The notes under the pieces: model-generated | Databases searched by the model: none | Seen by the model: only the letters and a program-made list of their open reading frames with translations | Told to the model about the DNA's origin: nothing | In this document: positions 1-33,951 of the stretch, in pieces | Numbering within the stretch: the stretch's first letter is position 1 | Layout of the letters: each line of letters begins with the position of its first letter | Position numbers and translations under genes: made by a program | IMG/VR virus record: IMGVR_UViG_3300042885_000020 | Location: 1-33,951 of that record | Direction: 5' to 3' (one strand) | DNA from: a virus | Length of the DNA: 33,951 nt

Positions 1-127
1 AGGAAATATTGCAACGGGTTAAATGATAAACAAAATCTTTTATTAATATTTAAACAAAAAGAATGATGAACGCAAAAGATGCAATTATGCAAATTAGGGC
101 TTTATTCGAAGATATGCCACAAGTAGA
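1..127. repeat. Left copy of 127-bp terminal overlap
   Basis: These 127 bases are identical to 33825-33951. The copy carries the end of the protease gene (last codons of the gene that begins at 33266) and the start of the scaffold-like gene at 63. An exact overlap of 127 bases equals a common largest k-mer in short-read assemblers, so it most likely marks closure of a circular or circularly permuted genome of 33,824 bp. A true short terminal repeat is possible but less likely. Confidence 0.95.
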
Positions 128-653
128 AGCACCTGCTCCTATTGAAGCACCTATCGAGGAAGTACCTGTTACATTCGCAGAATATAGCCTTATGGATGGT
201 ACAAAGGTTATGATTAGCGAATTAGCTATTGGCGGTGAAGTTACTTTAGCTGACGGAACACCTGCTCCAACTGGCGAACACCAATTAGCAGACGGAACTC
301 AAATCGAGTTAGACGAAAACGCTAAGATTATTTCTATCGAAACTCCAGAAGTAGAAGCAGAAATCGCTGATGAAACTCCTGCTGAAATGGGTAAAAAGAT
401 GGATGAGAAAATGGCAGACGAAATCGCTGCTTTAGTTTCTGAAAACGAAAATCTTAAAACACAAGTAGCACAATTAGAGGCAAAAGTTAAGAATGGCTTT
501 AGTCAAGTAGCTGAACTTATAGAAGCACTTACTAAGACACCTAACGCTGAACCTATTGCGCAACCGAAACAAACATTTGGTTCTAACGTAACTACAAAAG
601 ATATGAAGTACGATAGAATTGAGAAATATAGAAACGCTTTATTAAACAAATAA
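63..653 (+). CDS. Putative capsid scaffold / head assembly protein
   Basis: 196 residues, strongly acidic, lying between the head protease gene and the major capsid gene, the usual place for a scaffold. The N-terminal third is Pro/Glu/Ala-rich (residues ~15-35). Residues ~40-95 hold a beta-like segment with two related LADGT motifs. Residues ~125-155 form a heptad-rich coiled coil (ENLKTQVAQLEAKVKNGF), and the basic C-terminus could contact capsid protein. Proteins with paired LADGT motifs sit at this locus in Bacteroidetes phages as far as I recall; the scaffold role is inferred from position, acidity and coiled coil. Two ATGs are adjacent (63 and 66); the A-rich leader fits either. The gene ends 12 bases before the capsid start. 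Confidence 0.7.
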   Translation: MMNAKDAIMQIRALFEDMPQVEAPAPIEAPIEEVPVTFAEYSLMDGTKVMISELAIGGEVTLADGTPAPTGEHQLADGTQIELDENAKIISIETPEVEAEIADETPAEMGKKMDEKMADEIAALVSENENLKTQVAQLEAKVKNGFSQVAELIEALTKTPNAEPIAQPKQTFGSNVTTKDMKYDRIEKYRNALLNK

Positions 654-665
654 AAATAAAATAAA

Positions 666-1619
666 ATGGGATTTGATGTATCTGCATTAGCAAACTATAC
701 AAAAGAAAACGAAGCTCTACTTGTAACTTCATCTGTATTGGGTGCAAAAACTGCTGCTCTTATTAAGAGTGCAGGTAACGTTATGGTTGGCGTAAAGTCA
801 AGCGAGAAGATTAACATTATGGAAACTGATGCTATCTTCCAAGCTGGTGGCACTTGTGGCTTCAATGCTTCTGGTTCTACTACCTTTACTCAACGTACTG
901 TAACTCCAGGTAAAATTAAAGTAAACGAAGCTCTTTGTCCTAAAGACCTTGAAGCTAAGTATTTACAAAAAGCTTTACCTACAGGTTCTATGTACGATAG
1001 CATTCCTTTTGAGCAAGAATTTGCTGATAAGAAAGCTAAGACAATCGCTGCACAATTAGAAACTGCTTTATGGCAAGGAGACACTTCAAGTGTAAACGTA
1101 AACTTAAACAAGTTTGATGGTCTTGTTAAGTTAATCGGTGCTGCTTCAGGTGTTGTTGCTGCAAACGCTTCTACCTTTATCTCAGGTGCTCCTTTATCTT
1201 CTATTACTTCAGCTAACGTAATTAGCATTTTTGATGGTGTATATCGTGCAATTCCTGCTGATGTTGTAGCTGCTGACGATATGACTATCTTCTGCGGTCA
1301 AGATTTATTCCGTACTTACACTATTGCTCTTAAGAATAGCGGTTCTTTCAATTACCAAATAGACGTTAAAGCTGATAGCGAATTCGTACTTCCTGGTACT
1401 ACAATCAAAGTTGTAGCAGTTGCAGGTCTTAACGGAACTAACAAGGTTTACGCTATGCGTTTATCTAACTTGTTCTTAGGTACTGACTTATTGAACGAAG
1501 AAGAGAAGTTTGAAATTTTCTATGCTAAAGAAGCTGACCAAGTTCGTTTCGTAAGTGAGTTCAAGATGGGCGTAAACATTGCGTTCCCTGACGAAGTTGC
1601 TGCATTCGTTCTTGCATAA
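666..1619 (+). CDS. Major capsid protein
   Basis: 317 residues. Called from its context (protease, scaffold-like protein, then this gene), a length typical of HK97-fold coats, and its own terminator just downstream, as expected for a very abundant protein. The sequence is rich in Ala, Gly, Thr and Val with few Cys, and has an N-terminal helix (ALANYTKENEALLVTSSVLG) and an acidic C-terminal stretch around residues 280-310. There is no long N-terminal delta domain, consistent with a separate scaffold gene. The start at 666 follows an A-rich leader (AAAATAAAATAAA) typical of strongly translated Bacteroidetes genes. The HK97 fold itself is inferred; I see no diagnostic motif. Confidence 0.82.
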   Translation: MGFDVSALANYTKENEALLVTSSVLGAKTAALIKSAGNVMVGVKSSEKINIMETDAIFQAGGTCGFNASGSTTFTQRTVTPGKIKVNEALCPKDLEAKYLQKALPTGSMYDSIPFEQEFADKKAKTIAAQLETALWQGDTSSVNVNLNKFDGLVKLIGAASGVVAANASTFISGAPLSSITSANVISIFDGVYRAIPADVVAADDMTIFCGQDLFRTYTIALKNSGSFNYQIDVKADSEFVLPGTTIKVVAVAGLNGTNKVYAMRLSNLFLGTDLLNEEEKFEIFYAKEADQVRFVSEFKMGVNIAFPDEVAAFVLA

Positions 1620-1625
1620 TTTATA

Positions 1626-1656
1626 GGGTAGGTTGAAATACACCTACCCATTTTTT
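1626..1656 (+). terminator. Rho-independent terminator after capsid gene
   Basis: Perfect 8-bp stem GGGTAGGT (1626-1633) / ACCTACCC (1642-1649) with an 8-base loop, followed by A and six T (1651-1656). It lies 6 bases after the capsid stop codon, so much capsid mRNA should end here. Confidence 0.9.
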
Positions 1657-1679
1657 CAAACTAATTTAATTCAAACAAT

Positions 1680-2201
1680 ATGCCTTGCGCTTTAACTCAA
1701 AATTATAGCTTAGATTGTAAAGACAGTTTAGGCGGAATTACTGAGGTTTATTTCATAGCAGCAGCAGATGTAACTTCTACAACAGAAGCGAGTGGTGTAA
1801 TTACCGCTTTAGTAAAAGCATCTGGAAAGAGGTTCTATAAGTACGAACTTGTAAAAGGCACTTCTCAATTAGTTGAGAATGTTAATGCAAACGTACAAAA
1901 CGGAACTATCTTTTATGCTCCTGAATTGACCATAGTATTAAACAAATTACAAGCGAACACAAGAAACGAAATCTTATTGTTGGCTCAAAACACTTTAGTA
2001 GCAGTTGCCAAAGATAACAATGGCGCATTCTGGTACTTAGGAAAAACAAGAGGCTTAGACCTTACCGCAGGTAACTCTGGTACAGGTACGGCTGAAGGCG
2101 ATAGAAGTGGTTACACTTTGACCTTTACAGGTGCAGAAGCTGCCCTTGCTCCAGCAGTTAATTCTACTGTTGCCGCAGCTTTAATGACACCAGGAACTTA
2201 G
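1680..2201 (+). CDS. Putative major tail tube protein
   Basis: 173 residues with no membrane segment, coiled coil or enzyme motif. It begins with a Cys-containing stretch (MPCALTQNYSLDCKDSLGGI) and is otherwise beta-rich, with a conserved-looking centre (LNKLQANTRNEILLLAQN, ~residues 88-105) and a late segment (GDRSGYTLTFTGAEAALAP). Proteins like this follow the capsid gene in Bacteroidetes phages. I read it as the tail tube because it is small, beta-rich and isolated between two strong terminators, the arrangement expected for a high-copy structural subunit. No other tube candidate is obvious in the tail module. A head decoration protein is the main alternative. Confidence 0.55.
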   Translation: MPCALTQNYSLDCKDSLGGITEVYFIAAADVTSTTEASGVITALVKASGKRFYKYELVKGTSQLVENVNANVQNGTIFYAPELTIVLNKLQANTRNEILLLAQNTLVAVAKDNNGAFWYLGKTRGLDLTAGNSGTGTAEGDRSGYTLTFTGAEAALAPAVNSTVAAALMTPGT

Positions 2202-2226
2202 GTTGTTTTGGTTTTGTATATAGATG

Positions 2227-2256
2227 CCCTCGGACTTAATTGTTCGGGGGTTTTTT
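2227..2256 (+). terminator. Rho-independent terminator after tail-tube gene
   Basis: A 9-bp stem (2227-2235 with 2242-2250, two wobble pairs, 6-base loop) is followed by six T, then ATTTT. It separates the putative tube gene from the next gene. Confidence 0.9.
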
Positions 2257-2258
2257 AT

Positions 2259-2288
2259 TTTGCAAACAATCGCAATACTTTATATTTA
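2259..2288 (+). promoter_or_regulatory. Possible promoter restarting transcription after terminator
   Basis: TTTG (2259-2262), an 18-base spacer and TATATTTA (2281-2288) resemble the Bacteroidetes TTTG / TAnnTTTG promoter, with A instead of G at the last position. It lies directly behind a strong terminator, where a new start is needed. The element TTATATTTAT, four bases, then GTGA recurs before the GTG-start gene at 27598. Confidence 0.45.
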
Positions 2289-2293
2289 TAGTT

Positions 2294-2668
2294 GTGATAA
2301 GATTAATTAAGGGGCAAACCCAAAACATAATACTTACCTTGACTGAGAAGCAGCTTTTAACAAGCCCGAACTATCTATTTGTTTTCGAGAATAGAAGCAC
2401 AAACACGGACATCAAATTTGTTAAGCTAAACAATACCGACATAAGTGCTTACAAGGAACGTTACAACGAGTTTAGCATTGTAGTTAATAGCTACTTTAAT
2501 ACGTCTTTAAACGGGCAATACACTTACTCGGTTTACGAACAAGCAAGTCCTTCAAATACAAATCCTACGGGCTTAAACCTGCTTGAAACAGGCATTATGG
2601 AACTTGAGGGTACAACTATATCATTCACAGAATACGAAACAACAAGCACATTCACAATTAGACAATAA
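2294..2668 (+). CDS. Hypothetical phage structural-region protein
   Basis: About 124 residues from a GTG at 2294. The reading frame is open further upstream to 2240, but that part lies inside the terminator and promoter-like sequence and translates to an unlikely hydrophobic string. The GTG at 2294 is chosen because the gene at 27598 has a GTG in the identical context, 5 bases after TATATTTA. The protein is beta-rich, with a motif around KERYNEFSIVVNSYF and a Thr-rich end. Its family recurs in Bacteroidetes phages as far as I recall, but I know no function. The stop codon overlaps the portal start by one base (TAATG), so the two are translationally coupled. A minor head or fibre protein is possible. 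Confidence 0.65.
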   Translation: MIRLIKGQTQNIILTLTEKQLLTSPNYLFVFENRSTNTDIKFVKLNNTDISAYKERYNEFSIVVNSYFNTSLNGQYTYSVYEQASPSNTNPTGLNLLETGIMELEGTTISFTEYETTSTFTIRQ

Positions 2669-4785
2669 TGGAAATACAAGTATTGACATTTGCGGAAGCA
2701 AAGCAACCGGAATATAAAGAGAAAAAAGGCGAAGGGTATATGCAGTATGGTCAGAATAATGACTATCCGCAATATCTATTAGACCTATTTAACAAATCTG
2801 CAAAGCATAATGCTATCATTCGTGGCAAGGTTAACTACATTGTCGGTAATGGTTGGGCAGGAGAGCAAGATATGGTTAAGAAGGTTAATAGAGAGGAAAC
2901 CCTTAATGACCTAACTAAAAAGGTTGCTTTAGATTTAGAACTATTTGGCGGTGCTTATATCCAAGTTATTTGGTCTGTAATGGGTGGTCAAGTTGCAGAG
3001 TTATGGCATTGTGATTATACAAAGATTAGAACTAACAAAGACAACACGCAGTTTTGGTATAAAGAAGATTGGAAGCTTACACGCAATCAAGAAAAAGCTG
3101 AGATATACAATGCGTTTAATCCTGCTAACCCACAAGGTGTGCAAATACTTTATGTAAAGGAGTATCGCCCAGGAATGAACGTTTATAGCCTACCAGGTTA
3201 TTTTGGCGCACTTAACTACATCGAAAGTGATGTTGAGGTAAGTAAGCACGTTTTAGGTAATGCTCAAACAGGGTTTTCTGCAAGTAAACTTATTACTTTA
3301 CCAAACGGAGAGCCAAGCCCTGAAGAGAAACGCCTTGTAAGTAAGCAGTTCGATAATATGTACACGGGTGCAGACGGCAAGAAGTATCTACTTGCGTTTG
3401 TAAACGATGCAGCCCGTAAGCCTATTGTTGATGACTTGGGTGCGAGTGATTTAACTAAAGAAGATTTTAGCCGTGTAGATGAGTTAATACAAACTAACAT
3501 TTTTAGCGGACACCAAATTACAAGTCCTGACTTATTTGGTATTGCCGTTCCAGGTCAATTAGGAAACCGCCAACAACTTAGAGATAGCTACGAAATCTTT
3601 AATAACACTTATGTTCGCTATAAGCAAATGCAACTTGAAGGAGTATTTAATATGCTTGGTCAATATGCAGGTTTGCAAGTTGAATTAAAGATTATACCTA
3701 CTGACCCTATTGGAATTGAGTTTACAGAGAATGTACTAATTCAAAATATGTCTAAGGATGAGATTAGAGAAATGTTAAACTTACCGCCATTAGAAGTTGA
3801 TGCAAGTAACGAAGCACAAAGAGTTACAGATGGTATCGCTGCATTAAGTCCATTGGTTGCTAACAAGGTGTTAGAGTCAATGACTAAGAATGAAATTAGA
3901 GCCTTAGTGGCATTAAAGCCTACAATCGATGGCGATGTTATTTCTTCTACTATTACAACAGAAGAACCAATGTCAGCTGAGACAAGCGTAAACGAACACA
4001 TAAAAGGTCTTAAGGGTAGAGAGTGGCAGAATATGCAACGCATCATTAGAGATTTTAACAAGGGTAAAATAACAAGGGAACAAGCAAGTTCTATGTTAAA
4101 AGGCGGATATGCTTTAAGTGATGAAGAGGTTGCTACTTGGTTAGGTGCTGAGGAATTAGAATTTAACGAAGCTGATTTTCAAGTTTTCTTTGAGTTCGGA
4201 GAAGATAGAAGTGCTTACGAAGTATTTAAAAGCAAAGCAAGATTTAACGATGATGCGGACTTTGAAATGTTTGCCGATGTATCGCAGTTACAATCTAATA
4301 TTTTAGATTTAATTGTTAAAGACAAGCGTATTACTCCAGAGGTAATTGCTGACACTTTAAAAGAAGATGTAGGTGCGGTTAAGCGTGTTATTGATTTATT
4401 AATTGAGAAGGGGTTTATTAAGACAAACGAAGTAAAGCAAGGTAAAGGGATTGATAGTAACGTTATTATCGAAAGGCAACTTACTGCTCCTATTGGGCAG
4501 ATTGTTGAAGCTATAAAGCCACAAACTTCGCAGATATTAATTCGTTATTCTTACGAGTGGAAAGCAGGTTTTAACGATGGCGATTTAGATACAAGCAGAC
4601 CTTTTTGCAAATACTTAGTAACCGCTAACAAGTTTTATAGCCGTAGTGAAATAGAAATGATGAGTGCAAGGCTTGGTTATAGCGTATGGGATAGACGAGG
4701 CGGTTGGTATACTAAGCCAGGAACAAACACACATTCTCCAAGTTGCAGACACGAGTGGAAGTCAAACATAGTTAAAAGAAAATAA
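2668..4785 (+). CDS. Portal protein with winged-helix and MuF-like C-terminal extension
   Basis: 705 residues, longer than most portals (about 400-550). Residues ~1-420 look like a portal: an N-terminal YPQYLLDLFNKSAKHNAIIRGK region, then a repeated-helix core and a region around GQLGNRQQLRDSYEIFNN typical of portals in this phage group. Residues ~450-490 are a helical linker. Residues ~541-588 look like a winged helix-turn-helix (ITPEVIADTLKEDVGAVKRV), unusual in a portal. Residues ~622-700 resemble the Mu gpF-like minor head domain, ending in a Cys/His pattern (SPSCRHEWKSNIV). I infer that the portal and a minor head protein are fused. The gene lies downstream of capsid and tube rather than next to terminase. 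Confidence 0.8.
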   Translation: MEIQVLTFAEAKQPEYKEKKGEGYMQYGQNNDYPQYLLDLFNKSAKHNAIIRGKVNYIVGNGWAGEQDMVKKVNREETLNDLTKKVALDLELFGGAYIQVIWSVMGGQVAELWHCDYTKIRTNKDNTQFWYKEDWKLTRNQEKAEIYNAFNPANPQGVQILYVKEYRPGMNVYSLPGYFGALNYIESDVEVSKHVLGNAQTGFSASKLITLPNGEPSPEEKRLVSKQFDNMYTGADGKKYLLAFVNDAARKPIVDDLGASDLTKEDFSRVDELIQTNIFSGHQITSPDLFGIAVPGQLGNRQQLRDSYEIFNNTYVRYKQMQLEGVFNMLGQYAGLQVELKIIPTDPIGIEFTENVLIQNMSKDEIREMLNLPPLEVDASNEAQRVTDGIAALSPLVANKVLESMTKNEIRALVALKPTIDGDVISSTITTEEPMSAETSVNEHIKGLKGREWQNMQRIIRDFNKGKITREQASSMLKGGYALSDEEVATWLGAEELEFNEADFQVFFEFGEDRSAYEVFKSKARFNDDADFEMFADVSQLQSNILDLIVKDKRITPEVIADTLKEDVGAVKRVIDLLIEKGFIKTNEVKQGKGIDSNVIIERQLTAPIGQIVEAIKPQTSQILIRYSYEWKAGFNDGDLDTSRPFCKYLVTANKFYSRSEIEMMSARLGYSVWDRRGGWYTKPGTNTHSPSCRHEWKSNIVKRK

Positions 4786-4788
4786 GAA

Positions 4789-5370
4789 ATGAGTTTAAAC
4801 ACATTATTCATAAGCGTACAGAATATTAAAGACAGGTCTGGCTTACACGCTAACGTAGACGAGAAACTTGTACTGCCTGAGATTAAGACCGCACAAGATA
4901 TGTATATCTTACCTGCGCTTGGTAGTGCTTTATACAATCGACTACAAGCAGGTATTACGGCAAACAACTTAAACGCTAACGAGGTAATCTTATTAGACCA
5001 ATATATAGCAGATACTTTAGTGCATTATGTACTTAGTGAATTGCCAATGGGTTTGTCTTATCAATTCTATAACAAAGGCTTGTTAAGAAAGAGTGGCGAG
5101 AATACCGAGAACCCTTCTATGCAGGATATGATTGACGTGGCAAATAGATACAAGGCTCGTGCGGAGTTCTACAAGCAAAGAATGATTAAATATCTAAAAG
5201 AATATTCAACACTTTACCCTGAGTACCTAAACCCTGGAAGTGGCATTGATGCAATACACCCTGAGAACGATGCTTACACAACGAGCATTTGGTTAGGAGA
5301 TTTTGATTGCTGCGCAGGTAAAAGCTTCGAGGAACTTTATCAAGGGAATAGAGGTTGTAGCGATTGCTAA
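4789..5370 (+). CDS. Putative head-tail connector protein
   Basis: 193 residues, mostly helical. The order portal, this gene, a ~147-residue protein fits a connector or head-completion subunit. An N-terminal segment (VDEKLVLPEIKTAQDMYILP) and a central helix around residues 65-80 resemble a family I recall as DUF6712 from Bacteroidetes phages; that match is from memory. The C-terminus is Cys-rich, with DCC near residue 174 and CSDC at the very end, which could form disulphides or bind a metal. It starts 3 bases after the portal stop with an A-rich leader. The connector role is inferred from order and size. Confidence 0.6.
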   Translation: MSLNTLFISVQNIKDRSGLHANVDEKLVLPEIKTAQDMYILPALGSALYNRLQAGITANNLNANEVILLDQYIADTLVHYVLSELPMGLSYQFYNKGLLRKSGENTENPSMQDMIDVANRYKARAEFYKQRMIKYLKEYSTLYPEYLNPGSGIDAIHPENDAYTTSIWLGDFDCCAGKSFEELYQGNRGCSDC

Positions 5371-5372
5371 TT

Positions 5373-5504
5373 ATGAGTAAAGTAACAACAATAAAAAACC
5401 AAAATAAGCTTCGTGTTTATTTAGAAAAAATTAAGAATGAGCCTGACGTTAAACCAAATAGTCAAACAAATAACAACACTCGGAAACGACCACGAACAAA
5501 TTAA
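5373..5504 (+). CDS. Possible small basic protein overlapping next gene
   Basis: 43 residues, ATG to TAA, beginning MSKVTTIKNQNKLRVYLEKI and ending in a basic, Asn-rich tail. It fills the 66-base gap between the connector gene and the gene at 5437, then overlaps the latter by 68 bases in another frame. In a genome this tightly packed, a 66-base gap right after a stop codon is likely to be coding, and the first half looks like a real helix. The tail is encoded on top of the next gene and may be passenger sequence. No function can be given; it could also be merely leader sequence. Confidence 0.4.
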   Translation: MSKVTTIKNQNKLRVYLEKIKNEPDVKPNSQTNNNTRKRPRTN

Positions 5505-5880
5505 CTTTGTTTACTTCGGAGATGTGTGGGAACGTTTAAGCAATGGCGAGGTTACTTACCCTGCTATGTTCTACACTTTAACGGGTGCGACTATAAACGC
5601 TAAAAATATTACCTATAATTTTAGCCTTTATTTTATGGACAGAATGTTAATGGAAGAAACAAACGAAACCGAAGTACTTAGCGATATGACTTTAGTCGGT
5701 CAAGACATAGTTGCACAATTAAGATACCCTAAAGCAATTTGGGATATTGGCGACACTGCTCCTTTGACTTACTTTACCGAGAGCGACCCCGACTATCTTG
5801 CAGGAGTTAAGATAGATATTACAATGGAATTACCTTACTTAAACGATAGATGCCAAGTGCCTTCTATTTATACATACTAA
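5437..5880 (+). CDS. Putative tail terminator / tail completion protein
   Basis: 147 residues following the portal and connector genes. The pattern is alpha/beta, with a beta core around NAKNITYNFSLYFMD (~residues 53-67) and a C-terminal VKIDITMELPYLNDRC segment that resembles the last strand of phage tail terminator or neck proteins. Length and position fit the subunit that caps the tail tube or joins head to tail. It is followed directly by the fibre gene with one base between stop and start. The assignment is by context; I see no catalytic motif, signal or membrane segment. Confidence 0.5.
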   Translation: MSLTLNQIVKQITTLGNDHEQINFVYFGDVWERLSNGEVTYPAMFYTLTGATINAKNITYNFSLYFMDRMLMEETNETEVLSDMTLVGQDIVAQLRYPKAIWDIGDTAPLTYFTESDPDYLAGVKIDITMELPYLNDRCQVPSIYTY

Positions 5881-5881
5881 A

Positions 5882-8800
5882 ATGATAGGAAAAAAGATTA
5901 ACCAATTAGCTACCGAGTTAGCACCAGTTAGCACCGATTTAACTATTATAGGCGACCCGACAACAGGAGTAAGTAAAAAGATTACACTTGCTCAATTAGG
6001 TGCGATATTTAGTGGTGCGGTTGCATTTTATACTAACCTTGCTTCGTTCCCTGCAACGGGTAGCATTGATATTATTTATTGTGCTAAAGACACGCAGAAA
6101 CTTTATTTGTGGAGTGGCAGTGCTTATGTTGAAGTTTTCCCTTCACAAGCTTTATTAGATACTTACCAATTAAGAAGTGAGAAAGGAAACGCTAATGGTT
6201 ATGCTTCTTTGGATAGTTTAGGTAAAGTTCCTATTAGTCAATTACCAAGTTCTATTATGGAATATAAAGGAACTTGGAACGCATCTACAAACACCCCTAC
6301 ACTTGCAAACGGAACGGGCGACACGGGAGATGTTTATATTTGTAACGTAGCAGGAACAGTAAACTTTGGAGCTGGTCCTATTACTTTTGCGGTTGGCGAT
6401 TATGTGATTTATAGCGGAACTATTTGGCAGCGTTCAAGCGGTGCAGTGGGTACTGTAACAAGCGTAGCTGCATCTATCACAGGAAATAGCCTTTCAATAA
6501 CTGGCTCTCCTGTTGTTACATCTGGTACGTTGGCTTTTGCTTTTGCAGGTAACGCTACTCAATATGTAAGAGGCGATGGGCAATTAGCTACCTTACCTAC
6601 GAATGGTGGCGGTGGGGGTGCTTCTGTATCTTACTATTTAAACGGCTCTATCAATCAAGGTACAATAGGCGGTGTTACTTATTACGAAATGAATAAGACA
6701 CCTATTATCGGTGCAGGTACAGACTTTTCAAGAAGTTCAAACGGATATATCGCATCATTCTTAACTGATGCTAATGACCCTGCTTTATTGAATATCCCTG
6801 CGGGTAACTTTAATTTTGAAACATATTTTGAGGCTTCAAGCGGTGGCGGTAGTCCAACTTTTTACATTGAGTTGTATAAATACGATGGCACTACTTTTAC
6901 GCTAATTGCTTCTAATAGCACAACCCCTAAGTTAATTAATGACGGAGCAAATATTGAGGCTTATTTTAGTGCCTTAGCCGTTCCGCAAACAACTTTAACT
7001 TTAACGGATAGATTAGCTATTAGCATCTATGTTACTACGGCAGGTAGAACAATTACGTTACATACCGAGAATGGACACCTTTGCCAAGTTATTACTACGT
7101 TCACAACAGGCTTAACGGCTCTTAATGGCTTAACTGCACAAGTACAATATTTTGCAACAGGAACAAGTGGTAGTGATTTTAACATTTCAAGTGCAACGGC
7201 TACACATACTTTTAATCTACCTACGGCAAGTGCTACTAATCGTGGTGCTTTATCAAGTGCAGATTGGACTACTTTTAACAATAAGCAAAACGCTTTAACC
7301 AATCCAGTAACGGGAACAGGTACAACAAATACCTTATCTAAGTTCACAGGTGAATCTACAATAGGTAATAGTAATATTACAGATACAGGTTCTTTAATTA
7401 CTTTAGGTTCAAATAGTTTTGTAAATGGCTCATTAGGTATTGGTATTAATGCTAATTCAACTATTTCATTAAGAGTAAGTAAAACTATTACAGGTGGTAC
7501 TACATCTTATGGAATTTACAATAGTGGAACAGTTCAATCAGATGTTACTGCTGCTGCTTGGAATAATATAAGTGAATTAAATACTGTTGCATCTGCGTTT
7601 ACTTTATCTAACTATTATCATTATGGGGCTACGCAAGGTTCAATAGGGGCAGGCTCTACTATTACAAGCCAATTTGGATTTATTGCTAATTCTAATATGA
7701 TTGGTGCAACCAACAATTATGGCTTCTTTGGTAACATACCATCAGGAACTAATCGTTGGAACTTGTATATGTCAGGAACTGCTAACAACTATATGGCAGG
7801 TTCATTGGGGATAGGTACAACAAGTTTAACAGGACAACATAATTTAAGAGTATCAAGAAATATAAGTGGTTCTACTATTGCTTATGGTATATTGAATGAG
7901 GGAATAACTCAATCAGATGTTACCAATTTTTCAATAATGTATACATCATCTGCACAAACTGCGGCTGCTGCTTTTACATTGAACAATATGGTTCACTACT
8001 ACGCACAACAATCTGCAATAGGGGCAGGTAGTGCAATAACAACACAAAGTGGATTTTGGGCAGAAAGCAATTTAATTGGAGCAACTAACAACTATGGTTT
8101 TAGAGGTGCTATCCCAAGTGGCACTAACAGATGGAATTTATATATGGATGGTACTGCATCCAACTACTTAGCAGGTTCGTTAGGTATAGGTACTACAAGT
8201 TTAGCAGGATATAATTTAAGAGTAAATAAAACAATTACAGGTTCGACAAGTGGAATAGGTATACAATCGGCAGGTGCAATACAATCGGATGTAAGTGATG
8301 CTGCATATTTTTCAAGTGGAGCATCAACTCAAGCTGCTACATTTACATTAACTGATGTAGCACATTTTATAGCAAATCAAAGTGCATTGGGTGCAGGTTC
8401 AACTATAACTAAACAATATGGATTTAGAGTAGCAGGTTCCTTAACAGGTGGAACAAATAACTATGCTTTTTTTAGTGACATAGCTGCAGGAACAAATAGA
8501 TGGAATCTGTATATGAATGGAACTGCCAACAACTACTTAGCAGGTTCATTGGGTATTGGTAGTACAAGTTTAACAGGATATAATTTAAGAATAAGTTTAA
8601 ACCCAAGTGCAGCAACCGCTTATGGTATTATGCAAGATGGTCTTGCTTTATCAAGCGTAACAACATCTTACCACATAAATAGAACTTTAGCACAAACTCA
8701 AGCTGCTACTTTTACACTTCCTGAATTAGCACATTTTTATGCTACACAGGGAACTTTTGGTGCAGGCTCTACTGTAACAAATCAGTATGGATTTATAACA

Positions 8801-10162
8801 GGAAATTTAACAGGAGGTTTATCTAACTATGGTTTCTTTGGTCAAGTTTCAAGCGGTACAAATAGGTGGAATCTTTATATGGATGGTACTGCTAACAACT
8901 ATATGGCAGGTTCATTGGGAATAGGTACTATCGATTTATCGGCAAAATTAACTGTAGTTGGCGCAACTACTGTAATAGGTCAAACAAATGTTTCTGCAAG
9001 GTTTTCTGATAATGTTGAATCTACACTATTAATATCTCACCCTGCATCAACTGGAAATACAGCTACTATTACAGGTAATAATCAATTAGCATTTGCAACA
9101 GGAACAGTAGGAAACATTGCAGAACGTATGCGCATAACAAGTGGGGGTAACGTAGGTATTGGTACTACAAGTTTGACAGGTTACACATTAAGAACAAGCA
9201 AAAATATTACTGGTGCAGTTACTTCTTATGGTGTTACAAGTGAGGGACAAATTCAATCAGATGTTACATCAAGTGCAAGAATGTTTTGGACTTTCCCAAG
9301 TATTATAGGTGGTCATTCAATTACAGATGTTTATCATTATATAACAGGACAAGGTACTTTTAACGGAACTGCAACTAATCAATATGGTTTTGTTGCAAGT
9401 TCATCATTGACAAGTGCTACAAATAACTTTGGATTTTGGGGTAACATACCAAGTGGCACAAATAGATGGAACATCTATATGGCAGGAACTGCTGCTAACT
9501 ATATGGCAGGAGATACATCAATAGGTACAACAACAGGTGGTTATAAGCTAAATGTAAACGGAACATTTAATGTTACAGGAACAGCTACATTTAGTGGGAA
9601 AACAAACATTGTTAAAAGCCATACAGATTATGCATTTACAGTTGTAAATACTGACTCAAATGGTTACGGAATGTATCTACAAGCAGGTAGCACTAACAAT
9701 GCTATTGATGTATTTAACGCAGCAGGCACTACACAAATATTTAAACTAACAGGTACAGGAAGTGTTGCAATCACGGGTCAATATAATACAGTATTGCCTT
9801 CAAGTAGCTTTTCTTACTTTGATGGTTCAGGTCAAGTAGTTTCATCTTCATCAAATGCAAGTGCATTATACCTTGATACAACTTGGAACACTACGGGCAA
9901 CCCAGATGGTATTTACTTAAACGTAACTAACACAGCAAGTGGCGCATCTTCTAAATTATTGAATTTAAAAGTAGGTAGCGTTTCTCAGTTTAGTGTAAGT
10001 AAGGCAGGTGCAATACAAACAACCGCACCAAGTTCTGGTAGCGCACAACCTTGGAAACTTGGAAGCTACGCAGCAGGTGGAACTGGTACTGCCACAGGAG
10101 TTATTTACATAGAAATTAATGGACAAATTTATTCAATCCCTGCATTACAAGGAACACCTTAA
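5882..10162 (+). CDS. Long tail fibre / receptor-binding protein with five internal repeats
   Basis: 1426 residues, the largest gene. The first ~30 residues (KKINQLATELAPVSTDLTII) look like the virion-attachment end common to Bacteroidetes phage fibres. Residues ~100-125 contain a short collagen-free linker (YASLDSLGKVPISQLPSSI). Residues ~240-470 are a beta-rich Gly/Ser/Thr domain that ends in ASATNRGALSSADW, a motif common in these fibres. Residues 516-1209 hold five ~124-residue repeats, interrupted once by a ~79-residue unique piece with Gly-Ile-Gly turns. The last ~210 residues are unique and probably form the tip. I see no S74 chaperone-protease domain, so trimerisation must rely on other means. 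Host recognition is inferred from this architecture. Confidence 0.85.
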   Translation: MIGKKINQLATELAPVSTDLTIIGDPTTGVSKKITLAQLGAIFSGAVAFYTNLASFPATGSIDIIYCAKDTQKLYLWSGSAYVEVFPSQALLDTYQLRSEKGNANGYASLDSLGKVPISQLPSSIMEYKGTWNASTNTPTLANGTGDTGDVYICNVAGTVNFGAGPITFAVGDYVIYSGTIWQRSSGAVGTVTSVAASITGNSLSITGSPVVTSGTLAFAFAGNATQYVRGDGQLATLPTNGGGGGASVSYYLNGSINQGTIGGVTYYEMNKTPIIGAGTDFSRSSNGYIASFLTDANDPALLNIPAGNFNFETYFEASSGGGSPTFYIELYKYDGTTFTLIASNSTTPKLINDGANIEAYFSALAVPQTTLTLTDRLAISIYVTTAGRTITLHTENGHLCQVITTFTTGLTALNGLTAQVQYFATGTSGSDFNISSATATHTFNLPTASATNRGALSSADWTTFNNKQNALTNPVTGTGTTNTLSKFTGESTIGNSNITDTGSLITLGSNSFVNGSLGIGINANSTISLRVSKTITGGTTSYGIYNSGTVQSDVTAAAWNNISELNTVASAFTLSNYYHYGATQGSIGAGSTITSQFGFIANSNMIGATNNYGFFGNIPSGTNRWNLYMSGTANNYMAGSLGIGTTSLTGQHNLRVSRNISGSTIAYGILNEGITQSDVTNFSIMYTSSAQTAAAAFTLNNMVHYYAQQSAIGAGSAITTQSGFWAESNLIGATNNYGFRGAIPSGTNRWNLYMDGTASNYLAGSLGIGTTSLAGYNLRVNKTITGSTSGIGIQSAGAIQSDVSDAAYFSSGASTQAATFTLTDVAHFIANQSALGAGSTITKQYGFRVAGSLTGGTNNYAFFSDIAAGTNRWNLYMNGTANNYLAGSLGIGSTSLTGYNLRISLNPSAATAYGIMQDGLALSSVTTSYHINRTLAQTQAATFTLPELAHFYATQGTFGAGSTVTNQYGFITGNLTGGLSNYGFFGQVSSGTNRWNLYMDGTANNYMAGSLGIGTIDLSAKLTVVGATTVIGQTNVSARFSDNVESTLLISHPASTGNTATITGNNQLAFATGTVGNIAERMRITSGGNVGIGTTSLTGYTLRTSKNITGAVTSYGVTSEGQIQSDVTSSARMFWTFPSIIGGHSITDVYHYITGQGTFNGTATNQYGFVASSSLTSATNNFGFWGNIPSGTNRWNIYMAGTAANYMAGDTSIGTTTGGYKLNVNGTFNVTGTATFSGKTNIVKSHTDYAFTVVNTDSNGYGMYLQAGSTNNAIDVFNAAGTTQIFKLTGTGSVAITGQYNTVLPSSSFSYFDGSGQVVSSSSNASALYLDTTWNTTGNPDGIYLNVTNTASGASSKLLNLKVGSVSQFSVSKAGAIQTTAPSSGSAQPWKLGSYAAGGTGTATGVIYIEINGQIYSIPALQGTP
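7427..9508 (+). repeat. Five ~370-bp repeats inside the tail fibre gene
   Basis: Units begin at 7427 (372 bp), 7799 (375 bp), 8174 (369 bp), 8543 (366 bp) and 9146 (363 bp); 8909-9145 is a non-repeated insert between units 4 and 5. Each encodes GSLGIG near its start, a variable YGI..G..QSDV block, then GAGST.T.Q.GF, and a nearly invariant GTNRWNLYM.GTA.NYMA close. The ends are highly conserved and the middles diverge, a pattern suited to recombination between units. Confidence 0.9.
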
Positions 10163-10173
10163 AATAAAATAAA

Positions 10174-10563
10174 ATGACATTAGAAACAAAATGGCTTATT
10201 AGCCAAATGGACACCGCACCAAGCGAAGATGGTTTAACCGATGTAGTAAAAACAGTACATTGGAGATACGAAGGCAAAGACGGAGAATACACTGCAGAAG
10301 TTTATGGAGCAATGGGCTGCGCTACTCCTTCGGAAACCGACTTTACTGCTTACGAAGATTTAACTTACGAGCAAGTATGCGAGTGGTTAGTTGCAGGTAA
10401 CAACGTAGAAGCTATGGACTTAAACTTAGCTACACAGATTGAGAACCTTAAAAACCCACCAATCGTAAATTTACCTTTGCCGTTTAGCAATCCACAATTA
10501 TCTTTACAAACAAAAACAAACTATGAAGAACAAACAACTGCTCCAATTAGTGAGCAACCTTAA
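10174..10563 (+). CDS. Fibre-associated conserved phage protein
   Basis: 129 residues downstream of the fibre gene. The N-terminal two-thirds contain a beta motif (DVVKTVHWRYEGKDGEYTAE) followed by YGAMGC and a TYEQVCEWLVAG segment, a pattern I have seen in small proteins next to fibre genes in many phages (resembling DUF7936, from memory). The C-terminal ~35 residues are Pro/Thr/Gln-rich and disordered; the last 41 bases overlap the next gene. A fibre assembly helper or a virion-associated protein is possible. No catalytic signature is visible. Confidence 0.65.
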   Translation: MTLETKWLISQMDTAPSEDGLTDVVKTVHWRYEGKDGEYTAEVYGAMGCATPSETDFTAYEDLTYEQVCEWLVAGNNVEAMDLNLATQIENLKNPPIVNLPLPFSNPQLSLQTKTNYEEQTTAPISEQP

Positions 10564-10909
10564 TGCCGTAATCGGTAACCAAGAAACTAAGACACAAAAG
10601 AAACTTGTAAAAATTTACGAGAAGGTTAAACAACATCACGAGGACTATCAAGCCGAAGTTGAAATCTTGCGTTTAGACAATGCGCAGACAGACGATAAGG
10701 ATTGCTTGTTACTTGATGACAAAGGAAATTACAAATTCTCAAAAGAAGGTATCAAGAAGCTAACCAAAGATATTGATGCGCTAAATGATAAAGAATTTGA
10801 TTTTCAAATAATTAACGTAGTCAATCCTAATGGCTTAGAGAATTTTACATTCTTAGAAGATTGGACTACTGGCATAGAATTTAACAAACAAGAAGAAGAA
10901 GAACTATAA
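10523..10909 (+). CDS. Hypothetical helical protein
   Basis: 128 residues, highly charged, with helices across residues ~1-60 (LLQLVSNLNAVIGNQETK, then a Lys/Glu-rich helix) and an acidic end of five Glu. It overlaps the preceding gene by 41 bases and shares one base with the next start (TAATG). The mixed charge and LLLDDKGNYKFSKEGIKKL segment vaguely recall phage DUF1617-like proteins, but I am not sure. It could be a fibre assembly factor or a regulator of lysis given that the lysis cassette starts right after it. Confidence 0.6.
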   Translation: MKNKQLLQLVSNLNAVIGNQETKTQKKLVKIYEKVKQHHEDYQAEVEILRLDNAQTDDKDCLLLDDKGNYKFSKEGIKKLTKDIDALNDKEFDFQIINVVNPNGLENFTFLEDWTTGIEFNKQEEEEL

Positions 10910-11079
10910 TGGCAAATAACCACCAAGCAGACCAATCAACAATCGTTTCAGTAATTAGTGCTATTTTAAGCCTATCGAATATTCAACCGCTATTCACATT
11001 GATTGCAAGTTTGGTGGCTATTATTTCCGGTCTTATGGCTATCCGTTACTATTACAAAATGACTAAAAAGCTTAAATGA
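10909..11079 (+). CDS. Small membrane protein, holin candidate 1
   Basis: 56 residues. A polar N-terminus of ~11 residues precedes a continuous hydrophobic stretch (~12-46, including SVISAILSL and LFTLIASLVAIISGLMAI) broken by Pro28, suggesting two short membrane helices, then a basic tail ending KMTKKLK. Size, topology and a charged C-terminus match holins. It sits first in the lysis cassette and its TGA overlaps the next ATG (ATGA), so translation is coupled. A second candidate holin follows the endolysin at 12890, so one may act as an antiholin. Confidence 0.6.
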   Translation: MANNHQADQSTIVSVISAILSLSNIQPLFTLIASLVAIISGLMAIRYYYKMTKKLK

Positions 11080-11507
11080 GATTAATTTTTTTAGCCTTAT
11101 TACTTACTTCGTGTGCTTCGGTAAAGAAGGCATCGGAGCGTTTAGATAGCACTGTTGTCAAAACATTTGATAGTGTGCGTGTGATTGTTTTTGATAGCGT
11201 TACCAAAGTAGTAGAAAAGGAAGAGTATTTTACCAAGACAATAACTTACTACGATACTTTGTGGGTTACTAAGGATAGTATGATTACAATTCCTAAGTAC
11301 ACGGAGACCTACACAAGAGGCACAAAAGAGAAACAAACGGATAGTAAGCAGACCAAGACGGACTCAATGGCTCTAAATCGCACAGAAAGTACCCAAATTT
11401 CGAAGATAAATAAAACTAAGGATAAGTCATTCAGCGAATTTTATAAGGCTCTAATTGCTCTTATATTGATAATTACGCTAATCTTATTCTTTTGGAAAAG
11501 AAAATAA
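11076..11507 (+). CDS. Putative unimolecular spanin (lipoprotein with C-terminal membrane anchor)
   Basis: 143 residues. A short hydrophobic signal ends in lipobox LTSC (residues 10-13), so Cys13 should be lipidated by signal peptidase II and carried to the outer membrane. The periplasmic part (~14-120) is polar and rich in Ser, Thr, Asp and Lys with alternating beta-like stretches. A C-terminal transmembrane helix (~122-139, ALIALILIITLILFF) ends with WKRK. Lipid anchor in front and inner-membrane anchor behind is the diagnostic layout of u-spanins such as phage T1 gp11, which fuse inner and outer membranes at the end of lysis. Function is inferred from this topology and from the cassette. 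The start overlaps the preceding stop. Confidence 0.72.
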   Translation: MRLIFLALLLTSCASVKKASERLDSTVVKTFDSVRVIVFDSVTKVVEKEEYFTKTITYYDTLWVTKDSMITIPKYTETYTRGTKEKQTDSKQTKTDSMALNRTESTQISKINKTKDKSFSEFYKALIALILIITLILFFWKRK

Positions 11508-11508
11508 T

Positions 11509-11781
11509 ATGGCAAAAGCAGCAAGAAGCGTAAACGTATCAGGTAACCCGTTACCTATTTCATTCAAAGAGTTTAGCAAAAACCCTGTCGTGGGTATGCT
11601 ATTTTTATGCATCTGCGGTATTAGTTACCTCTACATCGACAATGCAAAGCGTAACGAAAAACAAGACGAAAAGATAGGCAGCTTGTATGAAATGGTGCGT
11701 AAGAGCGATAGCAGTAACGCAGCAAGTACGGCTCGTTTAGAAATGGCAGTAGACCTTAAGGCTCTTAAAAAGTTTAAGTAA
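11509..11781 (+). CDS. Single-pass membrane protein, i-spanin-like
   Basis: 90 residues: a polar N-terminus of ~25 residues, one transmembrane helix (~26-43, VVGMLFLCICGISYLYI), then a charged segment predicted helical (~45-90; heptad pattern KIGSLYEMVRKSD). This N-in/C-out form with a periplasmic helix resembles the inner-membrane partner of two-component spanins, and the next gene encodes a small lipoprotein. The start follows the u-spanin-like stop by one base. It could instead be a holin or antiholin. Confidence 0.5.
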   Translation: MAKAARSVNVSGNPLPISFKEFSKNPVVGMLFLCICGISYLYIDNAKRNEKQDEKIGSLYEMVRKSDSSNAASTARLEMAVDLKALKKFK

Positions 11782-12071
11782 TGCGCTATTTAGTATTGGT
11801 TGCTTTGATAGGTTGCGGAACTAAGACCGATAACCAAATTAGAGAGTTGCAAGACAAAGTAAAGCAAAGCCAAGTGCAAAGCGAACAAGTGCAGGGTGTG
11901 GCTTCTCAGGATAACAAGAAGGTAATAACTAAGACAGTGAAAACTATTGTTACCTTAAAACAAGAAGTAAAAGAATTAAAAACGGAACTAAATGAAGTTA
12001 AGGCTAAATTGGACTCCGCTAATTCTGTTGATACTAATAGCACCAAGTTCCAGTTACGCCCAATACGTTAA
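11781..12071 (+). CDS. Small lipoprotein, o-spanin-like
   Basis: 96 residues. A very short signal (MRYLVLVALIGC) ends in lipobox LIGC with Cys12 as the lipid attachment site, so the mature protein should start at residue 12. The rest is a Lys/Gln/Glu-rich coiled coil (~20-80, ELQDKVKQSQVQSEQVQG and LKQEVKELKTEL). A lipoprotein with a coiled coil next to an inner-membrane protein with a periplasmic helix matches an outer-membrane spanin subunit. The last 80 bases overlap the next gene in another frame, a common arrangement for Rz/Rz1-type genes. Role inferred. Confidence 0.55.
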   Translation: MRYLVLVALIGCGTKTDNQIRELQDKVKQSQVQSEQVQGVASQDNKKVITKTVKTIVTLKQEVKELKTELNEVKAKLDSANSVDTNSTKFQLRPIR

Positions 12072-12432
12072 GAAGATAGGCGGCGAGGACAAAATTGTTA
12101 TTAGCCGTACAGAAGGCGAGAAGATTAACAACTCATTTGATAGCCTAACTAATTTAGTAAGCTACCAAAACACTCGAATTGATAGCTTAATTAAAGCTAA
12201 CATCAAGACAAGGGATAGCCTTCGCATCGACTTACTTACCCTTAAAGATACCCTTACGCAACGCAATAAAATATCAAACGATACGTTAAACGATTATCGT
12301 AATAGGTACTATAAAAACATAGCACTTTACGAGCAGTACGAAAAGGATATGAACTTTGAATTAAAACTTCATAGGCTTAACTCAGTTTTGTTTGCTATGC
12401 TAACTTTATTTCTATACTCACAAATAAAATAA
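11992..12432 (+). CDS. Secreted, C-terminally anchored coiled-coil protein of lysis cassette
   Basis: 146 residues. Residues 1-23 form a signal peptide (hydrophobic LILLILIAP) with a likely signal peptidase I site SYA|Q at 23/24. The mature part is helical and charged (~30-120, including DSLTNLVSYQNTRIDSLIKA), and a C-terminal hydrophobic helix (~126-143, SVLFAMLTLFLY) could anchor it in the inner membrane. The start is embedded in the end of the lipoprotein gene for 80 bases. It may cooperate with the lipoprotein as a spanin pair, anchored from the C-terminus. The function is unproven, and the alternative is a membrane-associated holin regulator. Confidence 0.5.
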   Translation: MKLRLNWTPLILLILIAPSSSYAQYVKKIGGEDKIVISRTEGEKINNSFDSLTNLVSYQNTRIDSLIKANIKTRDSLRIDLLTLKDTLTQRNKISNDTLNDYRNRYYKNIALYEQYEKDMNFELKLHRLNSVLFAMLTLFLYSQIK

Positions 12433-12433
12433 G

Positions 12434-12880
12434 ATGCAATTAAACGACAAAGGCAAAGACCTTATTAAATTCTACGAGGGCTGCAAATTAGTGGCTTACA
12501 AATGCAGTGCAGCAAAAGATACTATAGGATATGGTAATACTTTTTACGAAGACGGAACAAGTGTAAAGCCAAGAGATAAGATTACCCAAGAACGAGCAAA
12601 TGAGTTATTTGAAATCATAGCTAAAGAGTTTGCTGACAAAGTTGCTCCATTAGTTAAGAGTGCGGTTACACCTAATCAGTTCGCTGCCCTTACAAGCTTT
12701 GCCTATAACGCAGGTATCGGAAACCTAAAGAGTTCTACTTTACTAAAGAAGGTAAACGCTAACCCTAATGACCCAACAATAGATTTAGAATTTAAAAAAT
12801 GGGATAAGGCAGGTGGGAAAGTTCTTGCAGGTCTTACAAAGCGTAGAGCCGCAGAGTCAAAATTATACTTCACACCTTAA
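12434..12880 (+). CDS. Endolysin, T4-type lysozyme (GH24)
   Basis: 148 residues, the normal length for a single-domain GH24 muramidase that cuts the MurNAc-GlcNAc bond of peptidoglycan. The catalytic face is E15 in FYEGCKLVAYKC, Cys24 nine residues later and Thr30 in DTIGYG, matching the E-8aa-D/C-5aa-T signature; Cys replaces the Asp of T4 lysozyme, a variant known in this family. Residues ~78-100 (TPNQFAALTSFAYNAGIG) and the end (LTKRRAAESKLYF) are also family-typical. No signal peptide or SAR helix is visible, so release needs a holin. It is flanked by the spanin-like genes and a holin candidate. Confidence 0.93.
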   Translation: MQLNDKGKDLIKFYEGCKLVAYKCSAAKDTIGYGNTFYEDGTSVKPRDKITQERANELFEIIAKEFADKVAPLVKSAVTPNQFAALTSFAYNAGIGNLKSSTLLKKVNANPNDPTIDLEFKKWDKAGGKVLAGLTKRRAAESKLYFTP

Positions 12881-12889
12881 ATTAATACT

Positions 12890-13108
12890 ATGAAATGGTT
12901 AGCCAATTTATTATCAGACGAAAGAGGTAGCGTGTCTACAAAGCGAGTTATTGCTTTACTATCGGCTTTGTTTATCTGTGTTACCTTATTAGCTAATAGC
13001 TTCACGCATCAAGAGATTGCCCCTTCGGATAAACTTGTAGATGCCGTAATGGTTATTTGCATAGCTGCAATGGGTACTACTACAATAGATAAATTCAGCC
13101 AAAAATAA
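12890..13108 (+). CDS. Two-helix membrane protein, holin candidate 2
   Basis: 72 residues with a Trp/Lys N-terminus, a basic segment (STKRV) and two transmembrane helices, ~20-37 (VIALLSALFICVTLLANS) and ~48-66 (KLVDAVMVICIAAMGTTTI), separated by a short acidic loop, then a polar tail DKFSQK. This is a common class II holin layout and the gene follows the endolysin by 9 bases. Very similar small proteins follow lysozyme genes in other phages of Bacteroidetes as I recall them. With two holin candidates in the cassette, which one sets the lysis time cannot be told. Confidence 0.65.
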   Translation: MKWLANLLSDERGSVSTKRVIALLSALFICVTLLANSFTHQEIAPSDKLVDAVMVICIAAMGTTTIDKFSQK

Positions 13109-13111
13109 ACA

Positions 13112-13846
13112 ATGCTAAAATCAAAACGAAAACGACTATTTTTCGATATTGAAGTTTCTGCAAACATAGGCTTCTTTTGGAGTTCTGGTTACAAACTTAA
13201 TATCGGTCCAGAAAGTATTATTAAAGAACGGGCAGTAATTTGCATCTGCTACAAGTGGGAAGATGAAAAAGAAGTTTATCACTTGGAATGGGATAGTAAA
13301 CAATGCGACAAAAAGATGTTGCAAAAGTTTGTAGAAGTAGCAAATACTGCTTCAGAACTTATAGGGCATAATGGCGACAAGTTTGACCTTGCGTGGATAA
13401 GAACACGCTGCTTGTTTCACGGCATAGAGATGTTTCCTAAATACGTTACAATCGACACGTTAAAGGTAGCACGTCAAAAGTTTAGATTTAATAGCAACAA
13501 GCTTAATTACATAGCTGACTATTTAGGCATTGGCACTAAGATAAAGACCGAATATAGTTTATGGAAAGACATTGTTCTGCATAAGGATAAAGTCGCTATG
13601 GCTAAAATGATTAAGTACTGCCAAAAAGATGTTGTCTTATTAGAGCAGGTATTTAACGCACTTAAAAACCACATCGAACCTAAAACACATTACGGAGTTA
13701 TCTTCGGACAAGATAGGGGCTCTTGCCCTGAATGTGGAAGCGATGACTTGATTATTTCACTTCGTAGAACAACCGCAACTGGTGTAAAGAAAATACAATA
13801 CAAGTGCAAAACTTGTTTTAAGATACATAGCAAAACCGACAAATAA
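13112..13846 (+). CDS. DnaQ-like DEDDy 3'-5' exonuclease with C-terminal zinc ribbon
   Basis: 244 residues. Exonuclease motifs are visible: Exo I FDIE (D12, E14), Exo II HNGDKFD (~residues 86-92) and Exo III YCQKD (Y169, D173), giving the metal-binding DEDD set with a Tyr, as in PolB-type proofreading exonucleases. The C-terminus adds a zinc ribbon, CPEC (205-208) and CKTC (232-235). No polymerase domain is present here or elsewhere in the genome, so the protein acts alone or with host polymerase. A role in recombination, end processing or nucleotide scavenging fits. The sharp shift from lysis to nucleic acid enzymes makes this the first gene of a small module. Confidence 0.82.
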   Translation: MLKSKRKRLFFDIEVSANIGFFWSSGYKLNIGPESIIKERAVICICYKWEDEKEVYHLEWDSKQCDKKMLQKFVEVANTASELIGHNGDKFDLAWIRTRCLFHGIEMFPKYVTIDTLKVARQKFRFNSNKLNYIADYLGIGTKIKTEYSLWKDIVLHKDKVAMAKMIKYCQKDVVLLEQVFNALKNHIEPKTHYGVIFGQDRGSCPECGSDDLIISLRRTTATGVKKIQYKCKTCFKIHSKTDK

Positions 13847-14050
13847 ATGGACAGTAAAATATTAGCAGCAGTAATAGAAGATATGCGTAGGCGTGAACTT
13901 GTAGGGAAATCAAAATACGGAACTACAATGGATAGAAGTGATTTAAACACGGGTCAATGGATAACGCATCTAAAGGAAGAACTGCAAGATGCAATACTTT
14001 ATTTAACCAAATTAGAAACTATACACAATGCGCCTCAAGAAGATATTTAG
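13847..14050 (+). CDS. Small MazG-like protein
   Basis: 67 residues starting right after the exonuclease stop. The C-terminal helix HLKEELQDAILYLTKL carries the E-E-x-x-D pattern of MazG-type nucleoside triphosphate pyrophosphohydrolases, and the KYGTTMDRSDL motif upstream is common in short phage members of this group. At 67 residues it is much shorter than a full MazG (about 100 or more), so it may be a minimal dimeric form or a degenerate relative. It overlaps the next gene by 23 bases. Hydrolysis of NTPs is inferred only. Confidence 0.55.
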   Translation: MDSKILAAVIEDMRRRELVGKSKYGTTMDRSDLNTGQWITHLKEELQDAILYLTKLETIHNAPQEDI

Positions 14051-14459
14051 CTTCGGCAATATATTAGACCGAGATACCTACGAGCAATTAAGGGAATTAG
14101 ATTATACCAATCCTAACTTCAAGGGTTGCGCTGACGAGTTCCAATTCAATCGTGAATGGTGGGTTATGCTTGACGATATGAGCCGAATTGTTGCTTATTG
14201 CGGCTCAATTTATTCTAAAGGCATTTGCATATTTAACAGGGCGTGGGTTAGAAAAGATTATAGAGGGCAAGGCATACAAAGACGAATGATTAAAACGAGG
14301 CTAAAAGCAGCATCTACTTTTTGCCATATAGCTATTACTTATACTACATTAGACAACTTTCCTTCAGCTAATAACCTAATCTCGTGTGGGTTTAGGCTTT
14401 ACTTACCTGAATATTCTTACGGGGGTAGCGATAAGCTTTACTTTCAAAAGTTGCTCTAA
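14028..14459 (+). CDS. GNAT-family N-acetyltransferase
   Basis: 143 residues with the GNAT acetyl-CoA loop in motif A (VRKDYRGQGIQRRMI, ~residues 74-88; R/Q-x-x-G-x-G/A as RGQGIQ) and a late NLISCGFRLYLP strand (~residues 116-127) typical of the fold. Acetyl transfer to an amine of a small molecule or protein is expected; the substrate is unknown. It is the last gene of the right-hand module and is followed by a terminator-like hairpin. Phage GNATs are often host-modifying or anti-defence, but nothing here identifies that role. Confidence 0.8.
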   Translation: MRLKKIFSFGNILDRDTYEQLRELDYTNPNFKGCADEFQFNREWWVMLDDMSRIVAYCGSIYSKGICIFNRAWVRKDYRGQGIQRRMIKTRLKAASTFCHIAITYTTLDNFPSANNLISCGFRLYLPEYSYGGSDKLYFQKLL

Positions 14460-14529
14460 AGTGCAACACTATATTTAAGAACATATAGCAAGGCTAATCC
14501 AGAGCATTTACTATATTCCTGCATATAAA

Positions 14530-14553
14530 AAAGGTAGTATTTTTACTACTTTT
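14530..14553. terminator. Hairpin terminator after GNAT gene, probably bidirectional
   Basis: A 10-bp stem (14530-14539 with 14544-14553, one wobble) with a TTTT loop is bounded by an A run on the left and T-rich sequence on the right. It could stop late transcripts from the lysis module. Part of the T-rich right arm also forms TACTTTTG (14547-14554), a -7-like box, so this could be a promoter edge too. Confidence 0.6.
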
Positions 14554-14572
14554 GTACGTTATTTTGTACGTT
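14550..14572. repeat. 11-bp direct repeat TTTTGTACGTT, possible operator
   Basis: Two exact copies at 14550-14560 and 14562-14572, 12 bp apart. The second also forms an inverted repeat with GTACAAA at 14578-14584 (TTTGTAC, 8 bases, GTACAAA). Such paired sites just upstream of a promoter suggest binding by a dimeric regulator. Confidence 0.6.
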
Positions 14573-14584
14573 TCTAAGTACAAA

Positions 14585-14599
14585 TGCAACATTGTTGCA
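14585..14599. promoter_or_regulatory. 15-bp palindrome TGCAACA-T-TGTTGCA, candidate operator
   Basis: Perfect 7-bp arms around a single central base, located 27 bp upstream of the -33 box of the main early promoter. Size and symmetry fit a dimeric helix-turn-helix regulator. The phage itself encodes an HTH protein at 15764 that could be tested. Confidence 0.55.
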
Positions 14600-14625
14600 A
14601 AAATAATTGTAAAATATTTTAATAG

Positions 14626-14660
14626 TTTTGCACTTTGTATTGTGTAAAGTGTTATCTTTG
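14626..14660 (+). promoter_or_regulatory. Main early promoter, Bacteroidetes type
   Basis: TTTTG (14626-14630) and TATCTTTG (14653-14660) fit the Bacteroidetes -33/-7 consensus (TTTG and TAnnTTTG); the spacing from TTTG to TATCTTTG is 22 bases, within the range seen in Flavobacterium. A start of transcription near 14667 would leave a short A-rich leader before the ATG at 14678. This is the best promoter in the window and drives the replication/recombination genes. Confidence 0.82.
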
Positions 14661-14677
14661 TTGAAACAAAACACAAA

Positions 14678-14884
14678 ATGACACATTTAACCACCTACCA
14701 AATGTTCCAATATCAGCGATACGGGAACATATTAATTGACGGGGATAGGAGTACTACAAACCCTTATGACCCTGCCTTATTGCCTAAAAACTACGATTAC
14801 GAAGATGACGACTACACGTTTACTCGTTGGGTAGAACACAATGCAGAACTTGAACTTTTAAAAAACGAATTATATGAAGATTGA
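14678..14884 (+). CDS. Hypothetical early acidic protein
   Basis: 68 residues, very acidic (YDYEDDDYTF), with an N-terminal TTYQMFQYQRYGNIL segment that recurs in small proteins at the start of Bacteroidetes phage operons as I recall. First gene behind the main early promoter, so it is expressed first and may act on the host; a DNA-mimic or host-inhibitor role is possible but unproven. It overlaps the next gene by 11 bases. Confidence 0.65.
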   Translation: MTHLTTYQMFQYQRYGNILIDGDRSTTNPYDPALLPKNYDYEDDDYTFTRWVEHNAELELLKNELYED

Positions 14885-15071
14885 ATTTGTAAAAGAAACT
14901 AAGCCAGACGGCACGATTTTCTACTATACTTTAGTAGATAACAAATACGATAGTATGAGTATGTACTTAGAATATTCACAAGCTTACGAATACTTTGTAA
15001 GCCTAAAGAAAAGACAAGAACCTATTATCGAAATTTTAGAACACTATAATATAGACATACAAAACCAATAA
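14874..15071 (+). CDS. Hypothetical early protein
   Basis: 65 residues, beginning MKIEFVKETKPDGTIFYYTL, a beta hairpin-like start, then a helix around KKRQEPIIEILEHYN. No known domain. It starts inside the end of the previous gene and is followed by the ERF gene after 2 bases, so it probably belongs to the same operon. Confidence 0.62.
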   Translation: MKIEFVKETKPDGTIFYYTLVDNKYDSMSMYLEYSQAYEYFVSLKKRQEPIIEILEHYNIDIQNQ

Positions 15072-15073
15072 CA

Positions 15074-15607
15074 ATGAGCCTAATTAAAATCCAACAAGAA
15101 TTAAAAGCACCTAAAAATCAATTCAATGCTTTTGCTAAATACAAGTACCGAAGTGCAGAAGATATAATCGAAGCAGTTAAACCTATCTGCCATAAGTACG
15201 GCTACGCTTTAATGCTTAGCGATGAGGTAATAGAAGTAGGCGGTAGAGTTTATGTAAAGGCTACCGCTTGTTTAAGTAACGGAGAAGATAACATAACTTG
15301 CACGGGTCTTGCTCGTGAAGAGGAAAACAAAAAAGGAATGGATGCTTCGCAGATTACTGGAGCAGCAAGTAGTTATGCCAGGAAGTATGCCCTTAATGGA
15401 TTGTTTGCAATAGATGATACTAAAGATGCAGATGCTACCAATGAGCATAAAGACGAAGTAAGCGAAGGACAAAAAGCATTTTTGATTGAGCAGTTAGATA
15501 AGACAAAGTTTACCGAAGACCAAAAAGTAAAGGCTGCCCTGAAAATCAATGCCATAAAGACTTTAGACGAATTTAACAAAATTAAAGAAACAATTAAAAA
15601 GAGTTAA
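15074..15607 (+). CDS. erf: ERF-family single-strand annealing protein
   Basis: 177 residues. The ERF signature is visible at ~88-120: GMDASQITGAASSYARKYAL, then FAIDDTKDAD, matching the KG..D.QxxGAxxSYxRRYxL and D-x-D pattern of the family. N-terminal residues ~1-75 form the beta core (KYKYRSAEDIIEAVKPI). The C-terminal ~50 residues are charged and helical, probably for oligomerisation or protein contacts. ERF proteins anneal complementary single strands and circularise or repair phage DNA. It sits next to a small SSB-like protein and the replication genes, which fits. Confidence 0.92.
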   Translation: MSLIKIQQELKAPKNQFNAFAKYKYRSAEDIIEAVKPICHKYGYALMLSDEVIEVGGRVYVKATACLSNGEDNITCTGLAREEENKKGMDASQITGAASSYARKYALNGLFAIDDTKDADATNEHKDEVSEGQKAFLIEQLDKTKFTEDQKVKAALKINAIKTLDEFNKIKETIKKS

Positions 15608-15846
15608 TGAAAGAATTGCTACCATTTGAAAGGCAAATATTGTTAGCTGAAGTATACCACTACGCTTGGTATAACGAAGAGGCATACAAAGACCTTTTAT
15701 TATTCATAGAAAAATATCAAAACCTTTTAGACAAACCTGTATTTTTAACCCAAATCAATAACAATGACACAACAACAACAAATCTTGAACCACTTGCTTT
15801 CGGGCAAAACATTGACACCAATCCAAGCTTTGACGAAGTACAATAG
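15607..15846 (+). CDS. Hypothetical early protein
   Basis: 79 residues; the start overlaps the ERF stop by one base. The N-terminal 50 residues are helical with aromatics (LAEVYHYAWYNEEAYKDLLL). The last ~27 residues (Asn/Thr-rich) are encoded on top of the next gene in another frame and probably carry little constraint. No recognised domain. Confidence 0.6.
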   Translation: MKELLPFERQILLAEVYHYAWYNEEAYKDLLLFIEKYQNLLDKPVFLTQINNNDTTTTNLEPLAFGQNIDTNPSFDEVQ

Positions 15847-15973
15847 CTTAAGATTAGCAGCCGTAGTATTTGAATTAAAACGCAAAGGCTACAAAGTACG
15901 AACGGAATTAATTAACGTTGGTACGAAAAAACAAAGTAAATTAGTAGCTCAATATTCAATTAAAAACAAATAA
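15764..15973 (+). CDS. Winged-helix / helix-turn-helix DNA-binding protein
   Basis: 69 residues that fit a short HTH domain of the HTH_39 type: ILNHLLSGKTLTPIQALTKY, then RLAAVVFELKRKGYKVRTEL as the recognition and wing region, and a basic C-terminus. It overlaps the preceding gene by 83 bases. The size leaves room only for DNA binding, so it may regulate the early operon or act with the replication proteins. Its target could be the palindrome or direct repeats at 14550-14599. Confidence 0.75.
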   Translation: MTQQQQILNHLLSGKTLTPIQALTKYNSLRLAAVVFELKRKGYKVRTELINVGTKKQSKLVAQYSIKNK

Positions 15974-15975
15974 AA

Positions 15976-16170
15976 ATGGAACAAAAAAAATGGAGTGCAG
16001 GTGCTTGGAAAAAGACAACTGCTAAAGGAGAAGTAATTAATTTTACAATTAATGATGTGCGTTACTCGATGTGGGTTAATGCTTACAAGACCGAGAACAA
16101 ACAACCAGATTACAAGATTTATGTAAACGATTTTAAACCAAAAGAAGATGCGGAAGGATTGCCGTTTTAA
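15976..16170 (+). CDS. Small protein with SSB-like acidic tip (DNA replication associated)
   Basis: 64 residues. The start (KKWSAGAWKKTTAKGEVINF) is beta-like and rich in Trp, Lys and aromatics, as in OB-fold nucleic-acid binders. The end, DAEGLPF, resembles the C-terminal tip of Bacteroidetes SSB, which ends in acidic residues followed by LPF and docks SSB-interacting proteins. It lies between the ERF/HTH genes and the DnaA-like gene. I infer a minimal SSB-like protein or an SSB-mimic that recruits host replication proteins. A full-length SSB is absent from the genome. Confidence 0.55.
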   Translation: MEQKKWSAGAWKKTTAKGEVINFTINDVRYSMWVNAYKTENKQPDYKIYVNDFKPKEDAEGLPF

Positions 16171-16172
16171 TT

Positions 16173-16601
16173 ATGCTAAATAGAAAGAAGGACATATCAA
16201 TAAGACAATTAAAGGAGTTATACTTTGCACAACGCAATACCCATTTGCAGCTACACGAAATGATGCAGCAACTTGGATTGTTAGGCATAGAAGATAATGA
16301 ACCTTTAGGGTTAGACATTGGCGCAAGAACGATTGTTAAATTGGTAGACGAGGAGTTTGAGTGCGATGTATTAATTAAGGATAGGAGTTTAAAAACAACG
16401 TTTGGGCGCAAGGCTGCGGCATATTTACTTAGAAGGTACACCAAGTTAAGCCTTAAGGAGATAAGCCAATACACAGGAACAAGCGACCATACGACTGCTA
16501 TCCATAACATAAAACAAGCGAATAACCTAATAGAAACTGAGGACTGGTTTAAAACTAAGCTAAAAAAACTTTGCTTAAAATTAGAACTTAAAGAAATTTA
16601 G
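16173..16601 (+). CDS. DnaA domain IV-like DNA-binding protein
   Basis: 142 residues. The C-terminal half (~71-125) matches the DNA-binding domain IV of DnaA: FGRKAAAYLLRRYTKLSLKE, then TGTSDHTTAIHNIKQ, corresponding to the DnaA signature GxxDHTTxxH. The N-terminal ~70 residues are not the DnaA AAA+ domain and contain no Walker A motif. It could bind an origin or compete with host DnaA. The next gene is the replication initiator-like gene, and a structured RNA lies between. No canonical DnaA box (TTATCCACA) is apparent in the region. Confidence 0.8.
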   Translation: MLNRKKDISIRQLKELYFAQRNTHLQLHEMMQQLGLLGIEDNEPLGLDIGARTIVKLVDEEFECDVLIKDRSLKTTFGRKAAAYLLRRYTKLSLKEISQYTGTSDHTTAIHNIKQANNLIETEDWFKTKLKKLCLKLELKEI

Positions 16602-16603
16602 TG

Positions 16604-16611
16604 TATATTCG
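16604..16611 (+). promoter_or_regulatory. Weak -7-like box before structured RNA
   Basis: TATATTCG resembles TAnnTTTG with one change. I could not find a -33 TTTG at normal spacing; the nearest, at 16570, is 30 bases away. If real, transcription would start near 16618, just before the first hairpin. Listed as weak. Confidence 0.25.
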
Positions 16612-16624
16612 CAACATAAATATA

Positions 16625-16717
16625 AGACACATTAAGGAAGAGCGAACCCATAATGTGTTTAGTGGTTAAATAATAAAGACCCTTGAAGTTCGCTCCTTCT
16701 TGGGTCTTTTCTTTTTT
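16625..16717 (+). ncRNA. Two-hairpin RNA with complementary loops (candidate attenuator)
   Basis: Hairpin A: 10-bp stem 16625-16634 / 16651-16660 with a 16-base loop that contains GAGCGAA (16640-16646). Hairpin B: 8-bp stem 16675-16682 / 16702-16709, a TT/TT internal loop, then 4 bp (16685-16688 / 16696-16699) around the 7-base apical loop TTCGCTC (16689-16695), followed by TCTTTTTTT. The whole apical loop of B is the exact complement of GAGCGAA in loop A, so the two can form a kissing complex. Alternatively 16635-16647 pairs with 16688-16701 over about 13 bp with one bulge, which would break B and act as an antiterminator. B ends directly at the ATG of the replication gene (16719). The control of that gene by this RNA is inferred. 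Confidence 0.72.
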
Positions 16718-16718
16718 T
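16675..16718 (+). terminator. Terminator hairpin abutting the replication gene start
   Basis: The stem AAAGACCC / GGGTCTTT plus inner GAAG/CTTC is followed by TTTCTTTTTTT, a good intrinsic terminator, placed immediately before the ATG at 16719 instead of after a gene. This makes sense only as a conditional stop (attenuator) for the downstream operon. It is the 3' half of the RNA at 16625-16717. Confidence 0.75.
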
Positions 16719-17507
16719 ATGGCAAAACGATTTACAGACACGGAGAAATGGAAAAAACCTTTTATCCGCAACCTTTCAGCACCTTACAAACTTCTATGGC
16801 TTTACATCTGTGATGACTGCGACCACGCAGGAATTTGGCAGGTAGACATTGACGTAGCAAGAATTAGGATAGGCGAACAAATAACGGAGCGTGAAGCTTT
16901 AAAATTTTTTGGAGATAAAATTATTAGAATAGATGAAGGTAACAAATGGTACATACCTTCCTTTATAGATTTTCAGTACCCAAGTGGACTTAACCCAGAC
17001 AACAAAGCACACGGCGGAATTATTAAAGTTTTACAAAAATACAATTTAATAGATGAGGAATTTAAGCCCCTTGTAAGCCCCTTATATGGTGCTATGGATA
17101 TGGATAAGGAAATGGATATGGATAAGGATAAGGTAATGGTAAAGAAAAAACTTGCAGAAAATACAAATGCAAAATGTAATTTTGAACAAGCCTTAGAGTA
17201 TTTTAGTTTTCGTATTGGATTAGAACAAGGCAAAATAGAAGCCGAAAAGTTTTTTAACTATTACGAAAGCAACGGGTGGAAAGTAGGTAAAAACCCTATG
17301 AAAAATTGGAGAGCATCAGCAAATAATTGGATAACTAACTCAACCACATATGCAAAAGGAACTACAAACAATAAGCCAAAACTTAATAAGCACGAACTCG
17401 ACAACCTTAGAAACTACAACTATATCCACTCTACTTCCTATGGAGAAGGAGATTATGCAAAGCTTTTCGGGGGAGAGGATACGCAATCTAAACTCTACCA
17501 TATTTAA
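16719..17507 (+). CDS. Phage replication protein (initiator / helicase-loader type)
   Basis: 262 residues. The start is the ATG at 16719 (MAKRFTDTEKWKK); upstream in-frame TTG at 16683 lies inside the terminator hairpin and is rejected. Residues ~1-115 resemble the N-terminal winged domain of phage replication proteins (KLLWLYICDDCDHAGIW). Residues ~127-140 are a Met/Asp/Lys linker encoded by a DNA repeat. Residues ~153-205 (EKFFNYYESNGWKVGKNPMK, then NWRASANNW) match the C-terminal domain of many phage DnaT/DnaD-like loaders. Function inferred: origin recognition or recruitment of host DnaB. It is preceded by a candidate attenuator. Confidence 0.75.
   Translation: MAKRFTDTEKWKKPFIRNLSAPYKLLWLYICDDCDHAGIWQVDIDVARIRIGEQITEREALKFFGDKIIRIDEGNKWYIPSFIDFQYPSGLNPDNKAHGGIIKVLQKYNLIDEEFKPLVSPLYGAMDMDKEMDMDKDKVMVKKKLAENTNAKCNFEQALEYFSFRIGLEQGKIEAEKFFNYYESNGWKVGKNPMKNWRASANNWITNSTTYAKGTTNNKPKLNKHELDNLRNYNYIHSTSYGEGDYAKLFGGEDTQSKLYHI
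17094..17128 (+). repeat. 17-bp direct repeat in replication gene linker
   Basis: ATGGATATGGATAAGGA occurs at 17094-17110 and 17112-17128, an 18-bp period, followed by a further partial unit (ATAAGG). It encodes the acidic DMDK-type linker. Repeats in the middle of an initiator gene are the known form of the lambda origin (inside gene O), so this is an origin candidate; two copies only, so coding bias is the simpler explanation. Confidence 0.5.
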
Positions 17508-18108
17508 ACAAAACCTTGTTTACCTTATGCAACTTGTAGGAATAAACAATCCTGGAGAAGTTAAGTTAGCAATCTTAGAGGATTGGATAAGAACCGAGTA
17601 TGGTGGCTTTACAATAAACGAGGTTAAAGTAGCGTTTAAGCAAATGGTAGCTAATGACTTTATCGACCACTACCAGAACTTCAGCCCTGCATACTTTAGT
17701 CAGGTAATGGATAGATATAAGAAAAAAGCAAACGAAGTAAGAAAAATGATGCCACAAGAACGAGTAGAAGCAATCCCACACCTTACTGATTTAGAGATAA
17801 TTGATTACTCATATCAAGAATATAAGCTTTTGGAAAATAGAACTTTTGATAGATTGTTTAACCCATTATCTGTATTTACAAAGCTTAATAGTACTGGCAT
17901 TAAGAAGTGGACAAAAGAAGATGGCGCACTTGCTAAAAAGAAACTTATGGAGATTATTACCTATAAGGCTAATAAAATGGACATCATAAGTGCAAAGCAG
18001 TACCGAGATGAATGGACTGAGAGTTGGCTTAAGAACCAAGCAAGAGCAGTTGCGGTAGCTTTATTTTTTGATTTGCAAATTAAAAATGGCAAAGTTTCGT
18101 TTTCTTAA
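17455..18108 (+). CDS. Replication-module protein of unknown function
   Basis: 217 residues from the ATG at 17455 (MQSFSGERIRNLNS). The frame is open to 17350, but earlier codons translate to a low-complexity Thr/Ser string that overlaps the previous gene, so a later start at 17455 (or 17440) is preferred. Helical; the segment NFSPAYFSQVMDRYKKKANE (~residues 85-104) and a late KNQARAVAVALFFDL helix suggest a helicase-loader or DNA-binding role. I recognise it only as a conserved companion of the initiator gene in Bacteroidetes phages. It overlaps that gene by 53 bases. Confidence 0.6.
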   Translation: MQSFSGERIRNLNSTIFKQNLVYLMQLVGINNPGEVKLAILEDWIRTEYGGFTINEVKVAFKQMVANDFIDHYQNFSPAYFSQVMDRYKKKANEVRKMMPQERVEAIPHLTDLEIIDYSYQEYKLLENRTFDRLFNPLSVFTKLNSTGIKKWTKEDGALAKKKLMEIITYKANKMDIISAKQYRDEWTESWLKNQARAVAVALFFDLQIKNGKVSFS

Positions 18109-18122
18109 TATAGTTTTGTAAT

Positions 18123-18428
18123 ATGACCGCAAACGAATTAACCAAAGAAGCAATCAAAACTCTAAATAAAAACGGGTGCTTTGTATGGCGCAATAATAAC
18201 CTTGCGGTTAGAGGTCGCACTTTTATAGGTTTAAAAGGAGTTCCAGATGTTGTAGGTTTTCACACCCAAACAGGAGTAGCGGTTTATTGCGAAACAAAAG
18301 CCATAGGAGATAAACTTAGCAGTTATCAAATAGCGTTCTTAAACTTAGCAAAGACGGCAAATTGTTTTTGTTACATAGCAACCGAAGAAAACGGCAAACT
18401 AACCCTAAAAGAATATGAACAAGAATAG
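18123..18428 (+). CDS. VRR-NUC family nuclease
   Basis: 101 residues, the size of a stand-alone VRR-NUC (PD-(D/E)xK) nuclease. Catalytic residues: D42 in GVPDVVGF, E57 and K59 in CETKA, and Q69 in SSYQIAFLN, matching the PD...ExK...Q order. Related phage proteins are structure-specific nucleases that may cut Holliday or branched DNA. It lies between replication genes and the sigma-like gene and overlaps the latter by 14 bases. Function inferred from the motif. Confidence 0.85.
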   Translation: MTANELTKEAIKTLNKNGCFVWRNNNLAVRGRTFIGLKGVPDVVGFHTQTGVAVYCETKAIGDKLSSYQIAFLNLAKTANCFCYIATEENGKLTLKEYEQE

Positions 18429-18891
18429 TATCATAATTGAACTTTGGGAAAGCCGAGAACTTAAGGAAGCAATAGACAAGATGCAGCCTGAAGATTTACG
18501 AGACGATTTAAGAAGCGAACTATTTAAGGTGCTATGTGAAATGGAAGAAGAGCGTTTAATTGATATGCGTACACGAAACGTATTAAAGTTCTACTTGGTT
18601 AGAACTATGATTAATATGATGCAAAGTAATACAAGCCAATTTTATAGGACATACCGAAAGCCTTTAGAAGTTGAATTGATAGTACACGACAGAGACGAAG
18701 ATTTACTTAATAAAGTAGAAGATGAGTTATCAAAGATGCACTGGTATAAAGCAGAACTTTTAAGAGTGTATGCTATTAAGCATAACTGCAACGCTAAAGA
18801 ATTAAGCAGGGTAACAGGTATTCCGTATATGTCAATCCATAGGGAACTTAAGCTAACTAAACGTGAATTAAAAAAACAATTACGCAAATGA
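18415..18891 (+). CDS. Sigma-70-like transcription factor, probable late-gene regulator
   Basis: 158 residues. The C-terminal ~50 residues form a sigma region 4-like helix-turn-helix (CNAKELSRVTGIPYMSIHRE, ~residues 125-144) followed by a basic end (KRELKKQLRK). Residues ~25-75 (LRDDLRSELFKVLCEMEEER) resemble the region 2 helices of short sigma factors in Bacteroidetes phages, with a polar linker between. Size and layout fit an ECF-like factor. I infer it directs RNA polymerase to late promoters, possibly the TATATTTA sites at 2281 and 27585. Its TGA overlaps the next ATG. Confidence 0.68.
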   Translation: MNKNSIIIELWESRELKEAIDKMQPEDLRDDLRSELFKVLCEMEEERLIDMRTRNVLKFYLVRTMINMMQSNTSQFYRTYRKPLEVELIVHDRDEDLLNKVEDELSKMHWYKAELLRVYAIKHNCNAKELSRVTGIPYMSIHRELKLTKRELKKQLRK

Positions 18892-19121
18892 TAATTATAG
18901 CAGCAATATGCTTTGCAATATTCTTTGTAGAGGTACATCAATTTCATAGGAAGTGGAAATTAGATTTTAAGCCTTTTAGTTGCACAAGTTGTTTAGCAGC
19001 TTGGAGCGGTTTGGCTTTATATTTACTGCCTACAATATGTACCGATGTTATTGCGTTTGTATTTATTCCAGGAGTGTTAGCACCTTTACTTTCAAAACTA
19101 ATGTGGAACTTATGGAAATAG
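18888..19121 (+). CDS. Small membrane protein with CxxC motif
   Basis: 77 residues with an N-terminal membrane helix (~1-16), the motif CTSCLAAWSG (Cys32 and Cys35) and one or two further helices (~37-50 and ~54-70). The CxxC followed by a Trp-Gly turn recalls DUF1360-type small membrane proteins. It is coupled to the sigma-like gene through an ATGA overlap, and its end overlaps the next gene by 10 bases. A host envelope role is possible; nothing more can be said. Confidence 0.62.
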   Translation: MIIIAAICFAIFFVEVHQFHRKWKLDFKPFSCTSCLAAWSGLALYLLPTICTDVIAFVFIPGVLAPLLSKLMWNLWK

Positions 19122-19357
19122 AACACCGCAAATTTTTAGATGACCACGTTGGTAATTGGCATACAGTCCAAAATGGTTATGTGCGTAACATCGACTTAGA
19201 CATCTTAAAAATGTACGAGCATATTTACCGCAAGTATATGAGTGCAGATTTTATCTTAACAGTATGGTGCGGTAATTGTATTTTTGATATGATTAAACGC
19301 TTGTATACTTGGTACGAAGAGCAACCTAAACCTAAAAATAAAAAAAAGAATGGCTAA
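19112..19357 (+). CDS. Hypothetical protein with WCGNC motif
   Basis: 81 residues from the ATG at 19112 (MEIEHRKFLDDHVGNWH). The frame is open to 18980, but that part overlaps the previous gene by over 100 bases, so the later start is preferred. Residues ~45-65 carry VWCGNCIFDMIKRLYTWY, a Cys-rich helix that may bind a metal or haem; the end is Lys-rich. I recall similar short proteins in Bacteroidetes phages but no function. It overlaps the next gene by 8 bases. Confidence 0.6.
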   Translation: MEIEHRKFLDDHVGNWHTVQNGYVRNIDLDILKMYEHIYRKYMSADFILTVWCGNCIFDMIKRLYTWYEEQPKPKNKKKNG

Positions 19358-19829
19358 CTTTATCCACCCTACCGCTATCATTGGCGATAACGTAATTATT
19401 GGAGATGGCAACTATATTGGTGCTTATTGTATTATAGGCGACAAAGCCGAGCATAAAAAGTTTTGGCAAAAGGAAAAAGGCAAAGTATACATTGGCGATA
19501 ACAATGTTATCACAGGACTTGTAACAATAGACGCAGGAACGGAGATAGACACATTCATTGGAAATAATTGTTTCATAATGAAACACGCACACATCGGACA
19601 CGACTGCACAATTTTAGACAATGTTACTATAAGCTGCGGAGCAAAAATAGGTGGGCATTCTATTGTAGACAATGGTGCTAATATAGGACTTAACGCAGTT
19701 CTACATCAGTTTGCAAACGTAGGAGAAAATTGTATGATTGGTGCAAGTGCTTTTGTAAAAGGAGATGCAAAACCTAATACTAAATACGCAGGAGTTCCTG
19801 CACGAGAAATCGGCTCAAACATAAGATAA
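19350..19829 (+). CDS. LpxA-like left-handed beta-helix acyltransferase
   Basis: 159 residues of hexapeptide repeats (IIGDNVIIGDGNYIG at the start, further repeats to ~residue 135). It retains His84 in HIGHDC and His119 in LHQF, matching LpxA positions H125 and H144. It lacks the C-terminal helical domain of LpxA (262 residues in E. coli), so it is a shorter relative. LpxA adds an acyl chain to UDP-GlcNAc; related enzymes acetylate sugars. Being followed by two glycosyltransferases, it probably modifies a sugar for glycan assembly on host or phage surface. The end, KYAGVPAREIG, is typical of the fold. Confidence 0.82.
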   Translation: MANFIHPTAIIGDNVIIGDGNYIGAYCIIGDKAEHKKFWQKEKGKVYIGDNNVITGLVTIDAGTEIDTFIGNNCFIMKHAHIGHDCTILDNVTISCGAKIGGHSIVDNGANIGLNAVLHQFANVGENCMIGASAFVKGDAKPNTKYAGVPAREIGSNIR

Positions 19830-20416
19830 TGAATGCAATAGTATACTTAAACTATAAAGATAGGAACATCAATACATTGTTTGAAAATATCAAAAATGCA
19901 GGTAAGCATATTGATATAGTAACTATCATTAATGAAGAAGGTATAGCATTTGCAACTAATAAAGGATTAAGGAATTTAAACTTTGATAATATAGATTATG
20001 TAACTATTATGGGTAACGATATATTAGAACCTGATAATTGGTTGCAAATAAGAAATGACTTTTTACAAGACAAAACTATTGGTATTTGTTCTATTCCTTT
20101 ACATAGTACAGGTAATGACACGGCTGATTTAATTGGCAACTTTACTATAACAAAAGAAACTATAAAAAGAGTTGGTGCATTCAATCAAGAACTTGACCCA
20201 TACGGAGCAATAGATTTAGATTATTGTACGAGATGCAGGGCAGCAGGTTTGCATACGAAATTTATTAAAGAATATACCGCTAATCATATTGAGCAAAATA
20301 GCATTGATGCTTATGGTTACAATAAAAATGAATTAGTACAAAAGACCTGGAGTTTGCATAGCAACAATGTATCTGCTTATACAAATGGGAATAAAACATA
20401 TTATATAAACTTATGA
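19829..20416 (+). CDS. GT2-like glycosyltransferase
   Basis: 195 residues. The N-terminal half shows a GT-A type pattern (VTIINEEGIAFATNKGLRNL, then YVTIMGNDILEP with GND in the place of the usual DxD) and the second half carries LDPYGAIDLDYCTRCRAAG, comparable to the acceptor-binding motif of GT2 enzymes. Shorter than most GT2 (about 250 or more), so perhaps a minimal catalytic domain. It shares one base with the preceding gene and overlaps the following one by 4, forming a coupled set. Donor and acceptor are unknown; base composition seems slightly more AT-rich than neighbours. Confidence 0.7.
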   Translation: MNAIVYLNYKDRNINTLFENIKNAGKHIDIVTIINEEGIAFATNKGLRNLNFDNIDYVTIMGNDILEPDNWLQIRNDFLQDKTIGICSIPLHSTGNDTADLIGNFTITKETIKRVGAFNQELDPYGAIDLDYCTRCRAAGLHTKFIKEYTANHIEQNSIDAYGYNKNELVQKTWSLHSNNVSAYTNGNKTYYINL

Positions 20417-21408
20417 AAATACTTTGTATAACTTCAGCTAATAGCGGTGTAGGACTGCACCGAATAATGATGCCTATTGTTTATATGGAAAAAGAGTACG
20501 CACTTATTACCGATGTATTGAATGACGAACTACTTGAACAAGGTTGGGATATTGTGTTAATGAATAGAATGCTTAACGAGATAGATGCAAAGCAAATGGA
20601 CACTTGGCGCACTAAGTACGGATTTAAGTTAGTAGTCGATAATGACGATTACTGGGAACTTAGCGAAAGCCATTTGTTATATTGGAGATACAAGTATAAT
20701 AACATACCTAAATTAATTACAGATTACTTACAGATAGCAGACCTATGTACCTGCACTCACGAAAGGTTAGCAAGTGAGATAAACATATACAATAAGAACG
20801 TTCACATATTACCAAACGCATTACCTTACGGGCAAGAGCAGTTCCAGGATAACAAGACCGAAGATTACAAGGTTAGATTATTTTGGAGCGGTAGCGGAAC
20901 GCACGAAAGAGATTTAGAAATTCTTAGGCAGCCGTTTAAAAGATTGCAAGGTATGAATATAAGAACTGTTATTGCAGGTTACAATGACGGAGAGAAGCCT
21001 ATATGGGATAAAATGATAGATGCCTTTACTTGTGGTCTTAAACTTAACCCTACTATCTACAACTACGCTAAGGTTACTGAATATATGGGTGCTTATACGG
21101 ATAGCGATATTTCAGTTATTCCTTTAGTAGATAACAAGTTTAACGCTATGAAGTCAAATTTAAAGGTATTAGAAACGGCTGCTAAAAAGAACCCTGCTAT
21201 TGTTAGCCAAGTCAATCCTTACCTTGATATGCCCGTGCATTACGTTAAAAGCCAAAAGGATTGGTATAAACATATAAGAGATTTAGTAAGCGATGCGGAT
21301 ATGCGAAAGGAAAGCGGACAAAAGCTATTTGAGTTCTGCCAAAAGAAGTATAACTTTGACGAGATAAATTTAGACCGAAAGTATATTTATAGTAAACTAT
21401 GCCAGTAA
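20413..21408 (+). CDS. GT4-like (GT-B) glycosyltransferase
   Basis: 331 residues with the layout of a GT-B enzyme: an N-terminal Rossmann domain starting MKILCITSANSGVGLHRI, and a C-terminal one with RLFWSGSGTHERDL (~residues 154-167) and a late acidic DSDISVIPLVDNKFNAMKSN region (~residues 228-247) typical of the donor-binding half. It is translationally coupled to the previous GT2-like gene and its end overlaps the next gene by 10 bases. Together the three proteins form a surface-glycan set. Expected target: host O-antigen/capsule or virion proteins (inferred). Confidence 0.78.
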   Translation: MKILCITSANSGVGLHRIMMPIVYMEKEYALITDVLNDELLEQGWDIVLMNRMLNEIDAKQMDTWRTKYGFKLVVDNDDYWELSESHLLYWRYKYNNIPKLITDYLQIADLCTCTHERLASEINIYNKNVHILPNALPYGQEQFQDNKTEDYKVRLFWSGSGTHERDLEILRQPFKRLQGMNIRTVIAGYNDGEKPIWDKMIDAFTCGLKLNPTIYNYAKVTEYMGAYTDSDISVIPLVDNKFNAMKSNLKVLETAAKKNPAIVSQVNPYLDMPVHYVKSQKDWYKHIRDLVSDADMRKESGQKLFEFCQKKYNFDEINLDRKYIYSKLCQ

Positions 21409-21821
21409 TAAAATGCTCTAACGGGAAATATAGAATAGGCTCAGGCGGTTGCGTTTACGATACCGAAGAGAAGGCTAACCAAGTTTGGAAGGCTATTCTT
21501 GCAGGTGGCAAGTTCGCAGATAGCTATACCGATTACCCTGAAAGTGCAACTAACAACGCAAAACGTGCTTTAGAATGGGCAGAGAAAAATGGTTGGGGTT
21601 CTTGTGGAGAAGCAACAGGTAAAGCAAGAGCAAGGCAATTAGCAAATCGTGAGCCTATTAGTAGAGATACGATTGCCCGTATGGCTTCGTTTAAAAGACA
21701 CCAACAACATAAAGACGTTCCTTATAGTGAAGGTTGTGGCGGTTTGATGTGGGATGCTTGGGGCGGTACAAGTGGGGTTGAATGGGCAATTAATAAACTA
21801 AAAGAAATAGACGGAAAATAA
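21399..21821 (+). CDS. Phage protein with GWGSCG...CGGLMWDAWGG domain
   Basis: 140 residues. The N-terminal ~38 residues (KCSNGKYRIGSGGCVYDT) form a short Cys-containing module. Residues ~64-135 hold NGWGSCGEATGKARARQLA, RDTIARMASFKRHQQHKDVP and CGGLMWDAWGGTSGVEWA, a domain that I recall from phage head proteins, often fused to the XkdF-type protease or portal. Here it is a separate gene, between glycosyltransferases and an HNH nuclease, close to the terminase genes. A head maturation or packaging role is inferred from family context. Confidence 0.62.
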   Translation: MPVIKCSNGKYRIGSGGCVYDTEEKANQVWKAILAGGKFADSYTDYPESATNNAKRALEWAEKNGWGSCGEATGKARARQLANREPISRDTIARMASFKRHQQHKDVPYSEGCGGLMWDAWGGTSGVEWAINKLKEIDGK

Positions 21822-21823
21822 TT

Positions 21824-21881
21824 TGCATACTTAAATTTTTTAATTATTAATCAACGGAAAATTTAATGGGGAAAGTATGCA
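21824..21881 (+). promoter_or_regulatory. Inverted repeat enclosing the start of HNH gene
   Basis: TGCATACTT (21824-21832) and AAGTATGCA (21873-21881) are a 9-bp inverted repeat; inner AAATTTT (21833-21839) and AAAATTT (21858-21864) can extend it. The ATG of the HNH gene (21877) lies inside the right arm, so the hairpin could hide the start codon. The 40-base spacer is AT-rich and non-coding. Confidence 0.45.
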
Positions 21882-22131
21882 GAAACACACACAAATATAT
21901 TTGCAGGGAATGGGGTATAAAAAAACGGACTTCATTCCTTGCGAAGTGTGTGGCTCACAAGCGGTAGATATACATCATATTGAGGCAAGGGGAATGGGTG
22001 GCAGCAAAGATAAGGACACGATTGAAAACCTAATGGGTTTATGTAGGAAGTGCCATATAGAATACGGAGACAAAAAACAATATAAAGAGTTCCTAAAAGA
22101 CATACACGCAAAGAATTATGGCAAAGATTAA
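21877..22131 (+). CDS. HNH endonuclease
   Basis: 84 residues. The HNH core is complete: CEVC (22-25), DIHHIEARGMGG with His33-His34, Asn51, and CRKCH (56-60), giving a zinc-bound beta-beta-alpha-metal fold. The size is minimal for a free-standing HNH. In tailed phages HNH genes next to terminase often assist DNA packaging; homing is the alternative. The lysine-rich end and its overlap with the next small gene fit a compact phage cassette. Next to it lies a 9-bp inverted repeat that covers the start. Confidence 0.85.
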   Translation: MQKHTQIYLQGMGYKKTDFIPCEVCGSQAVDIHHIEARGMGGSKDKDTIENLMGLCRKCHIEYGDKKQYKEFLKDIHAKNYGKD

Positions 22132-22240
22132 AGAGAACAATAACAAAGTTAGCTTTGGCAAACGCAAAAGAGGTTCTGCAAAGAAGTCCTTTAATAAGCA
22201 CACGCCAAGAGAAAAAGCTTATAGAGGTCAAGGCAGATGA
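22118..22240 (+). CDS. Very basic 40-residue protein
   Basis: 40 residues, about one-third Lys/Arg: MAKIKENNNKVSFGKRKRGS, then a segment including SFNKHTPREKAYRG, ending in GQGR. It begins 14 bases before the HNH stop and ends with TGA overlapping the next ATG (ATGA), so both junctions look like real gene junctions. I recall similar short basic proteins ending in YRGQGR/K in Bacteroidetes phages. A nucleic-acid-binding role is likely from charge, but the function is unknown. Confidence 0.62.
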   Translation: MAKIKENNNKVSFGKRKRGSAKKSFNKHTPREKAYRGQGR

Positions 22241-22458
22241 GAAAGTTAAACGCTATATGGCTACTCCTTACGCACAAAGCTTATTTCCTTGCGGTATGTA
22301 AGACGGGTAAAAACGGAGACGATATGACAACAATAGGACACTACACCTATGCAATGGCAGAAACTTTAATCAATAAACATATAGCAGACGTAGATACATA
22401 CCTCGACCAAGAAGATGCTTTAGACGAAGCAAACGATATAATAAACGGCATACTATGA
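22237..22458 (+). CDS. Hypothetical protein
   Basis: 73 residues starting in the stop of the basic protein (ATGA) and ending in the start of the ParB-like gene by 4 bases. The N-terminal stretch NAIWLLLTHKAYFLAVCK is hydrophobic but not clearly a membrane helix; the rest is acidic and helical (YLDQEDALDEANDIINGIL). Conserved in phages of this group as I recall; function unknown. Confidence 0.6.
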   Translation: MRKLNAIWLLLTHKAYFLAVCKTGKNGDDMTTIGHYTYAMAETLINKHIADVDTYLDQEDALDEANDIINGIL

Positions 22459-23048
22459 TACAAAACGTACCAATCAACACAGTAAAAGCAAACCCTAATA
22501 ATCCGAGGATAATTAAAGATGATAAGTTTGCAAAGCTTGTAAAGTCAATTAACGAGTTCCCACAAATGCTAAACCTTAGACCTATTGTTGTAAATGATGA
22601 TATGGTTGTGCTTGGTGGCAATATGAGATTAAAGGCTTGTAAGGAAGCAGGACTTAAGGAGATACCAATCATTAAGGCAAGTGAATTAACCGAGCAGCAG
22701 CAAAAGGAATTTATAGTTAAAGACAACGTAGGCTATGGCGAATGGGATTGGAGCGACCTTGCTAATAACTGGGATAGCGACCAATTAGAAGAGTGGGGGT
22801 TAGATATACCTGGGTTTTCTGATGTAGAAGATTTAGGCGAAAACTTTAGCTTACCAGACGGGGATAAATCACCATTCCAACAAATGACTTTTACATTGGC
22901 AGACGAACAGGCTACACAAATAAAGAACGCAATAGACGAAATAAAAGGAACTGAGGAATACAAGTACGCAGAAACAATGGGCAACGAAAACTCAAACGGA
23001 AACGCTTTATATTTAATAATAATGCAATGGGCAGAGCAAAAGAAATAA
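22455..23048 (+). CDS. ParB-like nuclease domain protein
   Basis: 197 residues. The N-terminal ~80 residues carry a ParB/sulfiredoxin-type fold: NPNNPR (13-18), LRPIVVNDDMVVLGGNMRLK (~41-60) and ACKEAGLKEIPII (~61-73), the CTP-binding/nuclease motif. No ParA, partition site or helix-turn-helix is present, so plasmid-type partition is unlikely. The second half is acidic (DVEDLGENFSLPDGD) and helical. It overlaps the Mom-like gene by 22 bases, suggesting a joint DNA-modification or packaging role (inferred). Confidence 0.8.
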   Translation: MIQNVPINTVKANPNNPRIIKDDKFAKLVKSINEFPQMLNLRPIVVNDDMVVLGGNMRLKACKEAGLKEIPIIKASELTEQQQKEFIVKDNVGYGEWDWSDLANNWDSDQLEEWGLDIPGFSDVEDLGENFSLPDGDKSPFQQMTFTLADEQATQIKNAIDEIKGTEEYKYAETMGNENSNGNALYLIIMQWAEQKK

Positions 23049-23698
23049 TAGTAAAGGTTATACCTGCAAAGATTGCTAATGAGTTTGTAAAGCAAAACCA
23101 TTATAGCGGTAAGGTAGTACCTAATAGCACCCTACACTTTGGCTGCTTTTTAGACGGAAAGCTACACGGGGTATTAAGTTATGGTCCAAGTATTAATAAA
23201 AAGGGTACAATGAATCTTGTAGAAAATACAGGTTGGAACGAGTTTATAGAACTTAACAGAATGGCTTTTGATGAGTACCTGCCAAAGTATAGCGAAAGTA
23301 GATGCATAGCAATTACAATAAAATTAATAAAGAAAAATGCACCGCAAATTAAATGGATAATTAGCTTTGCAGACGGAACACAGTGCGGTGATGGAACTAT
23401 ATATCGTGCAAGTGGATTTAGTTTAGTTGGCATTGTAGATAATACTGCTTTAAGAATTAACCCGAAAACAGGTGAGGCTATCCACGTTATACAAGCACAT
23501 CACTTGAAAATTAGTAATGAGTTTAGAAAGTGGGAAGCTTTTGAAGGTAAGCAATTAAAATATATATATTTAATAGATAAAACTTGTAAAATTACAACTC
23601 CTATACTACCTTTCAGTAAAATTGATGAACTTGGTGCAGGTATGTACAAAGGAAAGAAAGTAACTTTGCAGGAAAGACAACAAGCGGTAGAAGCATAA
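23027..23698 (+). CDS. Mom-like DNA adenine modification protein
   Basis: 223 residues; resembles phage Mu Mom, which adds a carbamoylmethyl-type group to adenine using a GNAT-related fold. Visible matches: ANEFVKQNHYSGKVVPNSTL (~17-36), ELNRMAFDEYLPKYSESRCI (~75-94) and ISFADGTQCGDGTIYRASGF (~112-131), which I associate with the Mom family of Bacteroidetes phages. Modified bases shield phage DNA from restriction. It overlaps the ParB-like gene and precedes the terminase genes. Reaction in this phage is inferred; Mu uses the activator Com, and no Com-like gene is visible. Confidence 0.82.
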   Translation: MGRAKEIIVKVIPAKIANEFVKQNHYSGKVVPNSTLHFGCFLDGKLHGVLSYGPSINKKGTMNLVENTGWNEFIELNRMAFDEYLPKYSESRCIAITIKLIKKNAPQIKWIISFADGTQCGDGTIYRASGFSLVGIVDNTALRINPKTGEAIHVIQAHHLKISNEFRKWEAFEGKQLKYIYLIDKTCKITTPILPFSKIDELGAGMYKGKKVTLQERQQAVEA

Positions 23699-23775
23699 AA
23701 GTAATGCGCTTACCATTCCAGGTAAGAGAAGGGGTGCAATACCACCCTACCGCTCAATAACAGAAGCGTAACAGA
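23699..23775 (+). other. Short intergenic stretch with two small hairpins before the small terminase
   Basis: Between the Mom-like gene and the small terminase. TTACC/GGTAA flanks ATTCCA and GGGTG/CACCC flanks CAATAC, two small 5-bp hairpins in tandem. TACCGCTCA (23748-23756) also occurs after the terminase large gene (25307-25315). A 17-codon open frame (from 23704) spans the stretch; I see no strong gene evidence. It may hold a packaging or control site. Confidence 0.4.
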
Positions 23776-24135
23776 ATGAGCAAAGAACACTTAATACCAT
23801 TCAAACCAGGACAATCCGGAAACCCAAATGGCAGACCCAGGAAGTATGTAAGCCTACTAAAAGAGCAGGGCTATAAACTTGCTGAGATAAACGATACTAT
23901 ACAAGCTATGATGTCTATGGACTTAGAGGAACTTAAAACAGTATGGGATAACCCAAAGGCAACGATACTTGAAAAAACGATTGCAGCAGCTATGCGTAAG
24001 AGCTTAGAGAAGGGCAGCCTTTATAGTTTAGAAACTTTGCTAACCCGTGTTTATGGTAAGCCAAAGGAACAAATGGATATACAAACAGATAATAGGATTG
24101 AGATAGTATTTGTAGACGGCAAGACAATTCTTTAA
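23776..24135 (+). CDS. terS: Putative terminase small subunit
   Basis: 119 residues directly before the large subunit with a 1-base overlap. The N-terminus is a phage DUF5681-type motif (PFKPGQSGNPNGRPRK, ~residues 8-23), found in small terminase-like proteins. The middle is helical and amphipathic (LEELKTVWDNPKATILEK), and the C-terminus is beta-like (NRIEIVFVDGKTIL). The subunit is expected to bind the packaging site and the large subunit. The identity is inferred from position and the motif. Confidence 0.72.
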   Translation: MSKEHLIPFKPGQSGNPNGRPRKYVSLLKEQGYKLAEINDTIQAMMSMDLEELKTVWDNPKATILEKTIAAAMRKSLEKGSLYSLETLLTRVYGKPKEQMDIQTDNRIEIVFVDGKTIL

Positions 24136-25283
24136 TGCGGATAGAACTACCTAACGGACATATAAACCAAAAGAAGATACTTGACTGCGAAGCCAGGTAC
24201 ATTGTTGTTATGTGTGGGCGAAGGTTCGGCAAATCGGAGTTAAGCCAAATCAAATGTATTACAACTGCAATCAAAGGCGGTCAGGTTGCATACATAACCC
24301 CTACCTATAAATTAGCTAAGGTATTCTTTGAGAAGCTTTGCAATAGCCTTCCCTTTCCTAATAACAAATCGGACTTAAATATCAGCTTCCCGAATGGTGG
24401 CAAGGTAGAGTTCTTTACAGGAGAACGCTTGGACAACTTAAGAGGGCGAAAGTTTAACCTGGTAATAGTAGACGAGGCTTCCTTTATACCTAACCTTGAA
24501 GATGGGTGGCTCAACTCAATAAGACCTACCTTAACGGACTACAAGGGCAAGGCTATATTCCTTAGCACTCCTAAAGGCAAGAACTACTTTTTTAGTTTAT
24601 TTAGCAAAGCCGAACCCGATTGGCAAAGCTTTAAGTTTACTACATACGATAACCCTTACATTGACCCCAACGAAATAGACGATGCAAGGAAGCAACTGCC
24701 AGAGGTTGTATTTGAACAGGAGTATATGGCAAACCCGGCTGAGAACGCAGCAAACCCTTTTGGTAGCCAACATATTCGCAAGTGCTTACACCCAGTAACA
24801 AGAATGCCGGTAGTGGCTTATGGAATTGATCTGGCGAAGTCGGTCGATTGGACAGTTATCGTAGGTTTAGACGAAGACGGAAACGTTGCTTATTTTGACC
24901 GCTTTCAAATGGATTGGCACAATACCAAGCAAACTATACTTAGGCTGCCTAAATGCCCTATCCTTGTCGATTCTACGGGGGTTGGAGACCCTATCCTTGA
25001 GGACTTACAAAGAGAAGGGGTAATGATACAAGGCTTAAAGTTTACAAGTTCAAGTAAGCAGCAGCTAATGGAAGGCTTACAGGCTGCAATACATCAAGGT
25101 AAGATTGGCTATCCAGAAGGGATAATCAGCCAAGAGTTAGAGGTATTTGAGTATCAGTATACGGCAACGGGTGTTAAGTACTCAGCACCTTCAGGCTTCC
25201 ACGATGATGCCGTAATGGCTTTGGCATTGGCTTGGCAGAACTTTAGCCTTAAACGTGGCACGGGTAGATACGCATTCCTATAA
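24135..25283 (+). CDS. terL: Terminase large subunit
   Basis: 382 residues, slightly shorter than typical (about 420-550) but with all core motifs: Walker A CGRRFGKS (27-34), Walker B VDEA (112-115), coupling motif STP (144-146), and an RNase H-like nuclease with GIDLAK (D232), VDSTG (D279) and FHDDAV (D357, D358). It uses ATP to pump DNA into the procapsid and cuts the concatemer. The nuclease type does not reveal cos or headful packaging here; the circular assembly favours permuted ends or cohesive ends. A tandem 14-bp repeat lies right after its stop. Confidence 0.95.
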   Translation: MRIELPNGHINQKKILDCEARYIVVMCGRRFGKSELSQIKCITTAIKGGQVAYITPTYKLAKVFFEKLCNSLPFPNNKSDLNISFPNGGKVEFFTGERLDNLRGRKFNLVIVDEASFIPNLEDGWLNSIRPTLTDYKGKAIFLSTPKGKNYFFSLFSKAEPDWQSFKFTTYDNPYIDPNEIDDARKQLPEVVFEQEYMANPAENAANPFGSQHIRKCLHPVTRMPVVAYGIDLAKSVDWTVIVGLDEDGNVAYFDRFQMDWHNTKQTILRLPKCPILVDSTGVGDPILEDLQREGVMIQGLKFTSSSKQQLMEGLQAAIHQGKIGYPEGIISQELEVFEYQYTATGVKYSAPSGFHDDAVMALALAWQNFSLKRGTGRYAFL

Positions 25284-25316
25284 TTTACCGCTTATCCTTC
25301 ATATTTACCGCTCATC
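25283..25316. repeat. Tandem 14-bp repeat directly after terL
   Basis: ATTTACCGCTTATC (25283-25296) and ATTTACCGCTCATC (25303-25316) differ at one base and are 20 bp apart, about two DNA turns, so a protein could bind both on the same face. TACCGCTCA also occurs before terS (23748-23756). Lying between the terminase stop codon and a promoter, it may be a packaging (pac/cos) site or an operator. Confidence 0.6.
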
Positions 25317-25346
25317 ACAATTTTTAGAAAAAGTTTGCTCATTTTA

Positions 25347-25375
25347 TTGTGGAATGTGAAAAGGTTGTATATTTG
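25347..25375 (+). promoter_or_regulatory. Second Bacteroidetes-type promoter
   Basis: TTG (25347-25349), 18 bases, TATATTTG (25368-25375): a strong match to the -7 consensus TAnnTTTG with a short -33. The first downstream ATG is at 25396 after an A-rich leader. This promoter would drive the tiny genes and the tail module. The tandem repeat at 25283-25316 is 31-64 bp upstream, where a regulator could act. Confidence 0.75.
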
Positions 25376-25395
25376 TGTAACAAAAGCAAATAACA

Positions 25396-25587
25396 ATGAT
25401 AGCACTAAACACAAAACAAGATTTAAGAAACGTACTTAACCAAGTAGAAGAATTAGCACAAAACCCTACATTTATTGCTGCTGCAATAGAAACTTCTAAA
25501 AAACTTGGTATTACCGCAGAAGAATGGAACGCAAACAAAGTAGCAATACTTATGACATTTGCAAATAAATACATTTTAAATAGTTAA
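25396..25587 (+). CDS. Hypothetical small helical protein
   Basis: 63 residues, entirely helical (DLRNVLNQVEELAQNPTFIA and KKLGITAEEWNANKVAIL), with no cysteine and no strong charge. First gene after the second promoter, so probably expressed early in this transcription unit. It has an A-rich leader. No known function. Confidence 0.68.
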   Translation: MIALNTKQDLRNVLNQVEELAQNPTFIAAAIETSKKLGITAEEWNANKVAILMTFANKYILNS

Positions 25588-25640
25588 AATAAAAATAGGG
25601 GTGCGACTATTCAACGCACAATTTAACTAAACTAAACACA

Positions 25641-25727
25641 ATGAAAAAAGAAACCGCACAACTTTTAGCCGTATTTTTAGTAGCTTGTTACCTTATTGGA
25701 CAATTACAAGACATATACTCAAAATGA
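25641..25727 (+). CDS. 28-residue membrane peptide
   Basis: 28 residues, MKKETAQLLAVFLVACYLIG, then a polar tail: a single hydrophobic helix with a basic front. Its stop overlaps the next ATG in the ATGA manner typical of this phage, which supports real expression. Leader is A-rich. Could be an antiholin-like or envelope peptide; function unknown. Confidence 0.55.
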   Translation: MKKETAQLLAVFLVACYLIGQLQDIYSK

Positions 25728-25849
25728 TTTACGCTATTTGCCTTCTGCTAATTGCAACAGGTTTTGTAATAGCAGCATTAACTGACTACACAATTAAAAA
25801 CTATGACCCAAAGCACAAAAGATTACATAGACAAATATTACGCAAGTGA
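25724..25849 (+). CDS. 41-residue membrane peptide
   Basis: 41 residues: MIYAICLLLIATGFVIAALT forms one helix, then a basic tail (HKRLHRQILRK). Start overlaps the previous stop (ATGA) and the end overlaps the next gene by 47 bases in another frame. The tail could therefore be fixed partly by the overlapping gene. Function unknown. Confidence 0.5.
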   Translation: MIYAICLLLIATGFVIAALTDYTIKNYDPKHKRLHRQILRK

Positions 25850-26015
25850 GCCGATTAGTATAATGATGTCTAATATAGATGCGACTTACTTAGAGATACT
25901 TACCTACTGCAACGAGAAGGGTTACGAACCTTCTAAACGTAGATTAAGGAAACCAGAACATAAGTCAGAAATTGGCTTTTTTGATATTGATAATTACAAA
26001 CCCGAAACAATATAA
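25803..26015 (+). CDS. Hypothetical protein
   Basis: 70 residues, beginning MTQSTKDYIDKYYASEPISI, followed by a helix and a basic stretch (SKRRLRKPEHKSE) and an acidic end (FFDIDNYKPETI). Overlaps the 41-residue peptide gene. No domain recognised; possibly a small DNA-associated or assembly protein. Confidence 0.58.
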   Translation: MTQSTKDYIDKYYASEPISIMMSNIDATYLEILTYCNEKGYEPSKRRLRKPEHKSEIGFFDIDNYKPETI

Positions 26016-26016
26016 A

Positions 26017-26481
26017 ATGGAACTTCAACAAATATTTGAAACAACAAAAGAACAAAGGACTGAGTTTACCTACCAATTAATTGAACGCTTAAACGCAGGG
26101 GAACTTGACCCGTTAAAAACACATCTTCAAGTTAAAGCCTTAGAGGACATGCTTGAAACCCTAAAGGCAAACAAGGATTACAAAGATGCCGTATTACAAG
26201 CAGCCGTATTAAATGGCAAGGACTTCGAGTATATGAGTGCTAAGTTTAACATTAGAGAGGTTGGAGTTAAATACGATTACACCAAATGTGAAAGTCCTGC
26301 ATACGATGAGATATTAAACGAGTACAATAGCGCAGCTAAAGCCAAAAAGGATATGGAAGATTTCTTAAAGAAAGTTCCGCATCAAGGACTTGATATTATT
26401 AACGGAGTTACGGGCGAGGTTACCAGAGTTTACCCACCTGCCAAGAGTAGCACAACAAGTGTAGCCGTATCATTAAAGTAA
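26017..26481 (+). CDS. Conserved hypothetical phage protein
   Basis: 154 residues from the ATG at 26017 (MELQQIFETTKEQRTEFTYQ); an in-frame upstream start (25972) overlaps the previous gene and is less likely. Mostly helical (~residues 1-110), with KFNIREVGVKYDYTKCE in the centre and a C-terminal TRVYPPAKSSTTSVAV segment that I recall as conserved at this place in Bacteroidetes phages. It may be a tail assembly or core-gene-adjacent protein; the function is unknown. Confidence 0.65.
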   Translation: MELQQIFETTKEQRTEFTYQLIERLNAGELDPLKTHLQVKALEDMLETLKANKDYKDAVLQAAVLNGKDFEYMSAKFNIREVGVKYDYTKCESPAYDEILNEYNSAAKAKKDMEDFLKKVPHQGLDIINGVTGEVTRVYPPAKSSTTSVAVSLK

Positions 26482-26489
26482 TAAAAATA

Positions 26490-26582
26490 TTGTACTTCTT
26501 TGCAATTTGCTTACCTTTGGCAGCGTTATGCTACATAGGTGGGCATCTTGCTTATGAGGTAATGCTAAAACTAAGAAAATGA
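26490..26582 (+). CDS. Possible 30-residue membrane peptide (TTG start)
   Basis: Open frame beginning at a TTG (26490) and reading MYFFAICLPLAALCYIGGHL, then AYEVMLKLRK. It is a short hydrophobic helix with a basic end. Its TGA overlaps the next gene's ATG (ATGA at 26579), the same junction used for the neighbouring tiny genes. The TTG start weakens the case, but the gap of 97 bases holds nothing else. Confidence 0.5.
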   Translation: MYFFAICLPLAALCYIGGHLAYEVMLKLRK

Positions 26583-26782
26583 CACCAAAAGAAAAGGCAA
26601 AGGAATTGTTTGGAAAATATGCAATGTATCTAAGGGCGAATTTAATGTATGATGAGGAAGCTAATGAAGATGCTAAAGAATGCGCCTTAATAGCAGTTGA
26701 TGAAATAAGAAACGAAAAATTAAACGAAGGCATACTATCAGGCTATTGGTATGAAGTACGCCGAGAAATAGAAAAATTATGA
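26579..26782 (+). CDS. Hypothetical small acidic helical protein
   Basis: 67 residues, beginning MTPKEKAKELFGKYAMYLRA; a mid segment CALIAVDEIRNEKL and an end YWYEVRREIEKL match a small family often found in Bacteroidetes phages and prophages as I recall. Stop overlaps the next ATG (ATGA). No known function. Confidence 0.65.
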   Translation: MTPKEKAKELFGKYAMYLRANLMYDEEANEDAKECALIAVDEIRNEKLNEGILSGYWYEVRREIEKL

Positions 26783-27453
26783 CTTGGAACGAATTAACAG
26801 TTTGGCAGTACCAACAGATTTACCCGATAGTAACTAAGCCTGAGAAGGATTGGACAATGCTTGATGTAGAAAGTAAGCTTGTAGGCATTTTGCATAACCT
26901 TACAGACACGCAAGTGGATAGCCTAAGCGTAGCAGAGTTTAACAAATTAAAGGTAACCTTAAACTTCTTAGATGATAAGATAGAAGGTAAGCCGGTTAAG
27001 TATACCGAAGTAAACGGCAAACGTTACAAGTTTATTTATGATGTGCAGCAAATTAAAGCAGCCAGATACATAGAGGCTAAAGTATTTAGTACCGACTTAG
27101 TAGGTAACTTACACAAGTTATCTGCTTCAATGGTTATTCCGCAGCGTAAAACTTGGTACGGAATATGGGTAGATGATAAGTATGATGCCTCTAAGCATAG
27201 CCAATATGCCGAGGATTTACAAGGGGCAAATTTTATGCACGTTTATCAATCGGTTGTTTTTTTTTATCAAGTATACAGAAATTGGATAGAAGTTTCCAAG
27301 GATTATTTGGTTCAGGAAATGATGAACCAGGGGATGACTATGGACTTGGCACTAAAGGGGGTTCAAATTTTATGCGATACTTTGGATGGCAGTATTGCGC
27401 CAAATCTGTTGCCGACCACGAAAATATCACAGTTGACCAAAGCTATGAGTTAA
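26779..27453 (+). CDS. Tail assembly chaperone (upstream part)
   Basis: 224 residues placed at the start of the tail module, where tail assembly chaperones sit. The N-terminal region (NELTVWQYQQIYPIVTKPEK) and a central alpha-helical region fit this class. The frame contains nine consecutive T at 27257-27265; downstream, another frame (to 27536) encodes a second conserved segment. Lambda G/GT and many phages make a longer chaperone by -1 frameshifting at such a slippery site. If ribosomes shift -1 here, a fused protein of 252 residues results. Identity is inferred from position and the overlapping pair. Confidence 0.65.
   Translation: MTWNELTVWQYQQIYPIVTKPEKDWTMLDVESKLVGILHNLTDTQVDSLSVAEFNKLKVTLNFLDDKIEGKPVKYTEVNGKRYKFIYDVQQIKAARYIEAKVFSTDLVGNLHKLSASMVIPQRKTWYGIWVDDKYDASKHSQYAEDLQGANFMHVYQSVVFFYQVYRNWIEVSKDYLVQEMMNQGMTMDLALKGVQILCDTLDGSIAPNLLPTTKISQLTKAMS
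27257..27265 (+). other. T9 slippery run, candidate -1 frameshift site
   Basis: Reading GTT TTT TTT TAT in frame 0, a -1 shift continues TTT TTT TTA TCA in the frame of the downstream overlapping segment. The run T TTT TTT can slip without mispairing and TTTTTTA is a known strong slippery heptamer. The run could also be a miscounted homopolymer (T10 would make one frame). Confidence 0.5.
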
Positions 27454-27536
27454 CCACCATACAATTCTTAAACACCCTATCCTATCTAAAGGCTAAAGCC
27501 GATTACGATAAAGAGCAACATAGGAAACTGAAATAA
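27372..27536 (+). CDS. Tail chaperone second frame / overlapping small protein
   Basis: 54 residues if started at the ATG 27372 (MRYFGWQYCAKSVADHENIT), ending KADYDKEQHRKLK. It overlaps the chaperone gene by 82 bases in the -1 frame; the same frame is open back through the T9 run. The segment YELTTIQFLNTLSYLKAKAD is a conserved pattern in Bacteroidetes phages. It is either translated separately or as the tail of a 252-residue frameshift product. Either way it belongs to tail assembly. Confidence 0.6.
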   Translation: MRYFGWQYCAKSVADHENITVDQSYELTTIQFLNTLSYLKAKADYDKEQHRKLK

Positions 27537-27541
27537 GACCG

Positions 27542-27574
27542 ACCCTGCCATTTTTGGTGGGGTTAGTTATTTTT
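27542..27574 (+). terminator. Terminator after tail chaperone genes
   Basis: A 9-bp stem (27542-27550 with 27555-27563, two wobbles) and 4-base loop, followed by a T-rich tail (TTAGTTATTTTT). The T tract is interrupted, so it may be weaker than those at 1626 and 2227. It precedes the GTG-start gene at 27598. Confidence 0.65.
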
Positions 27575-27584
27575 AGACCTTCCT

Positions 27585-27600
27585 TATATTTATTAGCGTG
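27585..27600 (+). promoter_or_regulatory. Late promoter-like element before GTG-start gene
   Basis: TATATTTA (27585-27592), 5 bases, then GTG (27598-27600). The same TTATATTTAT, four bases, GTGA arrangement occurs at 2280-2297, in both cases just after a terminator. No convincing -33 box is visible upstream. Transcription from a -7 box here would begin near the GTG, implying a leaderless or near-leaderless mRNA. Confidence 0.4.
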
Positions 27601-28314
27601 AGTATAGCTAAAGCACAAATAGAAGCATTAAGGAACGGCTTAATACAAAGCTTGGGAGATACAGGCTTTAACAAAGTCAATCCACAAGATTTGCCTTTAT
27701 TAGAGCGAACCCTTGCTTTATATGGTCAAGCGTTTAATACTGCAATAGGGGCAAACCTGCAAAAGACAGGCTCAATAAGTTCTGGTAAGTTAGCAGAACC
27801 ATCTATGCCTATAATTACAAAATTTGGAACAAGCTATGTTTTAAGTGTAGGTTACGAGCAAGGAAGTGAGGCATCTAAATATTATGACTTTGTCAATAAA
27901 GGGGTAAGAGGTGTAGGCGGTAAGAATGCAAGACCTAAAAATAATACAGGCGACTACTCATTCAAGACACCTTATGCAAATAAAAAGATGGCTACTAACA
28001 TCTTATTATGGCTTCGTAAAAGTGCTAACGCATCACGCAACGAAAAGGCAACTATAACTAAGACACAACGTAAAAGAAAAAAACTTTCTAATGTAGTTAG
28101 TAAAGCTGATAGCTTAAAATCATTAGCTTATGCTATATCTACAGGAATTAAAAGAGATGGTTTAAGAGCAACCTTCTTTTTTGACAAAGCAATCAAAGAA
28201 GTATTTAATAAAGATTTTATAGCAGATGTTGCACTCGCAATAGGTGGCGATGTACAAATACAAATAAAGCAAACAATTAACGAAGTTAAGAATGGCAATA
28301 ACAATAACAAGTAG
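27598..28314 (+). CDS. Putative tail/neck protein
   Basis: 238 residues from a GTG start. Helical first third, then a conserved-looking Gly-rich motif (VNKGVRGVGGKN, ~residues 99-110) and a basic Lys/Arg-rich stretch (KTQRKRKKLSNVVSK, ~155-169). This resembles phage neck or tail completion proteins of Bacteroidetes phages; an HK97 gp10-like role is possible. The start lies after a terminator and a late promoter-like element. It overlaps the next gene by 23 bases. Confidence 0.55.
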   Translation: MSIAKAQIEALRNGLIQSLGDTGFNKVNPQDLPLLERTLALYGQAFNTAIGANLQKTGSISSGKLAEPSMPIITKFGTSYVLSVGYEQGSEASKYYDFVNKGVRGVGGKNARPKNNTGDYSFKTPYANKKMATNILLWLRKSANASRNEKATITKTQRKRKKLSNVVSKADSLKSLAYAISTGIKRDGLRATFFFDKAIKEVFNKDFIADVALAIGGDVQIQIKQTINEVKNGNNNNK

Positions 28315-29506
28315 CCCTGCACCATATTCGTCAATGCACGATAACCTTTGGTTTGTATCAAGTTCTACAAATAGCGGAACTACAAACTTTAAGTTTGTTT
28401 ATGACGTATATATTAATGGAAGTCAAGTAATTAGGTCTAAAGTATTTCCTGCTCCAAGTGCGGAAGGTAGCTATGGAGTGTTCAACGCATCTCCAATGGT
28501 TAGAAGTTTTGTAACTAACTACTTCGAGCCTTCTGGCAACTCAATACTTGTAGCTTCAAACGATAAAATCAAAGTAGATTACCAAGTAAGGATAGGCGAA
28601 GAGGTAAGCGGTGTTACAACTACAAACTTAGCATCGGGCAGCTATTCAGCTTACAACTTTGTGCCACCATTGTTCGCAGACGTATTCTTAACTAAGAACA
28701 AAACACCTTTGGTGCTATCGGACTATTACGATAATTTACTATTGGAAAACTTTACCGATGACTTTTTGACGGAAAGGGACACAGACGAAATAACACTTGA
28801 ATACGGAGATAACTTTTACATTACTTTCCTACGCATAGCAACGGGCGGTTATTCGGCTTGGGTAGAAGTATTAGGGCAAGGCGATGTGGTTACCAATACT
28901 GTAAGCGGTAACATAACCTTAAGCGGTCAATTCAATATGTTTAACCTACAAGCAGGACACATAAATGATTGGGCAAGTGGAACTATTATTAATGAAGATA
29001 CTTACGGCTACAATTTCTATTTAAAAAGAAGTGGCGCACAAACAAGGGTAATTAAGATTAGACATAAGTGCTATCCTAAATACCAACAATTTAACTTAGA
29101 GTTCTTAAATAGGCTTGGCGGTTGGGACACTAAAAAGTTTGCCCTTGTAAATAGAAGGTCAAGCGAGTATCAAAGAGCATCATACAGGCGAAGCGATTGG
29201 CAGCTTGTAGGTGGACAAATGACAAACATAGATGGATATAACAGATATAACGAAACAACTTTCAACTATGCTATTCAGCATAAGGATAAATATAGGCTTA
29301 CTTCTGATTGGGTTAGCGAACAAGATTATTCGTGGTTGGCTCAACTTGTATCGTCTCCTATTGTATATATGGAAGTTCTTGGTGCATACTTCCCTGTTAC
29401 CATAACCACAACTAACTACGAGTATAAGTTAGAAAGTGCGGATAAACTATTTAACTTTGAGATTGAAGTAGAAGTAGGAAAATACTTAACAAGCCAATTC
29501 AGATAA
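28292..29506 (+). CDS. Putative distal tail / baseplate protein
   Basis: 404 residues, beta-rich with many Asn, Ser, Thr and aromatic residues. An N-terminal module ends with FVPPLFADVFLTKNKTPL; the C-terminal half includes FNLEFLNRLGGWDTKKFAL and repeated tyrosines, then a FNFEIEVEVGKYLTSQF end. It is followed by the tail hub-like gene and preceded by the neck-like gene, so I infer a Dit-like or baseplate hub role. No enzyme motif is visible; it shares one base with the next gene (TAATG). Confidence 0.6.
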   Translation: MAITITSSPAPYSSMHDNLWFVSSSTNSGTTNFKFVYDVYINGSQVIRSKVFPAPSAEGSYGVFNASPMVRSFVTNYFEPSGNSILVASNDKIKVDYQVRIGEEVSGVTTTNLASGSYSAYNFVPPLFADVFLTKNKTPLVLSDYYDNLLLENFTDDFLTERDTDEITLEYGDNFYITFLRIATGGYSAWVEVLGQGDVVTNTVSGNITLSGQFNMFNLQAGHINDWASGTIINEDTYGYNFYLKRSGAQTRVIKIRHKCYPKYQQFNLEFLNRLGGWDTKKFALVNRRSSEYQRASYRRSDWQLVGGQMTNIDGYNRYNETTFNYAIQHKDKYRLTSDWVSEQDYSWLAQLVSSPIVYMEVLGAYFPVTITTTNYEYKLESADKLFNFEIEVEVGKYLTSQFR

Positions 29507-31566
29507 TGATTAGTACCGAGATATACGTAGAAGAGCAGAAGATTGATTTATTGCAAGATATATCTACCGAGTTTACTTATGCCATTGATGATGTAAGTGA
29601 GTTCGGTAGTCGCAATACTTCTTATAGCAAAACAATAAGCGTTCCAGGAACGGCAAACAATAACCTTGTATTTGGGTACATCTTCGAACTTAACAACGCT
29701 AACTTTACGGATAACACCTTACCAAACGTAGGGTATAACTTCAACGTAACTAAACAAGCGAACTGCAAAATCTTTATTGATAAGGTGCAAATATTCAAAG
29801 GCACTTTACGAATATTGGAAATAGTTATTGACAAAGAGACAATCGAGTATCAATGTAGCGTGTTTGGGGAACTTGGTGGCTTTATTAATCAGTTAGGAAA
29901 TAAGCGTTTGGAAGATTTAGATTTTAGCGCATACAACCATACTTATAGCGTAGCAAATATTAGTGCGAGTTGGGATAATGCAGGGGGTTCTGGTTATTAC
30001 TATCCTTTGATTGATTACGGAAACGTAAGTACGGGAACATACGGAACACTTAAAAAGGACTTCCAATATACAACTTTTAGACCTGCTTTATATGTTAAGG
30101 AGTACATAGAAAAAATATTTGCAGGAACAGATTATACTTTTAACTGCCCGTTCTTTGATGAGCCTTTATTTAAACGCTTAATTATACCTCACAACCAGAC
30201 AAACATAACAACGTTAAATAATACAAGCCTTAACGCAGCAGCCAAATTAATTAGAATAAACACCAATTTGAGTAACATTGTAGAGTATACAATGGTAACG
30301 GCAGGTAGCTTTACTCTTGACGGATTAGGTCAGTTATTTACTTATGGAGTAGTTCCAGCACCAACAATTACAACGGATATAAATATTTTATTAAGAGGTA
30401 ACGTTGTTACCCATAACGTAAATATACCAAACTATTCTGTAATACTCTATAAGAATAACATAGAGATAGGCAGACAAGATTTTGATGCAAGTGTAAGTAC
30501 TTTTATGAACTCTCAGTTTATAGTTAATGGAGTTACGTTTGCGAATAACGATACAATGCAGGTGCAAATATCAGGCAACGGAATTATCCTTGATATTACT
30601 TTAGGAGAAATAGGAGTTACTACAAGCACCCCTACACAAGTGCAGGTTAATTTAGGAGAAACAATTAAGGTAAACGATACAATCCCAAAAGGTATATTTC
30701 AAACTGATTTCTTTTTAAGCATTGTTAAAATGTTTAATCTTTACGTTTATGAGAATAAGTTTAACGACAAAGAATTGGTTATTAGTCCGTATGTGGACTT
30801 TTATCCTGATAAGTCAGCTGAGGCTTTGGATTGGACTAACAAAGTAGATAGAGCAAAGCCTATAAGCATTAAACCAATGAGTGAGATTAACGCTCGTTAC
30901 TATAACTATAAGTTCAAGGCTGATAATGACTTCTACGGGGAAAACTATCGCAAGAAGTACACCGAAGGCTATGGAGATTTTATTTATGATACCGAGTTTG
31001 ATTTTGTAAAAGAAACCGACACTTTAGAAGTTATATTTGCTGCATCTGTATTGTTTCAGCAAACAGGACAGGACAAAGTATTTCCTGCAATCTATAAGAA
31101 GTCAAACACAAATAGCGCAGAAGATAGAATGGATAGCATTATTCGTATAATGCAAACCAAGAAGATTACGGGTGTAGCAAGTTGGAACATTATGAATACA
31201 ACTACTAACTTAGCTACTTATACAAGCTATGGTTACGCAGGACACTTAGATGACCCTATTAACCCTACTAATGACATAAACTTTGGCGCACCTAAAGAAG
31301 TACAATTTAGTCCTAATAGTTACCCAAGCACAAACATTTTTAATGCTTATCATAGTCCTTATATTGCAGAAATAACAAGCAAAGATAGTAAGCTATTAAC
31401 GTGCTATGGTTTACTGGATATTATAGACATTTTTAACTTAGATTTTAGTAAGTATGTATTTATAGACGGGGTATTATTTAGGCTTAATAAAGTTGAGAAC
31501 TTTAATCCAATGGAATACAACACTACTAAACTATCATTTCTTAAAGTAATAGAAACAAAATACTAA
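29506..31566 (+). CDS. Putative tail hub / Tal-like baseplate protein
   Basis: 686 residues. The N-terminus (ISTEIYVEEQKIDLLQDIST) and the region ~residues 55-110 resemble the first domain of Bacteroidetes phage baseplate proteins; a central beta-rich part spans ~200-400 and a C-terminal part includes IFQTDFFLSIVKMFNLYVYE and a late SKYVFIDGVLFRLNKVENF. The position, just upstream of the tape measure gene, is opposite to the usual order (tape measure then Dit/Tal), but I read it as the tail-tip hub. No lysozyme or peptidase motif is visible. Confidence 0.58.
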   Translation: MISTEIYVEEQKIDLLQDISTEFTYAIDDVSEFGSRNTSYSKTISVPGTANNNLVFGYIFELNNANFTDNTLPNVGYNFNVTKQANCKIFIDKVQIFKGTLRILEIVIDKETIEYQCSVFGELGGFINQLGNKRLEDLDFSAYNHTYSVANISASWDNAGGSGYYYPLIDYGNVSTGTYGTLKKDFQYTTFRPALYVKEYIEKIFAGTDYTFNCPFFDEPLFKRLIIPHNQTNITTLNNTSLNAAAKLIRINTNLSNIVEYTMVTAGSFTLDGLGQLFTYGVVPAPTITTDINILLRGNVVTHNVNIPNYSVILYKNNIEIGRQDFDASVSTFMNSQFIVNGVTFANNDTMQVQISGNGIILDITLGEIGVTTSTPTQVQVNLGETIKVNDTIPKGIFQTDFFLSIVKMFNLYVYENKFNDKELVISPYVDFYPDKSAEALDWTNKVDRAKPISIKPMSEINARYYNYKFKADNDFYGENYRKKYTEGYGDFIYDTEFDFVKETDTLEVIFAASVLFQQTGQDKVFPAIYKKSNTNSAEDRMDSIIRIMQTKKITGVASWNIMNTTTNLATYTSYGYAGHLDDPINPTNDINFGAPKEVQFSPNSYPSTNIFNAYHSPYIAEITSKDSKLLTCYGLLDIIDIFNLDFSKYVFIDGVLFRLNKVENFNPMEYNTTKLSFLKVIETKY

Positions 31567-33230
31567 TGGCACAACAGAACTCAGTAGATATAAATGTTAA
31601 CGTACAAGGCAACGCAGTTGAGTCAATAGGTAACGTTAAAAAAGCATTAAAAGAAGCGAATGCCGAATTAGTAAATGCGCAAAGTAATTTTGGCGATTAT
31701 TCTAAAGAAGCTATTGCCGCAGCTAAAAGAGTTGCCGAACTAAAAGATAAGATTAGTGAAGCAAGGGAAACGGCTGACTTGTTTGACCCAGGAAAAAAGT
31801 TCCAAGTATTTGCAGGAGCAATTAACGCAGTAGCAGGTGGATTTACTGCCGTTCAAGGTGCGCTTGGTGTAGTAGGTGCAGAAAGTGAGGAACTGCAAAA
31901 ATCCTTATTAAAAGTACAATCTGCTTTAGCTTTATCGCAAGGCTTATCTGCGGTTACGGATTCAGCAAAGGACTTTCAGCGACTTGCAACAATTGTAAAG
32001 ACAAATGTAGTAACTGCATTTTCTACTTTGCGTGGTGCAATCATAGCAACGGGTATTGGTGCTTTAGCAGTTGGCTTAGGTTTAGTTGTAGCAAACTTTG
32101 ATGCAGTTAAAAAAGCGGTGTTAAATGCTATTCCTGGTTTACAAACTTTTGGGAACTTTATAGGTAAAACTATTGATTCTATAACCGATTTTATTGGTGT
32201 TACAAGTGATGCTACAAGGGCATTAGATAAGTTAAAAAAAGATGGTGCTGAAACTTTGAAGGTCAATAAAAAGTTTATGGAAGAGCACGGCGACCAAGTA
32301 GACCAATATACAAAGAAAAAAATTGAAGCTAAGAATAGGTATGCTGAAGCTATAAAAGAAGATGGCGCAAACACGGCGGAATTAGGTAAAAGATTAAATA
32401 GAGAATTAGCTTCTGCGGATGCAGAGAGAGCAGCTGATGCACAAAAAGCAAGAGATGAAGAGGCAAAGAAAAGGGCAGAGGAAGCTAAAAAAGCAAAAGA
32501 AGCAAGGGATAAAGCAGCAAAAGATTTAGAAGAGGAAAACCAAAGACGTAAGGATTTAGAGGTTAAATTCTTTTTTGACAGGCTAAAAGCTATTGATGCT
32601 TTAAATGCACAAAGAGCAAAAGAAAAAGCTGAGCAAGATGCTTTGGATAAAGAACTACTTGAACAAGGTGCAAAAGATGCAGAAAATTATGCAAATAAAG
32701 AATTTGAATTAGTACAACTATCTATTAAAAATGATAGGTTAGCAAAAGACGCTAAAGCAAAAATTGCAAAAGAGGAAGCAGATGCAAAAATAGCTGCACT
32801 TGATGCCACAGTTTCTGCTATTACAAACTTGTCAATGATTGCAGGAAAGGAAACAGTTGCGGGTAAAGCCTTAGCAATAGCTGCTTCTATTATCAATACT
32901 TACAAAGGAATTACAACTGCTTTAGGTTCTGCACCACCACCTTTTAACTTTATTTCTGCGGCTGCGGTAGGTGCTGCGGGATTTGCTGCGGTTAGGAATA
33001 TCGTATCGGTTAAAGTTCCAGGTTCAACAGGTGGCGGAGCAAATGTTCCAAGTATATCGGCATCAGCACCAATAGCACCACCACAACCACAAGCACAAAC
33101 AACTACCTTAGATAATCAAACAATTAACGCAATAGGCAACCAAGCGGTAAGGGCTTATGTAGTAGAAAACGATGTAACGAGTAACCAACAAAGAATTGCA
33201 GCTATCAAGCAGAGAGCAAGGTTCGGTTAA
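31566..33230 (+). CDS. Tape measure protein
   Basis: 554 residues. Residues ~153-185 are a hydrophobic segment (IIATGIGALAVGLGLVVANF) typical of tape measures; ~270-410 is an Ala/Lys/Glu-rich coiled coil with AEEAKKAKEARDKAAKDLEE; the C-terminus has a hydrophobic Ala-rich region (~431-480) and a Pro/Gln-rich tail. The length gives a tail of roughly 80 nm if the usual 0.15 nm per residue holds. It defines tail length and assembles with the chaperone. It overlaps the hub gene by one base and is followed by the protease. Confidence 0.88.
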   Translation: MAQQNSVDINVNVQGNAVESIGNVKKALKEANAELVNAQSNFGDYSKEAIAAAKRVAELKDKISEARETADLFDPGKKFQVFAGAINAVAGGFTAVQGALGVVGAESEELQKSLLKVQSALALSQGLSAVTDSAKDFQRLATIVKTNVVTAFSTLRGAIIATGIGALAVGLGLVVANFDAVKKAVLNAIPGLQTFGNFIGKTIDSITDFIGVTSDATRALDKLKKDGAETLKVNKKFMEEHGDQVDQYTKKKIEAKNRYAEAIKEDGANTAELGKRLNRELASADAERAADAQKARDEEAKKRAEEAKKAKEARDKAAKDLEEENQRRKDLEVKFFFDRLKAIDALNAQRAKEKAEQDALDKELLEQGAKDAENYANKEFELVQLSIKNDRLAKDAKAKIAKEEADAKIAALDATVSAITNLSMIAGKETVAGKALAIAASIINTYKGITTALGSAPPPFNFISAAAVGAAGFAAVRNIVSVKVPGSTGGGANVPSISASAPIAPPQPQAQTTTLDNQTINAIGNQAVRAYVVENDVTSNQQRIAAIKQRARFG

Positions 33231-33265
33231 ATGATAACAATTTAAAACACTTAATATTTAAGATT

Positions 33266-33850
33266 ATGGACTTACCTGTTTATTTATTAGACATTAGCGA
33301 GGATATGAATGACGATGCCGAGGTGGATTATGTGGCACTCGTAGACAGACCTGCTATTCAAAAGAATTGGAATGCCTTTAAAAACCAACAACGCTTTGAA
33401 GTGGTTAGCGAAGATAAGCGTATTATTTCTGGACCTCTTATGCTTGCTGACGTACCTATTTTTCGCAGCGATGCTACTTATGGCGATTATTATGTGGTCT
33501 TTTCTAAAGATACTATTTTTAAGATTGCGCAAAAGTTTTTCAAAAGAGGCTACCAATCAAACGTAAACTTGATGCACTCTCCTGACCAACAAGTAGAAGG
33601 GGTTACTATGTTCGAAAGCTTTATTACCGATGCAAGTCGTGGTATCTTACCAATGAAGGGTTTTGAAGATGCACCTGACGGCTCGTGGTTCGGTTCTTTC
33701 AAAGTAGACAATGAAGGCGTGTGGAACGATGTAAAAGAGGGAAAATTTAAAGGCTTTAGCGTAGAGGGGTTATTTACATACAAGACAAAGCCAACTAAAG
33801 AACAAGAACTTATGAATGCAATAAAGGAAATATTGCAACGGGTTAAATGA
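33266..33850 (+). CDS. XkdF-like phage serine protease (prohead protease)
   Basis: 194 residues matching the XkdF/Peptidase_S78_2 pattern: IISGPLMLADVPIFR (~53-67), NVNLMHS with likely catalytic His104, and FKGFSVEGLF with likely catalytic Ser165; residues DGSWFGSFKVDNEGVW (~138-153) are also typical. It is expected to process scaffold and capsid during head maturation. The gene precedes the scaffold-like gene across the circular junction (33887 equals 63). The end of the gene lies inside the duplicated 127-bp overlap. Confidence 0.82.
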   Translation: MDLPVYLLDISEDMNDDAEVDYVALVDRPAIQKNWNAFKNQQRFEVVSEDKRIISGPLMLADVPIFRSDATYGDYYVVFSKDTIFKIAQKFFKRGYQSNVNLMHSPDQQVEGVTMFESFITDASRGILPMKGFEDAPDGSWFGSFKVDNEGVWNDVKEGKFKGFSVEGLFTYKTKPTKEQELMNAIKEILQRVK

Positions 33851-33951
33851 TAAACAAAATCTTTTATTAATATTTAAACAAAAAGAATGATGAACGCAAA
33901 AGATGCAATTATGCAAATTAGGGCTTTATTCGAAGATATGCCACAAGTAGA
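33825..33951. repeat. Right copy of 127-bp terminal overlap
   Basis: Exact duplicate of bases 1-127. It means the gene truncated by the right edge (starting at 33887) is the same gene as the complete one at 63-653, and should not be counted twice. Confidence 0.95.

Follow-up and report, generated by a model that had tools for sequence, protein, structure and literature searches.

Does the 64-residue protein encoded downstream of an ERF gene in this phage serve as a minimal single-stranded DNA binding protein (SSB), or does it display an SSB-like tip on a small body as a decoy that recruits host replication proteins? The original prediction had left room for both. The sequence analysed here, which we call the window, is an IMG/VR virus record in full (33,951 bases); since the contig lacks end repeats, the record is perhaps slightly incomplete. 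The ORF was found exactly where it had been placed (15976-16170, plus strand, ATG start, 64 aa). Its product, MEQKKWSAGAWKKTTAKGEVINFTINDVRYSMWVNAYKTENKQPDYKIYVNDFKPKEDAEGLPF, has a DUF736-like core with the pattern GAWKK...W.N..K...KQPDYKI and a C-terminal end of KPKEDAEGLPF. In this core the block containing the first Trp precedes the block containing PDY, an order which we term W-first; proteins with the opposite order are termed PDY-first. The gene, its parts and its surroundings are as follows.

14627-14660, plus strand: match to a Bacteroidetes-type promoter, TTTG...TATCTTTG (pattern match only)
15074-15607, plus strand: ERF single-strand annealing protein, the likely partner (PF04404, 6e-37; phrog_155, 1.2e-44)
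15607-15846, plus strand: small ORF between ERF and mini-SSB, no assigned function
15764-15973, plus strand: winged-helix HTH_39 protein (PF14090, 3.4e-12), stopping 3 bases before the mini-SSB start codon
15976-16170, plus strand: mini-SSB-like gene, ATG start, 64 aa, DUF736-like core in W-first order, SSB-type C-terminal tip
16000-16050, plus strand: W block, residues 9-25, GAWKKTTAKGEVINFTI, matching the second half of DUF736 and of the PDY-first phage SSB-like proteins
16063-16125, plus strand: W.N..K...KQPDYKI block, residues 30-50, matching the first half of DUF736 and of the PDY-first proteins
16126-16143, plus strand: short linker, residues 51-56, differing in length and sequence among relatives
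16144-16167, plus strand: acidic tip EDAEGLPF, residues 57-64, SSB-Ct-like
16173-16601, plus strand: DnaA C-terminal DNA-binding domain protein (PF08299, 1.9e-11; phrog_30669, replication initiation, 3.4e-6)

The genes for ERF, the small ORF, the HTH_39 protein, the mini-SSB and the DnaA C-terminal domain protein follow one another in a tightly packed operon. The mini-SSB had been described as lying next to ERF; the two do share this operon, but they are not directly adjacent, ERF being 368 bases upstream and separated from the mini-SSB by two small ORFs. The DnaA-related protein begins 3 bases past the mini-SSB stop, lacks the ATPase part and is probably an origin-binding replication initiator. 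Further downstream, in the same gene run, positions 18123-18425 encode a VRR-NUC nuclease-like protein (PF08774, 6.6e-6). Bacteroidetes-type promoters have a generally known consensus, and the match to it precedes the operon's first gene (14678) by approximately 18 bases. The presence of this pattern before the early operon supports, at the level of sequence, a Bacteroidetes host; comparison of the terminase did not identify the host.

An acidic C-terminal tip ending in [IL]PF is a canonical SSB feature, and EDAEGLPF is the sole [ILVM]PF end among the 49 gene calls in the record. IMG/VR contained at least 175 candidate stretches with close relatives, from which 80 loci were kept. All copies in these loci end in GLPF, as do 117/117 close orthologues. 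The latter comprise 72 distinct DNA sequences, every one of which retains LPF; pS is 0.31 and pN 0.037 over the gene (pN/pS 0.12), and pN falls to 0.000 over the last three codons. The gene is under strong purifying selection. The hexanucleotide CCGTTT is fixed in all 72 sequences and the LPF codons hardly vary, so that the strongest evidence on the tip comes from more distant relatives.

Such relatives were found by a DNA pattern scan (WKK...QPD[YF]) together with a profile-based scan. Those with bodies 57-73% identical differ in the length and sequence of the linker and mostly keep LPF (TDLPF, DNSSLPF, DKENLPF), the two deviating variants being DDIEF and NKDFDDFLKGI. The latter variant occurs in two records (L112 and L130) in which ERF is present and the core is approximately 70% identical, the LPF tip being swapped for this longer acidic tail. 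Relatives of approximately 23-35% identity end in DDIPF, EDLPF, EDIPF(S), SDLPF, NIPF or a shortened acidic EDLL/DDLL; one from a Rhodobacteraceae phage ends in GEDDLPF, with Erf three genes further on and an exonuclease after Erf. The SSB-like tip that had been proposed is thus present, and it is mostly LPF or IPF in the divergent homologues. Two groups of relatives lack it (L233-L238 and L240/241), and even there the Trp/Lys/QPD core is conserved. Since the core persists in several relatives that have lost the tip, it must have a function of its own. Seven positions are invariant in 31 aligned relatives: G9, W11, N35, K38, Q43, P44 and D45 (64-aa protein numbering). Scans of genome contigs revealed no bacterial homologue except in one Rickettsiales MAG, where the core is present in tandem copy, and tblastn of the 64-aa protein against named phages gave chance matches only. 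Matches to N4-like polymerases, the best for the W-first form without a tip, were likewise rejected as chance.

Searched directly, the 64-aa protein remains below the threshold of every family, and NCBIfam has no model for it. Against DUF736 (PF05284) it scores 14.2 bits (0.041; profile positions 9-47) and does not reach the gathering cut-off of 22.1 bits; in a scan of the whole genome it is the sole, sub-threshold match to this profile. Distant W-first relatives pass the gathering score, with up to 31.5 bits (1.7e-7). The W-first proteins do not follow the DUF736 order of blocks, the matched profile segments crossing one another. A relative with the opposite order (L187; FKN.KK...NQPDY first, W...Y.S second) matches phrog_18154 and phrog_7364, "single strand DNA binding protein", at 1.9e-13 and 2.7e-9. 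Proteins of this PDY-first kind in named phages carry ssDNA-binding annotation in PHROGs and GenBank, viz. those of Vibrio phage VP2 (YP_024430), phiEcoM-GJ1 (ABR68727), Salmonella phage PMBT28 (AUZ95521) and phage C75C1 (WJE88149). The 64-aa protein itself has no direct match to PHROG 18154/7364; the relation is visible after rotation only.

On doubling, 14 of the 20 W-first cores scored higher against the PDY-first HMM (mean change +5.3 bits, vs -1.2 for shuffled sequences), while the reverse test on PDY-first cores gave a gain in 10/10 (mean +8.9) and W-first cores doubled against their own HMM showed none. For the 64-aa protein, doubling of the core increased the score from 9.4 to 16.3 bits, the maximum among doubled shuffles being 6.6. 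After removal of the tips, hhalign aligns 17 columns of the two profiles in native order (score 43.7) and 45 columns, nearly the whole domain, after rotation (score 62.6, P 4.7e-14). A linear hhalign of both families (95%, 59 columns) was set aside; it reflects partly the tips, and once these are removed the rotated alignment is clearly better. An internal repeat was also rejected as the account of the swapped blocks, the two halves having no mutual similarity by hhalign. In the PMBT28 and GJ1 proteins, the W-first HMM finds both of its blocks, but in exchanged order. Tandem duplications of the core occur in both orders, PDY-first in Vibrio phage VP2 (L325, 1303-1779) and W-first in the Rickettsiales MAG (L242, from position 94 onward); these are the expected natural intermediates of circular permutation. 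Judged by their sequences, the W-first and PDY-first families are circular permutants, and the mini-SSB appears to belong to a widespread, little-studied phage family whose core exists in both forms.

The PDY-first proteins of PMBT28 and VP2 end in NEPPMDFDDDIPF, which over 13 residues is exactly the tail of E. coli SSB (1eqq); that of phiEcoM-GJ1 ends in DFDSDIPF. PDY-first members therefore carry host-type SSB tails on a core without a recognisable SSB domain. The "SSB" labels form a chain, GJ1 having been named after its resemblance to VP2 and VP2 after its resemblance to the SSB of V. cholerae. With host-type tails on PDY-first cores, the database label may derive from the tail, and we treat it as annotation only. 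It is conceivable, though we hold the idea at somewhat less than even confidence, that the DUF736-like core is a distinct, non-canonical ssDNA-binding unit of approximately 50 residues, circulating among phages in two permuted orders, probably interconverted via surviving tandem duplications such as those of VP2 and L242, and repeatedly given the SSB tail of the current host; capture of tails would then be a general route to replacement SSBs. A plasmid search for Bacteroidetes SSB tails, made with an approximate SSB-like query, returned enterobacterial records only among the matches listed.

That a normal SSB gene is absent, as had been claimed, was borne out for the window: a PF00436 scan of the whole record at E<=10 gave no candidate, hmmscan also gave none, and neither DUF669 (PF05037) nor Enc34_ssDNA-bd (PF10991) has a match in this genome. 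PF00436 was also not found in ten relatives of 31-35 kb. We extended the search to 45 records (44 W-first and one PDY-first). ERF is present in 22 of these, and PF00436 is above threshold in none, one sub-threshold match being located inside an 864-residue frame; RecT was not found in 25 more distant records. For a control set, a different ERF served as query to retrieve 80 loci; 50 of these records were searched, 22 of them with PF00436. Eight of the 50 have a PDY-first protein near ERF; PF00436 is found in 0/8 of these vs 22/42 of the others (Fisher p 0.006). Overall, a canonical SSB is present in 0/53 records checked with either circular form vs 22/42 other ERF records, counts which include near-duplicates and fragments and are not all independent events. 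Almost 80% of erf genes in Firmicutes phages have ssb as a neighbour (PMC8093625).

Across the loci examined, [ILVM]PF ends occur in 37 of 1,607 gene calls. At ERF loci, nearly all ORFs with such a tip are downstream of ERF, and most start within 0.1-1.8 kb of the ERF match and encode canonical SSBs or other small SSB-like proteins; the canonical SSBs of the ERF control phages have both IPF and LPF ends. Proteins of 90-121 aa with DDDIPF-like tips were also observed downstream of ERF (L250, 6136-6420; L282, 3745-4020; L286, 6431-6703; L302, 6506-6844; L291, 7263-7628). They have no clear match to the mini-SSB profile, their records are without PF00436 where searched, and they may represent further families of SSB substitutes. 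Two ERF proteins have acidic-hydrophobic tails of their own, DDDDDIF (L214, 6838-7308) and QDDFDL (L231, 3816-4388), as if the annealase itself bore an SSB-like tip.

Could the protein be a decoy or adaptor, i.e. a small body whose SSB tip draws in or ties up the host proteins that interact with SSB, with no coating of ssDNA? The tip is invariant, the protein is tiny, and PDY-first relatives exist with an exact copy of a host SSB tail, all of which would suit such a role. This reading is disfavoured because relatives retain the Trp/Lys/QPD core where the tip has been lost; furthermore, tip-bearing members replace the canonical SSB in annealase-carrying records, and a decoy would not need the SSB slot in annealase modules. 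The decoy half of the original prediction accordingly found no support, and we consider it unlikely.

A second alternative is that the protein is an accessory of ERF, a mediator or loader that aids annealing by binding ERF or host SSB on DNA but is not the general coat of ssDNA, replication relying on host SSB. Its gene sits in the ERF operon, a phage without its own SSB has that of the host available, and such a small size is unusual for a general coat protein. Mutual exclusion with the canonical SSB speaks against this, as does the distribution of the family. In one record (L223) Sak4 and an exonuclease are directly upstream of the family member, and by eye the same holds for another (L219), and members also occur in phages of 75-170 kb without detected ERF or RecT. 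The Sak4-adjacent members and these larger phages speak for a function not tied to ERF. In addition, the PDY-first forms of VP2 and PMBT28 adjoin DNA polymerase genes. A dedicated ERF accessory is, in our opinion, quite unlikely.

AlphaFold, given the 31-sequence alignment, predicts with moderate confidence a four-stranded antiparallel sheet (residues 10-15, 18-25, 28-34 and 46-51; pLDDT 77, pTM 0.52); the single-sequence model is poor (pLDDT 70). Against the PDB, Foldseek and VIA-align found neither a significant match nor a recognisable SSB, sequence searches of the PDB with the profiles of the two families yielded no credible match, and Foldseek in BFVD returned significant E-values for two uncharacterised phage homologues only. 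Profile comparison with canonical SSBs reached 41% probability over 37 columns only, and one distant relative has a sub-threshold OB match (PF01336, 1.4e-5). The minimal SSB of the original prediction gains its support from the comparative evidence and not from a recognisable OB fold, which the predicted sheet may or may not represent. Since a single chain looks too short for a complete five-stranded barrel, the mini-SSB likely forms an oligomer. The lack of an OB-fold match and the missing tip of some relatives would also suit an unrelated small DNA-metabolism or regulatory protein with a coincidental LPF end, but acidic-[IL]PF ends are repeatedly retained across unrelated linkers and are concentrated in SSB-like ORFs downstream of ERF, which makes coincidence highly improbable.

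A minimal SSB, on the other hand, is well supported by the conservation of the tip, placement in a single-strand annealing protein module, exclusion of the canonical SSB and homology to proteins labelled as ssDNA-binding. Weighing on the other side are the relatives that have lost the tip, those located outside recognised annealase modules, and the sub-threshold family scores of the 64-aa protein. We think it probable that the 64-aa protein is a miniature DUF736-like phage SSB expressed from the ERF operon, with a core that binds ssDNA and a tip that recruits partners, and that it replaces the canonical SSB; binding of ssDNA is surmised here from sequence relationships. In such a scheme the Trp/Lys-rich beta core of approximately 50 residues would coat ssDNA arising from replication and end-processing, probably as an oligomer, and the acidic ...EGLPF tip would dock into the SSB-tip pockets of partner proteins. 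By analogy with SSB-HK620 and Sak4, these partners are probably the phage ERF encoded upstream together with host replication and repair proteins. The mini-SSB would in this way stand in for a canonical SSB.

Phage SSB substitutes with host-like tails were already known, as was the labelling of PDY-first proteins as SSB. As far as the literature searched shows, the W-first permuted form, the size of 64 aa and the link to DUF736 are new, and so is the exact match of a host tail on a core without a recognisable OB domain. If the proposal is correct, 64 residues are enough for an SSB, and a function follows both for DUF736-like proteins and for a very common freshwater phage gene that profile libraries miss. 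A family of phage replication proteins would moreover prove to be circularly permuted, its duplicated intermediates being still available. Because the E. coli SSB tail is found unchanged on an unrelated phage core, the capture of tails can be tested directly, and the pair of a 64-aa SSB and ERF could serve for recombineering in Bacteroidetes.

Among known systems, DUF736 (PF05284) resembles the family in that distant W-first relatives exceed its gathering score; it differs in having the PDY block before the W block and a length of 99 positions, whereas the 64-aa protein has the swapped order and is shorter. The proteins of PHROG 18154/7364 share the blocks F.N..K...QPDY and W.K..G..Y.S, a core of similar size, a C-terminal SSB tip and, in several phages, the slot beside ERF, but their blocks are in the opposite order and the linker of the 64-aa protein is much shorter. 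With canonical SSB (PF00436, E. coli SSB) the protein has in common the acidic tip ending in [IL]PF and the slot downstream of ERF, whereas the canonical body is approximately 110 residues vs approximately 50 here, with no PF00436 match. SSB-HK620 belongs to DUF669, which has no match in this genome, and acts with Sak4, whereas the predicted partner here is ERF. Its last six residues (NDYPPF) are required if Sak4 is to bind ssDNA coated by this SSB and if annealing is to be stimulated (PMC5928155); SSB-HK620 thus provides the model for recruitment of a neighbouring annealase through the end of a phage SSB.
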